A model generated the notes under the pieces. The model ran no database searches, was not told the DNA's origin, and worked only from the letters and a program-made list of their open reading frames with translations. The position numbers and the translations under genes were made by a program. Shown here piece after piece: positions 1 to 64,000 of a stretch of 64,000 nt of DNA. Each line of letters begins with the position of its first letter. Within the stretch, counting starts at the first letter, position 1. This DNA comes from a virus. The stretch covers positions 1 to 64,000 of the IMG/VR virus record IMGVR_UViG_3300032050_000036, one strand, 5' to 3'.

Positions 1-20
1 ATCACTTAGGAGGTGACAAT

Positions 21-1148
21 ATGTCGGAAGAGATTAAGAAAAACCAGCCAGGAGAAACTGGCGAACTAGGCGGAACAGCCCCTGGTCTTTATCAAGGTCA
101 AGGTGCATTCGCTTCAGGTGGTGTTGGTGGTGTAACAGATCCAGGTGCAGATACACTTGGAAACATCCCTAATGCCAACTTTGGTGTTACCACTGGTCCA
201 AATGCCGTTAATCCTTCGGGTGATGCTGCAAGCGGAATCCTACGCCCTGAACAGGCACGTCGTTTTATTGACTACGTTTGGGATGCTACAATTCTCGCCC
301 AAGATGGCCGTCGTGTAACGATGAGAGCAAACACCATGGAACTCGAGAAGATCAATGTTGGTGAGCGTGTAATCCGTGCTGCTGCACAAGCAATCGGTAA
401 CTATACAAACACTGGCGCAACCTTCTCTAAGGTAGAACTTACCACAAAGAAAATCCGTTTGGATTGGGAAGTTTCTGCTGAAGCACTAGAAGACAATGTC
501 GAGGGAGGTGCATTGGAAGATCATCTTGTTAGATTGATGACCAATGCTTTTGCTAATGACATTGAAGATCTAGCAATTAATGGTGATGGAACAACAACAC
601 CATTCCTTTCAATCATGCCTGGCTTCATCAAGAAGCACCAGGATAATGGAGACTCACACGAAGCAGCAATTACCGTTGCTGATAACGCATGGACTCCAGA
701 AAAGATGCAGGAAATTATCCTTGCTATGCCACGCAAGTACCGTGCACTTAAGAACAATCTTAAGTTCTATGCAGGTACAGATGCATTCGCAGGTATCGTT
801 AAGAACAACGGTACATTGTCTGATGCAATCGCTGAAGCACTTGGCAAGAATGGTAATACCTATGCTAACACACAGGCCTACCTTGATGGTCAAGGTCAGA
901 CATTCGGTGGAGCACGTACAACTCGTGTTCTAGGTATCGATGTCCAAGAAGTTCCTTACTACCCTGAAGGATATGTCGATTTGACATTCCCACAGAACCG
1001 TGTTTGGGGCTTCCAGCGTGATATCGTCGTAAACCGTGAATATGTTGCTAAGAAGGACACAATTGAATATACTGTGTTCGTTCGCTTCGGTATTCAATGG
1101 GAAGAAGAAGACGCTATTGCATGGGCAGACGCTGCTGCAGATGCATAA
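21..1148 (+). CDS. Major capsid protein (HK97-fold type)
   Basis: This 375-residue protein probably forms the capsid shell. It has a low-complexity Gly/Ala/Pro-rich N-terminus (about residues 1-75) and then a compact region with the pattern of HK97-type capsid proteins: RPEQARRFIDYVWD near residue 76, a TMELEKINVGERV stretch, and a C-terminal VNREYVAKKDTIEYTVFVRFG strand region. A strong Shine-Dalgarno (taggaggtgac) lies just before the ATG. Arginine is encoded mostly by CGT, unlike most later tail genes, as expected for a very highly expressed protein. Its position directly before the head-tail connector genes fits. No separate scaffold or protease gene is visible before it because the window starts here. 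Confidence 0.88.
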   Translation: MSEEIKKNQPGETGELGGTAPGLYQGQGAFASGGVGGVTDPGADTLGNIPNANFGVTTGPNAVNPSGDAASGILRPEQARRFIDYVWDATILAQDGRRVTMRANTMELEKINVGERVIRAAAQAIGNYTNTGATFSKVELTTKKIRLDWEVSAEALEDNVEGGALEDHLVRLMTNAFANDIEDLAINGDGTTTPFLSIMPGFIKKHQDNGDSHEAAITVADNAWTPEKMQEIILAMPRKYRALKNNLKFYAGTDAFAGIVKNNGTLSDAIAEALGKNGNTYANTQAYLDGQGQTFGGARTTRVLGIDVQEVPYYPEGYVDLTFPQNRVWGFQRDIVVNREYVAKKDTIEYTVFVRFGIQWEEEDAIAWADAAADA

Positions 1149-1168
1149 TCTGTAATCAGTAACCTTTG

Positions 1169-1202
1169 AGAGGGGGCAGGGGGCTAGTTCTCCTCCCCCT
1201 CT
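1169..1202 (+). terminator. GC-rich hairpin after the capsid gene
   Basis: An 8-bp stem (AGAGGGGG pairing with CCCCCTCT), extended by AGG/CCT across a one-base bulge, lies 20 bases after the capsid stop. Only a short, broken T tract follows, so it may be a partial terminator or a 3'-end stabiliser that keeps capsid transcripts more abundant than those of the connector genes. Confidence 0.6.
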
Positions 1203-1217
1203 TAATCTTTAGTATTC

Positions 1218-1226
1218 TGTTATAAT
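1218..1226 (+). promoter_or_regulatory. Extended -10 promoter (TGTTATAAT)
   Basis: A TG-N-TATAAT extended -10 element sits right after the hairpin and about 20 bases before the start of the next gene, which has a good aggagg Shine-Dalgarno. No -35 match is visible. It would restart transcription of the connector genes after the capsid hairpin. Confidence 0.55.
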
Positions 1227-1247
1227 AGTCACATAGGAGGTAAAATA

Positions 1248-1733
1248 ATGGAAGAAAATAATTTTAATAATGAGACACCAGTAGAAAATTTTGTTGCTCC
1301 AGAGGCTCTAGTAGAAGCAGCAATTGTTGATGAGGCAGTTGTGGACGCTCCTATGCCAGAAACAAAGGTGGAAGAGGTAGCAGCAGAAAATAATTTTGAG
1401 GCATCAGTAACTGAGGCTGTAGAAACTACAGATGCAATTACAACATCAGACTTTGCTGGAGGATCAAGTACAGCACAGGCTGTCGGACAAGTTGCCAACG
1501 GTGTAATTGGAGTAACACGTGTAGAGCGCAAGGTTGAAAAACCATCTACTATTGTTAAGAAGTCAAATAAAACAGTTGCTATTCATTCTACAAAGAATGT
1601 AAGTCTACCTGGAGTTGGTAAGGTATATCGTGGATATAACATTGTCACACCAGATCAGGCTGAAAAATGGCTAACTCGCAACCATGTTCGTCTTGCTACA
1701 CCAGAAGAAGTAGCCAAGGAGTTTGGTCGCTAA
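1248..1733 (+). CDS. Virion-associated protein of unknown function, after capsid gene
   Basis: This 161-residue protein is not recognised by family. The N-terminal half (about residues 1-75) is very acidic and rich in Glu, Val, Ala and Asn, probably disordered. The C-terminal half is basic to neutral and looks folded, with an LPGVGKVYRGYNIVTPDQ segment and a short helical end (EKWLTRNHVRLATPEEVAKEF). It has a strong Shine-Dalgarno (aggaggtaaaata) and its stop touches the next start. Position between capsid and connector suggests a head-decoration or connector-associated role; this is inference from synteny only. Confidence 0.6.
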   Translation: MEENNFNNETPVENFVAPEALVEAAIVDEAVVDAPMPETKVEEVAAENNFEASVTEAVETTDAITTSDFAGGSSTAQAVGQVANGVIGVTRVERKVEKPSTIVKKSNKTVAIHSTKNVSLPGVGKVYRGYNIVTPDQAEKWLTRNHVRLATPEEVAKEFGR

Positions 1734-2642
1734 ATGGATATTCTGAGAGTTCCGACAGGTTCGTATTTAAGTTATGTTAGACCGTCTAGCGGTAAAATGG
1801 CATATACTGTTACAGACTTGTCGGACTCATCAGTAGTCCTAGAAGAAGAAATATTCCCACCAATATCAAGTCCAGTAAGCATTGATTTAAGTTCAATAAA
1901 GCATGACGGCGAATATGTTATAAACATAGATAACTGGGAAATAGATGACACTCAAACAGAATCATCAGAAATTTATTTTACATTAGTTAGGCCATATTCA
2001 AATCCAAATGATCATGGAACTACTGCGAGTGAGATTGCAACATATACATCTAACGAAGAATTAGCCAGAGCAATTATAGATTCTGTATGCGATGTAGAAT
2101 TTTATTATAAGAAAAAAATAATTCAAACAACAGGTCAAGGCACAGACTACCTACCTATTTGGGTAGATGCTAAAAAGGTTTTAAAAGTTTACGAAAACAA
2201 TGTTTTGCTTTATGATGCAGATGATTTAGAAAATTCTGTTTCATCATTTGAGATTATTCCAGACGGCTCAGCAATCACAATGACATTTAATGATGCAATT
2301 AATAGAGATGAGTCTGCTCGTATTTTGTTGCCAGCATCTCCAACAGATATTACAGAACTTGACTACTCTGCAAGAGGATTTCCAAAAGGCTGGGACTATA
2401 CAATAGTATTAGAAGTAGGATACAACAAAGTACCGTCTGATATCGTAAGAGCAACAGAGTTACTTATTCATGATATCGATTGTGGAAAGTTAGATTATTA
2501 CAAGCGTTACATAGGTGCTTATAATACAGATCAATTTAGAATTCAGTTTGATAAAGCAGTATTTGAAGGTACTGGCAATTTAATTGTAGACAAGATACTT
2601 GATAAATATCGCAAGCCGATTGAGTTCGTCGGGGTACTGTAA
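1734..2642 (+). CDS. Head-tail connector / adaptor protein
   Basis: This 302-residue protein lies in the slot of the gp6/gp15-like head-tail adaptor. The N-terminal about 95 residues look like a beta-sandwich (alternating hydrophobic strands, with SPVSIDLSSIKHDGEYVI), an unusual addition. Residues from about 105 (SNEELARAIIDSVCDVEFYYKK) and the C-terminal helical part (VPSDIVRATELLIHDIDCGKLDYYKRYIG) resemble the helical connector fold, in which helices line the ring below the portal. The start follows the previous stop directly and its own stop overlaps the next ATG. Function is assigned by position and fold pattern, not by a diagnostic motif. Confidence 0.6.
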   Translation: MDILRVPTGSYLSYVRPSSGKMAYTVTDLSDSSVVLEEEIFPPISSPVSIDLSSIKHDGEYVINIDNWEIDDTQTESSEIYFTLVRPYSNPNDHGTTASEIATYTSNEELARAIIDSVCDVEFYYKKKIIQTTGQGTDYLPIWVDAKKVLKVYENNVLLYDADDLENSVSSFEIIPDGSAITMTFNDAINRDESARILLPASPTDITELDYSARGFPKGWDYTIVLEVGYNKVPSDIVRATELLIHDIDCGKLDYYKRYIGAYNTDQFRIQFDKAVFEGTGNLIVDKILDKYRKPIEFVGVL

Positions 2643-3091
2643 TGGTAATATGCGAAACTCCAGACTTCGCATTTCCTATGCAAGCAGATGTATATCATCC
2701 AATAGTTGAGCAAGGAATTTATGGAGAAGTTAAAAAGACTTGGGTTTTAGACCGTACTATTGCATGCTCGTTTGCTGCAGCAGGAACTGCATTTAAAGAA
2801 GAAGTAACTCCAAACATTAATATTACCCAGGACAAAATACTTCTTGGTAGATGTAAAACAGACATAAGGATGTCTAGTTTAGATGCTAGAAATGCTATTA
2901 CAAATGTTATTATCACAAACATAAAAGATAAAAATTGTAATCCTATTTATTTAGAAACATCTGGCCCACGTGCAGGAAAGTCTACAATATTTGAAATAGC
3001 AACACAAGACCCATTTGCTGGACCATTTGGAAATGTTGAATACTATAAACTCATTCTTCGCAGATCTGAGAATCAGGCGGTAGATGTATGA
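2642..3091 (+). CDS. Head closure / connector protein
   Basis: This 149-residue, largely beta protein follows the adaptor with a one-base overlap and overlaps the next gene by four bases. In siphophage gene order this slot holds the head-closure (stopper) protein. Visible features are alternating strands such as DKILLGRCKTDIRMSSLDAR and a hydrophobic end (FGNVEYYKLILRRS). No catalytic motif or membrane segment is present. Assignment is by synteny and size. Confidence 0.5.
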   Translation: MVICETPDFAFPMQADVYHPIVEQGIYGEVKKTWVLDRTIACSFAAAGTAFKEEVTPNINITQDKILLGRCKTDIRMSSLDARNAITNVIITNIKDKNCNPIYLETSGPRAGKSTIFEIATQDPFAGPFGNVEYYKLILRRSENQAVDV

Positions 3092-3762
3092 GGGTTGTAT
3101 TTAATAATTCTGCATTTCGTAAAGAGATGAAAAATATTATTGATTATTCTATCGGCTATGTTGAAGGAATTCAGGGTGGCAAAAAAGCATTTCTAAATAC
3201 ACTAGGATTAGAAACAGTAGAATTAATGAAAGAATATATAGATTCAAATGCCAGGGTTAATCCAGAAATGCTTCATCATGTTTATGAATGGAATCAAACA
3301 GGAAGCCCAAACTCTAGATTATTTGATATACAGTATGTAACAAGTTCAATAGGGCTTTCATTTAGATCAACTTTTAAGCAGTCTACATCTATTAAGAATG
3401 GATCCCGTGTTCCATTTTATGACAAGGCTAGAATTATGGAACAGGGAATTCCAGTTACCATTATTCCTAAAAGAGCACAGGCATTAGCATTTGAGGTAGA
3501 TGGAGAAACAGTATTTACAAGACAGCCAGTTGAAGTTTTAAATCCTGGAGGAGAAGCAGCGCAGGGTGGATTTCAAAAAGTATTTGACTCATTCTTTAAT
3601 AGATTTTTTACACAAGCATTTTTAAGGGTGAGTGGTATTGCTAAATATTTAGAAAACCCAGTAGCATATAAAAAGAATCTATCTGCTGGCAAGCGTGGCG
3701 GTAAAATAAAGGGATATGAAACTGGATATCGCTGGATAGCAAATGCAGGAGTTGGACTATGA
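3088..3762 (+). CDS. Tail completion / HK97 gp10-like protein
   Basis: This 224-residue basic protein lies between the closure protein and the tail-terminator candidate, the usual place of the HK97 gp10-like neck protein. The N-terminal third is helical (SAFRKEMKNIIDYSIGYVEG, then LGLETVELMKEYIDSNA), followed by a beta region containing PFYDKARIMEQGIPVTI, which resembles the segment of gp10-like proteins that describes a reinforced strand pair. The C-terminus is Gly/Lys-rich. It overlaps its neighbours by four bases on both sides, so it is translated with them. Confidence 0.5.
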   Translation: MRVVFNNSAFRKEMKNIIDYSIGYVEGIQGGKKAFLNTLGLETVELMKEYIDSNARVNPEMLHHVYEWNQTGSPNSRLFDIQYVTSSIGLSFRSTFKQSTSIKNGSRVPFYDKARIMEQGIPVTIIPKRAQALAFEVDGETVFTRQPVEVLNPGGEAAQGGFQKVFDSFFNRFFTQAFLRVSGIAKYLENPVAYKKNLSAGKRGGKIKGYETGYRWIANAGVGL

Positions 3763-4448
3763 CAGAATCTACATCAGTATTAAATACACCAGTACTATGG
3801 ATTAATAAATATTTACAAGAAAAACTTTCTATTTTAATATCAGAAGAAGTAAACAATAGAGGCCTGTGGAGTTTTAGTATTGCCTATAGTACAAATGATT
3901 TAGTTGAATATTTAGGTATTTATTATGTTGCTAAAAGAGCATCAACAAACAAAGCCCCTAATTCAAGTTCTGATGACTGGCAAATTTTTGACATATCTCC
4001 AGATCTTGTACCATTTTTTCCTACTGGCCCAACTACCCTAGAAACTCTTCAGACACAATTTCCAGAAGGTGGCACTATGGCTGTTTGGGACAGAATGTTT
4101 AAAATGCGTAGAGGTCCATTTCCACATATAAAATGTGAACAATTGTTATATTATTTTTATGCTACAGGATTAAGTCCAAATTTAAGGATGATTAAGATTC
4201 AAGAGGCGATAATGAGACTCTTAGATCGTGGAGACGAAAGTGCTCAGGATGTAAATTTGTGGGCCAAAAATCATGGTCCAATTGATGGAATGGATTGCAA
4301 GTTCTACTTCCATGACTTTAAGATATATCAGTTAGAAGAGGCAAGAGATATAGTTGACTTTGGAACAGCCCGAACTTATGCAGGTAATAAGATCATTATT
4401 GACTACGACTACCATCAAATGCCAGATATTATAAACTCAATAAATTAA
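3759..4448 (+). CDS. Tail terminator-like protein with carbohydrate-binding-like insert
   Basis: This 229-residue protein occupies the tail-terminator slot just before the major tail protein. The outer parts (residues 1-28 and about 75-229) fit a small alpha/beta tail-terminator fold, including PHIKCEQLLYYFYAT and LRMIKIQEAIMRLLDR. Residues about 32-72 (start GLWSFSIAYSTNDLVEYLGIY, end DDWQIFD) have the spacing of a CBM5/12-type module: Trp, then YxxxDxVxYxGxxYxA, then a Pro, then a final Trp. Such modules often bind chitin or other glycans but also occur as surface decorations in virion proteins. Starts in a four-base overlap with the previous gene. Confidence 0.5.
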   Translation: MTESTSVLNTPVLWINKYLQEKLSILISEEVNNRGLWSFSIAYSTNDLVEYLGIYYVAKRASTNKAPNSSSDDWQIFDISPDLVPFFPTGPTTLETLQTQFPEGGTMAVWDRMFKMRRGPFPHIKCEQLLYYFYATGLSPNLRMIKIQEAIMRLLDRGDESAQDVNLWAKNHGPIDGMDCKFYFHDFKIYQLEEARDIVDFGTARTYAGNKIIIDYDYHQMPDIINSIN

Positions 4449-4456
4449 TAAAGGGC

Positions 4457-4464
4457 TGTATACT
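4457..4464 (+). promoter_or_regulatory. Possible promoter before the major tail protein gene
   Basis: A TG directly followed by TATACT forms a plausible -10 box in the 70-base gap before the major tail protein gene. The TG is one base closer than in a true extended -10 and no -35 is evident. A 5' untranslated region of about 45 bases with an agaggtg Shine-Dalgarno would follow. Confidence 0.35.
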
Positions 4465-4518
4465 AGTGGTTGAGGAAACACGCCTTTTAATTTCTAGAAA
4501 AATAAAGAGGTGAAATAA

Positions 4519-5136
4519 ATGGCATATACACGTGGTGATAGTACACAAATCATCGTAGGTGCAGCAGCACTTTTTACGTATGAGGATGGTCCACTACCAG
4601 AAGCAGGTGTCCTTCCAGGATATTCTGCTGGTACATCTTACAAGGAAACTCTATCTTCAGAGGCAGGTTTCCGTAACGTAGGTTATACAATGAATGGTTT
4701 GGAACTTCAGTTCCAACCAGACTTCGGTGAAGTTGCTGTTGATCAGGTTCTTGACGTTGCCAAGTTGTTTAAGCAAGGCATGCAAGTTAACCTCAATACA
4801 ACATTTGCTGAGGCAACATTGGAAAATCTTTTGTTTGCTCTTGCAGGCAAGGATTCCAATCTTGAAACTGTAAGTGGTAATCCAACACTAAATCTTTCAG
4901 CAGGCGATATTGGCGAATGTCCAGTAGAGCGTGGTTTGGTTGCAGTAGGTCCAGGAACTGGTGACTGCGCTGACTCAGATTCAATTGAAAGAATCTATGT
5001 TGCATACCGTGCACTCTCAATCGAGAATGTAACAGTATCAGCAAAGCGTGATGAAGCAACAATGTTTGAGGTTTCATTCCGCCTACTTCCAAATGATAAC
5101 GCATCATACGGTAAAATCGTAGATCGTTCTCTATAA
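4519..5136 (+). CDS. Major tail protein
   Basis: This 205-residue protein is probably the tail-tube subunit. It lies between the terminator candidate and the tail-assembly chaperones and is followed by a strong intrinsic terminator, which fits a separately abundant product. The sequence is beta-rich, with an internal GLELQFQPDFGEVAVDQV strand region, LNTTFAEATLENLLFALAG in the middle, and NVTVSAKRDEATMFEVSFRLLP at the end, the pattern of tube proteins. Codon use resembles that of the capsid gene (CGT for Arg, many C-ending codons) and differs from the AGA-rich tail genes downstream. Confidence 0.8.
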   Translation: MAYTRGDSTQIIVGAAALFTYEDGPLPEAGVLPGYSAGTSYKETLSSEAGFRNVGYTMNGLELQFQPDFGEVAVDQVLDVAKLFKQGMQVNLNTTFAEATLENLLFALAGKDSNLETVSGNPTLNLSAGDIGECPVERGLVAVGPGTGDCADSDSIERIYVAYRALSIENVTVSAKRDEATMFEVSFRLLPNDNASYGKIVDRSL

Positions 5137-5156
5137 TACAATTTAATAAAAAGATT

Positions 5157-5182
5157 AGCCCAGCCAAAAGGTTGGGCTTTTC
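5157..5182 (+). terminator. Intrinsic terminator after major tail protein
   Basis: A 9-bp stem (AGCCCAGCC / GGTTGGGCT, one G-U pair) with an AAAA loop is followed by a TTTT-containing tract. It lies 20 bases after the tail protein stop and would end most transcripts there. Confidence 0.88.
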
Positions 5183-5186
5183 TGTT

Positions 5187-5195
5187 TGGTATAAT
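5187..5195 (+). promoter_or_regulatory. Extended -10 promoter, probably leaderless
   Basis: TGGTATAAT (TG-N-TATAAT) directly follows the terminator. Only six bases separate the hexamer from the ATG at 5202, so transcription would start at or next to the start codon and give a leaderless message. There is no Shine-Dalgarno before this ATG, which supports the reading. Confidence 0.7.
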
Positions 5196-5201
5196 GATTA
5201 T

Positions 5202-5888
5202 ATGGCAACAGAAGTATATGAAAGTGCGTATATAAAGTTAATAGATGGAACATCAGTCTATATAACACCACTAAAAATAAAATATCTTCGTCAATTTATG
5301 CAAGAGTTTGAAACAGTAAAAACAGCAAACGGAGATGATGAGGCCATAGCAGCATTGGCTAGATGTGCATTAATAACAATGCAACAATATTATCCAAAAA
5401 TAAATACTGTAGAAGAGTTAGAAGATAATTTAGATTTAAAAACAATATATAAGATTGTAGATATTGCAGCAGGTATAAAAATAGACAAAAACTCAGATCA
5501 GGAAGTAAAGCAGCAAGCCACAGACAGTGGAGCATCATGGGATGACCTAGACCTGGTAAAGTTAGAGTCAGAGGTATTTTTACTAGGTATTTGGAAAGAT
5601 TACGAAGAATTAGAAATATCAATGTCAATGCCAGAACTAACTGCTACACTAAACATTAAAAGAGAATTAGACTATTCAGAAAAAAAGTTTTTAGCAGCAA
5701 TACAGGGTGTGGACCTAGATAAAAATACCAAAAAGTCAAATGCATGGGAAGAAATGAAGGCAAGGGTTTTCAGTAAAGGAAAAGCACAAAATGCAAAGGA
5801 TGTTTTGGCATTACAAGGGGTAAATGCACAAAAGGCAGGATTTGGAATTGGAATGGGATTGGATTACGAAGATTTAACCAAAAAATAA
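5202..5888 (+). CDS. Tail assembly chaperone, long form
   Basis: This 228-residue protein begins MATEVYESAYIKLIDG. Residues 1-95 are clearly paralogous to the short chaperone at 5933-6262: both share IKLIDG, PLKI, LR-FM--FE, an AI-M-QY-P segment, then LDL-T-YKIV--A-GIK. The remaining about 130 residues (WDDLDLVKLESEVFLLGIWK, then YEELEISMSMPELTATL) form a second domain like the extension made by frameshift in other siphophages (G/GT). Here the long form is a separate gene. A TTG ten codons upstream overlaps the terminator and is unlikely to be used; the ATG at 5202 fits the leaderless promoter. Confidence 0.75.
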   Translation: MATEVYESAYIKLIDGTSVYITPLKIKYLRQFMQEFETVKTANGDDEAIAALARCALITMQQYYPKINTVEELEDNLDLKTIYKIVDIAAGIKIDKNSDQEVKQQATDSGASWDDLDLVKLESEVFLLGIWKDYEELEISMSMPELTATLNIKRELDYSEKKFLAAIQGVDLDKNTKKSNAWEEMKARVFSKGKAQNAKDVLALQGVNAQKAGFGIGMGLDYEDLTKK

Positions 5889-5898
5889 TATCCCCTTA

Positions 5899-5907
5899 TG
5901 GTATAAT
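5899..5907 (+). promoter_or_regulatory. Extended -10 promoter (TGGTATAAT)
   Basis: A TG-N-TATAAT element lies 25 bases before the short chaperone start and is followed by a strong aaggagga Shine-Dalgarno, so this message would be leadered and well translated, unlike that of the long paralogue. Confidence 0.65.
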
Positions 5908-5932
5908 TGATTCAACCTTATAAGGAGGACTA

Positions 5933-6262
5933 ATGGCTACAACCGTGCACGAAGAAAAGTCAATTAAGTTAATTGATGGCACAGAAATAAAGGTAAGACC
6001 ACTTAAGATCTCTTTACTCCGTCCTTTTATGAAAAAGTTCGAGGGTATTGCAGGAGTGGCAGACGATAATGAAAAATCTATGACTCTACTTATGGAGTGC
6101 GTTGCTATTGCAATGAAACAGTATAAGCCAGAGTTATCGGAAGATATGGATGCGCTAGAAGAAATCCTAGATCTTCCAACAGTTTACAAGATCGTAGAAG
6201 AGGCTTCTGGAATCAAACTATCAGAAGCAGCATCTCTTGTCGGTAATCTTGTAAATAATTAA
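5933..6262 (+). CDS. Tail assembly chaperone, short form
   Basis: This 109-residue protein is the paralogue of the first half of the preceding gene and sits directly before the tape measure gene, the standard chaperone position. It consists of the N-terminal chaperone domain only (IKLIDGTEIKVRPLKISLLR at the start; ILDLPTVYKIVEEASGIKL near the end). It has its own promoter and a strong Shine-Dalgarno, so it is probably made in excess over the long form, as the G protein is over GT in lambda-like phages. No slippery sequence is needed because the two forms are separate genes. Confidence 0.75.
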   Translation: MATTVHEEKSIKLIDGTEIKVRPLKISLLRPFMKKFEGIAGVADDNEKSMTLLMECVAIAMKQYKPELSEDMDALEEILDLPTVYKIVEEASGIKLSEAASLVGNLVNN

Positions 6263-6284
6263 TTAAATAAAGAGGTGTTAATGG

Positions 6285-9200
6285 ATGGCTGATGTTCAAT
6301 CTAATATTCACGTAAATATAGATACGTCTGAAGCATTAGCCAGTATCAAACTTTTACAAAAGCAGATATCAGCCTTCCATTCCTCGATGGCGAAGAGTGG
6401 CGCTGCAGCAGCAGCCGTCTCCGCCAATATGCAACAAAATTTAATAAACTCTTTAAATGCTACAGGCAAATTCTCTGCCTCAATGCAAAATGTAAAAACT
6501 ACTACTGAGTCTTTTACTAATGCTCTTGAAAAAAATAAATTATCAATGCGGGATTATTACCGCTACTCAATGGGAGCAACAAAAACATTTGGCAAGTTCT
6601 TTAGGTCTGAATTTGATACTATAAATAAGGTAGCAAGAGAAAGAGTTAAAGATTTACAAACCCAATATATTAAAATGGGTCGTGATGCCAATGGAGCAAT
6701 GAAGGCTATTGCCGTTAGACCACTCGCATTAGATATGCAAAATCTTGGAACACAGACACAGATTGCTGCACAAAGACAAGCATTGCTTAATCAATTATTA
6801 AAACAAGGCTCAACTAATATGTTGAACTTTGGTAAAAATACGCAGTGGGCTGGTAGACAGTTAATGGTTGGTTTTACAATACCATTGGCTTATCTTGGAA
6901 CTACTGCTGCTAAAACTTTTATGGCACTTGAAGAACAAGCCATTAGATTTAAACGTGTTTACGGTGAATTATTTACAACTGGTCAAGAGACAGACAATAT
7001 GCTTAAGGAGATCCAACTCCTTGCTAAAGAGTTTACAAAGTATGGCGTAAGTGTAGAAAATACAATGAAGATGGCAGCAGATGCTGCCGCTTCTGGCAAG
7101 ATGGGTGCAGATCTTCTTGCACAAATAAACGAAGCAACTAGGCTTGCAGTATTAGGTGGAGTTGAACAAGAGCAGGCATTAGAAACAACAATATCTTTAA
7201 CAAATGCTTTTGGAATAGCAGCAGAAGATTTAACTAAAAAAATTAACTTTTTAAACTCAGTTGAAAACCAAACAGTTGTATCTATTGAGGATTTAACTAT
7301 TGCAATTCCTAAAGCAGGTCCAGTCGTTAAGCAATTAGGTGGAGATGTTGAAGACTTAGCATTCTTCCTTACTGCCATGAAAGAAGGCGGGATTAATGCA
7401 TCAGAAGGCGCTAACGCACTTAAGTCTGGTTTAGCATCTTTAATTAATCCAACAGAAAAAGCAAGTGCGATGTTGGCAGAAATGGGAATAAATATTCAGG
7501 GTATTGTTGAAGGAAATAAGGGCAATGTTAAGGGCGTAGTTATGGATTTTGCCCAAGCATTGAATACTCTAGATCCACTAAATCGTGCTCGTGCAATTGA
7601 GCAATTGTTTGGTAAGTTTCAATTCTCTCGTTTATCAACACTATTTCAAAATGTTATTCAAGAAGGAAACCAAGCAAGCCGTGTACTTCAGTTAACTAAA
7701 GCGACAACTGAAGAACTTGCTATTTTGTCAGAACGAGAATTAGCAAGAGTAGAAGAGTCTACAACTTATAAATTTAAGAAAACTATTGAAGATTTAAAGG
7801 TAGCAATAGCCCCAGTTGGAGAAGAATTCTTAAAGGCTATCACCCCAATAGCAGAATTTGTAGGAAATGTTTTAGAGAAGTTTAATAATCTTGGCGACGG
7901 CACAAAGAAATTTGTAGTAATATTAACTACATTATTGGGCGGAATCGGTCCTATATTCCTAATGACCTTTGGTTTGTTGGCTAATGGTTTGGCTAATATT
8001 ATTAAACTTTTTGTTAACATTAAGAGTGTATTTAATAGAACTGGTCAATCTTCAAAAATATTAGGAGATCAGACTAGTTATTTAACATCAGAACAATTAA
8101 AGGCAGCAGCAGTTGCATCGTCATTAAATCAGGTTCATACTAGACTTTCTCAAACCTTTACATCTGAAATTGCTGCTCTTAATGCTTTAGTTGCTGCATA
8201 TAATAGAGCAATTGCTGCACAAAGGGGATTTGGTGGACCTATTGTTGGTAAGGGTAGAAAAGGATTTGCAGATGGAACTAAAAAAGTAAAACCATTCTAT
8301 TTTGCAAGAGGAACAGATACAGTACCTGCAATGCTAACTCCTGGAGAGGCAGTTATTCCAGCAGGACCAGCACAGGATCCACGCAACAAGCCAGCAATTA
8401 GCCATATGATTGCAGGCGGAGTAATGGAGCAATTTAAGGTTGGAACAGTTGGTGCTGGAGACTTTTCGCATATTGGCGGAATGCGTACTGTAGGTGCACT
8501 AGATTTAGCAAATATGCTTAAGAGAATGCCTGCAGGAATTATTAGTGATAGAGCCATGAAGGCAGTAGAAGCAGTTGCAATGAAGTTTGCTAATACACTT
8601 AAAATAAATCTTTACGGAAAACTTGGCATAACAACTGGTATGTCATCTCAATTAGATGCAAGAGGCAAGCCAGTATCAATGAATAATCTCATGAAGGCTG
8701 GTGGTCGTGGTGTTGGCAAGGGTGAATTCATGGCTGACTGGGATAAGAGAGGTTTGGATAGATGGAAGATATCACTACGTAATGGTGGTATGAAGATGCA
8801 AGATGTTGCTCAAGATTTAGCAATCTTGGACACACATATGAAAGATTATTTAACAAGCCTTGATGCAAACACTAGAATTACAGATGTGCATGTAAAACAA
8901 GCCTATGATCATGCCAAGAGACAGATGGGGGCAAACAATAAATTAGTTCAGGCATTTGATCAACTTGCTTTAACTGCAGGAGAGGCAAGAATTAATATAT
9001 CCCAAGCAGCACAAAAGGCTGCAGGCCTTTCAACAGTTGCTGGCGGAGGAAGCAAGGGTGCGGTTAATGTTGGAGGAATGAAGATTCGTCGTGGTGGAGA
9101 TAGATTTACATTCTATAAGAGAACTGGATTTAGTTTAGTAGATTTTGCAGAAAAAAGCATGGTAGAAGGTATGATGGAAAGAGCACAGGTTGCTTCTCCG

Positions 9201-12200
9201 TCAAGAGTAACAAAGAAGGTTGGCGGAGACATAGCATCTGGCGCTATTATAGGACTCAAGGAATATGTTGATGATGCTAGGTCTGCAGGACAACAGTTGG
9301 GTGCTGCAACAGTGCAAGGAACTCAGGCACAAAAAGCAGCAGCGTCTAGAGCCGCATTATATGGAACTGGTCCAATAGATCCAGCACAAAAATCATTGCG
9401 TCGACAACTACAAAGACAGGCAAGGCTACAAGAACTTGCAACAAAGAGAGCATATCAGCAATCTGCAATAACTGGCTTTGTAGCAGGAGGAGCAGGGGCT
9501 GGAGGAAATACTGGTGGCGGTGGAAATGGTGGACGTGGTGGATTCTTTGGTAGATTTAGAAGACCAACTCCAGCAGATGGGTCTGAGCCAAAACAAAGAA
9601 TGGGCATGGGTGGAGCAGCAATGGGTCTATCTATGGCTGCAGCAGCAGGATCAATGGCACCAGGTAAAGTTGGAGAAGTTTCTCAACAATTAATGATGCC
9701 TTTAATGGTATTATCAATGCTTGCTATGATGCCAGCAAAAATTGCAGGTGTTGTTGCAGCACTAGGTGTTTTAGCATATGCAATTATTTCAACAAGAATG
9801 GCTTTTGATAAAGCGCAAGACTCAATGATGAAATTAGTCGAGTCCACTAACTCAAGTACACAATCAATTGTTGATTTAAGTAAATTTGCAGGAACTGTAA
9901 GTGCTGGCGAAGTAATGAGAAGAAGAAGAAAAGATACACTATCTCCATTTGATGTAAAGCCAGGAAAAACAACATTTGGAGAAAGTTTTGTTCAGTCAGA
10001 AACTGGGAAGTCTATGCTTGCTGGTGTCGGTCAAAACATTAAAGCGGTAGGCAAAAAACAGGCTCAAGCAGACTTAACTAATCAATTGGTAACAGGAGTT
10101 ATATCAGGATCATTAACTCCAGCACAGGCCAGATCTATTGCTGGAAATATAGGAAAAGAACTTGGAGATTATGGTTTTGGAATTCAGGTAAATGCAAAAT
10201 TAATAGAACTTCTTGGACCTAATGGAGAAAATCTAATCAAAGATCCACTAACTATCAGAGTAAAAATGATTGAGGAAACTCGTGCAAGGGCTGGAATGGC
10301 TGCACAGGGCGCACGAGATGCTGGAGCATTTAATAAAGCAAGAAAGACTAATATACTTGGAGTATCTGATTTAGTTCAAACTACAGGCACTACTGCTGCA
10401 GGTGCAGGTTTAGGAGCAGGTATAGGTGCTGCAATTGGAACCGCTATACTTCCAGGAATTGGAACTGCTATAGGAGCAGTACTCGGAACTGGAGTTGGAG
10501 CCATCGCTGGTAATTTCTTAGGTCGTAAAGATAGACAAAGAAGAATAGGCGAAGCAAGCGGTGCATCTGTTGCCATGAATAAAGTAGCGCTTGAACAACA
10601 ACAGGAAATGGTAGATTCTTTAGATCTAGAATATGAAAAGAAAATTGCAAATGCAAAGGCTGCAGGAGATCAGGCTGAAGCAGAAAGATTAACTAACGAA
10701 TATATTAAAAATAGAAATGCTTTATTATTAGAAAATGGTAAAACAGTTACTGATATACAGACACAGTTTGAAAAATCTAAGGGGGCAACAAGAGAAGCCC
10801 TAATGACTGGTGTAGATAAAGCAATAACAAAGAAATATAAAGGTAGCGCTTTAGAAGATGTTGCACCTCTTGCAAAAACATTAATTGAAGACTCTGGAGT
10901 TTCACAAGAGCAACAATACACTTTAAAGATGCAACTAGCAACTGGAAATATAGATCCAATGCAAATGATTGATATGATGGAAATGTTTGGTAAGGATAGT
11001 AAAACACTAAGCAAGGTAGTTAATATAATTGGAAAGTTTGGTGGAACTTTTGCAAATGAAGTTCAGGGTATTGCTTCTATGTTTAAAAATAAAAAGACTG
11101 CAGCAAAGTTTATTGCCGAAATAGAAACAAAGAGTCCAGAAGAAGCAAGAAAACATTTAGACTTATTCTCAGATATTGCAAAGGTTTCCAATGTATTGGA
11201 TATTGATGTTGCTCTTAAATATTATCAAGAAAATCCAAAGGCAGCAGAAAAACTACAGGGTATTATAGATAAGATAAATGAGCAAAAAGGAAAGATTTCT
11301 TTAGAAGTTGCTGCAACCATTTTAGGAACTGAAGAAATGGAAGCATTAAGAAAAGATCAAGAATATTTTGATTCATTGGATCCAGTACAGCAAAAGGTAT
11401 ATTTGCAAACACTAACTACTGTTGCAAACCTTGAGGGTAATAATAAAGACGAATTAGAAAATTGGTTAAAGCAAAATCCAGGTAAAAGACCAATTGATTA
11501 CTACATAACTTCTGCACAAAAGGTAACACAGGTTTCCACAGATACAACCACTAAACCAAGCAAAGGCTCTTCTTCTGGAGCAGGAAAGGTAGACTCATCA
11601 CCATTAGATGAACTTGTAAAGAAATTAAGAGATGTTCGTAAAAATCAAATTAAGGTAACTGAGGGGTGGTCTGCATCTCGTAAAGTTTTAGATAATTTGT
11701 TTGGTGGCAAAAAAACAATTGATTTCTTTGGCGGTATAGAGCAAGATTTAACTAGGTTGGGCGCCAAGGGCAACTTTATAGAATTAATTGTTGGCATGGA
11801 TCCAAAAGAATACGAAAAAAGAAAGAACTCACTATTTAAGTTTGATAATAAAGGAAATATTATAGGACTTAAAAAAGATGCCAAAACTATACAAGAGGCT
11901 CTTAATTCCATTGTTGCTGGAGACTTCCAATCTTCATTATTACGTCAGCAACAAGAATTAAAGGATCAGGCTACAGCATATAATATTTTAAGAGAGGCTG
12001 GAGTTGGAGTTGCAGAAGCACATCAATTAATTGCAGATGCCGCTCTTGCTGCAATGATTGCTTCTGAAGGAAATAGCAAGAGTGCAAAGAAACTAATAGA
12101 TCTTTATAAAAAAGTTCAGGCTGAGCAAACAAAGTCAGATGCTAAAAAATCAGTACAGCAAGATATTGCAAATATAGAAAAAGAAAATGCTTTACGTAAA

Positions 12201-14327
12201 ACTTTAGAGTCAAAAAGATTTTCAACTATTGAACAAATGGCTATTATGTCTGACGAAAATCTTAAAGAAATGGCTAAAAACGGTGACTGGGGTCCTGAAT
12301 TTCAAAAGAGACTACAGCAGATATTTGATAGCATAGAATTTAAAGAGTCTGTATTTCAAAATGGATTCGATAAGGCCATGGAAAGATTCTCTGCCATGGA
12401 AACAAAGATTGAAATTGACTTCCAAAAAGCAACTTTAGGCGATCAAGATATTATCGAAAAAGCACAAGATAAAATTGCTGGATTACAATATCAGATTGAT
12501 GATTGGGAAGCACAGTTAGTTGAAATTGAAGAAAAAGAAAAAGGAATTAATGATAAATATGATGCAAGATTTGAAGCATTAGATTCTTTAAAATCTTTAA
12601 ATGAGCAAATATCAAGACAGCAAAAGGGACAATTAACTCTTGCTGATGCATTATCACAGGGTGATATTTCTGCTGCTGCTCGTGCAGCACAAGATATTCG
12701 TGCACAACAAGCATCTGATGCCATTGATGCACAACAAAAATCTCTTGAGGCTGCTAAAGAAAACGAATTGGCAAATGTTAGAAATACTCTTGGATATACT
12801 CGTGCACAAATTGAAGGTCAAATTAAAAATCTTAGAGATCAAATATTTAAAATTGAAGAAGAAGAATTAGAGCCAGCGCAAGAGAGAGTAAGAATTGAAG
12901 AGGCTAAAAAGAGAGAACTAATTCAATCACTAACTGTACTCGGCAAAACTAAACTTGAATGGGAAGAAATAAAAAATAGAATTGATCTTGCAAAAACAGC
13001 AAGCGATGAATACACTAATGCGATGAGGGCAGCACTAGACATTGTTGAAGATATAGTAAATTACTGGCAAAGTTTAGAAAGAGAATTCATAACAACTCAT
13101 AGAATTATAACTGTTTATGAAGGTGGAAGTGGACCTAGTGGATCTACAGGTGGTTCGACAGGTGGTTCCACAGGTGGCTCTACAGATGGCTCTACAGATG
13201 GCTCTACAGATGGCTCTACAGGTGGATCTACAGGTGGATCTACAGGTGGCTCTACAGATGGCTCTACAGGTGGATCTACAGGTGGATCTACAGGTGGAAG
13301 CACAACGATAATCCCAACTGGATCGACAGGATCAGAAACAGACTACACTGGAAGACCAGTTAATGGTTTTACTAAATATTTAGATGAAGCAAAAAGTGAA
13401 TACGACAAAATTGTTGCAACATCACTAACACCTGGTGCAACACCTAGTGACTTTGGACATGCTCTTGCAGCAGCAGATCAAAAGGTTATTAATGCAATTA
13501 CCTTAGTTGATGAAAAAAATAAATATAACGCAATGGTTGCAGAAATAAGTAACCCTGGAGCAGCAGCAAAGGCTGAATATGATAAGTTAGTTGCACAAAC
13601 AACTAATCCTGGAGCAGCAGCAAAGGCTGCATATGATCAAGTAGTTGCACAATCAAAAACTGCTGGTGCAACACCTAGTGACTTTGGACATGCTCTTGCA
13701 GCAGCAGATAAGAAAGTTATTAATGCTATTAACGCAAATAATAGTCCAAGTGACTTTGGACATGCTCTTGCAGCAGCAGATAAAAAAGTTATTAATGCAA
13801 TGAATGCAAATAAAACCCCAAGCGACTTTGGGCATGCATTAGCAGCCCAAGATGCTAAAGTTATAAAAGCAGCAGATAAAGTTATGGCTTCATCGGCCTC
13901 TGCATCTAAGGCTGCTGCTGATGCAAAAGCAAAGGCAGACGCTGCTGCTAAAGCAAAGGCTGCTGCTGATTTAAAGAGATTTGGCGGAAATTCAATAGCA
14001 GCATCGCAATTTGCTAATTGGCCTAAAGGTAAGTCATCTGGAGGACTAATTAAAAGATTTGCATTGGGTGGTCCAATTATAGGAACTGATGTTGTGCCTT
14101 CAATGTTAACACCTGGTGAATTTGTCATGAGCAGATATGCAGTAGATAGTTTTGGGCTTGATAGAATGAAAGCAATTAATAGTGGAACATACTCAGATGC
14201 CTCAGTGTATAATTATAGTGTGGCGGTTAATGTAAGGTCTGATGCAAATCCAGAAGAAATTGCAAGAGCAGTCATGACACAAATTAGGCAGGTAGATTCA
14301 AAGAGACTTAGGAGTAATAGAATATAA
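6285..14327 (+). CDS. Tail tape measure protein
   Basis: At 2680 residues this is the largest gene; it should set tail length and help DNA passage across the envelope. The core at about residues 200-480 resembles the TP901-type tape-measure domain (ALKSGLASLINPTEKASAML). Hydrophobic segments occur near residues 541-577 and 1135-1165, and a glycine-zipper stretch near 1365-1412. The motif FARGTDTVPAMLTPGEAVIP (near residue 670) recurs near the C-terminus as GTDVVPSMLTPGEFVMSRYA, a hallmark of many tape measures. Long helical regions fill the middle. A Gly-Ser-Thr repeat (13130-13308) and an Ala-rich repeat region follow. The ATG at 6285 fits the agaggtg Shine-Dalgarno better than the out-of-frame ATG at 6281. 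Confidence 0.93.
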   Translation: MADVQSNIHVNIDTSEALASIKLLQKQISAFHSSMAKSGAAAAAVSANMQQNLINSLNATGKFSASMQNVKTTTESFTNALEKNKLSMRDYYRYSMGATKTFGKFFRSEFDTINKVARERVKDLQTQYIKMGRDANGAMKAIAVRPLALDMQNLGTQTQIAAQRQALLNQLLKQGSTNMLNFGKNTQWAGRQLMVGFTIPLAYLGTTAAKTFMALEEQAIRFKRVYGELFTTGQETDNMLKEIQLLAKEFTKYGVSVENTMKMAADAAASGKMGADLLAQINEATRLAVLGGVEQEQALETTISLTNAFGIAAEDLTKKINFLNSVENQTVVSIEDLTIAIPKAGPVVKQLGGDVEDLAFFLTAMKEGGINASEGANALKSGLASLINPTEKASAMLAEMGINIQGIVEGNKGNVKGVVMDFAQALNTLDPLNRARAIEQLFGKFQFSRLSTLFQNVIQEGNQASRVLQLTKATTEELAILSERELARVEESTTYKFKKTIEDLKVAIAPVGEEFLKAITPIAEFVGNVLEKFNNLGDGTKKFVVILTTLLGGIGPIFLMTFGLLANGLANIIKLFVNIKSVFNRTGQSSKILGDQTSYLTSEQLKAAAVASSLNQVHTRLSQTFTSEIAALNALVAAYNRAIAAQRGFGGPIVGKGRKGFADGTKKVKPFYFARGTDTVPAMLTPGEAVIPAGPAQDPRNKPAISHMIAGGVMEQFKVGTVGAGDFSHIGGMRTVGALDLANMLKRMPAGIISDRAMKAVEAVAMKFANTLKINLYGKLGITTGMSSQLDARGKPVSMNNLMKAGGRGVGKGEFMADWDKRGLDRWKISLRNGGMKMQDVAQDLAILDTHMKDYLTSLDANTRITDVHVKQAYDHAKRQMGANNKLVQAFDQLALTAGEARINISQAAQKAAGLSTVAGGGSKGAVNVGGMKIRRGGDRFTFYKRTGFSLVDFAEKSMVEGMMERAQVASPSRVTKKVGGDIASGAIIGLKEYVDDARSAGQQLGAATVQGTQAQKAAASRAALYGTGPIDPAQKSLRRQLQRQARLQELATKRAYQQSAITGFVAGGAGAGGNTGGGGNGGRGGFFGRFRRPTPADGSEPKQRMGMGGAAMGLSMAAAAGSMAPGKVGEVSQQLMMPLMVLSMLAMMPAKIAGVVAALGVLAYAIISTRMAFDKAQDSMMKLVESTNSSTQSIVDLSKFAGTVSAGEVMRRRRKDTLSPFDVKPGKTTFGESFVQSETGKSMLAGVGQNIKAVGKKQAQADLTNQLVTGVISGSLTPAQARSIAGNIGKELGDYGFGIQVNAKLIELLGPNGENLIKDPLTIRVKMIEETRARAGMAAQGARDAGAFNKARKTNILGVSDLVQTTGTTAAGAGLGAGIGAAIGTAILPGIGTAIGAVLGTGVGAIAGNFLGRKDRQRRIGEASGASVAMNKVALEQQQEMVDSLDLEYEKKIANAKAAGDQAEAERLTNEYIKNRNALLLENGKTVTDIQTQFEKSKGATREALMTGVDKAITKKYKGSALEDVAPLAKTLIEDSGVSQEQQYTLKMQLATGNIDPMQMIDMMEMFGKDSKTLSKVVNIIGKFGGTFANEVQGIASMFKNKKTAAKFIAEIETKSPEEARKHLDLFSDIAKVSNVLDIDVALKYYQENPKAAEKLQGIIDKINEQKGKISLEVAATILGTEEMEALRKDQEYFDSLDPVQQKVYLQTLTTVANLEGNNKDELENWLKQNPGKRPIDYYITSAQKVTQVSTDTTTKPSKGSSSGAGKVDSSPLDELVKKLRDVRKNQIKVTEGWSASRKVLDNLFGGKKTIDFFGGIEQDLTRLGAKGNFIELIVGMDPKEYEKRKNSLFKFDNKGNIIGLKKDAKTIQEALNSIVAGDFQSSLLRQQQELKDQATAYNILREAGVGVAEAHQLIADAALAAMIASEGNSKSAKKLIDLYKKVQAEQTKSDAKKSVQQDIANIEKENALRKTLESKRFSTIEQMAIMSDENLKEMAKNGDWGPEFQKRLQQIFDSIEFKESVFQNGFDKAMERFSAMETKIEIDFQKATLGDQDIIEKAQDKIAGLQYQIDDWEAQLVEIEEKEKGINDKYDARFEALDSLKSLNEQISRQQKGQLTLADALSQGDISAAARAAQDIRAQQASDAIDAQQKSLEAAKENELANVRNTLGYTRAQIEGQIKNLRDQIFKIEEEELEPAQERVRIEEAKKRELIQSLTVLGKTKLEWEEIKNRIDLAKTASDEYTNAMRAALDIVEDIVNYWQSLEREFITTHRIITVYEGGSGPSGSTGGSTGGSTGGSTDGSTDGSTDGSTGGSTGGSTGGSTDGSTGGSTGGSTGGSTTIIPTGSTGSETDYTGRPVNGFTKYLDEAKSEYDKIVATSLTPGATPSDFGHALAAADQKVINAITLVDEKNKYNAMVAEISNPGAAAKAEYDKLVAQTTNPGAAAKAAYDQVVAQSKTAGATPSDFGHALAAADKKVINAINANNSPSDFGHALAAADKKVINAMNANKTPSDFGHALAAQDAKVIKAADKVMASSASASKAAADAKAKADAAAKAKAAADLKRFGGNSIAASQFANWPKGKSSGGLIKRFALGGPIIGTDVVPSMLTPGEFVMSRYAVDSFGLDRMKAINSGTYSDASVYNYSVAVNVRSDANPEEIARAVMTQIRQVDSKRLRSNRI
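13130..13308 (+). repeat. 12-base tandem repeat encoding Gly-Ser-Thr-Gly/Asp
   Basis: About 14 in-frame units of roughly ggtggatctaca (variants gatggctctaca, ggtggttcgaca) encode GGST/DGST units. Because the units are 12 bases, gain or loss keeps the frame. The segment probably forms a flexible linker in the tape measure between the helical body and the C-terminal part. Confidence 0.9.
13436..13880 (+). repeat. Degenerate protein repeats near the tape measure C-terminus
   Basis: Four copies of a TPSDFGHALAAADKKVINA-like unit occur (starting near 13439, 13671, 13744 and 13817), interleaved with two copies of a NPGAAAKAxYDxxVAQ unit (near 13550-13650). The copies are similar at DNA level, so recent duplication is likely. 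Confidence 0.85.
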
Positions 14328-14983
14328 TGTCAAGTGCTAGTTATATTACTGGTAGAAGAAAATACCAAAGACCGCAGGCAATGCTATGGTCAGATAATTC
14401 TGGCACACTTGTTGATGGAGTCTATATACCAAATGGCTTAGAAGTAGGGCAAGACCCTGGATCAGAAACAGATGAATCTTTATATAATCAATTTTTAATT
14501 TTATCTGATGATAATAGACAAGAAATAGACTTTAGACCAATAAGAATTGAAAAAAGAGAGAGAATGATAAATGGTCGTATGAGATCTTATCACATTGCAG
14601 ATAAACTTCAACTATCTACTTCCTGGCAAATGCTACCATCTAGATCATACTTTACGGTACCAGAATTTAATGCAACAACAGGACTATCGCCACACAATTC
14701 ATATGGAAGTCCGTCTGGAGCAGATTTACAATACACAACAGATGGTGGAGCAGGTGGTGTTGAAATATTAGATTGGTATGAAAATCATAAGGGTCCATTT
14801 TGGGTTTATTTGGCGTATGATAAATATTCTAACTTTGGAAAAGATTCAAATGCATATGCACACCTTCCACAATATAATCAATTAATGCAAATGTATTTTA
14901 CTGATTTTAATTATACTGTAGTAAAAAGAGGCGGAAATAACTTCGACTTTTGGAATATAGCCGTAACCTTGGAAGAGGTATAA
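14327..14983 (+). CDS. Distal tail-type protein
   Basis: This 218-residue protein follows the tape measure with a one-base overlap, the usual position of the distal tail protein that begins the baseplate. It is rich in aromatic residues and beta-strands (IEKRERMINGRMRSYHIADK; GPFWVYLAYDKYSNFGK). The C-terminus (NFDFWNIAVTLEEV) resembles the end strand of Dit-like beta barrels. No enzymatic motif is visible. The stop TAA forms TAATG with the next start, so translation is coupled. Confidence 0.55.
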   Translation: MSSASYITGRRKYQRPQAMLWSDNSGTLVDGVYIPNGLEVGQDPGSETDESLYNQFLILSDDNRQEIDFRPIRIEKRERMINGRMRSYHIADKLQLSTSWQMLPSRSYFTVPEFNATTGLSPHNSYGSPSGADLQYTTDGGAGGVEILDWYENHKGPFWVYLAYDKYSNFGKDSNAYAHLPQYNQLMQMYFTDFNYTVVKRGGNNFDFWNIAVTLEEV

Positions 14984-17900
14984 TGTTTCAAAACGAAGAA
15001 TTAAAAAGTCATCTAGAATCTTCTAGTACTGTTAAAACTCAGTCAGCAGTCATTGCTGAGTGGAATATGAATATAGCAAATAATATATTTAGAATTGGAA
15101 ATTATAGATATAGGCCATCTTCAAATATATCAGATAAATATAAGAATATTCCAAACACATTTGATGTTAACGATATAGGAAATTTTTATACAAATGCAAC
15201 AGATGCAGACATTAAAATAGATGGCGGAATTGATCCAGCAGATAACGAGCAGCCTTGGTTTTTATTAGCACAAAATAAAAAAAATACAATGCTTTATTCT
15301 TTAGAAGATTGTTTTAAAAAGTTTAGGCCAAGATCTGGAATTAATAAAGTTGCTTACATTCCTGGAAGAAAGTTGCATCACTCTAATCCAAACATGATTA
15401 ATAGACCAAGATATTACATGTCAGATAAAAATGATAAGTTTAAATACTGGACATCATATAGAACAGAATCTGGCATTGCAAGAGGAATTGCCAATAAATT
15501 AGTTAACGGTCAACATTTTATAGATGATGCAGCGCCATTTGTAGTATATGAAAATCCAGTACCAGCAAATAGAATTGTTATAAAAATGCAAACAAATGTA
15601 GGATCAGTAGACCTTGGACCATTTTCAAGTAAAGCAGGATCTTTTCCAGACTCATTGTATGGAAATTCAAATAAAACTACTCCGTCACAATGGAAGGTTC
15701 AATATTTGATAGACACTAACTGGATTGATATAATTTCTTTTAGTTCTGGTTCCCTTAGAAGAGACGGCACACAAATAATAAAAGAAGACGGATATGTAGA
15801 ACTAGCATATGGATTAAAGGTACCAGATAAGTATAAAGATGTCTTTATACGTGCAGAAGAATATAATAATTTATCCTTTTTACCAGAAAAATCTATAAAT
15901 GGATATGCCTATTTAATTAAGGCCAATGACAATGATTTGGGTAAGTATCATATATGGTTTAACGATCAATGGGAAATATTTACACCAGAGTATGGATGGT
16001 ATTTAGAAGAAGAGACTGTAAGCAGATTAACAAATTTTGTTAATGATCTTACAAATCCAAATACTTTTATTTCTTCTACAGATGGTAAAAATATTTATCG
16101 TGAGTTTGAATATATAAAGGGCATAAGAATTGTTATTGATACAATGAACAAAACAAATTCTACTTTTGATTTAATAGAAATGTCTCCAAGACTTGTCGTT
16201 GATATTTCTGATAAAACAACATTTTTTAGTGTTAAAAAATCTGCTTCAGATCTTGGAACAAGTGGCCTACCAGTTGGACAATTACTTGCATCTGTCGGCT
16301 CACTAACTATTTTTGATTATGATAATGCTTTTAATGAAAATAACAATTTAAGCATTATAAAAAATTATTTAAGCAATAATATACAAATAAAATTTTATGA
16401 TATTGTTGTTAATGTAAAAGACTATGATTACTTAGTTCCAATTAAGACAATGTACTGTGAAGGTTTCCCAAAACATAATCCAAATGATAGAAAAGTTTCT
16501 TTAGAACTTAGAGATTTATACTTTTACCTTGAATCTATTACTGCACCAGAAATGTTAGTTACAAATGTATCTTTAAGTTATGCAGTTTCGCTTCTTCTAG
16601 ATTCAATAGGTTTCTCTAATTATAATTTTAAAAGACTTTCTGGAGAGAAAGAATTAATTATTCCATTTTTTTATATAGCACCAGATAAAAGTGTTGCAGA
16701 AATATTATCAGACCTTGCTATATCAACACAAACAGCAATGTTCTTTGACGAATATAATAATTTTATTATGATGAGTAAAAATTATATGATGCCTTTAGAA
16801 AATGAAAGAGATACTTCATATACATTTTACGGATCAAACGATTTCTTGGATAATGGAGTCGTAGAGAATTTAAATACAAATAATAAACTAACAAATATAA
16901 TTGATATTGCGTCAACAGATAAAAATATTTTTAATGATGGAAAAATTATGTATAATTCTAGATATATACAAAGATCATATGGAACTATTAAGCAGGCCAG
17001 CATGGTTGATAATGAGGTTGCTGCAAAAAATTGGATATATAAGCCAGCACTGTTGTGGGAAATAACTGGAGATCAAACTCTTCGGTCAATAAATGGGGAA
17101 GTCGGAAATCAATCCTCATATAGCCTTTCTGCAATTCCGTTAAACTCTGATCTTTCTTCAGCAATACCAACGGTCACTAATAATACTTTAAGGAATAACA
17201 TAATTGACTTAGGAGAAGCAGTTTATTGGTTAGGTAGACACTCTGGCTATTTTTATGCTAATGGAGAAATAATTAGATTTGATGCAGTTCAATATAGTAT
17301 TCCTGGAGCAGAAAAAAATATAGTCTCTGAAGACAGCAATGGAAAAACAATTTTTACTACACAAACAGTTGGTGCCATAGGAAATGTTTGGATTAGCAGT
17401 AATCAAGAATACCAAAATTATATGTCTAAACTAACGTTTAATGGAAAAATTTATCCTACGGGATTAGTTAGAATATATTCAGAACCAAAATATGAAGAAA
17501 TAAATGGTATTACTGTTATGAAAAATGGCGAAGTAGCAAGACATGGTCGTGGACAATTTGGAACCCCAGTACTTAGTCATAAAGCAGGTTTAGATAGTTA
17601 TTGGTCAAATAACGAATATGTACGTGGCATAGAAATGCAAAGCCAATATCTTTTTGGATTAGGGCAAGACTCAGAGATTTCATTAGAGGTAAGTGATGGT
17701 CCTGCAGGAATTAGCAATACTAGAGCAAGAGAAAATATAAGAACTGGAGTTATCAAAAACTTCTTATCAAATTCTTATACAAAAGAAACACAAAATAATA
17801 CAATTAAGTCAACACAGGCAGGCTCAGTTCAATCATCTGCATTAGTGATGAGCGGTCCTTCTTTTAGTACCACAGACACCCCTATAAATTTTGTTTCGTA

Positions 17901-19359
17901 TCAATATAAAGCATTAAGCAATAAATTTAAACATTTCGGTACAAGAATGAGGATTGTTGGAAAAATTGAAGCAAGTGAAACTATAGGACAAACCCCAATA
18001 AATGCAACGCCATATTATGTTCTTCCAGGTAGCCAGCCAAGTCAAAGATTAAATATCTCTGGTGGTTCTGGTGGTTTAGCAGTTCTGTTAAATCCAGATA
18101 CAAATGTTGGTTACTATTTTGAACTTATCTCTTTAACTGAAAAAAATGTAAGCGAATATTCTTCCGAATCAGAAAACTTACATAATATAATTTTTTATAA
18201 GGTTATGTCTGACTCAGAGCAAAATGCCATTCCAGTAAAACTTTGGGGCGGTTTTGGCAATATTATTGTTGATGATGGAAAATTTACGGGACAATCAAGA
18301 ATAATTGGTGAAGAAAATCCTACAGTATATGATTTAGCAGTAGAGTATCAAGATATAGGATCTATTAGAAGATTTTATTTATATATTAATAATAAATTAA
18401 TTAAAGTTGTTGATGATAGTTCTCCATTACCAACATATAACAATATGGCTTTGTTTGTACGTGGCGGGTCTAAGTGTATGTTTGAAAATATTTATGCTCT
18501 TACAAATAATTATAGTCAAAATACAGTTTTTGCTTTAGACACTCCAGTAGCAGCAGCGTTTGGCGATGATGAAATTAATGCTAATGAATCATTTAGAAAA
18601 TATGCAATGTCTGGAATTATTCAGTCTACCTACCTATCTGGTATAAGTACAGCAGAACCTCCTAAGTTCAACATATATTTTGATGAGTTTGGATCTATTA
18701 TGAGAGAGGCATCATATATGAAGGTAAGATATGATAAGGCATATCCTGCGCTTTATGCACAACTTTCTCCTACTTTTAATAGAATAAAAGGATATGTGGT
18801 TTCTGGGTTTAGGGCTGGATCATATGGTGCAGAATTTTTAATATTTAATGCTACAGATACAGCACTTAATCTTGACGAAACTAGTGGCAATTATTTACGA
18901 ATTCAAGGAATAACTTTTACACAACAATCACAAAATGAATTAAGCGTTGATAACTATTTTGCAAAAAACAGTAATTTATCTGATCCAATAATAGGAAAAG
19001 ATGGATTGATTATATCTCCATTAAGGTCTCAGCAAGATTATGATAAAATTAAAACCAGTAGGTTGACCTACGGCAAAAAAGAGTTTTCTTTGCAACCATC
19101 TTATATTCAGACAGAAGATGATGCAAGAGAGTTAATGTCGTGGATAATTAATAAGGTAATGAAGCCAAGAAGATCTATAGGAATGAAAATTTTTAGTACA
19201 CCAATCGTACAACTTGGAGATATTGTTACTCTTGATTATAAAGACGAAAATAGCCAAAATTTAGTCTCTTCAGAAAACAGTAGGTTTGTGGTATATAATA
19301 TAGATTATCAAAAAGATTCTAGTGGGCCAACGATGACTCTTTTTATGAGCGAGGTATAG
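14983..19359 (+). CDS. Large baseplate / tail-associated protein with lectin-like domain
   Basis: This 1458-residue protein is the main baseplate hub candidate. Its N-terminal and central parts resemble tail-hub proteins that combine a beta-rich base with inserted domains (a region with LPVGQLLASVGSLTIFDYDNA and later EITGDQTLRSI). Residues around 980-1170 look like a concanavalin A/LamG-type sandwich (FKHFGTRMRIVGKIEAS, then YYFELISL, then RRFYLYINNKLIKVVDD), which often binds glycans. The C-terminal part (RELMSWIINKVMKPRRSIGMKI) resembles the end of hub proteins. The ATG at 14983 overlaps the upstream stop and replaces an in-frame start 11 codons earlier that would overlap more. Confidence 0.6.
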   Translation: MFQNEELKSHLESSSTVKTQSAVIAEWNMNIANNIFRIGNYRYRPSSNISDKYKNIPNTFDVNDIGNFYTNATDADIKIDGGIDPADNEQPWFLLAQNKKNTMLYSLEDCFKKFRPRSGINKVAYIPGRKLHHSNPNMINRPRYYMSDKNDKFKYWTSYRTESGIARGIANKLVNGQHFIDDAAPFVVYENPVPANRIVIKMQTNVGSVDLGPFSSKAGSFPDSLYGNSNKTTPSQWKVQYLIDTNWIDIISFSSGSLRRDGTQIIKEDGYVELAYGLKVPDKYKDVFIRAEEYNNLSFLPEKSINGYAYLIKANDNDLGKYHIWFNDQWEIFTPEYGWYLEEETVSRLTNFVNDLTNPNTFISSTDGKNIYREFEYIKGIRIVIDTMNKTNSTFDLIEMSPRLVVDISDKTTFFSVKKSASDLGTSGLPVGQLLASVGSLTIFDYDNAFNENNNLSIIKNYLSNNIQIKFYDIVVNVKDYDYLVPIKTMYCEGFPKHNPNDRKVSLELRDLYFYLESITAPEMLVTNVSLSYAVSLLLDSIGFSNYNFKRLSGEKELIIPFFYIAPDKSVAEILSDLAISTQTAMFFDEYNNFIMMSKNYMMPLENERDTSYTFYGSNDFLDNGVVENLNTNNKLTNIIDIASTDKNIFNDGKIMYNSRYIQRSYGTIKQASMVDNEVAAKNWIYKPALLWEITGDQTLRSINGEVGNQSSYSLSAIPLNSDLSSAIPTVTNNTLRNNIIDLGEAVYWLGRHSGYFYANGEIIRFDAVQYSIPGAEKNIVSEDSNGKTIFTTQTVGAIGNVWISSNQEYQNYMSKLTFNGKIYPTGLVRIYSEPKYEEINGITVMKNGEVARHGRGQFGTPVLSHKAGLDSYWSNNEYVRGIEMQSQYLFGLGQDSEISLEVSDGPAGISNTRARENIRTGVIKNFLSNSYTKETQNNTIKSTQAGSVQSSALVMSGPSFSTTDTPINFVSYQYKALSNKFKHFGTRMRIVGKIEASETIGQTPINATPYYVLPGSQPSQRLNISGGSGGLAVLLNPDTNVGYYFELISLTEKNVSEYSSESENLHNIIFYKVMSDSEQNAIPVKLWGGFGNIIVDDGKFTGQSRIIGEENPTVYDLAVEYQDIGSIRRFYLYINNKLIKVVDDSSPLPTYNNMALFVRGGSKCMFENIYALTNNYSQNTVFALDTPVAAAFGDDEINANESFRKYAMSGIIQSTYLSGISTAEPPKFNIYFDEFGSIMREASYMKVRYDKAYPALYAQLSPTFNRIKGYVVSGFRAGSYGAEFLIFNATDTALNLDETSGNYLRIQGITFTQQSQNELSVDNYFAKNSNLSDPIIGKDGLIISPLRSQQDYDKIKTSRLTYGKKEFSLQPSYIQTEDDARELMSWIINKVMKPRRSIGMKIFSTPIVQLGDIVTLDYKDENSQNLVSSENSRFVVYNIDYQKDSSGPTMTLFMSEV

Positions 19360-19360
19360 A

Positions 19361-19993
19361 ATGGCGTATTTTGACTCTAGTGGCAAGATTGTTTACGATG
19401 ATTATCCGTCTACCCCAGATGTAAATATGACGTGGAAACCTGGAACATTAATTCCAAGTGAGGAAGCACTTAACTCATATCTAGACTCCATTACTGGTCT
19501 TAATGCTACTCCAGATAATCCAGATATTATGCTTAATCTTCAAAATGATTCATCTTCTGTCAAGCCAGCAACCCCAGAAATTATTTTATTTAATGATGAT
19601 GTAGTTCCTATTGAAATAATGACAGATCTTATTTTTGAAAATATTGGTGGACAAGAATTAATTGACATTACAAGATCAGAATTAATCAATGGTCAGGATG
19701 TTCTGTATCAACCAATTAAAAATCTCAGTAGTGTTTATTTTCAATATAACCCACAAAATATTTTAGCCCTTCAAGATATTGATGCCAACTATTTTAAAAA
19801 ATTTCCAATTAACTTTAACTCAAAAATACCAGAATGTGGTACTGGGCCAGACTGCTCTATAGTCTATATAGACACAGAAACTGGAGATTTGGTAATTAAT
19901 GTAATTAATCTAGCCAATGATGAACAGGTTGAAGTATCTATTATTTCTGATGGACAAGTATTAGATGATACAATATACGAGGTGAATTTATGA
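19361..19993 (+). CDS. Baseplate-region protein, unknown
   Basis: This 210-residue acidic protein is not recognised. It begins with an extended polar region (FDSSGKIVYDDYPSTPDVNM) and then an alternating strand pattern (EIILFNDDVVPIEIMTDLIF; SVYFQYNPQNILAL). A short Cys pair (CGTGPDCS) occurs near residue 160. It lies two bases after the hub gene and overlaps the next by four bases, so it belongs to the baseplate operon, probably as a structural subunit. Confidence 0.5.
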   Translation: MAYFDSSGKIVYDDYPSTPDVNMTWKPGTLIPSEEALNSYLDSITGLNATPDNPDIMLNLQNDSSSVKPATPEIILFNDDVVPIEIMTDLIFENIGGQELIDITRSELINGQDVLYQPIKNLSSVYFQYNPQNILALQDIDANYFKKFPINFNSKIPECGTGPDCSIVYIDTETGDLVINVINLANDEQVEVSIISDGQVLDDTIYEVNL

Positions 19994-21108
19994 TAACTAA
20001 TATAGGAAAGAATATTTTAGCCAAATATCTAATTGGGCAGGCTCCAGCCTATGCCTCATATATTGCTATCGGTTGTGGGGCACAACCATTGGCTACAAAC
20101 CAAAATTTTGGAGATTATTCTGCAAAACAAACTTTAGATTTTGAAATGTTTAGAGTTCCAATAACCTCTCGTGGATATGTAAATGACTCTGGTGTTAATA
20201 AGATTGTTTTAACTGCGGAACTGCCAACGGACGAAAGATACGAGATTTCTGAAGTTGGTGTATTTTCTGCTGGATCAAACCCATCTGCAGGAGCATACGA
20301 CAGTAGATCTTTATTTGCTTTTACTGTAAATGAAAATTGGGAATATCATACTAGCGATACCGCAACTGCCCTACCAATTATTTATGAACCTTTAGATGGT
20401 ACTTTAGAAGATGGAAATATAAATCAGACTGATCTTGTATTTCAAACAAATTCAGATAATAGATTATTTACTAATACAGATAGAATTGAAAGATACGAAC
20501 GTGCTAGATTTTTTAATAATATTGTAATGATGAGGGGGGATACTTCAGACCTAACTGTAGTAGATAACCATTTATCAATAGGAACTAACACTAATCATAT
20601 TCATCTTTTAGGTACCTCCTTGGATTTTAATAAAAATGCTCCAACAGATCAAATTAAATTAGCATTTAGTATTATTAATAAAGATCCAGATCCTTCAATA
20701 GTTCCAGATGAGGTAAGAATTCTTCTGGAGTTTGCAGAAAGCGATACTGCTGGCACTGGAGAGTGGGCACGTTTTGAAGTAGTGATGTCTTCTGATGACT
20801 ATGATTTTGTTAATAACAGATACTATGTAATAACTAAAGAATTACAAGAATTATACAAGAGTACAGGATTTACTTGGAATAATGTTAGTATTGTTAAAAT
20901 ATATTCAAATGTTATTAATAATGGTTCTTTCTCATCAGATTTCTATATAGGGTTAGATGCAATTAGATTTGAAAATATATCAACAACAAACCCAGTATAT
21001 GGTTTGACTGGCTATACTGTATTAAAAAATACAAATGCAGAAACTATCATTAAGGCAGCAAATACAACAAATTATTTAGAATTTAGATTTGCAATGGATG
21101 TGCAATAG
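19990..21108 (+). CDS. Baseplate or tail-fibre protein
   Basis: This 372-residue protein has an N-terminus (MITNIGKNILAKYLIGQAP) typical of tail-fibre attachment proteins in many phages: a short helix followed by YASYIAIGCG and a strand-rich region (ERYEISEVGVFSAG). The second half is a beta-sandwich-like region (IKLAFSIINKDPDPSIVPDE; WARFEVVMSSDDYDF; FYIGLDAIRFENI) that could be a carbohydrate-binding fold. It overlaps both neighbours. Assignment to the adsorption apparatus is by position and domain style. Confidence 0.5.
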   Translation: MITNIGKNILAKYLIGQAPAYASYIAIGCGAQPLATNQNFGDYSAKQTLDFEMFRVPITSRGYVNDSGVNKIVLTAELPTDERYEISEVGVFSAGSNPSAGAYDSRSLFAFTVNENWEYHTSDTATALPIIYEPLDGTLEDGNINQTDLVFQTNSDNRLFTNTDRIERYERARFFNNIVMMRGDTSDLTVVDNHLSIGTNTNHIHLLGTSLDFNKNAPTDQIKLAFSIINKDPDPSIVPDEVRILLEFAESDTAGTGEWARFEVVMSSDDYDFVNNRYYVITKELQELYKSTGFTWNNVSIVKIYSNVINNGSFSSDFYIGLDAIRFENISTTNPVYGLTGYTVLKNTNAETIIKAANTTNYLEFRFAMDVQ

Positions 21109-21548
21109 TGGCAACTCCAGATCGTGGAATTAAAAAAATAATTATTCCAAAATCTAAACTACCTGGATTTTTTGGAGATAACAGGCAATACGTATTAAGA
21201 TATAGATTTATATCTGAAGATAAAAATAGAACATCCCACTGGTCTCCAGTTTATAAAATTCTTGCAGAAGACACGCCATCAGAAATATTAAATAGCATGA
21301 TTATTGATACACAAAATAAAGTAATTAATTTAGCCTGGGAGCCTCAAGCAAATGTTGAAGAGTATTATATCTATATTAAATGGAACAATAGTGGCTGGCA
21401 ATATTATACTAAAACATCACAGACAAATTATTCTATAGTATATTCAGCAGATAAAGAATATGTTCATATAGCAGTTCAGGTAAAAACTATACCACTAGAA
21501 AGATTTGCAGATTCTGAATTGTTTGAAAATGAGGGTAGTCTGATATAA
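21108..21548 (+). CDS. Fibronectin type III-like tail protein
   Basis: This 146-residue protein starts at a GTG overlapping the previous stop. Residues about 75-135 have the strand and Trp/Tyr spacing of an FN3 domain (VINLAWEPQANVEEYYIYIK, then WQYYTKT, then VHIAVQVKTI). FN3-like modules are common in phage tails and are thought to give weak contacts with cell-surface sugars. The TAA stop sits inside the next promoter hexamer. Confidence 0.55.
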   Translation: MATPDRGIKKIIIPKSKLPGFFGDNRQYVLRYRFISEDKNRTSHWSPVYKILAEDTPSEILNSMIIDTQNKVINLAWEPQANVEEYYIYIKWNNSGWQYYTKTSQTNYSIVYSADKEYVHIAVQVKTIPLERFADSELFENEGSLI

Positions 21549-21549
21549 T
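21541..21549 (+). promoter_or_regulatory. Extended -10 promoter overlapping a stop codon
   Basis: TGATATAAT spans the end of the FN3-like gene, whose TAA stop (21546-21548) lies inside the TATAAT. A caggagg Shine-Dalgarno and ATG follow within 16 bases. Confidence 0.6.
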
Positions 21550-21564
21550 TAGACAGGAGGAACT

Positions 21565-22008
21565 ATGGCAAAAATACCACTACCAGAATTAGGTCAACCA
21601 TTAGATGTATCGTATATATATCAAATAGCAAATGCACTTAATGAATTATCTTTACAGGTCTCGCCTGCAATTTATAAATATGTTACAGTAGATGTACCAA
21701 ATGGGGTTCAGCAAAATGCAAAAGCATCTGAGACCAGAATAATTGCAGGTTATACGGATGTTGTAAAAAGTGCAAATCAGAGTGTAGGAACTCAGCAAAC
21801 CTTTACATACAATTTTCCAGCAGATTTTAAATTTGCACCAATTGTAACCGCTACACCAGTAAACATTGGTGCAACTGAAGCAGGTAAAAATGTTTCTGTT
21901 GTAATTAAATCTATAACTACTTCTAAAGTAGATGGAGTTGTAAATTTTAATTCTACTGGAGATGTCTCAATCGGCGTTAATTTAATTATCGTCGGCATAC
22001 CTAATTAA
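21565..22008 (+). CDS. Tail adhesin with H-type lectin-like end
   Basis: This 147-residue protein has a short helical N-terminus (DVSYIYQIANALNELSLQV) that may trimerise or attach to the baseplate. Its C-terminal half (QTFTYNFPADFKFAPIVTAT, then VVIKSITTSKVDGVVNFNST) has the F-x-F-x-P-V pattern of H-type lectin-like domains found at the tips of phage fibres. It has its own promoter and is the last gene of the tail operon, so it is a candidate receptor-binding protein. The lectin call is by pattern only. Confidence 0.5.
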   Translation: MAKIPLPELGQPLDVSYIYQIANALNELSLQVSPAIYKYVTVDVPNGVQQNAKASETRIIAGYTDVVKSANQSVGTQQTFTYNFPADFKFAPIVTATPVNIGATEAGKNVSVVIKSITTSKVDGVVNFNSTGDVSIGVNLIIVGIPN

Positions 22009-22199
22009 TGATAAAGTGCAAAAAATGTCAAAAAAATATGATGGTAGATAGAGTTTATAACTCTATTTCTCATTTAGAAATATATTGTTTTAAATGTGGA
22101 TCACGAAGATTTTTTCATCCACCGTCCGACTCTAAGGAAGGAAGATGGCTACTAGAAAAGGAAATAAAACGAGCGAAGAGTACAATAGCGCCCCTGTAA
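22008..22199 (+). CDS. Small zinc-ribbon protein
   Basis: This 63-residue protein starts MIKCKKCQKNMMVDRV and has a second pair CFKCGSRR, giving a Cys4 zinc ribbon. The C-terminus is basic. Its last 55 bases overlap the next gene in another frame. Such ribbons in phages often bind DNA or RNA polymerase, but nothing here shows the partner. Confidence 0.6.
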   Translation: MIKCKKCQKNMMVDRVYNSISHLEIYCFKCGSRRFFHPPSDSKEGRWLLEKEIKRAKSTIAPL

Positions 22200-22687
22200 T
22201 TCCTGGAAATAAAAAGGTTTGGTTTCTTAATGGCAGTTTAGTGCGTGTACATCATCTTAATAGATCAAATGGTATTATGTCTGTTTATAATATAACAAAA
22301 GATCAAATAGAAAGTTGTTTGATAAATGATTTTAAAAATAAAAGAGAAAGAGCGTATACAGTAGGAGAAACTGCTGACTTAGTTAATAGGCATAAAAAAT
22401 ATATGCCATCATTAATGAAACGAGGAATAATTCCCTTCCCCACTGGATCACAAAAAGGCGGAGAACGAGGATGGCAAGTAAGAAGTTATTACTCTGAATC
22501 GCAAGTAAAAGAGATTCGTGATATACTGGCAACATACCATATTGGTAGACCACGAAAAGATAATTTAATAACAAATGATATTACGCCCAGCAAGGCTGAG
22601 TTGACACGAAGAATGGGCGATGGTATACTTACATATACAAAGACTGAAGATGGTAGATTTATACCAATTTGGTCAGAATCAATATAA
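22145..22687 (+). CDS. MerR-like DNA-binding protein
   Basis: This 180-residue protein contains a MerR/excisionase-type winged-helix pattern at about residues 60-115: AYTVGETADLVNRHKKYMPS, then a PFPTG wing-like turn and RSYYSESQVKEIRDIL. The flanking parts are polar and basic. It has a good Shine-Dalgarno (aaggaag) before the ATG inside the previous gene. It stands at the junction between tail and replication modules, which suits a regulator of module switching. The effector is unknown. Confidence 0.6.
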   Translation: MATRKGNKTSEEYNSAPVIPGNKKVWFLNGSLVRVHHLNRSNGIMSVYNITKDQIESCLINDFKNKRERAYTVGETADLVNRHKKYMPSLMKRGIIPFPTGSQKGGERGWQVRSYYSESQVKEIRDILATYHIGRPRKDNLITNDITPSKAELTRRMGDGILTYTKTEDGRFIPIWSESI

Positions 22688-22701
22688 CAGAAGGGTATGA
22701 A

Positions 22702-22908
22702 ATGGAAGATACAAAAGTTTCAGTAACACTTGGATATACACTCAATCTTGGAAATTTTCAGTCACTAAGGCTTGACCTTGGAGTTATAGACGCAAAGCGT
22801 GATGGTGAAAATACAGATCAAGCCTTTGAACGTGTTTACAAATTTGTTGAAGACAAGTTAACAGAAAAAATAGCAGAAGCAAAAGTTGAATTAGCCGAAG
22901 GCGAGTAA
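22702..22908 (+). CDS. Small acidic protein, unknown
   Basis: This 68-residue protein begins MEDTKVSVTLGYTLNLGNFQ and ends in an acidic helix (DKLTEKIAEAKVELAEGE). The N-terminal part has paired strands, the rest a helix; overall a small alpha/beta protein. An in-frame start 11 codons upstream would overlap the previous gene; the ATG at 22702 has a gaaggg motif at suitable distance. Similar small proteins occur beside replication genes in other phages, but no function is assigned. Confidence 0.55.
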   Translation: MEDTKVSVTLGYTLNLGNFQSLRLDLGVIDAKRDGENTDQAFERVYKFVEDKLTEKIAEAKVELAEGE

Positions 22909-22909
22909 T

Positions 22910-23218
22910 GTGACAGAAAAACAGAAGCGATTTGCTCTGTTAAGTAGGTTTGATAAACATTATAAGTTTAAACTAGAACAAGAGCCACGCTATAACAAGT
23001 GGATTGAACAGTGGTCTGCTGATGCTTTAATAGAGTCATACGGGCTAGATGTTTGCTATCAATTGCTTGAATATTATTTTGAAGTAACAGAGAATCCATC
23101 GTGGAATCATTTTGCATATATTGCACATGATATACTTGAAAGAAAACAGGAACAAGAAAAAGATTTAATGGATAGATCACAACGTAGAATAATGGCAAAG
23201 GAGTGGCTGGGTGAATAA
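22910..23218 (+). CDS. Unknown helical protein before the helicase gene
   Basis: This 102-residue protein starts at a GTG one base after the previous stop. It is helical and charged, with several Trp and Tyr residues (KHYKFKLEQEPRYNKWIEQW; LDVCYQLLEYYFEVTENPSW). It overlaps the DnaB-type helicase start by eight bases, so both are translated together. A helicase-loading role is possible from position and size, but no motif supports it. Confidence 0.55.
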   Translation: MTEKQKRFALLSRFDKHYKFKLEQEPRYNKWIEQWSADALIESYGLDVCYQLLEYYFEVTENPSWNHFAYIAHDILERKQEQEKDLMDRSQRRIMAKEWLGE

Positions 23219-24437
23219 TACAGAGTCAAAATTAATCTCAGCCGTATTAAAAGATAAGCAGGCCCATGTTTTATTACAGGCCAACATAGAAAATATATTA
23301 GTTACACATGTTGATGTATGGCATTTTATTAGAAAGTATTATGAGAATAATGCCACAGTACCTCCTACCGATTTAGTAGTAGAAAAATTTAGAGATTTTG
23401 AACCAGTTGCTGGAGTTGGATCTACCAAACATCATCTTGAAGAGTTGCAGGCAGAATACCTTACAAATAGTTTAAAGGATATTATTAGATCTGCTGCTAC
23501 AGATGTTCAGGGCGGACAGGGTGTTGAAGCACTTGAAACACTTATTACAAAAACAGCAGAACTAAGAAAAAATACTGCAGCCATTCGTGATATCGATGTA
23601 ACAGATTTAGATTCTGCTGTTGCATATTTTGAAAATTTAAAAAAGCAACAAGAGGCTGGTGCTATAGGAATTAAGACAGGCCTTCCAGGATTCGATAACT
23701 ACCTACCCTCTGGAATCATGCCAGGGCAGTTAGGAGTCTTTCTTGCATATCCAGGTATAGGAAAGTCATGGTTGTCTCTCTATTTCGCTGTGCAGGCCTG
23801 GAAACAGGGTCGTAGCCCTATGATCATTAGCCTTGAAATGTCTGAGGTTGAAGTTAGAAATCGTGTGTTTGCTATCATGGGTGAAGGATTGTGGTCACAC
23901 CGCAAGTTAAGCGCTGGACAAATAGAAATGGACATGCTTAAGTCTTGGCATGCTAAGCATGTTCACGGTAAGCCAGAGTTTCATATCATTTCAAATGATA
24001 CAGGTGGAGATATTACCCCATTAGTTTTGCGTGGAAAAATTGATCAATATAAACCAGACTTTGTTATTGTTGATTATTTGCAACTCATGAGTCCAAACCA
24101 AAAGTCAGATAATGAAACTGTTCGTATGAAGAATCTTTCTCGTGAATTAAAATTAATGGCTATCTCAGAAGAGGTTCCAATTATTGCAATCTCATCTGCA
24201 ACTCCAGACGATGTTACAAAACTTGAGACCGTACCAACGCTTGGTCAAACAGCATGGTCAAGACAAATTGCCTATGATGCTGACTGGGTTTTGGCACTTG
24301 GTAGAGGTACAAATAGCGATATTATTGAGTGTGTGTTCCGTAAGAATCGTAACGGTTTTATGGGGGAATTCTTAGTACAGGCTGATTTTGACAAGGGATA
24401 TTACAGATATAAAGATTATGAAGATAAGTCAGTATAA
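23211..24437 (+). CDS. dnaB: Replicative DNA helicase, DnaB type
   Basis: This 408-residue protein should unwind DNA ahead of the fork. The N-terminal domain (about residues 1-110) is helical as in DnaB. The C-terminal RecA-like motor contains a Walker A (YPGIGKSW, about residue 183), SLEMSEVEVRNRVFAIMG after it, a Walker B with FVIVDYLQLMSP (about residue 285) and a late VFRKNRNGFMG segment with the arginine-rich end typical of the family. It is shorter than bacterial DnaB (about 450-470) through a reduced N-terminal domain. GTG start with aaggag Shine-Dalgarno. The primase gene lies two genes downstream. Confidence 0.9.
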   Translation: MNNTESKLISAVLKDKQAHVLLQANIENILVTHVDVWHFIRKYYENNATVPPTDLVVEKFRDFEPVAGVGSTKHHLEELQAEYLTNSLKDIIRSAATDVQGGQGVEALETLITKTAELRKNTAAIRDIDVTDLDSAVAYFENLKKQQEAGAIGIKTGLPGFDNYLPSGIMPGQLGVFLAYPGIGKSWLSLYFAVQAWKQGRSPMIISLEMSEVEVRNRVFAIMGEGLWSHRKLSAGQIEMDMLKSWHAKHVHGKPEFHIISNDTGGDITPLVLRGKIDQYKPDFVIVDYLQLMSPNQKSDNETVRMKNLSRELKLMAISEEVPIIAISSATPDDVTKLETVPTLGQTAWSRQIAYDADWVLALGRGTNSDIIECVFRKNRNGFMGEFLVQADFDKGYYRYKDYEDKSV

Positions 24438-24438
24438 T
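24433..24438 (+). promoter_or_regulatory. -10 hexamer overlapping the helicase stop codon
   Basis: TATAAT contains the helicase stop TAA (24435-24437) and is followed after seven bases by the ATG of the next gene, which lacks a Shine-Dalgarno. A leaderless transcript is likely. No TG extension or clear -35 is seen. Confidence 0.45.
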
Positions 24439-24445
24439 ATGCGGT

Positions 24446-24772
24446 ATGGAGATATATCAGCACAAGCCCATCAAAAGGTTTGGTTTGGACGGGATCATCA
24501 ATGATGACTCTGCCATATACAGATTACAGCAAGAATATATCAGATTACTGGTATCAGAAATGCGAATATCTGGTTATGCTCCTAGATTTGACATTGATCC
24601 ACAATTTACACTATCATATAATGAAAACAAAAACTACTTTGAATTTAAACTAAGCGTATATGGAATATATATCGGGAGAAAGAAAGCAGAATGGATACTA
24701 GGAATAGACGGAACGAAGCCAGTGTATACACAACCAGCCAAGTTAAAAGAGTACTCTCAGGATCTGGCATAA
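24446..24772 (+). CDS. Unknown protein between helicase and primase
   Basis: This 108-residue protein is not recognised. It has a helical first half (DSAIYRLQQEYIRLLVSEMR) and a strand-rich second half (FTLSYNENKNYFEFKLSVYG). Its last 82 bases overlap the start of the primase gene in a different frame, an unusually long overlap for this window; either the primase starts later or the overlap is real. It may be expressed from a leaderless promoter. Confidence 0.55.
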   Translation: MEIYQHKPIKRFGLDGIINDDSAIYRLQQEYIRLLVSEMRISGYAPRFDIDPQFTLSYNENKNYFEFKLSVYGIYIGRKKAEWILGIDGTKPVYTQPAKLKEYSQDLA

Positions 24773-25635
24773 CTATAGAAAAAGAAGCAGAGTCTGAGTA
24801 TATAGTATTTTGTCCTTTTCATTCAAACCATAGAACACCTGCTGGAGAAATAAATAAGTTTAGTGGATTGTTTTTTTGTTTTTCTTGTAGCAAGACAGCA
24901 GACTTAGTAGAACTTGTAATGCATTTTTCTAATAGAACATATTTTGAGGCTGTTAGATTTATTAAGAGTAAAGAGGTTGAAACAAATATTTTATCTGAGG
25001 TCAACCACAAGTTAGTTGAAAAAGAAGAGTGGACAGAGTTTGATATTTCTGTTGTAGATAGATTACATGAACAAGCACTTGTTTCTGAAAGAGCAAAAGA
25101 TTATTTTGTTAAAAGAAAGATTACCAAAGAGTCTGTAATTAAATTTAAACTTGGCTACTCTGAAAATCAGGACATGATATCAATACCAGTATATAACCAC
25201 GAGGGCCTATGCGTTGGTTTTGTAGCAAGGTCAGTTGAAGGTAAAGAATTTAAGAATACAACAAAACTACCTAAGTCTAAATTATTATTTAATTTAAATA
25301 AAGTTAAAACTGCATCTAAAGTCTATGTAGTAGAGTCATCATTTGATGCTATCAGACTAGATCAGGTTGGCTTTCCAGCAGTAGCAACACTGGGTGCAAA
25401 TGTGTCATCTAAACAAATAGATTTGCTTCAAAGATATTTTAGTGATATAATCATTATTGCTGATAACGATGAGGCAGGCGGTAACATGAAAGAAAAAATA
25501 ATTGAAAGATTAAATGGAAGTGTTACTGTAATTAACTTAGACAAACAATATAAAGATATAGGCGATATGGACGATAAGTCAATAAAAGAATTGGAATACC
25601 AATTTGACAAATCAATACTGTCTATGCTAAACTAG
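24691..25635 (+). CDS. dnaG: DNA primase, DnaG type
   Basis: This 314-residue protein should make RNA primers. A CHC2-type zinc finger is complete (C41, H44, C63, C66, within FCPFHSNHRTP and LFFCFSCS). A TOPRIM domain follows: VVESSFDAIRLDQVG supplies the acidic motif and IIIADNDEAGG the DxD motif. The usual C-terminal helicase-binding domain of bacterial DnaG is missing, so the protein is about half the bacterial length, as in many phages. The ATG at 24691 gives nine extra basic residues before the ASVYTT segment; a later start would not remove any motif. Confidence 0.88.
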   Translation: MDTRNRRNEASVYTTSQVKRVLSGSGITIEKEAESEYIVFCPFHSNHRTPAGEINKFSGLFFCFSCSKTADLVELVMHFSNRTYFEAVRFIKSKEVETNILSEVNHKLVEKEEWTEFDISVVDRLHEQALVSERAKDYFVKRKITKESVIKFKLGYSENQDMISIPVYNHEGLCVGFVARSVEGKEFKNTTKLPKSKLLFNLNKVKTASKVYVVESSFDAIRLDQVGFPAVATLGANVSSKQIDLLQRYFSDIIIIADNDEAGGNMKEKIIERLNGSVTVINLDKQYKDIGDMDDKSIKELEYQFDKSILSMLN

Positions 25636-25655
25636 ATAAAACAAAGGAGAAAAAT

Positions 25656-26318
25656 ATGAGCGTTATTAAGGGACTAAAAAATATCAATGCCCTGCTCGAC
25701 AAGAAAAATGATGAAGGCGCACCAAAGGTACGCTGGTTGAAGTTAGCCGATGGACAATCTGTGAAGATTCGTTTTATTGAAGAACTTGATGAAGACTCTG
25801 CACATTACACGGAGGGTCGTGGACTTGCTCTTGTTGTTAAAGAACATACTAATCCAAAAGATTATAAGCGCAAGGCTGTAGATACTTTGGATACTGAAGG
25901 CCGTGACTGGGCAGAAGAAATGTATCGCAAAGATCCAAAGGGAAATAGCGGATGGCGTGGTCGTCTTCGTTTTTATTGCAATGTTCTTGTTGATGACGGA
26001 ATCGAAGATAAGCCCTATGTTGCAATTTGGTCAATGGGTGTAAGCAAGCAGTCTGCATTTAATACAATTCGTGAGTATGCTCTTGAAACAGGAAGCATCT
26101 CCAACCTTACATGGAAGTTAAAGCGTAATGGTCAGGGAACTGAAACATCATATACTTTAATTCCTTCTGCTCCAGATAAGGAGCCTTTTAATTGGGAAGG
26201 TCTTGAGCCATATCCATTAGAGAAAGCATTGCGACGTGTTCCATATGCAGAACAAGAAGCATTCTATCTTGGATTTGATTCGCCTTCATCTACATCAGCG
26301 ACTAATATCGACTGGTAG
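25656..26318 (+). CDS. Single-stranded DNA-binding protein
   Basis: This 220-residue protein lies between primase and polymerase with its own strong Shine-Dalgarno (aaaggag). It has an N-terminal basic helix (MSVIKGLKNINALLDKK), an OB-fold-like strand pattern (KVRWLKLADGQSVKIRFIEE; LRFYCNVLVDDG; PYVAIWSMGVSKQSAFNTI) and the segment NLTWKLKRNGQGTETSYTLIP, which resembles phage ssDNA-binding proteins of the gp32 type. The C-terminus is short and only mildly acidic. Codon use is of the highly expressed type, consistent with a protein needed in bulk. Confidence 0.75.
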   Translation: MSVIKGLKNINALLDKKNDEGAPKVRWLKLADGQSVKIRFIEELDEDSAHYTEGRGLALVVKEHTNPKDYKRKAVDTLDTEGRDWAEEMYRKDPKGNSGWRGRLRFYCNVLVDDGIEDKPYVAIWSMGVSKQSAFNTIREYALETGSISNLTWKLKRNGQGTETSYTLIPSAPDKEPFNWEGLEPYPLEKALRRVPYAEQEAFYLGFDSPSSTSATNIDW

Positions 26319-26321
26319 TAG

Positions 26322-29300
26322 ATGAACTACGTTCCATTACACTTACATACCCACTTTTCCTTATTTGATGGTATTGGGTTGCCATCTGAATATGTTGATC
26401 GTGCTACAAAGTTGGGTATGCCTGCAATAGCGATTACTGACCATGGCTCCCTTTCTGGCCACAGAGAAATGTATCGTGTTGCTAAGTCAAATGGAATAAA
26501 GCCTATTCTTGGCATAGAAGGGTATATGTGTGAAGATCGCTTTGATCAACGAGATAAAAGCGAACGAACCGATCAGTTAGATATGGTTTATAATCATATA
26601 ATCCTTCTAGCCAAGAACAAGGTGGGCTTAGAAAACTTAAACAAACTAAATGAAATTGCTTGGACAGAAGGATATTATAAAAAGCCAAGAATAGACTTTG
26701 ACGTTTTGTCTAAGTACAAGGAAGGTATTATTGTATCTTCTGCTTGCCCAAGTGGAATTGTTGCTAAGTCAATAGAACTTGGCGAATTGGGCATGGCAAA
26801 GAAATATATTAAATGGTTTAAAGAAGAGTTTGGTGACGATTATTATCTTGAAGTTATGCCACATAATGATGAATCAATTAATAGAACAATACTACAGTTA
26901 GCAGATGAATTTAAAATCAAACCTATAGTTACACCTGACTGTCATCATGTTGATCAATCACAAAAAGAAATTCAGGAATTAAAATTAATTCTTAATACAT
27001 ATTCTAATAAAATTCAAAAAGATGCTACATACGAAAAGTCTAAGAAGCAAGGCGATTTAATGAAGCGACTTGATTATTTATATGGTGCAGATAGACAGAT
27101 GTCGTTTAATAAGTTTGATATTCATTTATTATCATATGAAGAAATCAAAGAGGCAATGGAAAAGCAGGCGGTATGGAGAACTGATATTTATGAAAATACC
27201 ATTGACCTTGCCAATAAGATTGAAGACTATGATATACAAGATGGACTAAATCTACTACCAGTTCAGTATAAAAATCCAGACAAACAACTTTCAGATCTTG
27301 CTTATCAAGGATTAAAAGATAAAGGTTTATTTGATAATCAGGTTTACATTGATAGACTTGAAGAAGAACTTAAAGTTATTAAAGATAAAAACTTTGGACC
27401 ATATTTTCTTGTTGTACAAAGCATGATTAGTTGGGCAAAGAAAGAAGGTATTATGGTTGGTCCAGGGCGTGGATCTTCTGCAGGATCTTTGCTTTGCTAT
27501 GCACTTGGAATTACTGATATTGACCCGATAGAGCATGGACTTTTGTTTTTTCGATTTATTAATCCTGAGCGTAATGACTTTCCAGATATTGATACAGATA
27601 TTCAAGACTCTCGTCGTGATGAAGTAAAAGATTATCTTGTTAGACAATACAAACATGTTGCTTCTATTGCAACATTTTTAGAATTTAAAGATAAGGGTGT
27701 TGTGCGAGATGTTGCTCGTGCATTAAATATACCATTAGTAGATGTAAACAAAGTCTTGAAGTTAGTAGATACTTGGGATGAGTATTGCTCATCTAAGACT
27801 ACTGCTTGGTTTAGAGAAAAATATCCAGAGGTGGAGCAATATGGAGAACAACTTCGTGGTCGTATTAGAGGTACTGGCATTCATGCTGCTGGTGTTGTCA
27901 CTAGTAAAAATCCTATTTTTAGGTACGCACCGATGGAGACACGTAATTCTCCTGGTTCCGATGAGCGCATTCCTGTTGTGGCGGTTGACATGGAAGAGGC
28001 TGAAAAAATCGGACTCATCAAGATCGACGCACTTGGTCTTAAAACCTTAAGCGTTATTAATGATACATTAAAAATTATTAAGGAGCGAGAAGGTACTGAG
28101 ATAAACCTTTTAAATCTTGATATGGATGATTCTAAGGTTTATCAGATGCTATCTGAAGGTTATACAAAAGGCGTATTTCAATGTGAAGCAACACCATATA
28201 CTAATCTGCTAGTTAAGATGGGTGTAAAAAATCTAGCAGAGTTATCCGCTTCAAACGCCTTAGTTCGTCCAGGAGCCATGAATACTATTGGTAAAGATTA
28301 TATTGAAAGAAAGCACGGTAGGCAGGCTGTAAATTATCTTCATCAAACCATGAAGCCTTTCACAGAAGAAACATATGGGTGTATCCTATACCAAGAGCAG
28401 GTTATGCAGGCCTGTGTTCAGTTAGGAGGAATGTCTTGGTCTGAGGCTGATAAGGTTCGTAAGATCATTGGCAAAAAGAAAGATGCTAGAGAGTTTGATG
28501 TTTTTCGTGATAAGTTCGTTGATGGGGCTTCTAAGTTTGTTAGTCCTAATCAGGCTCGTGATTTATGGCATGACTTTGAGGCGCATGCGGGCTATTCGTT
28601 CAACAAGTCTCATGCGGTTGCTTACTCTACGCTCTCGTATTGGACGGCATGGCTAAAGTATTATTATCCAATTGAGTTTATGTACTCATTGCTTAAGAAT
28701 GAAAGGGACAAAGATGCACGAACTGAATATCTTATTGAAGCGAAAAGAATGGGGATTAGCATTAAACTACCTCACATTAACGATTCGGATATTGATTTTA
28801 AAATTGAGGGCAAAGGCATTCGGTTTGGACTCTCGGGGATCAAGTTTATCTCTGATAAGATTGCAGAACGATATATATCGGCACGACCTTTTAAGTCTTT
28901 CGAGGAAGTTAAAACCTTTACATTTACAAAAGGTAATGGAGTCAACAGCAGAGCACTAGAGGCATTAAGAGTTATTGGTGCTGCTACATTTCCAGATAAT
29001 CCAAGAAACGATAATGAAATTCGTGAAAACCTATATGAGTATTTAGGTTTGCCAGAATTTACACAAACAGTTCCTTCGCATTATCATGCTTTTATCAATC
29101 AAGTAGAAGACTTTGAAGAAAAAGGATCGTTTATTCTTATGGGAATGGTAAAAGGAATTAAACGAGGAAAAGGTTGGTCTCGTGTTGAAATATTAGACAA
29201 AACAGGAAGTATTGGTGTATTTGATGAAGAACAAACCACAATTGAGGCTGGACGAAGTTATATTGCACTCTGTTCTGATAACAGAATTGTTAGTGCTGTT

Positions 29301-29600
29301 CCTGTGGACGAGATAAAAGGATCTGATTCTGCTTTAGTTAAATTCTTAAACTACAGGATGTTGCCATATAAGGATGACGAATTATTTGTGGTATCCTTTA
29401 AACCTAGGATAACGAAAGCAGGGAAAAAGATGGCTTCTCTAACTCTAGCAGACACATCTAGAGAACTTCATCCAGTAACAGTATTTCCTACTGCATTTGC
29501 TAAAGCATATATGAAGATTGAAGAAGGACACGCATATAAATTTGAATTAGGTAAAACTAAAGACGGTACAGTAATATTGGAGGATATAAATGTCGGTTAG
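26322..29600 (+). CDS. dnaE: DNA polymerase III alpha subunit (DnaE type)
   Basis: This 1092-residue polymerase carries an N-terminal PHP domain (HLHTHFSLFDG at residues 7-17, ITDHGSLSG, later PDCHHVDQ) whose metal-binding histidines look intact, so it may proofread by itself. The polymerase active site contains DFPDIDTDIQD near residue 419, with the family's catalytic aspartates, after GPGRGSSAGSLLCY. A GYSFNKSHAVAYS segment follows, and the C-terminus has an OB-like region (SFILMGMVKGIKRGKGWSRV). It is close to the bacterial length (about 1150). No separate exonuclease or clamp gene is visible in the window. Confidence 0.95.
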   Translation: MNYVPLHLHTHFSLFDGIGLPSEYVDRATKLGMPAIAITDHGSLSGHREMYRVAKSNGIKPILGIEGYMCEDRFDQRDKSERTDQLDMVYNHIILLAKNKVGLENLNKLNEIAWTEGYYKKPRIDFDVLSKYKEGIIVSSACPSGIVAKSIELGELGMAKKYIKWFKEEFGDDYYLEVMPHNDESINRTILQLADEFKIKPIVTPDCHHVDQSQKEIQELKLILNTYSNKIQKDATYEKSKKQGDLMKRLDYLYGADRQMSFNKFDIHLLSYEEIKEAMEKQAVWRTDIYENTIDLANKIEDYDIQDGLNLLPVQYKNPDKQLSDLAYQGLKDKGLFDNQVYIDRLEEELKVIKDKNFGPYFLVVQSMISWAKKEGIMVGPGRGSSAGSLLCYALGITDIDPIEHGLLFFRFINPERNDFPDIDTDIQDSRRDEVKDYLVRQYKHVASIATFLEFKDKGVVRDVARALNIPLVDVNKVLKLVDTWDEYCSSKTTAWFREKYPEVEQYGEQLRGRIRGTGIHAAGVVTSKNPIFRYAPMETRNSPGSDERIPVVAVDMEEAEKIGLIKIDALGLKTLSVINDTLKIIKEREGTEINLLNLDMDDSKVYQMLSEGYTKGVFQCEATPYTNLLVKMGVKNLAELSASNALVRPGAMNTIGKDYIERKHGRQAVNYLHQTMKPFTEETYGCILYQEQVMQACVQLGGMSWSEADKVRKIIGKKKDAREFDVFRDKFVDGASKFVSPNQARDLWHDFEAHAGYSFNKSHAVAYSTLSYWTAWLKYYYPIEFMYSLLKNERDKDARTEYLIEAKRMGISIKLPHINDSDIDFKIEGKGIRFGLSGIKFISDKIAERYISARPFKSFEEVKTFTFTKGNGVNSRALEALRVIGAATFPDNPRNDNEIRENLYEYLGLPEFTQTVPSHYHAFINQVEDFEEKGSFILMGMVKGIKRGKGWSRVEILDKTGSIGVFDEEQTTIEAGRSYIALCSDNRIVSAVPVDEIKGSDSALVKFLNYRMLPYKDDELFVVSFKPRITKAGKKMASLTLADTSRELHPVTVFPTAFAKAYMKIEEGHAYKFELGKTKDGTVILEDINVG

Positions 29601-30603
29601 TCTTGAAGATGTATTAGCACAACTAAATCCTAAATTAAGAAAGAGCATTCTTGTAGGAGATGAAGTTCCTAAAACAGAATATGCTACAACTCCAAGTTTT
29701 GGACTAAACCGTGCATTAAATGGTGGATTACCGTATGGCAGACAAGTTCTTGTTTGGGGTAGCAAGTCAAGTGCAAAATCATCTTTATGCCTTCAAACAA
29801 TTGCATTAGCACAAAAAGAGGGAAAGGTATGTGCATGGATAGATGCAGAAATGTCATACGACAAAGATTGGGCAGAAAAGTTAGGTGTAGATACTTCAAA
29901 ATTAATTGTTTCACAAGCAAGAACTATTAATGAAATGGTAGATGTTGGAGTAAATCTAATTGAGGCTGGAGTTGACATAATTGTTGTTGACTCAATTACT
30001 TCTTTGCTTCCAGCAATTTATTTTGAAAAAGATTCATCAGAATTAAAGCAATTAGAAAATACAAAACAAATTGGTGCAGAGTCTCGTGACTTCAGCAATG
30101 CTTGGAAAATGCTCAACTATGCAAATAATAAGGTTAAGCCAACATTGTTAATTCTTATTTCTCAATCCAGAAATAACATTAATGCAATGTATACAAGCCA
30201 ACAACCAACTGGTGGTCAGGCTACTAAATTTTATTCATCAACTGTAATAAAACTGTTTTCATCTGAATCAGATAATCAGGCATTGAAAGGAAAAATATAT
30301 GTTGGTGACAAGGCTATTGAAGAAAAGATTGGTAGAAAGATTAGATGGGAACTCCAGTTTTCCAAAACCTCTCCTGCATTTCAGTCTGGCGAGTATGATT
30401 TCTATTTTAGAGGCGATAACTTGGGCATTGATGGGGTCGCTGATCTTGTTGACACTGCTGAACTTGTTGGCATAGTTGAAAGAACTGGCGCATGGTATTT
30501 ACTTCCAGATGGCTCAAAAGTTCAGGGTAGAGAGGGATTTGTTAATCGTGTAAGAGAGGATCTTGATCTACAAAAAATGATTAAGGATAAAATAGGTGAG
30601 TAA
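29590..30603 (+). CDS. Recombinase, RecA/UvsX type
   Basis: This 337-residue protein should drive strand exchange. The Walker A reads WGSKSSAKSSL near residue 57: the glycine before the lysine seen in bacterial RecA is alanine here, a pattern closer to T4 UvsX, which also lacks it. Walker B is VDIIVVDSITSLLP. A loop containing RNNINAMYTSQQPTGGQATK follows, like the UvsX/RecA DNA-binding loops. Start overlaps the end of the polymerase gene with a tggagg Shine-Dalgarno. Confidence 0.88.
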   Translation: MSVSLEDVLAQLNPKLRKSILVGDEVPKTEYATTPSFGLNRALNGGLPYGRQVLVWGSKSSAKSSLCLQTIALAQKEGKVCAWIDAEMSYDKDWAEKLGVDTSKLIVSQARTINEMVDVGVNLIEAGVDIIVVDSITSLLPAIYFEKDSSELKQLENTKQIGAESRDFSNAWKMLNYANNKVKPTLLILISQSRNNINAMYTSQQPTGGQATKFYSSTVIKLFSSESDNQALKGKIYVGDKAIEEKIGRKIRWELQFSKTSPAFQSGEYDFYFRGDNLGIDGVADLVDTAELVGIVERTGAWYLLPDGSKVQGREGFVNRVREDLDLQKMIKDKIGE

Positions 30604-30772
30604 ATATACCATTTACGAAGGAAAATTTCCTTGTAAAATTTGTAAAGAAGAAGTAAAAACTCTTCGTCTTTATGCAGATACTGGAATGTCTTCTTGGATG
30701 TGTTCTAAAAAACATTTATCTGAAAGTCAATTATTTAAAGTAGGATATAAAAAGGCTAAAAGACATGAGTGA
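30596..30772 (+). CDS. Small zinc-finger protein
   Basis: A 58-residue reading frame starts at GTG inside the recombinase end and overlaps the next start by eight bases, filling the gap exactly. It has CKIC at residues 13-16 and a MCSKKH segment (C36, H40), a likely C2-C-H zinc site, with a basic C-terminus. Conserved size, overlap on both sides and metal ligands support a real gene. Function unknown; nucleic-acid binding is plausible. Confidence 0.7.
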   Translation: MSKYTIYEGKFPCKICKEEVKTLRLYADTGMSSWMCSKKHLSESQLFKVGYKKAKRHE

Positions 30773-31049
30773 AAAAAATGAAAGCAAAAGGATAGGTGCA
30801 AAACAACACAAAAATTCTGGTAGAAATACTCATAAAGGTGACGCCACCTGGAATAACTTTACAGTAGATTTTAAAGAAGTTGGAAAATCATTTACAATCA
30901 ATAAGGACGTATGGGCAAAAGTGGTAACAGATGCTATTAAAAATGGTAATGACCCAGCAATTATTGTTATTATTGGAGATGGAAACAATAAGATTAGATT
31001 GGCTATAACTGAATTTGCTATATTAGAACAACTAGTGGATGGTGTATAA
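30765..31049 (+). CDS. Probable PDDEXK-type Holliday-junction resolvase
   Basis: This 94-residue protein resembles small phage resolvases: KRIGAKQHKNSGRNTHKGDA provides the basic start and the GD-type aspartate, then TVDFKEVGKSFTI gives the D/E-x-K pair, and DPAIIVIIGDG a core strand. These are the catalytic features of the PD-(D/E)XK fold in its minimal form. The neighbouring recombinase and Cas4-like nuclease fit a recombination role. The stop TAA (31047-31049) lies inside the next promoter. Confidence 0.55.
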   Translation: MSEKNESKRIGAKQHKNSGRNTHKGDATWNNFTVDFKEVGKSFTINKDVWAKVVTDAIKNGNDPAIIVIIGDGNNKIRLAITEFAILEQLVDGV

Positions 31050-31050
31050 T
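31043..31050 (+). promoter_or_regulatory. -10 promoter containing the upstream stop codon
   Basis: TG directly followed by TATAAT, with TAA as the stop of the resolvase-like gene. The ATG at 31057 is six bases after the hexamer and has no Shine-Dalgarno, so a leaderless transcript is expected. Confidence 0.5.
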
Positions 31051-31056
31051 AGATAT

Positions 31057-31659
31057 ATGGAAACAATGGAACAAATAGAAAATATTATAGTAGACAATGT
31101 TTTAAGTGATGAAGATATAAAAAATATTTATGATATAGTCAATTCTACAGATTTTGAGACAACTATTGTTCAACGCTCAATGGGGCATAGAGCATATCTC
31201 GTATCTTTGGGAGAAGACATAAGGCTTAAACTTGAAAAAACAATTCAAGATATATATGGACAAGACTGGATCTTAAACGCATATCAGTTTGCAAGATATA
31301 CCACCGAATGGGGATATCAATTAAAACTATATCCACATTTTGATGACGCTTTTGAAGATCATAAACTAACTTTTGATGTTCAAATAAAAGGAACAAAGCC
31401 ATGGCCAATAGTTATAGAAGGAAACCCTATAACATTAAAAAATAATCAGGGATTGGTGTTTTCAGGTACAGATCAAATACACTGGCGTGAGTATTTAGAT
31501 TTTGACAGCAATGATTATTTTGATATGATTTTTTGTCATTTTACTAAAGTAAATGATCCAAGAGGAAAAGTTACCAAAGAGTGGATCGATAAAATGTCAA
31601 TTAAAGAAAAATATTGGAAAGAAAAGTGCAATATTCCTGAAGAGGCCATAGAGTTATGA
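31057..31659 (+). CDS. 2-oxoglutarate/Fe(II) oxygenase-like protein
   Basis: This 200-residue protein has the ligand spacing of 2OG/Fe(II) dioxygenases: HFD (H94, D96) in KLYPHFDDAFEDHKLTFDVQ, then a second histidine H142 in GTDQIHWREYL. Strands between them (PWPIVIEGNPITLKNNQGLV) match the double-stranded beta-helix. It lies inside the DNA module, apart from the oxygenase cluster at 43-48 kb. An in-frame ATG six codons upstream overlaps the promoter; 31057 is preferred. Substrate unknown; protein or nucleotide hydroxylation are both possible. Confidence 0.65.
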   Translation: METMEQIENIIVDNVLSDEDIKNIYDIVNSTDFETTIVQRSMGHRAYLVSLGEDIRLKLEKTIQDIYGQDWILNAYQFARYTTEWGYQLKLYPHFDDAFEDHKLTFDVQIKGTKPWPIVIEGNPITLKNNQGLVFSGTDQIHWREYLDFDSNDYFDMIFCHFTKVNDPRGKVTKEWIDKMSIKEKYWKEKCNIPEEAIEL

Positions 31660-31970
31660 ATGATACAGTTTCAAATCAAACAACATTAGAAATGATTAAT
31701 GGTCTTTCAGAAATATCAGATTATATGGAAGATGAAGAACTTACTGTTGCGCTAACTACAATAGCCAAATTAATATTGAAGCCAGATATTCCTATGAATG
31801 TTGCTACATTAGAGATAGTAAGATTACAGGCTATAGCATCAAAAATGTCATTAAGGGCAACTTGGATGGCAAATGTTGACAAGTCTAATAGAAATAAAAA
31901 AAATTTATATTATACAGCAGCAGAATCTATCAATAATCTTGTTTCTGCACTAAAATATATAACTAGATGA
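31656..31970 (+). CDS. Helical protein, unknown
   Basis: This 104-residue protein overlaps the oxygenase stop by four bases. It is almost wholly helical (LEMINGLSEISDYMEDEELT; LEIVRLQAIASKMSLRATWM; AESINNLVSALKYI), acidic at the start and basic in the middle. No motif is recognised. Coupling to the oxygenase gene suggests co-expression. Confidence 0.55.
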   Translation: MNDTVSNQTTLEMINGLSEISDYMEDEELTVALTTIAKLILKPDIPMNVATLEIVRLQAIASKMSLRATWMANVDKSNRNKKNLYYTAAESINNLVSALKYITR

Positions 31971-31974
31971 TATC

Positions 31975-31983
31975 TGATATAAT
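31975..31983 (+). promoter_or_regulatory. Extended -10 promoter (TGATATAAT)
   Basis: A perfect TG-N-TATAAT stands in the 35-base gap before the Cas4-like gene. A weak aagga Shine-Dalgarno follows, so this transcript is leadered. Confidence 0.6.
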
Positions 31984-32005
31984 TAACTAAAATTAAGGAT
32001 AAAAA

Positions 32006-32869
32006 ATGACAAAAAATTTATTACAGCAAGTTATGATAAAAGATGCAGGTAAAAAGAAAAGTAATTATCCAGAAGAGGATACTAGTTTTATAGAGGGCTT
32101 AATTCAAAAAATAGAGTCTGGATATCTTACAAAAACAAAACCAAGGTTTAGTAAAAAAACAAACTTTTCTGCATCAGCGCTAACATATGGTGCTGGAGAA
32201 TGTCCAAGATATTGGTTCTTGGCTTTTGATGGGCAGGTTCATCATGATAATTCAGATGCATATGGTGTTGCAAACAGAACAAATGGAACGTTAGGCCATG
32301 AAAGAATTCAAGAAGCAATCAAAGACGCTGGCCTTCTTGATGAAACAATGGAGATGGATACAATCCCACGTAAGTATAATAAGCAGACTCATCCAGCAAT
32401 GGAGTTTAGAGTTAAAACAGAAGACCCTCCTTTTGATGGTTACGGCGACGTTATGCTTAACTATAATGGAGAAAGACTAGTTGGTGAAATTAAAACAATT
32501 ACTAACGAAGGATTTGAATATAAAAAGAATAGCAGAAAGCCTAAGATGGGTCATCTTATGCAGTTGCTAATATATATGAAGGTTTGGAAAATTGGTAAAG
32601 GCGTAATGATTTATGAAAATAAAAATAATCATGAGTTATTAACTTTACCTGTAGTAGTAAATGATCATTACCGTCGGTGGGTAGACCAGGCATTTGATTG
32701 GATGAGGGAAGTTTATAAGGCTTGGCAGGAAAGAAATTTGCCACAGAAGCCTTATAGGTCAAACTCTAAAATTTGTAAAGTATGTCCAATTCAAAAAGCA
32801 TGTGCTGAAGCAGAGACAGGGGTAATTAAACTTAGACCTCTGGAGTTGCTAGAAGATGAAAAATTGTAA
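32006..32869 (+). CDS. Cas4/RecB-like exonuclease with Fe-S cysteines
   Basis: This 287-residue protein matches the Cas4-like branch of PD-(D/E)XK nucleases: an early cysteine in GAGECPRYWFLAFDG, the DGYGDVMLNYNGERLVGEIKTI segment giving the catalytic D and E-x-K, the helix MGHLMQLLIYMKVWKIGKG with the conserved Gln, and a late ICKVCPIQKACAEAE cluster. The four cysteines probably hold an Fe-S cluster. Such enzymes resect DNA ends in phage recombination. No CRISPR array or other cas gene is present. Confidence 0.8.
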   Translation: MTKNLLQQVMIKDAGKKKSNYPEEDTSFIEGLIQKIESGYLTKTKPRFSKKTNFSASALTYGAGECPRYWFLAFDGQVHHDNSDAYGVANRTNGTLGHERIQEAIKDAGLLDETMEMDTIPRKYNKQTHPAMEFRVKTEDPPFDGYGDVMLNYNGERLVGEIKTITNEGFEYKKNSRKPKMGHLMQLLIYMKVWKIGKGVMIYENKNNHELLTLPVVVNDHYRRWVDQAFDWMREVYKAWQERNLPQKPYRSNSKICKVCPIQKACAEAETGVIKLRPLELLEDEKL

Positions 32870-33143
32870 ATGGTGTGATCATAATTTTGAATCATTAATT
32901 TCTTATCAAATATATTGTTCTGAAAAGTGTAGAGATTCTGCTACTAAAGAAAAAATAGCACAACGATATATACAAACTAGAAGACAGAAAAGAAAAGGAA
33001 AGAATCGTGTTTGTAAGAAATGTAATGAAAAACTTTCTATATACAATGACGATCCATTATGTACAAAATGTAACATTAACCCAAATCAGGTTAAAAGAGC
33101 ATTGAAAGATATAAAAAATAAAACAAATGATAAACGAAAATAA
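32856..33143 (+). CDS. Double zinc-finger protein
   Basis: This 95-residue basic protein has two Cys clusters: CKWC with YCSEKCRD (residues about 4-26), and CKKCNEKL with CTKCNIN (about 53-75), separated by a Lys/Arg-rich linker. The first resembles a treble-clef finger. It overlaps both neighbours (14 and 17 bases). DNA binding near the resolvase and nuclease is likely; the exact role is unknown. Confidence 0.6.
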   Translation: MKNCKWCDHNFESLISYQIYCSEKCRDSATKEKIAQRYIQTRRQKRKGKNRVCKKCNEKLSIYNDDPLCTKCNINPNQVKRALKDIKNKTNDKRK

Positions 33144-33714
33144 TTTACCTATTACAATTTGTTCTATTGATGCAAGTACAACTAGTCTTGCATTTGCATT
33201 GTTTAATGCACAAGAAAAAACATTAGGCGTTGTCGGTAAAATAAAATTTGATGGCAAAAATATTTATGAAAAAGTTATGGATGCTGGTAAAAAAACAAAA
33301 GCATTTTTTGATTACTATGGGGGGTTTGAGGCAATTGTAATTGAGCATACAGTGTTTATGAATAGTCCTAAAACTGCTGCAGATCTTGCGTTAGTCCAAG
33401 GAGCCATACTTGGAGCAGCAGGTCAATCAGCAACAACAATAATAGGAAAGGTATCTCCAATTACCTGGCAAAATTATATTGGTAATAAAAAATTAACTAA
33501 AGAAGAGCAGTTAACTATAAGATCTAAAAATCCTGGAAAATCAGATTCTTGGTATAAAACATATGAGCGTAACTTTAGAAAAGAAAGAACAATGAAATTA
33601 ATAGATATTATTTATGACAGAACTATTAATGATAATGATGTTGCAGACGCATGTGGAATAGGTCATTGGGCTGTAAATAATTGGGAAAAGGCTGTTGGAT
33701 TTGACAAGGAGTGA
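33127..33714 (+). CDS. RuvC-like Holliday-junction resolvase
   Basis: This 195-residue protein has an RNase H-like fold with RuvC-type acids: D in TICSIDASTTSLAFALFN, E in AIVIEHTVFM, and the late DVADACGIGHWAV pair. The segment TAADLALVQGAILGAAG resembles the helix of RuvC proteins that follows the second motif. A basic insertion (about residues 115-155, GNKKLTKEEQLTIRSKNPGK) may contact DNA. The window therefore has two possible resolvases of unrelated fold. Confidence 0.78.
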   Translation: MINENNLPITICSIDASTTSLAFALFNAQEKTLGVVGKIKFDGKNIYEKVMDAGKKTKAFFDYYGGFEAIVIEHTVFMNSPKTAADLALVQGAILGAAGQSATTIIGKVSPITWQNYIGNKKLTKEEQLTIRSKNPGKSDSWYKTYERNFRKERTMKLIDIIYDRTINDNDVADACGIGHWAVNNWEKAVGFDKE

Positions 33715-33716
33715 CT

Positions 33717-33872
33717 ATGGGTGCTAAACTGTATACAAATGAACTATGGCTTAAAAAAAGATATCATATTGATAAAAAATCTCCAGAGGCTATAGCAAAA
33801 GAATGTGGGGTTAGCGTGGAAACTATTTATGTATACCTTGCTAAATTTGGGCTAAGGAAGTCAAAGCGATGA
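33717..33872 (+). CDS. Small helix-turn-helix protein
   Basis: A 51-residue frame starts two bases after the resolvase stop (aggagtgact before the ATG serves as Shine-Dalgarno) and overlaps the next start by four bases. Residues 22-48 (SPEAIAKECGVSVETIYVYL) read as a classic helix-turn-helix and the C-terminus is basic (KFGLRKSKR). Likely a DNA-binding regulator or a terminase-linked protein. Confidence 0.7.
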   Translation: MGAKLYTNELWLKKRYHIDKKSPEAIAKECGVSVETIYVYLAKFGLRKSKR

Positions 33873-34225
33873 ATCCAGTATTTTCAGATGTCAATAATTT
33901 TAGATGTGATGACTTATACTTGCTTACAGTAGGCACATCTGCTGGCAAAGAGATATATGAATCTTGTCATGAAATTGCACATATGCTTATTAAAAAGAAC
34001 ATAGCATATGGAAATTCTGCATTAGAGCCAGTTCGTATTTTTAGTAGAGCAGACGCAAGAGAACAACTACATGTTCGTATTGACGATAAGTTAAGCAGAA
34101 TAATGAAGGGCACATCGTATGTCGGAGATAATGATATTGATGATCTTATCGGTTATCTTGTTTTATTAAAAATAGCAAAGGCAAAAGAATTAGAAAGAAG
34201 AGAGGCCTATGGTCATGTCGACTGA
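33869..34225 (+). CDS. Nucleotide modification-associated domain protein (DUF1599-like)
   Basis: This 118-residue protein has the signature of the DUF1599 / Nmad1 family: KKNIAYGNSALEPVRIFSRA, then VRIDDKLSRIMKG, then DIDDLIGYLVLLKIAK. This all-helical family, related in style to MazG-type nucleotide binding, occurs in phages and is associated with modified-nucleotide metabolism; its exact reaction is not established. The DDKLSR and DDLIGY acids could bind a metal. It lies just before the terminase genes. Confidence 0.75.
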   Translation: MNPVFSDVNNFRCDDLYLLTVGTSAGKEIYESCHEIAHMLIKKNIAYGNSALEPVRIFSRADAREQLHVRIDDKLSRIMKGTSYVGDNDIDDLIGYLVLLKIAKAKELERREAYGHVD

Positions 34226-34748
34226 AGAAGACTTAGTTAAACATTTGGATGAAATAAACGTCGTAGTTGGAGAATATCTAAAAGGAAATGATCCTACAAA
34301 AATTTCTAAAGATCTTGCAATACCACGCACTCGTGTAGTACAACATATCAATGAGTGGAAAGTTATGGCTTCAGCAAATGATGCAATTCGTGCTCGTGCT
34401 AAAGAGGCCCTTGCAGTTGCAGATACACATTATAATAAATTAATTGCAAAGTCTTACGAGGTGATTGATGAGGCATCATTAACTAATAATCTTGGGGCAA
34501 AGACCCAAGCAATTAAACTAGTTATGGATATTGAGTCTAAGAGAATTGATATGCTACAAAAAGCAGGTTTGCTTGAGAATAAAGAACTTGCAGAAGAGAT
34601 GCTACAAATAGAAAAAAAGCAAGAAGTGCTTATGGCAATTTTAAGGGATATTGCTTCTGAGTACCCACAGATTCGTGATGAGATTATGCGTAGACTTTCT
34701 GATGTTGCCAAAAAGGACGAAGTGATTACAATTGTCCACAATGTTTGA
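34215..34748 (+). CDS. terS: Terminase small subunit
   Basis: This 177-residue protein directly precedes and overlaps the terminase large-subunit gene. An N-terminal helix-turn-helix (NDPTKISKDLAIPRTRVVQH) should recognise the packaging site, followed by a long helical part (ARAKEALAVADTHYNKLIAK; TQAIKLVMDIESKRIDML) suited to ring assembly, and a C-terminal charged tail. An ATG two codons upstream (34209) is only three bases from the gagagg motif; the ATG at 34215 has better spacing. Confidence 0.7.
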   Translation: MSTEEDLVKHLDEINVVVGEYLKGNDPTKISKDLAIPRTRVVQHINEWKVMASANDAIRARAKEALAVADTHYNKLIAKSYEVIDEASLTNNLGAKTQAIKLVMDIESKRIDMLQKAGLLENKELAEEMLQIEKKQEVLMAILRDIASEYPQIRDEIMRRLSDVAKKDEVITIVHNV

Positions 34749-36516
34749 TGATTTTTTAGAAGCGCTTGCTGATAATAATTTTGAAGAAACTCCAGTAGAT
34801 GCAAAAACATTTGTAGAGTCTCTAGATTATTTAGGTCAGCCAGGATTATCAGATATTCAATATAATATTGTTGAAGCAATGAGTCAAATATATAGAAAAG
34901 AAGATCTTCAATCAATTATGGGAGAAGAAGAAGGTGCAAGGTACTATGAAAAATATACAAAAAATGAAATCATTTTACAACTTGGCAAAGGTAGCGGTAA
35001 AGATTTCACCTCTACTGTGGCTTGTGCTTATATTGTATACAAACTACTTTGTCTTAAAGACCCTGCAAAGTACTTCGGAAAACCATCTGGAGACGCTATA
35101 GATTTAATTAATGTTGCTATTAATGCACAACAAGCAAAAAATGTTTTCTTTAAAGGCTTTAAATCAAAGATTGAGAGGTCACCTTGGTTTGCTGGTAAGT
35201 ATGAAGCAAAAGTTGACTCTATTAGTTTTGATAAGTCAGTAACTGTTTATTCTGGACACTCAGAACGTGAATCTCATGAGGGTTTAAATCTTTTACTTGC
35301 AGTTCTTGATGAGATCTCTGGGTTTGCATCAGAAGTTGCAACTGGAAATGAACAAGGAAAGACTGCAGATAATATATATAAAGCGTTTCGTGGCTCAGTA
35401 GATTCTAGATTTCCTGATCTTGGAAAGGTAGTTCTTCTTTCATTCCCACGATATAATGGAGACTTTATTTCTGAACGATATGAAGCAGTAATTGCTGACA
35501 AAGAAGTAGTAACAAAGAGCCATAGATTTATTATTAATCCACTATTGCCAGAAGACGATAAGGATAATTGGTTTGAAATTACATGGGATGAAGATCATAT
35601 AAAGTCTTATAAGTATCCTGGAGTATTTGGTTTAAAAAGACCCACATGGGAAGTTAATCCAACTAGAAAGATTGATGATTTTAAGATTGCTTTCATGACA
35701 GATCTTGGCGATGCAATGATGCGTTTTGCTTGTGTCCCTACATATGCCTCTGATGCATTTTTTAAGCAGGCAGACAAAGTAAGAGCCTGTATGAGCATTA
35801 GAAATCCTCTTGATACTTTTAGAAGGTTTGAAGAAAACTTTAAACCAGATCCAGAAAAGATTTATTTTGTTCATGCTGATCTTGCACAAAAGCATGACAA
35901 GTGTGCAGTAGCAATTGCACATGTTGAGAAGTGGGTTAACGTTCAAGTAATTAAAGACTATGAACAGATATCCCCAGTAGTAGTTGTTGACGCTGTAGCA
36001 TGGTGGGAGCCAAAGGTAGAGGGTCCAGTAAATCTGTCTGAGGTAAAGCAATGGATACAAAACCTACGCAGACTTGGATTTAATATAGGTTTAGTAACAT
36101 TTGACAGATGGCAGTCATTTGATATTCAAAATGAATTACAGGCGGTAGGCATGAGAACAGAAACTGTGTCTGTTTCCAAGAAACACTATGAGGATATGGC
36201 TATGCTTGTATATGAAGAAAGACTTGCTATGCCTGCCATCGAACTTTTGTTTGAGGAATTAACAGAACTTAAGATTATGAAAAATGATAAGGTAGATCAC
36301 CCACGTAAAAAATCAAAGGACTTGGCTGATGCTGTGTGTGGCTCTATTTTCGGTGCTATTTCTCATACCCCTAGAGATCAAAACCTTGAAGTTGAAGTTC
36401 ATACATTTAAGGATAAGCCACGCAGAATTGACACGCTTCCTGAGAACGTGATACAATATAAGCCTAGTCAAATAGAAGACATAAAAGACTATTTGGATAG
36501 ACTAAAAACAATATAA
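34741..36516 (+). CDS. terL: Terminase large subunit
   Basis: This 591-residue packaging motor has an ATPase with Walker A-like LGKGSGKDFTST (about residue 80) and Walker B LLAVLDEISGF (about residue 184). The nuclease domain shows VHADLAQKHDKCAVA (first acid), LVTFDRWQSFD and KKSKDLADAVCGSIFGA (last acid), the RNase H-like set. It starts inside the small-subunit gene with no clear Shine-Dalgarno, so coupling is probable. A strong promoter for the next gene is embedded in its last 90 bases. Its location about 36 kb right of the capsid gene is unusual; head genes are not adjacent. Confidence 0.9.
   Translation: MFDDFLEALADNNFEETPVDAKTFVESLDYLGQPGLSDIQYNIVEAMSQIYRKEDLQSIMGEEEGARYYEKYTKNEIILQLGKGSGKDFTSTVACAYIVYKLLCLKDPAKYFGKPSGDAIDLINVAINAQQAKNVFFKGFKSKIERSPWFAGKYEAKVDSISFDKSVTVYSGHSERESHEGLNLLLAVLDEISGFASEVATGNEQGKTADNIYKAFRGSVDSRFPDLGKVVLLSFPRYNGDFISERYEAVIADKEVVTKSHRFIINPLLPEDDKDNWFEITWDEDHIKSYKYPGVFGLKRPTWEVNPTRKIDDFKIAFMTDLGDAMMRFACVPTYASDAFFKQADKVRACMSIRNPLDTFRRFEENFKPDPEKIYFVHADLAQKHDKCAVAIAHVEKWVNVQVIKDYEQISPVVVVDAVAWWEPKVEGPVNLSEVKQWIQNLRRLGFNIGLVTFDRWQSFDIQNELQAVGMRTETVSVSKKHYEDMAMLVYEERLAMPAIELLFEELTELKIMKNDKVDHPRKKSKDLADAVCGSIFGAISHTPRDQNLEVEVHTFKDKPRRIDTLPENVIQYKPSQIEDIKDYLDRLKTI
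36428..36457 (+). promoter_or_regulatory. Strong promoter inside the terminase gene end
   Basis: TTGACA, an 18-base spacer and TACAAT with an upstream TG (TGATACAAT) form a near-consensus promoter with both -35 and extended -10. The start would be near 36464, giving a leader of about 78 bases for the secreted protein gene at 36542. Confidence 0.75.
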
Positions 36517-36541
36517 ATAAAATGAATATACAAGGAGAAAA

Positions 36542-37702
36542 ATGAATTCATTAAAGAAAATCGCTCTAGCCGTGGTTGCAGCCATGACTACCGCAACAAT
36601 CGTGGCTTCGCCTGCAAGCGCAGCCGTAATGACAGTCGCTGTATCACTTGACGGAACTGCTAATACAACAGCATCCGCAATTGCTACACCTGCATCATTG
36701 CCAGTACCAGCAGACAACACAGTTGACGCTGCTGACGCACTCAAGTTTGTTGCAACAGTTGATACAGGAACATCAGTAACTGTAGCAACAACAAATGCAA
36801 CAATTGTTTCTGCATTGCACACATCTGCTGCACCAGTATCTGCATCATCAGGATCTTCATCTTTGACAATTGCAACTGGAACAGGAACAACTGCAACATT
36901 TTGGGTTTATACAAAGACAACTGCAATTGGTACTGTAACAATTACCAATCAGGGAACAACCCTAACATATTATGTACAAGGAACTGCAGGAAAGATTAAC
37001 ACTCTTGCACTTTCTGCTGCTGATGCGGGAACAACTTCAAGCGTTGTAACTGCAACAGTAACAGCAACAGACGTATTTGGTAACAAGGTATCAGGTAAGG
37101 GTCTAACAGCACTTGTTGTTGGTGGAACTCTTGATACAACTACTGCTACAACTGGCGCTACTTTGACTAACTTTGGTCAAGCAGACTTCAAGGTAACACT
37201 GCCAACAACTGGTTCTTCAACCCTTGTTGTATCTGTTACAAACTCATCTGATGTTGCATCTGTTGTAACAGGTTTCAACACAGTAACTTCAAGCGTAGTC
37301 AAGACAATCACAGTTCGTGATCTTCTTGGAGAACTTGCTGCTGAAAAGGCTGCTAAGGATGCTGCTATTGCTGCTAAGGCTGCAGTAGATGCTGCTCTTG
37401 CTAAGGCTGTAGCAGACGCTGCTACTGCTGCTGCTAAGGCTACTGCTGATGCTGTTGCTGCTAAGGCTGCTGCAGATGCTGACAAGGCTGCTGCTGTAAA
37501 GGCAGAAGTCGATAAGGCTGCTGCTGCTGCAAAGGTTGCATCAGATGCAAGCGCTTCTAAGGATGCAGAAATTGCAAAGTTAAAAGCAGACCTTGCTACT
37601 GCAATTAAAGGAATTGCAGATACAAAGAAGATTGCAAATGCTGCAATTGCATTAGCAAACAAGTCATTGCCTAAGAGCAAGAGACTACCTTTGATTAAGT
37701 AA
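36542..37702 (+). CDS. Secreted Ala/Thr-rich surface protein with Ig-like domains
   Basis: This 386-residue protein starts with a clear Sec signal (KKIALAVVAAMTTATIVAS, cleavage near ASPASA). The mature part is extremely rich in Ala, Thr, Val and Ser, with strand patterns of one or two Ig-like domains (TFWVYTKTTAIGTVTITNQG; SSVVTATVTATDVFGNKVSG), then an Ala-rich coiled coil of about 100 residues and a basic end. It is flanked by a near-consensus promoter, a good Shine-Dalgarno and a strong terminator, and uses highly-expressed codons, so it is an abundant monocistronic product. It looks like a bacterial cell-surface (S-layer style) protein. It could coat the host or be a virion decoration; unproven. 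Confidence 0.7.
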   Translation: MNSLKKIALAVVAAMTTATIVASPASAAVMTVAVSLDGTANTTASAIATPASLPVPADNTVDAADALKFVATVDTGTSVTVATTNATIVSALHTSAAPVSASSGSSSLTIATGTGTTATFWVYTKTTAIGTVTITNQGTTLTYYVQGTAGKINTLALSAADAGTTSSVVTATVTATDVFGNKVSGKGLTALVVGGTLDTTTATTGATLTNFGQADFKVTLPTTGSSTLVVSVTNSSDVASVVTGFNTVTSSVVKTITVRDLLGELAAEKAAKDAAIAAKAAVDAALAKAVADAATAAAKATADAVAAKAAADADKAAAVKAEVDKAAAAAKVASDASASKDAEIAKLKADLATAIKGIADTKKIANAAIALANKSLPKSKRLPLIK

Positions 37703-37720
37703 TTAATACTTAAAAAGATT

Positions 37721-37750
37721 GGGAGTCAGGAAACTGGCTCCCTTTTCTTT
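37721..37750 (+). terminator. Intrinsic terminator with GAAA loop
   Basis: A 9-bp stem (GGGAGTCAG / CTGGCTCCC, one G-U pair) closed by a GAAA tetraloop is followed by TTTTCTTTT. It ends the secreted protein transcript. Confidence 0.9.
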
Positions 37751-37760
37751 TATAATAAAA

Positions 37761-37769
37761 TGATATAAT
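37761..37769 (+). promoter_or_regulatory. Extended -10 promoter (TGATATAAT)
   Basis: A perfect TG-N-TATAAT follows the terminator; a second TATAAT lies at 37751-37756. The next gene starts within 12-30 bases depending on the start codon used. Confidence 0.6.
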
Positions 37770-37780
37770 CATCTTATTAT

Positions 37781-39844
37781 TTGTTGGAGGAAAGGAAAAT
37801 AAAAAGACTAATACGCATAGCACTAGCCAGTTTCTTGGCCTTTGGTTGGCTTATAGTGGCTCCTACAGAGGCTAACTCTGATGATCCAATAGCAATTGCT
37901 GCCCAAGAAATACAAGACCTTAAAGACAGCGTAGAAGATCTTAATTATAAAGATGAGTTTAATAATTTAATAAATATAGCAGAAGAAAAATATAATGATG
38001 CCATACAGGCTAAACAAGATAGAGATAATGCATACGATATATATGACTCTGCGGTAATAACAGAAGCCACGGCAGTTGAAGAAAAAACATTAGCCCAATC
38101 AGCAGTAGATGGACAAACAGTAACAGTTGCTACAGCATTACAAGATAAAAATGATGCACAAGACGCCTTAGATATAGCCAATTTAAATGTTCAAACAACA
38201 CAAGCAGCAATTTCAAATGCTGGTAATTCAGGATTACAATATACAGTATATTATCTTACAAGAGGGTTTGGTGGAGTAGCAATTCCAAGCGGTGTTATAT
38301 GTACTGGAGTTTGGAATTCAAATTCAATGCAGCCACCAGTATGCGGTAGATATGAAGATTTTATAGTTAAATTTACTGGAACCATTACTGTTCCCTCTCA
38401 TTGGACCTCAACATATTTTGCAGGGTATACAGATGATGGATTTAAAATGTATATTAATGGACAACTTGCAGTAAATAACTGGGTGGAACAGGGAGTTAGA
38501 TGGAGTTCGTACTCTCCAGTTTATGATGTTAGCCAAGATAAAACTTTAGATGTAGAAATTTGGTGGTATAACGGAGGAGGCCCAGGATACTATCATCTTG
38601 GATGGGCAATTCCTGGAGGTTGGACTGGAGCAGGTTGCGATTATACTGGTGGATGGGGGGTAGGATTTAGTTGTAATCTTAATACATTTTCATATGGATC
38701 TGGTGCAACACAAGCACAAATAGATGCATATAATGAGGCAGTATCAGCACAACAAACAGCACAAAACAATTATAATAATAAACTTAGTACATATAATTCT
38801 GAAGTTCAAAACCTCACAACATTAAATCAAAACCTAACAACCGCTACACAAAACCTAACAACAGCACAACAAAACCTAACAGATGCTTTGGCTGCAAAAA
38901 ATAATGCTATTTCTGTTTATAATCAAGCAATTATTGATATGGATAATGCAATACAAAATGCTTGGGATTATTATGATGAGCAATTAGAAAGAGAAATACA
39001 AATTGCTATTGCTCAGGCAGCAGCAAATGCTGCAGCGAATCAACCAACACCTGTAGCAAGTCCAGACCCTGAGCCAACTGTAGAACCAACTCCAGAGCCA
39101 ACCGTAGAGCCAACACCTGAACCTACAGTAGAACCAACCCCTGAACCTACACCAGAACCAGAACCAACTCCTGAACCTACAATAGATCCAACTCCAGAGC
39201 CAGAGCCAACACCAGAACCAGAACCAACTATAGAGCCTACGCCAGAGCCTACTACTGATCCAACTCCTGAACCTACTCCTGGACCTGAACCAACACCAGA
39301 GCCAACCCCTGAAATAGATGATGAAATAAAAGAATTAATTCCTGAAAAGGGTACAGGAACAGCAGAAGATTTATCTGGAGTTATTGCTAATCTTACAAGC
39401 AAAGATAATAAGTTAGTTACACTTTCACCTGAGCAAGTGGCAGCAGTTAGCCAAACCCTTAAGTCTTTGACCCAAGAAGCAAAGGCAGAGGTAGCGCAAG
39501 ACTTAGGTATCAAGGCATCAGAAGTTGAAAAGATTGCAGAGGCAATGAAGTCTGATCCAGAAATTGCTACAGCGTTTGTAGAGTTTGAAAGCAGAGCAGC
39601 AGAAGCGGGGGATTCAGCAATGCCATTTACATTAGCAGACGCTATCACTGAAGTACAAACAGAAGCGTTTTTAGCAGACCCACTTGGGACATTAACAGAT
39701 ATAGATTTTGAAAAAGTACTAAGTCCTACAGAATGGGGTAAGGATATGACAGATGATCAAAGAGAGAAGGTTCAAGAGGTAGTCATTCCTGTTATTTTGG
39801 TAGGAAATATTGTTAGTTCAGTTATGTCACTAAGGAGGTTATAA
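37781..39844 (+). CDS. Exported PA14-like surface protein with Pro-Glu repeats
   Basis: This protein of about 687 residues has an N-terminal signal or membrane segment ([21 protein letters not shown]), a coiled coil (to about residue 145), a PA14-like glycan-binding domain (about 150-286; [20 protein letters not shown] and [20 protein letters not shown]), a second coiled coil with Asn/Leu/Thr repeats, a rod of about 15 PEPT-type repeats (about 426-510), a helical domain and a final hydrophobic segment with RRL end. It looks like a surface-displayed adhesin anchored at its C-terminus. The start codon is unclear: TTG at 37781, or AUA at 37799 placed eight bases after a ggagg. Confidence 0.68.
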
Positions 39845-39845
39845 T

Positions 39846-40055
39846 ATGAACATGATTAAAAGGATAATTAAGGGGCTTCTTAAGTGGTTTAAGGCTGCTG
39901 TAATTGAGAGTATTGCCCAAATATTCACCATTCTTGGCTTCTTTATTGCTTGGCTTACCCTTACAGGTACCGCCCAGCAGGTAGTGGGGGTAGCCACATT
40001 AATATCAATAGCCCTATGGCTTATTACCATCCCTCTTCGTGAAGATAAAGAATAA
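39846..40055 (+). CDS. Small membrane protein, holin-like
   Basis: This 69-residue protein has an amphipathic basic start (MIKRIIKGLLKWFKAAVIES) and two hydrophobic segments (IFTILGFFIAWLTLTG and VGVATLISIALWLITI) with a charged tail, like small class II holins. A strong ggaggttata Shine-Dalgarno overlaps the end of the preceding gene. It is the first of three membrane-type genes before the endolysin. Confidence 0.5.
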   Translation: MNMIKRIIKGLLKWFKAAVIESIAQIFTILGFFIAWLTLTGTAQQVVGVATLISIALWLITIPLREDKE

Positions 40056-40060
40056 TATAT

Positions 40061-40069
40061 TGGTATAAT
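40061..40069 (+). promoter_or_regulatory. Extended -10 promoter, leaderless
   Basis: TGGTATAAT is followed after six bases by the lipoprotein ATG at 40076, with no Shine-Dalgarno between. The transcript would start at the ATG. Confidence 0.7.
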
Positions 40070-40075
40070 GCTAAT

Positions 40076-40261
40076 ATGAGAATTCGTCATATTTTACTAT
40101 CGTGTATACTTGTATTAGGCCTTAGTGGCTGTGGGTATGACGGTCACTATCGTTATCCTTGCCAGGATCCAGCAAACTGGGAAAAGGCAGAATGTAATCC
40201 ACCATTGTGTGAGGCTACAGGAACTTGTACAAAAGACTTGATAGGAAAACAGGATGAGTAA
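40076..40261 (+). CDS. Small lipoprotein, possible outer-layer lysis factor
   Basis: This 61-residue protein has a lipoprotein signal with the lipobox LSGC (cysteine at residue 19). The mature part is Cys-rich (residues C34, C45, C49 and C54 region) with a YRYPCQDPANWEKAECNPP core. Similar small lipoproteins occur next to lysis genes in environmental phages. By position before holin- and endolysin-type genes it could be a spanin-like component, though an actinobacterial host has no outer membrane of the usual type; role uncertain. Overlaps the next gene by eight bases. Confidence 0.6.
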   Translation: MRIRHILLSCILVLGLSGCGYDGHYRYPCQDPANWEKAECNPPLCEATGTCTKDLIGKQDE

Positions 40262-40664
40262 GCAAAGATTAACACCGCAAGATCTTGATGCACGACTAAA
40301 GTTTATTCTTGGTTGTACGCTAGGAGCAATTTTATTATTTACAGCATTAGGAATTTTATATGCTCTTATATTTGTAACACAACCAATTGAAGCACAATCA
40401 GAAAATGATAAGATGTTCTTTAATGTGCTTGGATCAGTTGCTACATTTATTACAGGAACACTCGCAGGTTTGTTAATTGGACAGAGTGGTGCTAAAGATA
40501 TTATGCAAGCACAGATGGATAATAAAAAAGTAGATTCAGAAATTAGAATGGCAGAAGATAAACTTGATGCAGAGTTAGATGAAGTAAGAGCAAGACTCGC
40601 TGCCAAGCCAGACGGTGCAATGCCAGCAGAGCAACCAGTAGATACTAATTGGGATAAGGAGTAA
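40254..40664 (+). CDS. Membrane protein with coiled-coil tail, holin-like
   Basis: This 136-residue protein has two transmembrane segments (LKFILGCTLGAILLFTALGI and FFNVLGSVATFITGTLAGLL) separated by a short polar loop, then a helical charged tail (DSEIRMAEDKLDAELDEVRA) and a Pro-rich end. It is translated from a start inside the lipoprotein gene and is followed four bases later by the endolysin gene. Holin or antiholin function is likely by position; the long tail is unusual for a simple holin. Confidence 0.55.
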   Translation: MSKQRLTPQDLDARLKFILGCTLGAILLFTALGILYALIFVTQPIEAQSENDKMFFNVLGSVATFITGTLAGLLIGQSGAKDIMQAQMDNKKVDSEIRMAEDKLDAELDEVRARLAAKPDGAMPAEQPVDTNWDKE

Positions 40665-40667
40665 GCG

Positions 40668-41309
40668 ATGGCACAAGATGATTTTCCAGTACCAGCAGCA
40701 ACAGAAAAGGCTCCGCAAGGAACTGCTGCTCGTCTTATTCAAGTTGCTAAATCTCAAGTAGGATATATCGAAGGTCCTAAAGATAATGAAACAAAATACG
40801 GTGCATATACAAAGGCAAACTTTCAACCATGGTGTGGATCATTTGTTAATTGGTGCGGTAATGAGGCTGGCGTAAAGATTCCTAATACTGTTTACACTCC
40901 AGGTGGTGCACAGGCATTTAAGAAGGCTGGTGCATGGATTGATGGAGATTTAGCAGATCCAGAACCAGGAGATATAGCCTATTTTGATTTTCCTTCAGAC
41001 GGTGTAGATAGAATCTCACATGTTGGTATTGTTATTGAAGATAACGAAGATGGAACTGTTTGGTGCATTGAAGGAAATACTTCTTCAAACAAGAAGGGTA
41101 GCCAAAGAAATGGTGGAGAATGCTGTAAACAACTTCGTGCTTATAAGAAAAATAAAGCAGGGGTTATGGTTTCTATCGTAGGTTTTGGACGTCCTAAATT
41201 TAAAGGGGCATCAAAAACATCTGAAATAACATCAGATGCTGCTAAGACTTCTAAGCCTAAACCAAATAAAATAAAAACTTGTCCAGCATGTGGACAAGAT
41301 ATAAAATAG
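40668..41309 (+). CDS. Endolysin with CHAP-type peptidase domain
   Basis: This 213-residue protein should cut peptidoglycan cross-links. The CHAP-type catalytic Cys lies in NFQPWCGSFVNWCGNEAG (about residue 56), the His in DRISHVGIVIEDNEDGT (about residue 119) and the Asn in WCIEGNTSSNKKG. The C-terminal tail (about 40 residues) is Lys/Thr/Ser-rich and ends with CPACGQDI, half of a zinc ribbon. No signal peptide is present, so release depends on a holin. Strong aaggag Shine-Dalgarno. Confidence 0.88.
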   Translation: MAQDDFPVPAATEKAPQGTAARLIQVAKSQVGYIEGPKDNETKYGAYTKANFQPWCGSFVNWCGNEAGVKIPNTVYTPGGAQAFKKAGAWIDGDLADPEPGDIAYFDFPSDGVDRISHVGIVIEDNEDGTVWCIEGNTSSNKKGSQRNGGECCKQLRAYKKNKAGVMVSIVGFGRPKFKGASKTSEITSDAAKTSKPKPNKIKTCPACGQDIK

Positions 41310-41338
41310 TTGACACATTTTCATCTTAATGATATACT
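41310..41338 (+). promoter_or_regulatory. Consensus-type promoter after the endolysin gene
   Basis: TTGACA, exactly 17 bases, then TATACT with an upstream TG (TGATATACT) begins one base after the endolysin stop. The start would be near 41345, 19 bases before the ATG of the Ntn hydrolase gene, which has a gaaagg Shine-Dalgarno. Confidence 0.8.
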
Positions 41339-41363
41339 GATATAAACTATCAGAAAGGCTACC

Positions 41364-41897
41364 ATGACTTGTATAGCAGTTGTGCGTGATAAAGTAAATA
41401 ATAAAATATGGATGGCAGGAGATCGTGGTGTCTCTGATGACAATGTCATTAATGTTTGTTCAAGTCCTAAAATTTGGAAAAAAGAGGGATATCTATTTGG
41501 GTATGCTGGATCGATGGATGGGGATAGGATAAAGCATTTATTTGTTCCGCCTCAGCCAGAACCTAGAGTGAACATAGATAAGTTTATGTATAGTAAATTT
41601 TTAAAAGCACTTAGAACTTTTTATGAAAACTGGTGGGTAGACACTTCGCCATCATCTGATTTTGGAATGATTATCTGTGTTCGTGGAAAGATATATGAAC
41701 ACAATGCTGGCGATATGTCATTAACACAGTATGAACAAGATTATTTAGCAATGGGATCTGGAGGAGATCTAGCACTTGGATCATTATATTCAACACAAAA
41801 ACAAAAAGATTCAAGAAAAAGGGCGGTACTTGCAGTAAATGCTGCCATTAATCATTCTATGTCCTGTAAAGGTCCTATTGACATCCTAAGCATTTAA
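41364..41897 (+). CDS. Proteasome/HslV-like Ntn hydrolase
   Basis: This 177-residue protein starts MTCIAVVRDKVNNKIWMAGD. After Met removal the Thr would be the catalytic N-terminal nucleophile; the Asp in AGDRGVSDD (residue 19 of the mature form) and the Lys in SSPKIWK (residue 35) match the Asp and Lys of proteasome beta subunits within two residues. The next strands (YLFGYAGSMDGDRIKHL; FGMIICVRGKIYEHNAGD) fit the family, as does a late AMGSGGDLALGSLYS segment. It probably acts as a self-compartmented peptidase, or a related amidase. Own strong promoter. Confidence 0.8.
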   Translation: MTCIAVVRDKVNNKIWMAGDRGVSDDNVINVCSSPKIWKKEGYLFGYAGSMDGDRIKHLFVPPQPEPRVNIDKFMYSKFLKALRTFYENWWVDTSPSSDFGMIICVRGKIYEHNAGDMSLTQYEQDYLAMGSGGDLALGSLYSTQKQKDSRKRAVLAVNAAINHSMSCKGPIDILSI

Positions 41898-41906
41898 AGG
41901 TATACT
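41878..41906 (+). promoter_or_regulatory. Consensus-type promoter giving a leaderless transcript
   Basis: TTGACA, 17 bases and TATACT span the end of the Ntn hydrolase gene. The ATG at 41913 is six bases after the -10, with no Shine-Dalgarno, so the message for the next gene should begin at the start codon. Confidence 0.8.
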
Positions 41907-41912
41907 AAATAT

Positions 41913-42116
41913 ATGAATCATATGGGTATGGAAGACCTGTCTCCAGAGGAACAGGAATTTAGTATTTGGTTACAAAACGGCATCGAAAGAGGCTGGATTA
42001 GTGATCCTTATTGCCACACACATGACGGTGGCTATCAGTATATGAGTGAAGAAGAATTAGAAGAATGGGAAGCAGGAGGCGACCCATGTGAACATGTTTT
42101 GAGGATATTCATATAA
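41913..42116 (+). CDS. Small acidic protein, unknown
   Basis: This 67-residue protein is strongly acidic (SPEEQEFSIWLQNGIERGWI; MSEEELEEWEAGGDPCEHVL) with two His-rich spots (CHTHDGG and CEHV) that might bind metal. It is expressed from a leaderless consensus promoter and its stop overlaps the protease start by one base. Function unknown. Confidence 0.6.
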   Translation: MNHMGMEDLSPEEQEFSIWLQNGIERGWISDPYCHTHDGGYQYMSEEELEEWEAGGDPCEHVLRIFI

Positions 42117-43207
42117 TGAAAAAAATTTTTATAATTCTTGTTTTAATTTTTGGCATAACTCCAGCGCATGCAAATAATGGCAAAGATGCTACAGGAGATC
42201 CAAAAGTAGTAGCACTAATTCATTGGAATTCAGATAATACACAAGGCTGTTCGGGAGCATTAGTGGCCCCTCGTATTGTTTTTACAGCAGCACACTGCCT
42301 TTCAAGAATGCCAAAAAGTGGTAAATGGCAGCCAGACTATGACACAGAATTACCAGTTTCTGGTATGTTATCTGATAAAACTCCAATGTGGGTTTTATCC
42401 CCTGGCGAAAAAGTATATTTAGAAAATAATAAGCCAAATATAAATAGAGTAAAGGTTATTGCTCAATTTGCTTCAACAGAATACAAAGATTCTGGCTGTT
42501 TAAATAATGATAAAAGTTTATGTCATGGCTCTATAAATGATTTTGGTGTTTTAATTCTTGAAAAACCACTAGGAAATTCTTATTTTAAATATGCTTCAAA
42601 AGAAATTGTTCAGGAAATGGTTTTAAATAAATCAAAAATGTTAGCATTGGGATACGGAAGAAGTTCTGGTAATGATATTCAACCTAATCCAAATTTTATG
42701 GAAGTAACAGCAAACACTAAAGTTATGATTCAAAATAATAGTTTCTGTATTCTTACTAACAATAAATATTGTGAAGGATCTAATTTGGTTGTACATGCTA
42801 AAAATAAAGTTGGCGAACATTGGGGTGGAGGAGATTCTGGAAGTCCCCTATGGTATTTTTATCAAAACGAATGGCTTTATGTAGGAGCGATGAGTGGATC
42901 TGCTGGTTGTTCAGCAGAACATTATCCTAATGGCCCAACATGCCGAGATAAGTGGTGGAATGAAAATGGTTATGGAGAATACTGGACGGCTTTTTCTTAT
43001 AATGAAGTAATCTTAAAAGCAGAACTATTTCTAAAAACTCAAGAAGATAATGAAAATAAAACAAAAGAAAAACTATTGCCAAACCCTGAAATACAAAAAC
43101 AAACAAATATAGGTAAACAACTTAAGTGCAAACATAATAAAAGAAATATTATTATGAGCATAAAAGGAAAAAAATGTCCTAGTGGATACTCTTTTTATAA
43201 TGGATAA
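42116..43207 (+). CDS. Secreted trypsin-like serine protease
   Basis: This 363-residue protein has a signal peptide (KKIFIILVLIFGITPAHA) and a complete S1 triad: His in RIVFTAAHCLSRM (about residue 59), Asp in SINDFGVLILEKP (about residue 143) and Ser in GGGDSGSPLWYF (about residue 241). Several cysteines flank the active site and may form disulfides outside the cell. A C-terminal extension of about 60 residues is Lys/Asn-rich and may anchor to the wall or another protein. Extracellular proteases are rare in phages; it could remove surface proteins that hinder release or re-adsorption. The stop overlaps the next gene by eight bases. Confidence 0.85.
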   Translation: MKKIFIILVLIFGITPAHANNGKDATGDPKVVALIHWNSDNTQGCSGALVAPRIVFTAAHCLSRMPKSGKWQPDYDTELPVSGMLSDKTPMWVLSPGEKVYLENNKPNINRVKVIAQFASTEYKDSGCLNNDKSLCHGSINDFGVLILEKPLGNSYFKYASKEIVQEMVLNKSKMLALGYGRSSGNDIQPNPNFMEVTANTKVMIQNNSFCILTNNKYCEGSNLVVHAKNKVGEHWGGGDSGSPLWYFYQNEWLYVGAMSGSAGCSAEHYPNGPTCRDKWWNENGYGEYWTAFSYNEVILKAELFLKTQEDNENKTKEKLLPNPEIQKQTNIGKQLKCKHNKRNIIMSIKGKKCPSGYSFYNG

Positions 43208-43658
43208 AATTAATAATTTAGACGAAAATGTTTTTATTATAAAAAATTTTTTAAGCAATGATGAGTTTGATGATGCATTGCGTGGAGATTTTAATCTTAT
43301 TAAATTAAAAATTTCAAATATATTTAATAATCAATACTCAGTCAAAGGTTCTGGAAGAATTAGAGTTCTTAGTGTTGGAGAGTTTATGGAACCACATTCA
43401 GACCAGCACAAAGATAGTTGTAAGTGTGGATATTGTTCTTTAGGGCATAATAATAAAAAAATATATGCTGCCGTTATATATTTAAATGATGACTATTCTG
43501 GAGGAGAAATATTTTATACTAATAAAAATATTAAACATAAGCCATCAGCCAATAGTTTAATTTGTCATCCAGCATCAGAAGAATATACACATGAGGTTTT
43601 GCCAGTCCTTACTGGAGAAAGAAAATCAATTTCATTCTTTTTAACTGATGGTGTATAA
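43200..43658 (+). CDS. 2OG/Fe(II) oxygenase, prolyl 4-hydroxylase type
   Basis: This 152-residue protein has the complete ligand set: H66-x-D68 in EPHSDQHKD, H131 in EEYTHEV and R141 in TGERKSISFF for 2-oxoglutarate, with the YLNDDYSGGEIFY strand typical of the P4H family. Between the first ligands and this strand lies a small CKCGYC insertion, perhaps a zinc site. The ATG at 43200 is favoured over a GTG six codons earlier; there is an eight-base overlap with the protease gene. First gene of the oxygenase/glycosyltransferase cluster. Confidence 0.8.
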   Translation: MDKINNLDENVFIIKNFLSNDEFDDALRGDFNLIKLKISNIFNNQYSVKGSGRIRVLSVGEFMEPHSDQHKDSCKCGYCSLGHNNKKIYAAVIYLNDDYSGGEIFYTNKNIKHKPSANSLICHPASEEYTHEVLPVLTGERKSISFFLTDGV

Positions 43659-43659
43659 T
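43652..43659 (+). promoter_or_regulatory. -10 promoter containing the upstream stop codon
   Basis: TG followed directly by TATAAT, in which TAA is the stop of the oxygenase gene. The ATG at 43668 is eight bases on, with no Shine-Dalgarno; leaderless transcription is likely. Confidence 0.5.
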
Positions 43660-43667
43660 AAATAAAT

Positions 43668-44333
43668 ATGACTTTTAAAATAAAAAACAATATATCTGGA
43701 TCAGAATTTTGGGTAGATTCTGAATTTTTAAATTTTCCAGAGTTAGAAGAACAATCTTTTATACCAAGTAAGTGGTCTTGTTATAATAAAATAGGAGATG
43801 ACTATGATAATAAAATTATTAAGCCTGTTAATAAATATGTACTAGAACTTTATCCAAAACCAGAAATTATACAAAAAACAAATAATAAAATAGTTTTAAG
43901 ACAAAAGACACATGCTGAGATATGGGTTGAGCCATTAAAACGTTATTCAGAAGAAACTCTTTATGCATTAGATAAATGTCATCAAAGACAGTTTTATCCA
44001 TCTAGTTTTAAAATTTTTTCAGAGGAGTGTTTTTTGGCAACGTATAGATTTTATATGCCATGGTTTCCTGACTTAAGAACAAACATATTTTTTAAAAATA
44101 TAGAAGACGAATTCTCTCCGTTTAAAGTTAAAAATGATGCAGTTGTTTTTTATCCCCCAGAAAAAAATGATAAATATGTTAACACATGCTTTATACATTT
44201 TAATATTAAAAAAAATGGACCACACATGAAAGACGATAGGTATGGTATCATAGATATAGGATCTCCAATGTATGACATGGAGTTAAAGTTGGATGAAGAC
44301 ATAATAGAAAAGATTGCTAATGAGTATGAATGA
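43668..44333 (+). CDS. Unknown protein in the oxygenase cluster
   Basis: This 221-residue protein is not recognised. It is rich in aromatic residues and strands (FWVDSEFLNFPELEEQSFIP; AEIWVEPLKRYSEETLYALD; FLATYRFYMPWFPDLRTNIF; KYVNTCFIHFNIKKNGPHMK), suggesting a beta-sandwich or jelly-roll. The last part (YGIIDIGSPMYDMELKLDED) is acidic. The arrangement next to a DUF6065-like gene of similar size suggests they work together. No catalytic motif can be named. Confidence 0.55.
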   Translation: MTFKIKNNISGSEFWVDSEFLNFPELEEQSFIPSKWSCYNKIGDDYDNKIIKPVNKYVLELYPKPEIIQKTNNKIVLRQKTHAEIWVEPLKRYSEETLYALDKCHQRQFYPSSFKIFSEECFLATYRFYMPWFPDLRTNIFFKNIEDEFSPFKVKNDAVVFYPPEKNDKYVNTCFIHFNIKKNGPHMKDDRYGIIDIGSPMYDMELKLDEDIIEKIANEYE

Positions 44334-45051
44334 AGAAGAGTATCAGCAAATATCTTTTATTGGGCATAAAAGAGAAGGATATCCAGAGCCAGAGCCTTCT
44401 TATAAAAAAATACCACAATGGTACAGAGATTTAGCAAAACATGGCACTAGCAATGATTTAGCGGACTTAGACCCAATTAATGATAGAGGTGGCGACGGAT
44501 CAAATGTTTCTACAAAATTGTGTATGCCATTTTTTGATGCAATGGCATTAGGATATCAGTATCCTTTAGAAGATGACTTAACAGTAACATTAGACAAAAA
44601 CGGTAAACCTAAACTTAGTTGGTCAAAAGATTTTATGTTAATTGATAAAAGACCAACTGTGGATATGGCAGTACCAAAAGATGTACACCCTATACATTTT
44701 GGAATAAAAATGCATTGGTTTTATGAAACACCTCCAGGGTATTCTTTATTGATGACCAATCCAATTAATAGGCCAGACCTCCCATTCTGGACCCCAACAG
44801 GGATTGTCGATTCTGATATATGGGGTTTACCAATCTTTATGCCTTTTTTTATAAAAAGAGACTTTGAAGGGGTAATAAAGTCTGGGACACCTGTTTTTCA
44901 AATGATACCTATCAAAAGAGAACAGTGGGAGATGTCGTTTGACACATCCAAGGAGTCTATAGAAAAACATGATCTAAGATCAGAAAACAGAAGATCGCAT
45001 ATTACAGCACATTATCGTAAATTTGCGTGGAGAAAAAAAGAATATAGATAG
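44320..45051 (+). CDS. DUF6065-like protein
   Basis: This 243-residue protein contains the stretch PPGYSLLMTNPINRPDLPFW followed by TGIVDSDIWGLP and FQMIPIKREQWE, which resembles the DUF6065 family as I recall it (a beta-rich protein of unknown function found near glycan or oxygenase genes). The start of the protein (GHKREGYPEPEPSYKKIPQW) fits too. The ATG at 44320 or 44326 overlaps the previous gene; both are possible. It may bind a hydroxylated or glycosylated partner, but this is speculation. Confidence 0.55.
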   Translation: MSMNEEEYQQISFIGHKREGYPEPEPSYKKIPQWYRDLAKHGTSNDLADLDPINDRGGDGSNVSTKLCMPFFDAMALGYQYPLEDDLTVTLDKNGKPKLSWSKDFMLIDKRPTVDMAVPKDVHPIHFGIKMHWFYETPPGYSLLMTNPINRPDLPFWTPTGIVDSDIWGLPIFMPFFIKRDFEGVIKSGTPVFQMIPIKREQWEMSFDTSKESIEKHDLRSENRRSHITAHYRKFAWRKKEYR

Positions 45052-45057
45052 ATGTAG

Positions 45058-45063
45058 TATAAT
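45058..45063 (+). promoter_or_regulatory. Possible -10 hexamer (TATAAT)
   Basis: TATAAT lies seven bases after the DUF6065-like stop, without a TG extension at the right distance or a clear -35. It would give a short leader containing the ggaga Shine-Dalgarno of the next gene. Confidence 0.4.
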
Positions 45064-45092
45064 GTATAAAGACCAAAATGAATGGAGACAAT

Positions 45093-45740
45093 ATGATTGG
45101 CACTGATAATTTCAAAGAACATAAATTTTTTGAAAAATATTTAAATAATGATTTAAATGATTTACAACAATTCTTAGAAAAAAAATATGAACTAATTACT
45201 TCGGCACGATTAAGAGGGGTCGAAGAGTTAGGGGATAAGGATCTAGCCTGGACTTCTTCTGGAAGTATATCTACCGTTAAGTGGCAAGAATATAATGTTT
45301 TTCAACTATATCATCCTGGAATTTATAATTTATTTAATGCAATTTCTAACACCATGAAAGAGGCATGCGAATACTATGGTATAGATTTTGAAAAAGAAAA
45401 ATATTATGTACAGGGATGGTTCAATATAAATAATAAAGATACTGGCAAACTAGATTGGCATGATCATGGAGATGGCTTTGCGCCAAGATTTCATGGATAT
45501 TATTGTGTAAATGCAGAGCCTTCATCTACATATTATAAATTATTTAACGATGATAATAAAGTAGTTGAAAATATTAATAAAAATAATAGAATGATCATAT
45601 CTGAAATGGGGCATCCACATGCAATGGGTGACTGGTCTTGGAGTGGTCCAAGAATAACCATAGCGTATGACATAATGCCAATTAAGTTGTTGATCGAAAA
45701 TAATCTTACAATTGAGCAACACTGGATTCCGTTACTATGA
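45093..45740 (+). CDS. 2OG/Fe(II) oxygenase-like protein
   Basis: This 215-residue protein resembles the putative 2OG-Fe(II) oxygenase group with W-H-x-H motifs: DWHDHGDGF offers H125-x-D127 as metal ligands, followed by FHGYYCVNAEPSSTYYKLF, then H174 or H176 in EMGHPHAMGDW and R187 in GPRITIAYDI. The ATG at 45093 is preceded by ggaga at good spacing, whereas the ATG at 45078 has none. It overlaps the glycosyltransferase start by four bases, so the two are made together. Confidence 0.7.
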   Translation: MIGTDNFKEHKFFEKYLNNDLNDLQQFLEKKYELITSARLRGVEELGDKDLAWTSSGSISTVKWQEYNVFQLYHPGIYNLFNAISNTMKEACEYYGIDFEKEKYYVQGWFNINNKDTGKLDWHDHGDGFAPRFHGYYCVNAEPSSTYYKLFNDDNKVVENINKNNRMIISEMGHPHAMGDWSWSGPRITIAYDIMPIKLLIENNLTIEQHWIPLL

Positions 45741-46585
45741 ACACAATAGATGTTTTTATTTATGGATATAAAAGTAAACTTTTACCAGAGTCTGCTAGAT
45801 CAATTTTAGAAAATCAAAGCGGCAACTATCAAATAAATATAAAAGTTTATGATCAAATAAATTTAAACAGAAATGAAAAATTTAGTAATATTTCTTATAC
45901 GCATATTTTTTGGGATGATGTCAGATCTAAATTTTTATTTTTAGAAAATGAAATAAAACAATCAAATGCAGAATATTTTTTGTTTATTGATGGTGCAACC
46001 ATATTTCAAAAAAATTGGGATATGGAATTAGTTATGGGGCATGGAGGTAACAATGTTATTTTTTCTGGTAGACATAAAATAAATTTTAATAAAAATAATA
46101 TTTATAAATTTTATTCAGAATATACAAGGTCAGATCTTTCTTCAACAGAAATTACTAATTGGATAGTTAAAGATTTTGTTTTTATGAAAACAGAATTATT
46201 CAAGCAATTTCCATCTATATCTAGATTAAAGTATAGAGGATACGAAGAGGTATATTCTTTTTATGCTGCAGGAAAAAATATTCCAATTTTTGCAATCGCA
46301 ACAGCGTGGGCAGAAAACCATGAAGTTCCTATCGATAGTTTTGACTATCTTCCTTTTTCAATAAATAGTGGCTACAATGAATTAATCGATAACATTAAAG
46401 GTAATAATGAAATATTTTTAAAAAATCTAGATGGAGTTAAAAACCTATCAGAATTTCATTCATATGACTTTACTTTATTGTCCAAGGTCCCATTTATTCA
46501 AAATGACATAGAGTATGATCCAAGAATGGACCTAGACAATATGGATGGAGAACGCTTTCATAATGTTATTAAATCAATATATTAG
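45737..46585 (+). CDS. GT60-like (hydroxyproline GlcNAc-transferase type) glycosyltransferase
   Basis: This 282-residue protein has a GT-A glycosyltransferase pattern: SARSILENQS early, an arginine-containing WDDVRSKFLFLENEI helix, then AEYFLFIDGATIFQKNWDME (about 78-97). The last stretch matches the Y-x-L-x-I-D-x-H-x-x-F-x-x-x-W-D signature of GT60 enzymes, which transfer GlcNAc to hydroxyproline of Skp1 in Dictyostelium, except that the His after the Asp is replaced. A later VKDFVFMKTELFKQFP and RGYEEVYSFYAAG also fit. Neighbouring prolyl hydroxylase-like genes make the match meaningful. Donor sugar and target are unknown. Confidence 0.6.
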   Translation: MNTIDVFIYGYKSKLLPESARSILENQSGNYQINIKVYDQINLNRNEKFSNISYTHIFWDDVRSKFLFLENEIKQSNAEYFLFIDGATIFQKNWDMELVMGHGGNNVIFSGRHKINFNKNNIYKFYSEYTRSDLSSTEITNWIVKDFVFMKTELFKQFPSISRLKYRGYEEVYSFYAAGKNIPIFAIATAWAENHEVPIDSFDYLPFSINSGYNELIDNIKGNNEIFLKNLDGVKNLSEFHSYDFTLLSKVPFIQNDIEYDPRMDLDNMDGERFHNVIKSIY

Positions 46586-46590
46586 ATATA

Positions 46591-46599
46591 TGGTATAAT
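46591..46599 (+). promoter_or_regulatory. Extended -10 promoter (TGGTATAAT)
   Basis: A perfect TG-N-TATAAT lies in the 29-base gap between glycosyltransferase and next oxygenase, followed by a strong aaggagg Shine-Dalgarno. Confidence 0.65.
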
Positions 46600-46614
46600 G
46601 AAAAAGGAGGAAAA

Positions 46615-47178
46615 ATGATTACACAACCAGTAGTAATAGAAAATTTCATAGATCCAAAAGATGCTGAAGTTCTTCTAAAAGAAATGTCTAGTCCATCTGA
46701 GATAAACCCTTATCCTAATTACTATAAGACTAGATTTGGAGGAACTGGATATCCATATAATAAAACAGTTATTGAGTTGCACAAAAAATATTCTTTGTTA
46801 TCAAATAAAGTACATCAAGAATTAAATCCAGAAGAAACAAAAGAAATTAAAACATTCAAGGCTTTTGGTTCAACGTGGACTTCTGGTCAATACGGCCTTC
46901 CACATATTGATGATCAATATCCAGAAGAATTTATAGAATATAGCACAGTCATTTACTTAAACGATGAATTTACTGGAGGGAATATATTTTTCCCAGCACT
47001 GTCATATGAGTATGTACCTAAAAAATATTCAGGGGTATTCTTTTTAAGTAAAGGAAATCTATGGAAACATGGAATTACGCCAGTAGAAAGTGGAACCAGG
47101 TCAACATTGTTGTACATGCATACGACACAAACAGAGCATAAGGATGGATTTGTTATTATAGATCCAGACCTAAACTAG
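46615..47178 (+). CDS. 2OG/Fe(II) oxygenase, prolyl 4-hydroxylase type
   Basis: This 187-residue protein has H97-x-D99 in YGLPHIDDQYP, the STVIYLNDEFTGGNIFFP strands, H152 in LWKHGITPV and R162 in SGTRSTLLYM, i.e. all iron and 2-oxoglutarate ligands of the P4H family. The N-terminal part (MITQPVVIENFIDPKDAEVL) is the usual entry helix. It has its own promoter and a strong Shine-Dalgarno and is followed by another oxygenase-like gene after seven bases. Confidence 0.85.
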   Translation: MITQPVVIENFIDPKDAEVLLKEMSSPSEINPYPNYYKTRFGGTGYPYNKTVIELHKKYSLLSNKVHQELNPEETKEIKTFKAFGSTWTSGQYGLPHIDDQYPEEFIEYSTVIYLNDEFTGGNIFFPALSYEYVPKKYSGVFFLSKGNLWKHGITPVESGTRSTLLYMHTTQTEHKDGFVIIDPDLN

Positions 47179-47185
47179 GAGAGAA

Positions 47186-48007
47186 ATGGTTAATTTTAGA
47201 AATACTACATTTGCAATGCTAGAGAATCATCCAGATCAATCATCTATTGACTGGAAGTTTTGTACAAGAGACAACTATCTTAAGTTTGAGGAAATATTTC
47301 GTAAAAATGTGCTCTTCTTTGATCCATTTTTAGTAGAAGGGTTTTTTGAAAAACCTGACTTTGAAGAATTAAAAGGTATCTTAGAATCAAAAGATGTGCG
47401 TGAAATTGCTTATACTAAGCAAATGAATAAATGGGAAGATGCGGTTGAAATCCCTCAATATTTTTTTGATAAGGCGATTAAACGTACACAAGACCTTCTA
47501 GGCACCAACGATGTAGAGTTAGGATATTATCTATATGCTCATCATCAAATTACTGCTGAAGGACGCAAGCCATTCCTACAGGTTCATCTAGACTGGTCTC
47601 CAGGCTGCTACATGGTTGATCTTCATATCGGTGGTAATCGTGATTGGGGCTTTGTTGCTCACGATAAAGAGTTTATTACCAAGCCAAACGATGCAATTAT
47701 TGTACAGCCAGAACTAGACTTTCATTATCGTCCAGCATGGAATTCAGACGATCCAAATGAAAACTACAAAGTTTTATTTTTCCATCTTGTTCGTAAAGAT
47801 CATTGGAAAAATTTATATGGAGATGGCTTTATTAAAGATGCAGACTTCTTAGCATTTCAGAATCAGAGATTGCATATATGGCAAGAACTTTATGTTAATC
47901 ATGTAATATCAGTTCCTGGTCTACCAGCCCCAGTATTTAGTTCTGATGATGACTTAACAGAAGATGATAAAAGAATTTTTAATGTAGAAAAAAGGGTGGA
48001 AATGTAA
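47186..48007 (+). CDS. 2OG/Fe(II) oxygenase-like protein
   Basis: This 273-residue protein shows a jelly-roll pattern with H134-x-D136 in QVHLDWSPGCYMVDLHIGG and H180 in ELDFHYRPAW, followed by VLFFHLVRKDHW. Codons are of the highly expressed kind (CGT, ATC, CTT) compared with its neighbours, suggesting more protein or separate origin. The C-terminal tail (FSSDDDLTEDDKRIFNVEKR) is charged. Overlaps the next gene by one base. The assignment is less certain than for the P4H-type genes because the 2-oxoglutarate arginine is not evident. Confidence 0.6.
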   Translation: MVNFRNTTFAMLENHPDQSSIDWKFCTRDNYLKFEEIFRKNVLFFDPFLVEGFFEKPDFEELKGILESKDVREIAYTKQMNKWEDAVEIPQYFFDKAIKRTQDLLGTNDVELGYYLYAHHQITAEGRKPFLQVHLDWSPGCYMVDLHIGGNRDWGFVAHDKEFITKPNDAIIVQPELDFHYRPAWNSDDPNENYKVLFFHLVRKDHWKNLYGDGFIKDADFLAFQNQRLHIWQELYVNHVISVPGLPAPVFSSDDDLTEDDKRIFNVEKRVEM

Positions 48008-48684
48008 TGTTTACTTATGAAAAACTAGGAGATGGATTAATATATTATAAAAATATAATGCAGGATCCATATAAAATAATTGAAGATATAGAATTACTAA
48101 ATAACAAAGTTATTGAAGACTTAGAGAACAGGGTTGCTGGAGCAGAAGAAAGTTCTGCAAAGCCTTGGCATAATTGGGATCATGATCAGGACGATATGCA
48201 TTTACATTTTTGTAAACAAAGATGGCTACCAAGATCAGAAGATATGTCAAAAGATGATATTTATTATCAAGAACACTCCTCTATATCAGATAGATTATTT
48301 TTAGCATTAGACACAAGTTTTGAGCATTACTCAAAAGAACTATATCCTTATGCCTCAAGAAATATAAAAGGCAAAGAAGATAGAATGAGTATTTTAAAAT
48401 ATGAAAAAGCAGGGTATTTGCCTGCACACACAGACCATGGCTCAAGTAGCAGAACACTTTCTGTTGTTTTATATTTAAACGATAACTATGACGGAGGAGA
48501 GATAACATTTCCTCAAGTAGGAAACGGAGTAAAAATAAAGCCAGAGGCTGGAAGTGCAATATTTTTCCCATCAAATTATGTTTTTGTACATGAAGTTTCA
48601 GAGGTTTCAAATGGTATCAGATATGCTTTGCCTAACTGGTATCATAATATGATTAATAAAATATATACGGACGGTACAGAATGA
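48007..48684 (+). CDS. 2OG/Fe(II) oxygenase, prolyl 4-hydroxylase type
   Basis: This 225-residue protein contains H141-x-D143 in LPAHTDHGSSSRTLSVVLYL, the NYDGGEITFPQ strand, H195 in YVFVHEVSEV and R205 in GIRYALPNW: the full P4H-type ligand set. An N-terminal helical part of about 100 residues includes a DHDQDDMHLHF segment that might bind another metal. Starts in a one-base overlap with the previous gene and its stop overlaps a small gene (ATGA). Confidence 0.85.
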   Translation: MFTYEKLGDGLIYYKNIMQDPYKIIEDIELLNNKVIEDLENRVAGAEESSAKPWHNWDHDQDDMHLHFCKQRWLPRSEDMSKDDIYYQEHSSISDRLFLALDTSFEHYSKELYPYASRNIKGKEDRMSILKYEKAGYLPAHTDHGSSSRTLSVVLYLNDNYDGGEITFPQVGNGVKIKPEAGSAIFFPSNYVFVHEVSEVSNGIRYALPNWYHNMINKIYTDGTE

Positions 48685-48860
48685 TTCCAGATGAAAAAGA
48701 ATATACTAGATTATTAAATGAACTTAATTTTATGTATATAAAATATCAAGAGTTATGTGCAGCATATAAAAAATTAGCGCTTGGCAAACTTGGAGATACT
48801 ACAACACATGATCAAAGTCATATGAACTTTGAAGATGAAGGAGAAAATAGATATGTCTGA
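48681..48860 (+). CDS. Small helical protein, unknown
   Basis: A 59-residue frame starts in an ATGA overlap with the oxygenase stop and ends just after the next start (eight-base overlap). It is helical and charged (EYTRLLNELNFMYIKYQELC). Overlaps on both sides support a real gene. Function unknown. Confidence 0.6.
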   Translation: MIPDEKEYTRLLNELNFMYIKYQELCAAYKKLALGKLGDTTTHDQSHMNFEDEGENRYV

Positions 48861-49074
48861 ATCAAGAAAAAGAAGTTTACTTAAAACTTTAAGTTGGGAA
48901 ACCTTTCATTTAATTGGTGTTGCTGGTGTATTGGCAGTAGGGGTATACATAGCCACTGGTGAATGGGAATACGAATATGCCGCTTTCGGAGCACTTGTAT
49001 ATATTGCTTGGGAAGCCCTGGGATATTTTCTTCATGAAAGAGTTTGGGATAAATTTGGTAAGAGGGTAAAGTGA
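48853..49074 (+). CDS. DUF2061-like membrane protein
   Basis: This 73-residue protein matches the small DUF2061 membrane family: SRKRSLLKTLSWETFHLIGV, a hydrophobic segment, and the family end ALGYFLHERVWDKFG. A second member lies at 54826-55029, next to an APS kinase-like gene, the typical genomic companion of this family in bacteria. The ATG at 48853 with aaggag is preferred to one eight codons earlier. Role in membranes unknown; possibly linked to sulfate-related transport. Confidence 0.75.
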   Translation: MSESRKRSLLKTLSWETFHLIGVAGVLAVGVYIATGEWEYEYAAFGALVYIAWEALGYFLHERVWDKFGKRVK

Positions 49075-49184
49075 TGAGAATTAAAATTATTAAGTTTGTT
49101 GTAAAGTTTTTAGGCTATGAATGGTCTGGAGATAACGTAAATCTTCCAGTATGGCAGGTAAAGGCAAAGAAAAAGAATAAATAA
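49074..49184 (+). CDS. Short basic protein, unknown
   Basis: A 36-residue frame fills the gap between two overlapping neighbours: its ATG shares a base with the stop of the DUF2061-like gene and its stop TAA shares a base with the next ATG. It is basic (MRIKIIKFVVKFLGYEW start; KAKKKNK end) and might be an amphipathic membrane peptide. Small size keeps confidence moderate. Confidence 0.5.
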   Translation: MRIKIIKFVVKFLGYEWSGDNVNLPVWQVKAKKKNK

Positions 49185-49369
49185 TGCCTTCATACGAATA
49201 TGACTGCATGGCCTGTGCTATTCGATATACCAAAATTAGAAGTATGTCAGAAAATGATCCAGGGTATAAATGTGATACTTGCAATCAGATGCTAGTTCGT
49301 GTATACTCTAATGTAGGAGTTACTTTCAATGGCTCTGGATTCTATAAAACTGATAATAGAAAGGTATAA
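49184..49369 (+). CDS. FmdB-type zinc-ribbon protein
   Basis: This 61-residue protein matches the FmdB / CxxC_CXXC regulatory family: MPSYEYDCMACAIRYTKIRS, then KCDTCNQMLVRVYS and a VTFNGSGFYKTDNR end. Four cysteines form one zinc ribbon. In bacteria the family is linked to regulation but the mechanism is not established. Its TAA stop lies in a TATAAT that touches the next ATG. Confidence 0.8.
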   Translation: MPSYEYDCMACAIRYTKIRSMSENDPGYKCDTCNQMLVRVYSNVGVTFNGSGFYKTDNRKV

Positions 49370-49370
49370 T

Positions 49371-49628
49371 ATGTTTAGTATGCTAAAGAACAAAGAAGAG
49401 CAAAAGGTATGGCTTCTTGATGCTACAGATCGCTGTGACCGTTGTGGCGCACAGGCTTATGTAAAGGTAATTGGAAAAAATGGATCAGACTTGCTATTTT
49501 GCGGACACCATTATAATAAGGCAATGGATAACGCAATTGGATATGACAGTATGATGAAGTTTGCCATAGAAATTGTAGACGAAAGAGAACGTCTAATAGA
49601 AAATAAATTAGTAGGTAGTGAAAATTAA
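49371..49628 (+). CDS. Actinobacterial-type zinc protein (DUF7455-like)
   Basis: This 85-residue protein contains LLDATDRCDRCGAQAYVKV and LLFCGHHYNKAMD, a pattern very common in small actinobacterial proteins (DUF7455-like: A-D-R-C-D-x-C-G-A-x-A then L-L-F-C-x-H-H). Two Cys and a Cys-His-His probably hold zinc. The ATG at 49371 has an aaagg Shine-Dalgarno seven bases before; a second in-frame ATG at 49380 would suit the overlapping promoter as a leaderless start. An earlier frame start at 49329 is inside the previous gene. Confidence 0.75.
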   Translation: MFSMLKNKEEQKVWLLDATDRCDRCGAQAYVKVIGKNGSDLLFCGHHYNKAMDNAIGYDSMMKFAIEIVDERERLIENKLVGSEN

Positions 49629-50047
49629 TGTATGAGTATAGAGTAAAAAACTTAACAAAAATTGTTGATGGCGATACAATCGATGTTGATATAGATCTTG
49701 GGTTTAACATATCATATTCTCAAAGAGTTCGTCTTGCTGGAATAGATACCCCAGAATCAAGAACGGCAGATAAAATTGAAAAAAATTTAGGTCTTGAGTC
49801 AAAAGAATATCTCAAAAACAAACTAAAGGATGCCAAAACAATAATAATTAAAACAGAAAAGCCAGACTCTTCGGAAAAGTATGGTCGTATTTTAGGTTGG
49901 ATTTATGCTGATGGAGACACGATTTCTATCAATGACCATATGATTGAAGACGGGTATGCTTGGGGATACTTGGGTGATACTAAGGTAAAAGATTTTGCTG
50001 CGCTTGCTGCACAAAGAGAAAAGGCTAAAAATGGAAGAAATAAGTGA
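49628..50047 (+). CDS. Thermonuclease (SNase-like)
   Basis: This 139-residue protein is a staphylococcal nuclease-type enzyme that would cleave DNA or RNA with Ca2+. The family signature is present: VKNLTKIVDGDTIDVDID, VRLAGIDTPESRTA with the catalytic Arg and Asp, a GLESKEYLKNKL helix, EKYGRILGWIYADGD and DGYAWGYLG near the end. No signal peptide is visible, so it would act in the cell or be released at lysis. One-base overlap with the previous gene. Confidence 0.85.
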   Translation: MYEYRVKNLTKIVDGDTIDVDIDLGFNISYSQRVRLAGIDTPESRTADKIEKNLGLESKEYLKNKLKDAKTIIIKTEKPDSSEKYGRILGWIYADGDTISINDHMIEDGYAWGYLGDTKVKDFAALAAQREKAKNGRNK

Positions 50048-50354
50048 TTTTGATAAACTTTTGTTATCTGGAGTAATTGAACCAGCAGCGCTTGATTCAA
50101 ATACTGGGGAAATGCTTTATACTTTTTCTAAAAATTTAGAAGAAACAAATCCAGCATTACATAAATTAGTTATTGATAATTTTTATAAAACTTCTATTAA
50201 ACTTTGGGAATTAGGATTTTTAAATATGGATATAACAAATAGCAATCCATTAGTAGCATTAACGCCTTTTGCATTCAATGAAAATAAAATTAACCAATTG
50301 GATGAAGATTTACAGTTTGCCCTATCAGAAATCAAAAGAGGTTTAAATCAATAG
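50031..50354 (+). CDS. Helical protein, unknown
   Basis: This 107-residue protein begins MEEISDFDKLLLSGVIEPAA within the thermonuclease end (17-base overlap). It has amphipathic helices (EETNPALHKLVIDNFYKTSI; DEDLQFALSEIKRGLNQ). An in-frame start 12 codons earlier would deepen the overlap. No family recognised. Confidence 0.5.
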   Translation: MEEISDFDKLLLSGVIEPAALDSNTGEMLYTFSKNLEETNPALHKLVIDNFYKTSIKLWELGFLNMDITNSNPLVALTPFAFNENKINQLDEDLQFALSEIKRGLNQ

Positions 50355-50359
50355 GGGAG

Positions 50360-50365
50360 TATAAT
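50360..50365 (+). promoter_or_regulatory. -10 hexamer before a membrane protein gene
   Basis: TATAAT lies eight bases before the ATG at 50374 (a GTG is at 50368). No TG extension; gggga upstream might be mistaken for a Shine-Dalgarno of the GTG. A short or absent leader is likely. Confidence 0.45.
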
Positions 50366-50373
50366 TAGTGGTT

Positions 50374-50802
50374 ATGGACTATCTAATTGGATTTTTTATA
50401 TGCATTTTTGTATTATATACTGTTGCAAAATTACAAATAAAATATAATATTTTAAAAGATCAAAAAGTTAAACCAATAAGGTATAGTCAAAGCCATGTGC
50501 ACTCTCTTGTATTTCCTTTATTGCCAAAACCAGAAAAAATAAAAAAAATAATTAAAAGTCAGGCCTCTATTATTGATAAACAAAATCATATAAAAGTTAT
50601 AATAATGGATAATAAAGCGTATTGGATTAAAGATAATACATTTTATACAGCAGAAATGTCAATAGATGGAACTGTAGATAAGGATAGTACAACAAGAGTT
50701 GACACGGATAGTATGAGTAAGGTACAATTAGATAAGATGTTGTTCATTGTAGATAAACTTCGAGAAGGGACTTTTGATGATAGTGGGAGTGCAGGGGACT
50801 AG
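50374..50802 (+). CDS. Membrane-anchored protein, unknown
   Basis: This 142-residue protein has one N-terminal transmembrane segment (DYLIGFFICIFVLYTVAKLQ) and a mostly cytoplasmic or external basic-polar domain with strand patterns (HIKVIIMDNKAYWIKDNTFY; AEMSIDGTVDKDSTTRVDTD). The end overlaps the next gene. Not recognised. Confidence 0.5.
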   Translation: MDYLIGFFICIFVLYTVAKLQIKYNILKDQKVKPIRYSQSHVHSLVFPLLPKPEKIKKIIKSQASIIDKQNHIKVIIMDNKAYWIKDNTFYTAEMSIDGTVDKDSTTRVDTDSMSKVQLDKMLFIVDKLREGTFDDSGSAGD

Positions 50803-51127
50803 TAGTTTTGATGACTACCAGATCTTTCTTCGTGCTATTGGTGTTGCTCTTTCCAGTATAAGTAATCAGGATCCGTACTTTTATATATACACTGCTGGAC
50901 CAGCCAAGGTTAACTCTATGGTTATGGAGTTTGTAAACGTATCTGAGCGAAGCATGAAGTCACGTGGTCTTAAGATAAAGATGTATAAAGTTCCTCCATC
51001 ATGGATAGAGGAAAATATTTCTGACTTTAACTATTTAGCATTTCTTTCTAAACCGAAAGAGACAACATCTAGATTGGTTAAAGTGGCAGAAGAAAATAAT
51101 GTAGAAGTAGGAATATTTAGATACTAG
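50777..51127 (+). CDS. Rossmann-like protein, unknown
   Basis: This 116-residue protein begins MIVGVQGTSSFDDYQIFLRA and has an alternating strand-helix order (YFYIYTAGPAKVNSMVMEFV; GLKIKMYKVPPSWIEENISD; RLVKVAEENNVEVGIFRY), like a small Rossmann or SLOG-type domain. A G-x-Q-G-T-S loop at the start could bind a nucleotide. The ATG at 50777 has gaaggga before it. The family is not certain. Confidence 0.5.
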   Translation: MIVGVQGTSSFDDYQIFLRAIGVALSSISNQDPYFYIYTAGPAKVNSMVMEFVNVSERSMKSRGLKIKMYKVPPSWIEENISDFNYLAFLSKPKETTSRLVKVAEENNVEVGIFRY

Positions 51128-51135
51128 GAGAAAAG

Positions 51136-51354
51136 ATGATAGTAAAAACATTAGAAGAGATGGAAAGCATAGTTTCAAATAATAAAAATTTATTTTGGGA
51201 CGGATGGACCGTAGTAAGTAGACATCAATCAAATAAAGCAAAATCTTCTAAAGATGGAATATATCTAAATAATAAATGGTATATATCTAAAAGATTTGAA
51301 CCGAATAGGGATGGATGGGACATACCAGAAAGACTTATCCATCAATATGCATAA
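51136..51354 (+). CDS. Small protein, unknown
   Basis: This 72-residue protein has a strong aggag Shine-Dalgarno. It is Trp- and Lys-rich (NNKNLFWDGWTVVSRHQSNK; YLNNKWYISKRFEPNRDGWD), with a strand-hairpin look in the middle. It overlaps the WhiB gene by eight bases. A DNA-binding role would suit its Lys/Trp content but is not shown. Confidence 0.5.
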   Translation: MIVKTLEEMESIVSNNKNLFWDGWTVVSRHQSNKAKSSKDGIYLNNKWYISKRFEPNRDGWDIPERLIHQYA

Positions 51355-51628
51355 AAATAAATGGAAAGATAATGCGTTGTGTTTAGATTATGATACTAAT
51401 TTGTTTTTTGATAAATATGAAGAAGAGGTTTCATTTAGAGGTGCAATAGATAAGTTATGTCTTGAGTGTCCAGTTATAAAGACTTGCTTTGCAGTAGGAG
51501 TATCCGCTAAAGAGTGGGGTGTCTGGGGTGGTGTTTACTTGTCATCTGGAGAAGTCTCAAAAGAGTTTAATGAGCACAAAACAGAAGAAGTTTGGTCTGA
51601 TATATGGAAAAAAATGGTGATAGACTAA
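51347..51628 (+). CDS. WhiB-family transcriptional regulator
   Basis: This 93-residue protein has the four iron-sulfur cysteines of WhiB proteins: C12, then C38-x2-C41-x5-C47 in LCLECPVIKTC, followed by the G-V-W-G-G turn (EWGVWGGVYL) that binds sigma factor. WhiB proteins are confined to actinobacteria and their phages and act by binding the main sigma factor. The usual basic C-terminal tail is weak (KTEEVWSDIWKKMV), so it may act as an inhibitor. The ATG at 51347 is chosen over an in-frame start 17 codons earlier inside the previous gene. Confidence 0.85.
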   Translation: MHKNKWKDNALCLDYDTNLFFDKYEEEVSFRGAIDKLCLECPVIKTCFAVGVSAKEWGVWGGVYLSSGEVSKEFNEHKTEEVWSDIWKKMVID

Positions 51629-51632
51629 AAAT

Positions 51633-52997
51633 ATGGCAAAAATAATTATTTTTGATTTAGATGGGGTTTTAATAGATAGCAAAGATATTCACTATAACGC
51701 ACTAAATAAAGCATTATGTGATATTGATGCTAAATATAAAATATCTTTTGAGGATCATATTAAAATATATAATGGTTTGCCTACTAAAGAAAAACTAAAA
51801 ATACTTTCAGAAAAAACTAATTTAGATAAAAGTACATTTGATATTATTAATAAAAATAAACAAAGTTATACATTCGACATGCTTAACGATGTTTCTGAAG
51901 ATATAGAATTAATAGAGTTATTTAAATTAATTAAAAATAATAATATAAAAATATGTGTTGCTAGTAATAGTATAAGAAAAACAGTTGAACTAATTTTAAC
52001 TAAGTTAAATATTATTGATCTAGTAGATTATATTGTTAGTAATGAAGATGTAAAAAATCCAAAACCATCCCCCGAGATGTATTGGAAGTGCATGTCAGAA
52101 TTCAATACAATACCAAAAGATGTTGTTATATTTGAAGATAGCATAATTGGTAAAATTGCCGTTCTAGATAGTGGTGCCAGCCTTGTTGAGATTAAAGATA
52201 GAAAAGATCTAACCTTAGAAAAAATAAATAATGCTATAAATATTTTAAAATATTCCAAACATTCTGTCTTAAATAAAAAAATAAATATTGTAATACCAAT
52301 GGCTGGAAAAGGTAGCAGATTTTTAGATGCAGGTTTTTCATTTCCAAAACCATTAATAGATATAAATGGTATGCCAATGATAGAGTTAGTTGTAAATAAT
52401 ATTGCACTAGAAGGAAACTATATATTTATAGTAAGAAAAGATCATTATGAAAAATATAATTTGCTTGAAATGTTAACAAGAATTGTTCCCGATTGCAAAA
52501 TTATAACTGTTGACGAGGAGCAAAGCGGGGCAGCATCAACCTGCTTATATGCAAAAAATTACATAAATACAGAGGATCCGTTATTTATTATAAATTCTGA
52601 TCAATATATAGATTGGAATCCTAAAGAATTTTTATACAATAATGTAATAAAAAATTTAGACGGATCAATATTGTTGTTTAAGTCTACTCATCCAAAATGG
52701 TCTTATGCAAAATTAGATGAATTCGGCATGGTAGTAGAAGTTGCCGAAAAGGTAGTTATAAGTGACAATGCTACTGTCGGTGGATATTACTGGGGAAGTG
52801 GACACAATTTTGTTAAATACGCAGAACAAATGATAGAAAAAAATATTCGTGTAAATAATGAATTTTATGTGTGTCCAGTATACAATGAGGCAATAAAAGA
52901 TAACAAAAAAATTGGATCATATTTTATTAATAAAATGTATGGATTGGGCACACCAGAAGATTTAGAAAAGTTTATGAGGTTTTATAATAATGATTAA
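51633..52997 (+). CDS. HAD phosphatase-nucleotidyltransferase fusion
   Basis: This 454-residue protein joins two enzymes. Residues 1-205 are a beta-phosphoglucomutase-type HAD phosphatase: IIFDLDGVLIDSKDI (catalytic Asp pair), CVASNSIRK, NPKPSPEMY and VIFEDSIIGK. Residues about 212-454 are a sugar-nucleotidyltransferase: NIVIPMAGKGSRFLDAGFSF then PKPLIDINGMPM, with INSDQYIDW as the metal-binding part and YGLGTPEDLEKF at the end. Such pairs make activated sugars or polyols for surface glycans. The second fusion in the window (61954-63054) has the opposite domain order. Confidence 0.85.
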   Translation: MAKIIIFDLDGVLIDSKDIHYNALNKALCDIDAKYKISFEDHIKIYNGLPTKEKLKILSEKTNLDKSTFDIINKNKQSYTFDMLNDVSEDIELIELFKLIKNNNIKICVASNSIRKTVELILTKLNIIDLVDYIVSNEDVKNPKPSPEMYWKCMSEFNTIPKDVVIFEDSIIGKIAVLDSGASLVEIKDRKDLTLEKINNAINILKYSKHSVLNKKINIVIPMAGKGSRFLDAGFSFPKPLIDINGMPMIELVVNNIALEGNYIFIVRKDHYEKYNLLEMLTRIVPDCKIITVDEEQSGAASTCLYAKNYINTEDPLFIINSDQYIDWNPKEFLYNNVIKNLDGSILLFKSTHPKWSYAKLDEFGMVVEVAEKVVISDNATVGGYYWGSGHNFVKYAEQMIEKNIRVNNEFYVCPVYNEAIKDNKKIGSYFINKMYGLGTPEDLEKFMRFYNND

Positions 52998-53430
52998 AAT
53001 ATCACATAGAGGAAATCTTTATGGTAAAAACACATCAAGGGAAAATTCTCCAGAATATATTATTGAGGCCATAAATGCTGGATATGACGTTGAAATAGAT
53101 TTTTGGGTTATAAATAATAAAATGTATTTGGGACATGACGAGCCTACATATGAAGTAGATATGTATTTTATAAATTCTTATATTAAAAAGTTATGGCTTC
53201 ATTGTAAAAATTTAGAAGCCTTAGACTTAGTTTTGTCAATGCCAAAATATTATAATGCGTTTTGGCATCAAGAAGATAATTTTACAATAACTACAAATCA
53301 TTTTATATGGACATATCCTGGAATGCCAGTTAAATCAAAAAGTATTTTAGTACACAAAGATATGCCGACCAAAAATATTCTAGATCAAGAGATGGCTGGC
53401 ATTTGTAGTGATTTTATAGGTAGGATATAA
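52990..53430 (+). CDS. Glycerophosphodiesterase-like protein
   Basis: This 146-residue protein resembles the N-terminal half of GDPD enzymes: ISHRGNLYGKNTSRENSPEY with the HRG and EN pair, DVEIDFWVINNKMYLGHDEP with the acidic metal ligands and GHD. The second His usually needed is the H in GHDEP. It is shorter than complete GDPDs (about 240), so a reduced or repurposed fold is likely. Eight-base overlap with the fusion gene. A role in releasing or trimming glycerol-phosphate units of a glycan is possible. Confidence 0.65.
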   Translation: MIKISHRGNLYGKNTSRENSPEYIIEAINAGYDVEIDFWVINNKMYLGHDEPTYEVDMYFINSYIKKLWLHCKNLEALDLVLSMPKYYNAFWHQEDNFTITTNHFIWTYPGMPVKSKSILVHKDMPTKNILDQEMAGICSDFIGRI

Positions 53431-53431
53431 A

Positions 53432-54022
53432 ATGGAAAATAGAATATTATATGGACATAAAACTCAGCCAAAATTATTAGAAAATTTTAATTTTAAATAT
53501 ATAAAAAATTTTGATATTTTTAAAATTAAAAACGAAATATTATTATTTGATAAAGAGTGGAATGAAGACTCCTCTAGACAAGAAAAATATGCTGCTCATT
53601 CTAAAACATTTTCTTATTTTTGTTATGATTATTCAGAGTTTTCTCAACAAGATGAAGCATATACACTACAAACCAAAACAACAAATGATAAAGTATTGGA
53701 ACTAGTAGAGCCTATCATTAAAGATTTGGAAGAAATTCATAAAGGTAAAAGAGGAAAAGTTCTTTTTATAAAATTGCCGTCTCGGTGCGAAATTAATATA
53801 CACAGAGATAGAGGATATTATTTAGGAATAATAAGAAGGCATCATATACCAATAATAACCAACAATGAATGTATTTTTGAGGTTAACTGTGATATGCTTA
53901 ATATGTTGGAGGGAGAGTGTTGGGAAATAAATAATTCAAAATATCATTATGTTAACAATAATGGTGAAACAGATAGAGTTCATCTAATGATAGATATTAT
54001 TCCTAACAAATTTATAAAATGA
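53432..54022 (+). CDS. Aspartyl/asparaginyl beta-hydroxylase-like oxygenase
   Basis: This 196-residue protein matches the AspH-like 2OG oxygenase family: H124-x-D126 in INIHRDRGYY, RRHHIPIITNNECIFEVN, GECWEINNSKYHYVNN with H172, and R182 in DRVHLMIDII. All key residues are present. It is a separate oxygenase branch from the P4H-type genes. It sits between the GDPD-like gene and the APS kinase-like gene. Substrate unknown. Confidence 0.8.
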   Translation: MENRILYGHKTQPKLLENFNFKYIKNFDIFKIKNEILLFDKEWNEDSSRQEKYAAHSKTFSYFCYDYSEFSQQDEAYTLQTKTTNDKVLELVEPIIKDLEEIHKGKRGKVLFIKLPSRCEINIHRDRGYYLGIIRRHHIPIITNNECIFEVNCDMLNMLEGECWEINNSKYHYVNNNGETDRVHLMIDIIPNKFIK

Positions 54023-54780
54023 TAATACAAATTATAGGGCTTCCTGGCTCTGGTAAAACAGAATTAGCAAAAGCATTAAAAGAACGTATAAATGCCATCC
54101 ATCTTAATGCAGATGAAGTTCGTGCTACAGTAAATTCTGATCTTGGATTTAGCCATGAAGATAGAATTGAACAAGCAAGACGAATGGGTGAAATGGCTCG
54201 CCTGATATCAAAACAGGGAGTTGCTCCCGTTGTTGTAGATTTTGTTTGCCCTACAGAATTAACTCGTGCAGCGTTTGGTAGACCAGACATTTTGATCTAC
54301 ATGGAAACAATTGACGAAGGTAGATTTGAAGATACTAATAAAATGTTTGAAACCCCAAGTGATTTTGATATGGCTTTTATCAGTCATGAATGGAATGCAA
54401 ACGAAAAAGCAACAGTAATAATTAAACAGTTTAACTTACATGATTGGTCTGCGCCCACAACACTAATGCTAGGCAGGTATCAACCATGGCACGAAGGTCA
54501 CCATGCATTGTATAAAGAGGCGGGGAAGCGAACAGATCAGGTACTTCTTGGAGTACGTAATACATACAATACAAGCGAAAAAGACCCACTAACATTTGAT
54601 CAGGTAAAGAATTATATCTCAAAGGATGAATTCATGGATGGTGCGATGGTATTAAGGCTGCCTAATATTACAAACATTGTTTATGGTCGTGATGTTGGAT
54701 ATAAGATTGAGCAAGTAGATTTGGGGGCAGAGATTCATGCTATATCGGCTACGCAAAAACGTAAAGAAATGGGTATCTAA
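54019..54780 (+). CDS. APS kinase-like / nucleotidyltransferase fusion
   Basis: This 253-residue protein has an APS kinase-like first half: P-loop IIGLPGSGKTELAKALKE, NADEVRATVNSDLGFSHEDR and the FVCPTELTRAAFG segment. The second half is a cytidylyltransferase/NMN adenylyltransferase-type fold: TTLMLGRYQPWHEGHHALYK has the H-x-G-H motif, and the end contains HAISATQKRKE, like the ISxT motif of that superfamily. The product could be PAPS-like or another activated nucleotide. Found next to a DUF2061 gene, as in bacterial sulfate assimilation loci. Confidence 0.8.
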   Translation: MIIQIIGLPGSGKTELAKALKERINAIHLNADEVRATVNSDLGFSHEDRIEQARRMGEMARLISKQGVAPVVVDFVCPTELTRAAFGRPDILIYMETIDEGRFEDTNKMFETPSDFDMAFISHEWNANEKATVIIKQFNLHDWSAPTTLMLGRYQPWHEGHHALYKEAGKRTDQVLLGVRNTYNTSEKDPLTFDQVKNYISKDEFMDGAMVLRLPNITNIVYGRDVGYKIEQVDLGAEIHAISATQKRKEMGI

Positions 54781-54829
54781 GTTGTGGGACTGGTTTACTA
54801 AACCAAATAATATGGAGTGGCCATCATGA
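54737..54829 (+). CDS. Candidate 30-residue cationic amphipathic peptide
   Basis: A 30-codon frame begins MLYRLRKNVKKWVSKLWDWF inside the fusion enzyme end (another frame) and ends in an ATGA overlap with the DUF2061-like gene start. It has five Lys/Arg on one face and Trp/Leu/Phe on the other. A gggggcagag stretch is a possible Shine-Dalgarno. The overlap and composition argue for a gene; the size argues for caution. Confidence 0.4.
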   Translation: MLYRLRKNVKKWVSKLWDWFTKPNNMEWPS

Positions 54830-55029
54830 ATGTATCCAAACAAAGATCAGCACTAAAGGCCATTACTTGGCGGATTATTGGAACAGCAGATACTTTTTTA
54901 TTGTCATGGCTAATAACAAAGGAACCAGTTACTGCTGGAGCAATCGCTAGTCTTGAAGTTATTACTAAGACTATTCTTTATTACTTGCATGAACGTGGAT
55001 GGAATAAAATACAGTGGGGTAGAAAATAA
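54826..55029 (+). CDS. DUF2061-like membrane protein (second copy)
   Basis: This 67-residue protein carries the DUF2061 pattern: KQRSALKAITWRIIGTADTF, LLSWLITKEPVTAGAIASLE, then TILYYLHERGWNKIQWG. It is paralogous in type to 48853-49074. The ATG at 54826 with tggag is preferred to a GTG three codons earlier. The upstream APS kinase-like gene fits the family's usual context. Confidence 0.8.
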   Translation: MNVSKQRSALKAITWRIIGTADTFLLSWLITKEPVTAGAIASLEVITKTILYYLHERGWNKIQWGRK

Positions 55030-55265
55030 TGTATACACAAGAGATGGCTCGTGCTTTCAGATCTTTAGATCATTTTTGCCCTAAAGGATTTAAATTAACT
55101 ATTATAGATAATGATAATTTTATTACAGTAAAGGCTGCTGAAAAAGATTTCGTTTCGCTACTTGACAGAGATAAGAGACTTGCTGTAGAATATATGATAA
55201 GGGTTAAAAAGGCTTTAGAAGATAATGGAGCCATAGTTTTATTAACTAGGGAAGGTGGATCATAA
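55029..55265 (+). CDS. Small protein, unknown
   Basis: This 78-residue protein overlaps the DUF2061-like stop by one base. It has an alpha/beta pattern (FKLTIIDNDNFITVKAAEKD; DKRLAVEYMIRVKKALEDNG; AIVLLTREGGS). No family recognised. It lies in a run of small co-transcribed genes. Confidence 0.5.
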   Translation: MYTQEMARAFRSLDHFCPKGFKLTIIDNDNFITVKAAEKDFVSLLDRDKRLAVEYMIRVKKALEDNGAIVLLTREGGS

Positions 55266-55279
55266 AACCTAAACTTATA

Positions 55280-55396
55280 ATGCCTTTAATCGCATTTCTT
55301 GCGCTTGTGGCAACAATATCATTTTGGATTAAACAGTTGACAAAAATTGAAGACTTTGATATATTTGGAGATATAGAAGACGAGGAAGATCTATAA
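55280..55396 (+). CDS. Small membrane peptide with acidic tail
   Basis: A 38-residue frame has one hydrophobic segment (MPLIAFLALVATISFWIKQL) and a very acidic tail (FDIFGDIEDEEDL). Its TAA stop overlaps the next ATG by one base. No Shine-Dalgarno is clear. Position and topology support a small membrane protein. Confidence 0.5.
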   Translation: MPLIAFLALVATISFWIKQLTKIEDFDIFGDIEDEEDL

Positions 55397-55893
55397 TGCA
55401 AACATTTTTACCACAATCGGATTATCGTGTATCTGCTGCTATTTTAGATAGTAAGCGTTTAAATAAGCAAATCTTAGAATGTTATCAAATTCTCAATGTG
55501 CTATCTGGTAAATCTCCTACTGGTGGTTGGCGTAATCATCCAGCAGTTCTGATGTGGAAAGGATTTGAGCGAGGACTTTGGAACTATGTTCAGGCTATGA
55601 TTTTAGAAGCCAAACGCCGTGGTATTAAAACAGAAAATAACGAAATTAATCTTAATAAATTAAAAGACTTATGCTGGGATAATTGGGGCAATCAAATACC
55701 TAATTATTTTCAAGATGAAAATAAGTTAATTCGTATTATAACTACTCATCGTGCTAATTTATTTAATAAAGATCCACTGTATTACGCATCATTTCAATAT
55801 GCTACAACTAGTTTAAACAATTTGCCATGCTGTCCTAATCGTAAAGAACCATGCAAGTATTATTGGCCAACACACGAGGCATCTTATGCTTGA
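55396..55893 (+). CDS. Pyrimidine-dimer glycosylase-like protein
   Basis: This 165-residue protein resembles the Pyr_excise / T4 endonuclease V-related family in bacteria: MQTFLPQSDYRVSAAILDSK, RLNKQILECYQILNVLSG, then WRNHPAVLMWKGFERGLWNY and later a HRANLFNKDPLYYASF segment with a final CCPNRKEPCKYYWP that may bind metal. It would repair UV damage, useful for a phage in sunlit water. The family link is from memory of the pattern, so moderate confidence. Confidence 0.65.
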   Translation: MQTFLPQSDYRVSAAILDSKRLNKQILECYQILNVLSGKSPTGGWRNHPAVLMWKGFERGLWNYVQAMILEAKRRGIKTENNEINLNKLKDLCWDNWGNQIPNYFQDENKLIRIITTHRANLFNKDPLYYASFQYATTSLNNLPCCPNRKEPCKYYWPTHEASYA

Positions 55894-56293
55894 TTTGCTA
55901 ATTTTTATATTGGTTGTTTTAGTAATTACTGGTATTTTAATAGAAAACATTAGGATAAAAAATAATAACAGAGAATTATTATTTTCATTGACACAATTAA
56001 GCCTAGACAATGATGCAATAAAGAAAAAAATAACATCATCAGAAGATGTTGAAAAGGATCATCTTATAAAGTTTTTATCTGAAACTAGAGAAGATTCATA
56101 TCAATTTATAGAAAAGTTTCAACAAGAACTTAAAAATTTTAAAAAAGAATTACATCCGCATGTTGCATACTATAATGAATTTGGAATTCTTTCGGAACAG
56201 TATGATATTTATTCTAGCATGTCTAAAAAATTTGTTGAATATTATGAAAAATTATTAAAGTTTTTACCAGAAGAAAAAAATAATGGACGCTAG
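55886..56293 (+). CDS. Membrane-anchored coiled-coil protein, unknown
   Basis: This 135-residue protein has an N-terminal transmembrane segment (MLDLLIFILVVLVITGILIE) and then a long charged coiled coil (KKKITSSEDVEKDHLIKFLS; FIEKFQQELKNFKKELH). It could be an inner spanin-like or structural membrane protein. Overlaps both neighbours by 8-11 bases. Confidence 0.5.
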   Translation: MLDLLIFILVVLVITGILIENIRIKNNNRELLFSLTQLSLDNDAIKKKITSSEDVEKDHLIKFLSETREDSYQFIEKFQQELKNFKKELHPHVAYYNEFGILSEQYDIYSSMSKKFVEYYEKLLKFLPEEKNNGR

Positions 56294-56468
56294 AGGAATA
56301 CCAACATGCTCTTGTCCTCAATGTGGTTGTCCATATTTTAAGGCTGTAATTCAGTTCGATCCTACAGATTATGAGATAGGATTATATTTTTTGGACGGGG
56401 AATGTAAAGATTGTGGAACATTGGTAACACTACCAACTCCAATAGACAAGATAAAGGAAAAGGAATAA
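56283..56468 (+). CDS. Small zinc-ribbon protein
   Basis: This 61-residue protein has a Cys-rich start (CSCPQCGCPYFKAVIQFDPT) and GECKDCGTLV, forming a zinc ribbon; the region between is strand-rich. It overlaps the previous gene by 11 bases and its stop shares a base with the next start. Function unknown. Confidence 0.55.
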   Translation: MDARGIPTCSCPQCGCPYFKAVIQFDPTDYEIGLYFLDGECKDCGTLVTLPTPIDKIKEKE

Positions 56469-56626
56469 TGAAAGAAATATTGTTGTCAATTATTACTGGT
56501 TTTGGATGCGGTGTAATTTTTGCAGCATTTAAATTGCCAGTCCCAGCGCCACCAGTATTTGCTGGAGTTGCTGGTATAATAGGGTTATGGCTTGGCTATG
56601 ATGTCATAACCAAAGTCATATCCTAG
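56468..56626 (+). CDS. XapX-domain membrane protein
   Basis: This 52-residue protein matches the XapX (DUF1427) small membrane family: LLSIITGFGCGVIFAAFKLP, then PVPAPPVFAGVAGIIGLWLG, two transmembrane segments with the PxPAPP turn. The function of the family is not established. An in-frame start 19 codons earlier lies within the previous gene; the ATG at 56468 has aaggaa and is preferred. Confidence 0.8.
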   Translation: MKEILLSIITGFGCGVIFAAFKLPVPAPPVFAGVAGIIGLWLGYDVITKVIS

Positions 56627-56635
56627 GAGGAAAAA

Positions 56636-56929
56636 ATGAACATGTTAAAAGAAGAGCACAAAAAGATGCTCGCATCGTACGGACGCTCTGTCCTTGCTGG
56701 TGTTGCAGCACTGTATGTTGCTGGAGTAACTGATCCAAAAGAACTTTGGGCAGCACTTGTAGCAGCGATTGCCCCAGTGGCACTAAGAGCGTTGAATCCA
56801 AACGATTCAGCATTTGGCCGTATGCCTGCAGCAAAGGCTGTAGATGAAGCACTGAAGGCAATTAAGAAGCCAGTAAAGAAATCTGCAAAAAAGTCTTCTG
56901 GTGGCGGATCTACACACAATATGCTATAA
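56636..56929 (+). CDS. Small membrane-type protein with basic tail, holin-like
   Basis: This 97-residue protein has a charged start, one or two hydrophobic segments (SVLAGVAALYVAGVTDPKEL; WAALVAAIAPVALRAL) and a Lys/Ser/Gly-rich tail (KKPVKKSAKKSSGGGSTHN). Strong taggagg Shine-Dalgarno and highly expressed codon use point to good translation. It might be a holin or a virion/membrane protein. It is followed by a terminator. Confidence 0.45.
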   Translation: MNMLKEEHKKMLASYGRSVLAGVAALYVAGVTDPKELWAALVAAIAPVALRALNPNDSAFGRMPAAKAVDEALKAIKKPVKKSAKKSSGGGSTHNML

Positions 56930-56949
56930 AGCATTAAGTATAAGATTAG

Positions 56950-56978
56950 GCGGTTGTTATATTTGACAGCCGCTTTTT
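56950..56978 (+). terminator. Intrinsic terminator overlapping a promoter
   Basis: An 8-bp stem (GCGGTTGT / ACAGCCGC, one U-G pair) with an 8-base loop and TTTTT tail ends the preceding operon. The right arm and tail are also the -35 and spacer of the next promoter. Confidence 0.85.
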
Positions 56979-56991
56979 CTTATGCTATAAT
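56963..56991 (+). promoter_or_regulatory. Perfect consensus promoter for the Hsp20 gene
   Basis: TTGACA, exactly 17 bases and TATAAT, with a TG extension (TGCTATAAT), match the vegetative sigma-factor consensus at every position. The start should be near 56998. The -35 lies inside the terminator hairpin of the upstream gene. Confidence 0.92.
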
Positions 56992-56997
56992 AAAAAC

Positions 56998-57019
56998 ATA
57001 CCTGCCCGAAGGGGGGTAT
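56998..57019 (+). promoter_or_regulatory. Hairpin at the 5' end of the Hsp20 transcript
   Basis: ATACC pairs with GGTAT around an inner CCC/GGG stem with a short GAA-type loop, right at the predicted transcript start. It does not cover the Shine-Dalgarno (aaggagg at 57038-57044). It may protect the message from 5' decay or respond to temperature. Confidence 0.6.
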
Positions 57020-57048
57020 ACATTGAACTCGCTTAACAAGGAGGAAAC

Positions 57049-57468
57049 ATGGTAAGTTCATTTGCATTGGATCTTTTTAAGGATCCATTTTTTATTGGTT
57101 TCAACAGAGAGTTGGACCGTTTTTCTAATATCCATCGTGAGGCAACTCGTCAATCTTATCCACCATATGATGTGGTAAAACTTGATGAGGACACTTACAA
57201 GTTATCTTTGGCCATTGCTGGTTTCAGCAAGGACGAAGTTGAGGTTTCTGTGGATAATGGAAGTTTAATTATCAAGGGTGAGAAAACCGAAGAAGAGAAC
57301 ACTAATGTTCTACATAAGGGTATCGCAACTCGCAAATTCACACGCACCTTTGCTCTTGGAGAGTATATGGAGGTTGATCGTGCTGAAATGGCAGACGGTA
57401 TTCTTAGCGTCTTTGTGGAAAGAAACATCCCCGAAGAAAAGAAACCAAAAACTATTAAAATCAAGTAA
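57049..57468 (+). CDS. Small heat-shock protein, Hsp20 family
   Basis: This 139-residue protein should hold unfolded proteins in solution. The alpha-crystallin domain is clear (YPPYDVVKLDEDTYKLSLAI; FSKDEVEVSVDNGSLIIKGE; RKFTRTFALGEYMEVDRAEM; LSVFVERNIPEE) and the C-terminus ends with an I-x-I-type motif (KTIKIK). Length and layout are normal. It has a perfect promoter, a strong Shine-Dalgarno and highly expressed codons. Phage Hsp20 proteins are known in cyanophages; a role in virion assembly or host stress is possible. Confidence 0.92.
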   Translation: MVSSFALDLFKDPFFIGFNRELDRFSNIHREATRQSYPPYDVVKLDEDTYKLSLAIAGFSKDEVEVSVDNGSLIIKGEKTEEENTNVLHKGIATRKFTRTFALGEYMEVDRAEMADGILSVFVERNIPEEKKPKTIKIK

Positions 57469-57579
57469 ATAAAAGTATTGTCATACTGCCACCTGAGCAT
57501 GTGGATAAAAGGCTCATTATTCATTTATAATTTGCTTTAAATTAATATACATTTTAAAAACATAAGATACTCTTATAAC

Positions 57580-58593
57580 ATGAAACTTAAAGTCTTTATT
57601 ATTTCTTTAGTGCTTTTATTAGGCACTTTTACTAATTCAGCAGCACAAGCAACAGATTTAAAAGGTGCTGGATCTACCTTCTCTGCAAACTTTATAGATA
57701 AGTGCAGAGTAATGTATGGACAACAAACAGGAAAAGTTTTAAACTATACACCAAATGGTTCTGGAGCAGGAAGAAATTTTTTTAATAATAAACTTGTAGA
57801 TTTTGCTGTATCAGATACACCATACTCAAGTCTGGATAGAAAACCTTCTGAAAACTTTGTATATGTTCCATTGGTTGCTGGTCCAGTAGCAGTTGTTTAT
57901 AATCTAAAAGACTATAGAATAACTCTCAAACTAACCAAGCAAGTAGTAGCAAAAATATTTGCTGGAGAAATTACAATGTGGAACGATCCAGAAATTCAAA
58001 AACTTAATGTTGGAAAATTACCAAAGACAAAAATAACAGTATTGTATAGAATAGATGGATCTGGCACTTCTGAAGTGTTTACATCTTACCTAAATTCAGT
58101 TGCTCCAAACATTTGGACTAAACCAGGAAACAAAACTTTCTCAACAGCATTTCCAGGTAATATAAATAATTATGTTGGAGCGTTTCAATCTGCAAGCGGA
58201 TCAACTCAGATTGCATTTTTGCAGTCTACACTTAATGGATCTATTTCATATAATGAAGTTTCTTATGCTAAAGGATTTAAGTCTGCTTCAATTGAAAATG
58301 AGGCTGGTAGATTTACTAATCCTACCCCTTCTGCAGCAGCATCATTTTTATCTAACTTTAAATTTAACCAAGATGGGTCTGCCGTATTAGATTATAAAAA
58401 TACTAATAAACTTGCATATAACATATCAACTTTTGCATATGGTGTTGCCTATACTAATAGTGGATCAAATGCTGCAACAGTTAGAGAGTTTTTGACATTT
58501 GCTATAACAAAATGTAATAAAATAGAAGGATATGCTCCAATTACTGGAAATGCCCTTAAAGTTGCAAAAGCACAAATAGCAAAGATAAAGTAG
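57580..58593 (+). CDS. pstS: Phosphate ABC transporter substrate-binding protein PstS
   Basis: This 337-residue protein has a Sec signal (KVFIISLVLLLGTFTNSAAQ) without a lipobox and the PstS pattern: LKGAGSTFSANFIDKC, YTPNGSGAGRNFFNN (phosphate loop), VDFAVSDTPYSS, VYVPLVAGPVAVVYN, and DGSGTSEVFTSYLNS. It would bind phosphate outside the cell and feed the host Pst transporter. The rest of the transporter is not in the window. A 107-base spacer precedes it, holding a weak hairpin (TGAGC/GCTCA at about 57494-57516) and a TATAAC directly before the ATG; no Pho box is recognised. Confidence 0.92.
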   Translation: MKLKVFIISLVLLLGTFTNSAAQATDLKGAGSTFSANFIDKCRVMYGQQTGKVLNYTPNGSGAGRNFFNNKLVDFAVSDTPYSSLDRKPSENFVYVPLVAGPVAVVYNLKDYRITLKLTKQVVAKIFAGEITMWNDPEIQKLNVGKLPKTKITVLYRIDGSGTSEVFTSYLNSVAPNIWTKPGNKTFSTAFPGNINNYVGAFQSASGSTQIAFLQSTLNGSISYNEVSYAKGFKSASIENEAGRFTNPTPSAAASFLSNFKFNQDGSAVLDYKNTNKLAYNISTFAYGVAYTNSGSNAATVREFLTFAITKCNKIEGYAPITGNALKVAKAQIAKIK

Positions 58594-58599
58594 TATAAT
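58594..58599 (+). promoter_or_regulatory. -10 hexamer for a candidate small RNA
   Basis: TATAAT begins at the base after the PstS stop codon and would start transcription near 58606, exactly at a hairpin and with no reading frame behind it. Confidence 0.5.
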
Positions 58600-58605
58600 T
58601 GTAAT

Positions 58606-58698
58606 AGTCCTCCGTAGGACCTTGGGATGATTAGTTACCATCTTATTTAACCTGGCCATCGTGCCTGAATTTCCTGCGGGGGATTTATAATTCCCCTG
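58606..58698 (+). ncRNA. Candidate structured small RNA or 5' leader
   Basis: This 93-base stretch has no reading frame longer than nine codons, in a window that is otherwise packed with genes, and is richer in G+C than its surroundings. Stems visible: GTCCT/AGGAC with a CCGT loop at 58607-58620 (directly at the predicted start), GATG/CATC at 58626-58642, GGC/GCC at 58654-58665 and GGGGA/TCCCC at 58679-58696. It could be a small RNA ending at the last hairpin or an untranslated leader read through into the HNH gene. No known riboswitch or RNA family was recognised. Confidence 0.5.
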
Positions 58699-58704
58699 TA
58701 TAAT
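58699..58704 (+). promoter_or_regulatory. -10 hexamer before the HNH gene
   Basis: TG followed directly by TATAAT, ten bases before the ATG at 58715, with no Shine-Dalgarno; a leader of only a few bases is expected. Confidence 0.5.
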
Positions 58705-58714
58705 AATCTTATCT

Positions 58715-58978
58715 ATGACTGACAAAGAACTTCATAGGCAAAAACAGGCTTACAAGAAAAGACTGACAGAAATAAAACAGTCTAGCGGATGTGTAGACTG
58801 CGGAGAAACAAATCCAATTGTTTTAGATTTTGATCATCTTAAAGACAAAAAATATAATGTTTCAAGAATGATTCACGATGGATTTTCCTGGAAGGCTATC
58901 AAAAAAGAAATAGATAAGTGTGAAGTTGTTTGTGCTAATTGTCACAGGATAAGAACTCACTATAGGCTTATTAATTAA
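58715..58978 (+). CDS. HNH endonuclease-like protein
   Basis: This 87-residue protein has CVDCGETNPIVLDFDHLKDK and CANCHRIRTHYR: two CxxC zinc pairs and the DFDH metal site of HNH nucleases. The basic first 25 residues could bind DNA. It is short, so may be a free-standing HNH nuclease (homing or packaging-associated). It follows the candidate small RNA. Confidence 0.8.
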   Translation: MTDKELHRQKQAYKKRLTEIKQSSGCVDCGETNPIVLDFDHLKDKKYNVSRMIHDGFSWKAIKKEIDKCEVVCANCHRIRTHYRLIN

Positions 58979-58983
58979 TTATT

Positions 58984-59160
58984 TTAAGAATTTTTAATAT
59001 CTGTAATTATTGCATCTGCAAGTTCTTTACTAAAATGTACGTGCCCCGAGGCCAATTTTTCAAATGCTGGTGATAATTTTACAATAATGTTATTTTTTGT
59101 AATTTCCATTATTTGGTGTACAAGAATTTCTGCCTGTTGCTGTGATGTTAGTTCTTCCAT
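58984..59160 (-). CDS. Small protein on the minus strand, unknown
   Basis: A 58-residue frame on the minus strand begins MEELTSQQQAEILVHQIMEI and ends FSKELADAIITDIKNS. It is a helical, acidic protein. An extended -10 (TGATATAAT) is placed six bases before its ATG, giving a leaderless transcript divergent from the gene at 59198. It converges on the HNH gene. Function unknown. Confidence 0.65.
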   Translation of the reverse strand: MEELTSQQQAEILVHQIMEITKNNIIVKLSPAFEKLASGHVHFSKELADAIITDIKNS

Positions 59161-59166
59161 CTCTCA

Positions 59167-59175
59167 ATTATATCA
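59167..59175 (-). promoter_or_regulatory. Minus-strand extended -10 promoter, leaderless
   Basis: On the minus strand TGATATAAT reads as a perfect extended -10; six bases separate it from the ATG ending at 59160. It is one of a divergent pair. Confidence 0.65.
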
Positions 59176-59181
59176 TTAATA

Positions 59182-59190
59182 TGGTATACT
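59182..59190 (+). promoter_or_regulatory. Plus-strand extended -10 promoter, leaderless
   Basis: TGGTATACT lies seven bases before the ATG at 59198, with no Shine-Dalgarno. Six bases separate it from the minus-strand extended -10, so the two promoters share a 24-base regulatory gap. Confidence 0.65.
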
Positions 59191-59197
59191 ATTATCT

Positions 59198-60277
59198 ATG
59201 CCATATCGTATAGGTGCTAAGGGGTCATCGGGTTGCTCTGGATACCCTGCTGTAAAGGACACAGGAGAGGTTATGGGCTGCCATAAGACTCGTCGTGAGG
59301 CTGCAGCACAGATCTATGCTATAAACCGCTCTGAGGGCAATATAGGCAAGGCTATGGTCAAAGAGGGCGACATGGTAATGGCTCCACACGAAGAAGAAAT
59401 GTATGTTGGTCGTGTAGTTCATGTAATGACAGAGGGCATGCTTGGTATGCCAGGATCAGAATATTCTCTTGAGGCATCAGCAGAAGAGCCTGCTATTTTA
59501 ATTCAACTATTTGAAATGGAAGAAGGAGAATTAGAAGAAACAGAATATTTTGTTGGAGCAATGGCAAAAGATGTAATGGTTTTACCATCAATTGATTCAG
59601 GAGAAAGCATGGATAAAGCATATACAGGATGCGGATGTCCAATGTGTAAAGAATTAGATGTAACATGTGAGCAATGTCCACAATGCCAATCTGGAGAAAT
59701 GAAATCAGATTGTTGTGCTAATGTAGTTAAGCAAGCACCATGTTGGGATGGATATGTACAAAGGGGAATGAAGCCAGGAGAAAATGGTAAACCAGTTCCT
59801 AATTGTGTTCCAGCAGAAAAGGCTGATGATCTTTGGGAAGATTCTGATGATGTAGTGTATGAAACTGATTCAATGTCAAAAGCGGAAGGCTATTCTCCAC
59901 CAGCAGGTGCAAGAGCAGCAGCACGTAAAGCAATTAAATTTAAGGAACAAGGCAAGGCAAAAGGTGCGGGTACATCAGTAGGATGGACTCGTGCAGGACA
60001 GTTGGCAAGAGGAGAAACATTGTCTCTTAGCACTGTTAAAAGAATGTACTCTTATTTTTCTCGTCATGAGGTTGATAAAAAGGGGAAGGATTGGGCTAAT
60101 CAATCAAATCCGTCCAATGGGTACATAATGTGGTTGGCATGGGGTGGGGATGCTGGCTATTCTTGGTCACGTCGTATCGTGAATGCAGAAAAGGATAAGG
60201 CTTTATTTGCTGACACCTTTAACTCTATAGAAAAACAAAGCAAGAGAATTCGTGGTAGTGGTAATGGCTTCTGGTAA
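59198..60277 (+). CDS. Protein with modules typical of phage head-maturation polyproteins
   Basis: This 359-residue protein has three modules I associate with C-terminal tails of phage portal/protease proteins: YRIGAKGSSGCSGYPAVKDT with GCHKTRREAAAQIYAIN; a Cys-rich middle (CGCPMCKELDVTCEQCPQCQ) then CWDGYVQRGMKPGENGKPVP; and a large end domain (YSPPAGARAAARKAIKFKEQ; GTSVGWTRAGQLARGETLSL; MYSYFSRHEVDKKGKDWANQ). The function of these modules is not established. Leaderless promoter. No portal or protease catalytic motif is present, so it is not that enzyme. Confidence 0.6.
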   Translation: MPYRIGAKGSSGCSGYPAVKDTGEVMGCHKTRREAAAQIYAINRSEGNIGKAMVKEGDMVMAPHEEEMYVGRVVHVMTEGMLGMPGSEYSLEASAEEPAILIQLFEMEEGELEETEYFVGAMAKDVMVLPSIDSGESMDKAYTGCGCPMCKELDVTCEQCPQCQSGEMKSDCCANVVKQAPCWDGYVQRGMKPGENGKPVPNCVPAEKADDLWEDSDDVVYETDSMSKAEGYSPPAGARAAARKAIKFKEQGKAKGAGTSVGWTRAGQLARGETLSLSTVKRMYSYFSRHEVDKKGKDWANQSNPSNGYIMWLAWGGDAGYSWSRRIVNAEKDKALFADTFNSIEKQSKRIRGSGNGFW

Positions 60278-60419
60278 ATCTTCTGGAAAATACAGAACAA
60301 AACATCCGTTTAACCCTATTCAAATTAAAGACGGAATGATAGTTCGTCTAAGAAAAGATGGTACCATAAAAGCCGTGCTTGGCAAGTATGGCGAATATGG
60401 CAAAAAAAATAAAAATTAA
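60264..60419 (+). CDS. Small basic protein, unknown
   Basis: A 51-residue frame begins inside the end of the previous gene (14-base overlap) and runs to the convergent minus-strand gene. It is strongly basic (MASGKSSGKYRTKHPFNP; KDGMIVRLRKDGTIKAVLGK), so it might bind nucleic acid. Overlap position supports a real gene. Confidence 0.55.
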   Translation: MASGKSSGKYRTKHPFNPIQIKDGMIVRLRKDGTIKAVLGKYGEYGKKNKN

Positions 60420-60571
60420 TTATTTTGCTCTTTGTTAATTAAGTCTACTATTTCTTTTGCATATTTGTCATAATCTATTTCAATAATAAAATTTCCGTCA
60501 ATTAATTTATGAATTTTAATTTCTTTTCCTATTTCAAATAAAATATTTTTAATTTTATCTTCTATATTCAT
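60416..60571 (-). CDS. Small protein at the end of the minus-strand operon
   Basis: A 51-residue frame begins MNIEDKIKNILFEIGKEIKI, in an ATGA overlap with the GT61-like gene stop, and ends with VDLINKEQNN. It is an alpha/beta protein of unknown function. It converges with a plus-strand gene with a four-base overlap at the ends. Confidence 0.6.
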   Translation of the reverse strand: MNIEDKIKNILFEIGKEIKIHKLIDGNFIIEIDYDKYAKEIVDLINKEQNN

Positions 60572-61632
60572 AATAAGTTTTTGTTTTTTTCTAATTCCGA
60601 AAGAATTTCATCAATATGTACTGCCCCTAAGCCATACTGTTTTCTGTCTGGAATAATGTAAACATTTTCAGTTGCTACATTTTTAATTAATGAATCAAAA
60701 AACCAATAGAAGTCCCTATTCGTTGTTATCATAAATACTTTTGTATCTGGATGTGCAAATATAGCATTATAACATCCAGTGCCATCTATTGATGCTATAT
60801 GTGTTGCAGAAGAATATATATAAACCTGTTCTTCTAAAGTTAAGTCTTCATTATAGACTAATTCATAGCCCATATCAATAAAAAAGTTATCTATTTTAAT
60901 ATTATCTGAGTGTATTCTATTTTGAAAATTTTGAGTAAATGCCTCTTCACCAACACGCATAACATATTCCCAAAATCTGTCTCCCTCTTCTTTACTCATT
61001 TCATTATTTTTATATCTATAATAATTTTCTTTCCATTTTATATAAATTTGATCTGATTTTGATCTCGATATAAAAATTTTTTTATTAGGTGTTTGATTTT
61101 TATATTTTTTTAATTTATCTATGACACAATTACTGAGGTCAAACTGATGAGAAAAATCTTCATGACTAGTGTTATGAATTGGACCATTAGAAGGAACTAC
61201 ATTTCTTAAACAGGGAATGAAAAAATTATAAAGATAATATACATTTTCAAATATAATTTTTTGATCAGAAATTATAACTATTTCATCCATCGAAGGATTA
61301 TAAATATTTACTAAACTTTTAAAAAGTCCAGAAAGGTCATTCAAAAATACTTCTTTGTTAATATCATCTTCTCGTTCTACAGTAAAAATTAACTTTAAAT
61401 CTTTTATATATTTTTTTAAGAATTCATATTGTCCTAGGCACTCTTGAACTATATGAAAGTATTGCCAATTTGATAATGATATAATAAAAACATTACCATT
61501 AACAACTACTGGATCCTTTTTGGAATCATAATTTACTAAAACGTTGTTGACTTTATAAATTTTACTTTTTATACCTGGAACATCTATATATTCTATAGAA
61601 TCCCACTTAGTCTTAAAAATCTTATCAGACAT
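60568..61632 (-). CDS. GT61-like glycosyltransferase
   Basis: This 354-residue protein resembles GT61 (DUF563-type) transferases that build surface polysaccharides: NWQYFHIVQECLGQYEFLKK early, PNKKIFISRSKSD in the middle, YELVYNEDLTLEEQVYIYSS and then THIASIDGTGCYNAIFAHPD followed by VFMITTNRDF. These match the C-terminal glycine-rich binding part of the family. The start overlaps the cupin stop by eight bases. A second, diverged copy is at 63088. Confidence 0.7.
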   Translation of the reverse strand: MSDKIFKTKWDSIEYIDVPGIKSKIYKVNNVLVNYDSKKDPVVVNGNVFIISLSNWQYFHIVQECLGQYEFLKKYIKDLKLIFTVEREDDINKEVFLNDLSGLFKSLVNIYNPSMDEIVIISDQKIIFENVYYLYNFFIPCLRNVVPSNGPIHNTSHEDFSHQFDLSNCVIDKLKKYKNQTPNKKIFISRSKSDQIYIKWKENYYRYKNNEMSKEEGDRFWEYVMRVGEEAFTQNFQNRIHSDNIKIDNFFIDMGYELVYNEDLTLEEQVYIYSSATHIASIDGTGCYNAIFAHPDTKVFMITTNRDFYWFFDSLIKNVATENVYIIPDRKQYGLGAVHIDEILSELEKNKNLL

Positions 61633-61957
61633 TTTTTGTTACAACAACCTTATCATTAGGCAAACTTGGAGTTTTTACACAAACAACTGAACACTCTGTT
61701 ATAAAATTTACATCCGTTATTTCGTACGGCTCCAATATAAAAACATCGCCAGATATTAATTTTTTACCATTTAGAATCATTTCTCCAGATATTAACAAGT
61801 TTATTTCATATGCTATCTCTTGATAATGAAGGTCCCAATTTTCTCCAGCAGTATGTATTCTCCATGAAACTTCAAAATCTTTTGACTGAAAGGCAGCCTT
61901 TTCAAAATCTCCAATAAACCATCCCTTTTCAGTATTTTCAATTCTGCTAATCTTCAT
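61625..61957 (-). CDS. Cupin-domain protein
   Basis: This 110-residue protein has a single cupin barrel: WRIHTAGENWDLHYQEIAYE with the His/Glu metal ligands and LISGEMILNGKKLISGDVFI with ILEPYEITDV. Sugar-nucleotide isomerases and epimerase-like proteins of polysaccharide loci often have this fold, but the reaction here is unknown. It overlaps both neighbours (four bases upstream, eight downstream) in the minus operon. Confidence 0.7.
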   Translation of the reverse strand: MKISRIENTEKGWFIGDFEKAAFQSKDFEVSWRIHTAGENWDLHYQEIAYEINLLISGEMILNGKKLISGDVFILEPYEITDVNFITECSVVCVKTPSLPNDKVVVTKNV

Positions 61958-63054
61958 AAACCTAATTTATCCCATTCAGTCTCTTCAAATCCTTGATCAG
62001 TTATAAGGTTTATAGAAGTAGCACGATCCCTATCTGACTCTAAATGTTTATCATTAATTAAAATTCTTTCGCCACTAGTTACTCCCATCACTAACTGATC
62101 CCAGCAAAGACCTAGGTCTGTTAGTTGTTTTTCTGTTAGCATCCTTGCAGATTCTTTCCTAGCAGTCGTTAGAATTATCTTATGACCCTTAGAGTCCCAT
62201 TCATTAAACTTATCTATTACGCCTTTTAATGCTATGGCTGGTTCAAATCCGACATAACTAAATCTATGGACATGTTTAATTATTGTTCCATCTATATCAC
62301 AAAAAATAGTTTTAGGTTTTTCAGTATAGTATTCTCTTAGTTTACTGGAATATACTTCTAAATCTTGCGGGGTTCCAAGAGATATATAACCATTTCTTGG
62401 CATTTTAAAGGGAAGTATGTTAAGACCTTCTTCTATTAAATAATTATAAGTGGAGGAAATATAACATTCGCTAAATCCTTTTAGTCTATACTCTGAAATT
62501 AATTTTTTTGCTGATCTTATAAAATCAGAACCACGCCTCCAATAATGTATACCTACAAGCGCATCCTCACTTATAACCTTTTTTTCTTCAATATTTACAA
62601 TCCTGTTGTTATCTATAACTGCAAAACTATTCTTAATGTCATTAGATTTAAAAATAGCAACTGACCCATCGCAATATGCAGATCTTGATAGTTCTAAAAA
62701 TTTATCTGAATCCCACCTTAAAAGTTGATCACAGTTTGTTATTATTAATTCATCGTTGTTGTCTATATATTCTTTTGCATAAAGGGCTGCATCTGCAGCA
62801 CCATATTGATCGTTATCTAAACATATTTCTATACAATCTGGCTTTAATTTTTTTAATATAGAAGACAGCCTATTGTTATGCTCAGGGTTTTCATATTTTC
62901 TTGTAATAAATATATATTGACCCACTATATTTAAAGAATCAACGGCATGCTCAATTAAATGTTTTTTATCTACCATGATTAATGGTTTTGGTTCTTGTAC
63001 CCCTGCATTTTTGAAGCGGGAACCCAGTCCAGCCATTGGTATAACTATATTCAA
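61954..63054 (-). CDS. Nucleotidyltransferase-HAD phosphatase fusion
   Basis: This 366-residue protein starts at TTG with an aaggag Shine-Dalgarno six bases before. Residues 1-240 are a sugar-nucleotidyltransferase (NIVIPMAGLGSRFKNAGVQE, PKPLIMVDKK, TNCDQLLRW, SLGTPQDLEVYS). Residues about 255-366 are a short HAD phosphatase (TIFCDIDGTIIKHVHRFS; KIILTTARKESARMLTE; ILINDKHLESDRDRA) without a cap domain. The domain order is opposite to that at 51633-52997, and the HAD type differs. Likely makes an activated sugar or polyol for the GT61-like enzymes. Confidence 0.85.
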   Translation of the reverse strand: MNIVIPMAGLGSRFKNAGVQEPKPLIMVDKKHLIEHAVDSLNIVGQYIFITRKYENPEHNNRLSSILKKLKPDCIEICLDNDQYGAADAALYAKEYIDNNDELIITNCDQLLRWDSDKFLELSRSAYCDGSVAIFKSNDIKNSFAVIDNNRIVNIEEKKVISEDALVGIHYWRRGSDFIRSAKKLISEYRLKGFSECYISSTYNYLIEEGLNILPFKMPRNGYISLGTPQDLEVYSSKLREYYTEKPKTIFCDIDGTIIKHVHRFSYVGFEPAIALKGVIDKFNEWDSKGHKIILTTARKESARMLTEKQLTDLGLCWDQLVMGVTSGERILINDKHLESDRDRATSINLITDQGFEETEWDKLGL

Positions 63055-63070
63055 GAAAAACTCCTTCTTC

Positions 63071-63079
63071 TGTTATAAT
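63071..63079 (+). promoter_or_regulatory. Plus-strand extended -10 promoter
   Basis: TGTTATAAT lies eight bases before the ATG at 63088, with no Shine-Dalgarno; the transcript would be nearly leaderless. The hexamer overlaps the minus-strand -10 by two bases. Confidence 0.65.
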
Positions 63080-63086
63080 TGTATCA
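63078..63086 (-). promoter_or_regulatory. Minus-strand extended -10 promoter
   Basis: On the minus strand TGATACAAT is an extended -10 for the operon starting at 63054; the transcript would start near 63071 and include the aaggag Shine-Dalgarno. It shares two bases with the divergent plus-strand hexamer, so polymerase can occupy only one at a time. Confidence 0.6.
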
Positions 63087-63087
63087 T

Positions 63088-64000
63088 ATGAAACTTCAGT
63101 ATGGCAATCAAGATCCAGATATTTATTCTTTTGAAAGTGCTTCGCTAAAGGGCTTTCCATTATTTGAAATACCTTCAGTTCATATTAAAAATCTTAAATT
63201 CAGCAATCAACCTGAAGAAGACTATGAGTATATTTCAGGAAAGGTATTTTTAGTTCCAGCAGCAAATGATTTTTATCATGCCCTAACAGATACTATGGCC
63301 CATTATGAATCTTTAAAAACAGTTTATCCAGATTTAAAAATAATTTTTTGTTCTAATGACAATATGTACACTATAGATAGATATATTGGCATAAACAGAA
63401 AATACATGCTAGAAATTTTAAAAATTTATAATATAGAATATAAAGATATTCTTGATATAAAAAACAAAAATTATATATTTGAAGAGGTAATACATTTGCC
63501 ACATAGATCGCAATGGCACCAAGACAGGATTGTTCCTTTTGAAATACAACAAAATCTAAAAAATTTTACTCACGATGAGACTTGGTCTTATAGAAAATTT
63601 ATGATAAATTCTTTAAAACAAAAATTTTATAATCAAATAATTGATAAAGAACCTAAAAAAATATATGCATCACGTATGCCATATAAGACTAATCCTATAG
63701 ATTATTCAAAATTATCTGACGAAGATCAAAGATATTGGAATTTTAGATCACAAGAAATAAATAGACAATATAAAGATGAAGAAAAACTTATAGATTATTT
63801 TTTAAATAAAGGCTATGAAGTGTTAAATTTTGGAAACATGTCATTAATAGATCAAATAAGTGAATGCTATTATTCGACTGAACTTGCTGGAATCAATGGA
63901 TCTAATATTTTTAATTTTATATGGGCAAAGCCAGAAACAAGAACACACATTATTTATGTAACAAATGCATGGAATTATGGTTTTTGGAAATACTTTGATT
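63088..64000 (+). CDS. GT61-like glycosyltransferase, cut off by the window end
   Basis: At least 304 residues are visible; the gene continues beyond the window. It begins MKLQYGNQDPDIYSFESASL and has the same organisation as the minus-strand GT61-like protein: FLVPAANDFYHALTDTMAHY, KEPKKIYASRMPY (compare PNKKIFISRSKSD), GYEVLNFGNMSLIDQISECY and STELAGINGSNIFNFIWAKP followed by IIYVTNAWNYGFW. The two proteins are paralogues in type but diverged. It is expressed from the divergent extended -10 promoter. Confidence 0.68.
   Translation, partial: MKLQYGNQDPDIYSFESASLKGFPLFEIPSVHIKNLKFSNQPEEDYEYISGKVFLVPAANDFYHALTDTMAHYESLKTVYPDLKIIFCSNDNMYTIDRYIGINRKYMLEILKIYNIEYKDILDIKNKNYIFEEVIHLPHRSQWHQDRIVPFEIQQNLKNFTHDETWSYRKFMINSLKQKFYNQIIDKEPKKIYASRMPYKTNPIDYSKLSDEDQRYWNFRSQEINRQYKDEEKLIDYFLNKGYEVLNFGNMSLIDQISECYYSTELAGINGSNIFNFIWAKPETRTHIIYVTNAWNYGFWKYFD

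Follow-up and report, generated by a model that had tools for sequence, protein, structure and literature searches.

The genes at positions 43182 to 48684 of the window (the whole 64,000-nucleotide stretch of viral DNA that was analyzed) are a real conserved unit that combines P4H/PHD-type 2OG oxygenases with a GT60-related glycosyltransferase (GT). We tentatively propose, as a reading that falls somewhat short of probable, that this cassette serves protein modification, with the tail fibers of the phage itself as the likeliest target, by hydroxylation followed by addition of HexNAc by the GT60-related transferase. All cassette open reading frames were present on the + strand and arranged head to tail, with several overlaps of 1-20 bases:

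43182..43658, + strand: P4H/PHD-type 2OG-Fe(II) oxygenase, GTG start (PF13640, E 4.6e-11; ligand residues)
43668..44333, + strand: unkA, part of the cassette core and probably distantly related to DUF6065 (hhalign, co-occurrence)
44314..45051, + strand: DUF6065/phrog_7084 protein, core cassette gene (phrog_7084, E 2.1e-34)
45078..45740, + strand: oxD, conserved protein resembling oxygenases only in its H-x-H...H...R pattern
45737..46585, + strand: GT60-related GT-A glycosyltransferase (PF11397 in relatives, hhalign, Foldseek)
46615..47178, + strand: oxB, P4H-type 2OG oxygenase, core cassette gene (PF13640, E 4.5e-6)
47186..48007, + strand: 47186 protein, an accessory that may be an oxygenase (H134-L-D136, H180; hhalign to the 31039 product)
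48007..48684, + strand: oxC, P4H/PHD-type 2OG oxygenase, core cassette gene (PF13640, E 5.7e-17)

The cluster of reading frames described in the original prediction was confirmed, and the segment that it had singled out in the 45737 protein, AEYFLFIDGATIFQKNWD, was found in place. The first oxygenase gene starts at the GTG at 43182, the 43200 start given previously being an internal ATG, and the genes previously placed at 45093 and 44320 are 45078..45740 and 44314..45051, respectively.

Conservation of the cassette

For conservation counts we used 34 GT clusters whose flanks were intact. All 34 had two or more oxygenase-family genes within 5 kb of the GT, and each cassette carried two to six. 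The oxC family was found in all 34 and oxB-like genes in 29; 43668-like genes and DUF6065 genes were each present in 33. The oxD and 47186 families were found in 17 and 4 clusters, respectively, and a NodU-type carbamoyltransferase was present in 19. Because the same gene set recurs beside GTs that are only about 25-48% identical, the cassette is not a chance arrangement. Failure of the genes to co-occur in relatives was one part of what would have refuted the original prediction, and their co-occurrence was consistent across the 34 clusters. The cassette occurs in two different genomic settings. It is within the tail-fiber operon in one phage group, and in about a dozen GT clusters it follows an FnIII tail-fiber gene with FGF(S/T)P repeats, either immediately or at a distance of one to a few genes.

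Oxygenase genes

Five oxygenase-like genes had been predicted, three of them with full H-x-D...H...R ligand sets. PF13640 matches and ligand residues confirmed the products of 43182, 46615 (oxB), and 48007 (oxC) as P4H/PHD-type 2OG oxygenases with complete sets, while 45078 retained its place by residue pattern only and 47186 had weak matches. The ligands of 43182, located by inspection, are H72-S-D74, H137, and R147. In alignments, those of oxB (H97/D99/H152/R162) were invariant in 25/25 relatives, and those of oxC (H141/D143/H195/R205) were kept in 36-38 of 38. All three products matched phrog_61 in the PHROG search. The 43182 product aligned with the 48007 family (hhalign, 99.1%); its gene is outside the conserved core and was found, as best match, only in the window phage's own contigs.

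Protein prolyl hydroxylases were the closest solved relatives of oxB and oxC in profile searches, as the prediction of P4H-type enzymes had anticipated. P3H1 and bacterial P4H were closest to oxB; bacterial P4H (3itq/5hv0, E 8e-9) was closest to oxC, followed by P3H1, PiuC, PHD2, and LH3. Prolyl hydroxylation is the activity predicted for both products.

For 45078 (oxD), there was no meaningful Pfam match, no match among PDB sequences, and no hhalign link to 2OG oxygenases, and its best PHROG match was phrog_2696, an unannotated family. It was rejected as a known oxygenase because it had no Pfam match, and we regard it as oxygenase-like by resemblance of its H-x-H...H...R pattern, the residues of which (H128-x-H130, H181, and R192) were retained in 29/33 relatives. 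The 47186 product had no Pfam match and only weak PHROG matches. It is homologous to the product of 31039 (hhalign, 95.2%), and a relative adjoins a carbamoyltransferase gene in record G020; it is an accessory gene product and a possible oxygenase.

Glycosyltransferase

By profile and model comparison, the 45737 protein groups with a family of phage proteins related to the polypeptide GlcNAc-transferases of GT60. By itself, the window protein matched PF11397 (GlcNAc, GT60) weakly (13 bits, E 0.069, curated cut-off 21), and its relative L010 passed the cut-off with 26.2 bits. PF11397 was matched at E<=0.01 by 17 of the 30 members of the GT alignment, 1 of the 17 being an extra, non-cassette GT60. 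When the cassette GT profile was compared with phage GT60 proteins, a set without cassette GT members, hhalign gave 97.7% (E 1.6e-12; reversed control, 0.1%). These results uphold the GT60-like assignment made previously. The AF2 model (pLDDT 74) had a GT-A fold, and with E values of about 1e-8 Foldseek placed it with GT-A enzymes, among them heparosan synthase and GalNAc-T2. The WD and GEE motifs are conserved in the cassette GT family; the DxD/DxH metal-binding motif is not strictly conserved, being D-G-A in the window and mostly S/G-D-N in relatives. There was no match in cultured phages when the window and L010 proteins were used as queries, and a search of a bacterial and archaeal genome collection by one narrow peptide pattern found no GT relatives. 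The characterized enzymes of GT60 transfer alpha-linked GlcNAc to polypeptides, either to Hyp of Skp1 or as part of mucin-type glycosylation (PMC8724618).

DUF6065-type proteins

DUF6065-type proteins with a weak likeness to the dUTPase fold are probably encoded by both 43668 and 44314, and the two products are probably kin. The former had no significant Pfam or PHROG match and aligned with DUF6065 by hhalign (68.6%, E 4.6e-5). The latter matched, in addition to phrog_7084, PF19541 (E 6.6e-4, under its cut-off), and the Foldseek matches of its AF2 model (pLDDT 84) were weak, with a best E of 1.2e-3, and all had the dUTPase/dCTP deaminase fold. A literature search on DUF6065 found nothing. Bacterial DUF6065 genes mostly adjoin unrelated genes, such as those for TPR proteins, and had oxygenase neighbors at two loci only (L502 and L514).

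Tail-fiber repeats

The repeat type associated with the cassette is (F/Y)(S/T)P(F/Y), which occurs in tail-fiber proteins. The pattern was present in 14/20 cassette-bearing records and matched the window phage 39 times, against zero times when reversed. Two tail proteins of the window phage with YSFTP repeats, at record positions 89607-91715 and 100692-101840 and so beyond the window, are candidate acceptors; 40-55 kb separates the cassette from these repeat genes.

We performed a reverse test in which 21 unseen contigs picked by the repeat only were compared with 21 control contigs with collagen-type (GPX) repeats. In these contigs, which are probably from related phages so that shared ancestry may explain the association, the cassette GT was found in 11/21 repeat-picked contigs compared to 2/21 controls (weak matches; Fisher p = 0.006), and 45078-like genes in 16/21 compared to 1/21 (weak; Fisher p = 3e-6). 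The 45078-like gene was 3.5 kb or less from the repeat in 15 of the 16 contigs, as was the case for 0/20,000 random placements. Pro-repeat genes in general were no nearer to oxygenase genes than expected in six near-complete genomes (5/16 vs 5.5), and the strict pattern was absent from three cassette-bearing records (G032-G034). G033 has FGAFG repeats without regular Ser/Thr, and in G020 the 45078-like gene adjoins a tail gene whose GFSHY repeats contain no proline. The association suggests that cassette phages may sugar-coat their own tail fibers; the possible shared ancestry, the 40-55 kb separation in the window phage, the result for Pro-repeat genes in general, the records that lack the strict pattern, the proline-free repeats of G020, and the variable metal-binding motif of the GT count against this reading.

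The Pro-rich PEPT rod at 37781-39844, which the original prediction had offered as an acceptor, proved a poor candidate. G020 has the rod though it is without the cassette GT, and the position of the cassette in the tail-fiber operon of one group also disfavors it.

Proposed mechanism and alternatives

In the pathway that we propose, oxB and oxC, and possibly 45078 and 47186, would hydroxylate residues in Pro-containing, low-complexity (F/Y)(S/T)P(F/Y)x repeats. The GT60-related transferase would then attach HexNAc to the polypeptide, at neighboring Ser/Thr or, hypothetically, at hydroxyproline itself, and in many relatives the NodU-type carbamoyltransferase may next decorate the glycan. A more specific and doubtful version is that tailed phages with a mobile multi-oxygenase cassette place Hyp-linked glycans on their own tail-fiber repeats by extensin- or Skp1-like chemistry, with DUF6065-type proteins as dedicated partners.

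Other scenarios could account for the same genes. The GT could O-glycosylate Ser/Thr of the tail repeats and the oxygenases could hydroxylate different residues (Pro, His, Tyr, or Phe), the two steps not being sequential on one residue. GT60 includes mucin-type enzymes (PMC8724618), the GT model matches the Ser/Thr enzyme GalNAc-T2, and the proline-free repeat of G020 keeps Ser or Thr. However, oxB and oxC are nearest to prolyl/lysyl hydroxylases and accompany the GT in the cassettes of almost all relatives, and the repeats of G033 offer no regular Ser/Thr; we consider this scenario unlikely. Somewhat less likely still is a role of the cassette in producing or modifying a glycan or secreted metabolite, such as an altered host-surface polysaccharide that blocks superinfection. 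The carbamoyltransferase in 19/34 clusters would fit such a pathway, as would the sugar nucleotidyltransferase/HAD and GT61 genes that the window contains outside the cassette, but no scaffold-building enzymes were recognized within the cassette, the oxygenase profiles indicate protein hydroxylases, and one group has the cassette in its tail-fiber operon.

It is improbable that the enzymes act during infection on a protein of the host, for instance a surface protein or a factor in translation, to hydroxylate and glycosylate it. EF-Tu is hydroxylated by a bacterial PHD (PMC7864055) and EGLN3-like 2OG oxygenases are widespread among phages (PMC12774648), whereas the cassette is associated with phage tail-repeat genes. 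DNA hypermodification of the TET/JBP-plus-glucosyltransferase kind is the explanation that we credit least, as a very slim prospect. The 48007 product matched Tet_JBP weakly (E 0.0063, under the cut-off), and some PHROG matches carry DNA metabolism labels. In contrast, no TET/JBP oxygenase domain was found above the cut-off; TET, JBP, and AlkB were absent from the nearest solved structures of oxB and oxC, which were protein hydroxylases, and the GT is related to GT60, with polysaccharide and polypeptide transferases as its nearest folds.

Comparison with known systems

Many phage 2OG oxygenases have no known substrate, and the cassette together with the tail-fiber repeat provides a concrete, testable substrate hypothesis. 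Modification of the tail fibers, if true, would bring tailed phages into the range of hydroxylation-linked protein glycosylation and would be relevant to the ways in which adhesins of aquatic phages are made or protected. No description of a comparable phage system was found in open-access papers, subscription papers and preprints being outside the scope of the search.

Hydroxylation of Mimivirus collagen uses a lysyl hydroxylase. As cited in PMC8968730, this virus both hydroxylates and glycosylates a repeat protein of its own, in which it resembles the proposed system. The repeats there are collagen, whereas the cassette combines a GT60-related transferase with P4H/PHD-type enzymes and goes with F(S/T)P repeats, and contigs with collagen-like GPX repeats seldom have the phage cassette. 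Known phage 2OG-Fe(II) oxygenases include phrog_61, the family matched by oxB, oxC, and 43182, and described EGLN3-like proteins (PMC12774648); these were reported as auxiliary genes, whereas here such oxygenases are regular cassette members beside a GT60-related transferase. Extensins, which are plant hydroxyproline-rich glycoproteins, likewise have Pro-containing repeats that undergo hydroxylation followed by glycosylation (PMC8724618), but the repeats, sugars, and transferases differ.

A dual-function P4H/GlcNAc-transferase was reported in a plant pathogen, according to a work cited in PMC8724618. The Skp1 pathway of Dictyostelium and Toxoplasma, with PhyA and the GT60 enzyme Gnt1, differs from the cassette in that the latter is phage-encoded, with two to six oxygenase-family genes, DUF6065-type genes, often a carbamoyltransferase, and no Skp1; its GT in the window is itself under the Pfam GT60 cut-off. 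The likeness is that in the cassette, too, a PHD-type H-x-D...H...R oxygenase adjoins a GT60-related transferase, and the His-Arg spacing of the phage oxygenases is 10 residues, as in DdPhyA (PMC7864055).

Gene content and conservation of the cassette

All of the reported cassette ORFs were found, close-packed and in some cases overlapping, on the + strand at 43182-48684. The products are named here by ORF start in the window.

43182 (+), oxygenase-like protein
43668 (+), probably a distant DUF6065 relative (hhalign 68.6%)
44314 (+), DUF6065-like protein, phrog_7084
45078 (+), protein with an H-x-H...H...R set kept in 29 of 33 relatives
45737 (+), glycosyltransferase (GT)
46615 (+), oxygenase-like protein, oxB family
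47186 (+), relative of the 31039 product of the same phage, with HLD and a later His; a weak candidate oxygenase
48007 (+), oxygenase-like protein, oxC family

The source virus record is 113,498 bases long, and the window takes up positions 1-64000. With 56% identity, the large terminase resembles the terminases of Streptomyces phages, Yaboi and LukeCage among them, which makes an actinobacterial host likely.

Scans of IMG/VR gave at least 66 GT loci and at least 17 DUF6065 loci; among the matches listed, 90% clustering left at least 40 GT groups. Cassette genes were counted in the 34 groups with at least 3 kb of flank on each side, again among the matches listed. The oxC family was present in 34/34, 43668-like and DUF6065 genes in 33/34, oxB in 29/34, a carbamoyltransferase in 19/34 and a 45078-like gene in 17/34, and every group had at least 2 oxygenase-family genes within 5 kb. 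Consistent co-occurrence in relatives, part of the original refutation test, was observed. The cassette occupies two settings, near the terminase/PEPT-rod region or within a tail-fibre operon, and its GT had no tblastn match among 50,697 cultured-phage records. The cassette genes form a genuine, conserved unit that appears to be undescribed in the open-access literature searched.

Directly upstream, window 42116-43207 encodes a predicted exported trypsin-like protease; this site is taken in many relatives by another exported protein, sometimes a Pro-rich one. In G022, a relative without the cassette GT, several P4H-like genes in a row and two DUF6065 genes (L202:146-6842) lie near an FPPFF-repeat tail gene. 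Outside the cassette, window 53432-54022 encodes an extra hydroxylase-type protein of the aspartyl/asparaginyl beta-hydroxylase family (PF05118, E 3.5e-15). HAD phosphatase and sugar nucleotidyltransferase are fused, in opposite orders, at 51633-52997 and 61954-63054 (-). Two GT61-type genes lie near the second of these, one at 60568 (-) and the other, assigned by resemblance, at 63079.

Predicted functions of the products

Five oxygenase-like proteins had been proposed. Three of these stand: 43182, 46615 and 48007 each matched both PF13640 and phrog_61, and among these P4H-type proteins the iron and 2OG ligands are essentially invariant in the 46615 and 48007 families. With family profiles, the nearest solved structures for both families included bacterial prolyl 4-hydroxylase (E 8e-9 for 48007, 2e-6 for 46615) and prolyl 3-hydroxylase 1; the 48007 profile was also near PiuC, PHD2 and LH3. 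Sequence and profile comparisons linked 45078 to no oxygenase family.

The window GT alone scored under the PF11397 cut-off, but 17 of 30 relatives matched at E ≤ 0.01 (one of the 17 being an extra GT60 rather than a cassette GT), and the L010 GT scored over the cut-off. Aligned as a profile against two GT60-type proteins from phages, 37 cassette GTs gave 97.7% (E 1.6e-12), compared to 0.1% for the reversed control. The matches in relatives and this comparison support the suggestion of a GT60-related transferase. The model of the GT (pLDDT 74) shows a GT-A fold, with heparosan synthase and GalNAc-T2 as close matches; the metal motif of the GT is not strictly conserved. The extra GT60-type protein at L066:13571-14566 (55 bits to PF11397) and another at L058:6044-7021 are second, more canonical forms beside a carbamoyltransferase in two relatives.

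The DUF6065 model (pLDDT 84) had weak structural matches, all to dUTPase-fold proteins. Haloarchaeal tailed viruses also carry DUF6065, and in HF2 it adjoins virion and baseplate genes.

Candidate acceptors

The Pro-rich PEPT rod (37781-39844), named originally as a possible acceptor, is found in phages that carry the cassette, and G020 has it too although the cassette GT is absent there; it is therefore not a specific cassette partner.

The best acceptor candidate would be the repeats of phage tail fibres. YSFTP repeats occur in two tail proteins of the window phage, with 41 and 18 copies. In the group that has the cassette within a tail-fibre operon, a gene for an FnIII tail fibre rich in FGF(S/T)P repeats lies upstream of the cassette. 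A DNA pattern for the repeat matched 14 of the 20 cassette-bearing records, and 2 more have a longer-spaced version. Among 17 terminase relatives, the cassette GT was clearly present in 3 and the repeat was not found, the sole pattern match having a stop codon.

In the first tail protein (L022:7607-9715; record 89607-91715), the approximately 41 copies are interspersed with about 5 thrombospondin-type-1-like segments (WGPC...QxRTR...C...C); a few genes further on come genes resembling GDP-mannose epimerase and, weakly, O-FucT. Beside the second, L023:889-3111 (record about 101889-104111) encodes a DUF6171 protein, a sulfotransferase-like product and another DUF6065 protein. FGFSP-repeat fibres such as L064:5236-6564 and L078:5198-6574 have an apparent Hint/intein-type C-terminal domain (CIDGET...THNK).

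In a reverse test, contigs were picked by a three-copy repeat pattern alone. Among the matches listed, new repeat-picked contigs carried the GT in 11/21 and a 45078-like gene in 16/21, compared to 2/21 and 1/21 (all weak) for collagen-repeat controls of at least 45 kb (Fisher p = 0.006 and 3e-6, respectively). The 45078-like gene lay within 3.5 kb of the repeat in 15 of 16 contigs (median 1.15 kb; among the matches listed), a count reached in 0 of 20,000 random placements. The contigs probably come from related phages rather than representing independent events, and a broader test of nearness, covering six genomes, gave a negative result.

Taken together, these data point to hydroxylation and glycosylation of protein as the most likely predicted role, and we are largely confident that the cassette modifies protein or glycan in some way. 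That it acts on tail-fibre repeats by hydroxylation followed by HexNAc addition is a tentative reading, held at a little under even chances; the nearest solved structures of oxB and oxC and the GT60 relationship are consistent with it. Alternatively, the same repeats could undergo independent Ser/Thr O-glycosylation. Ser/Thr may count for more than Pro in the repeats, because a 45078-like gene of G020 adjoins GFSHY repeats without proline. We consider this alternative improbable, and clearly less probable than the sequential route. Specifically hydroxyproline-linked glycans are also doubtful, if marginally less so. Characterised GT60 enzymes are polypeptide alpha-GlcNAc-transferases that modify Hyp in Skp1 or take part in mucin-type glycosylation (PMC8724618). 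The P4H-type oxygenases of the cassette have a spacing of 10 from the second His to the Arg, the same as H266 and R276 of Dictyostelium PhyA (PMC7864055).
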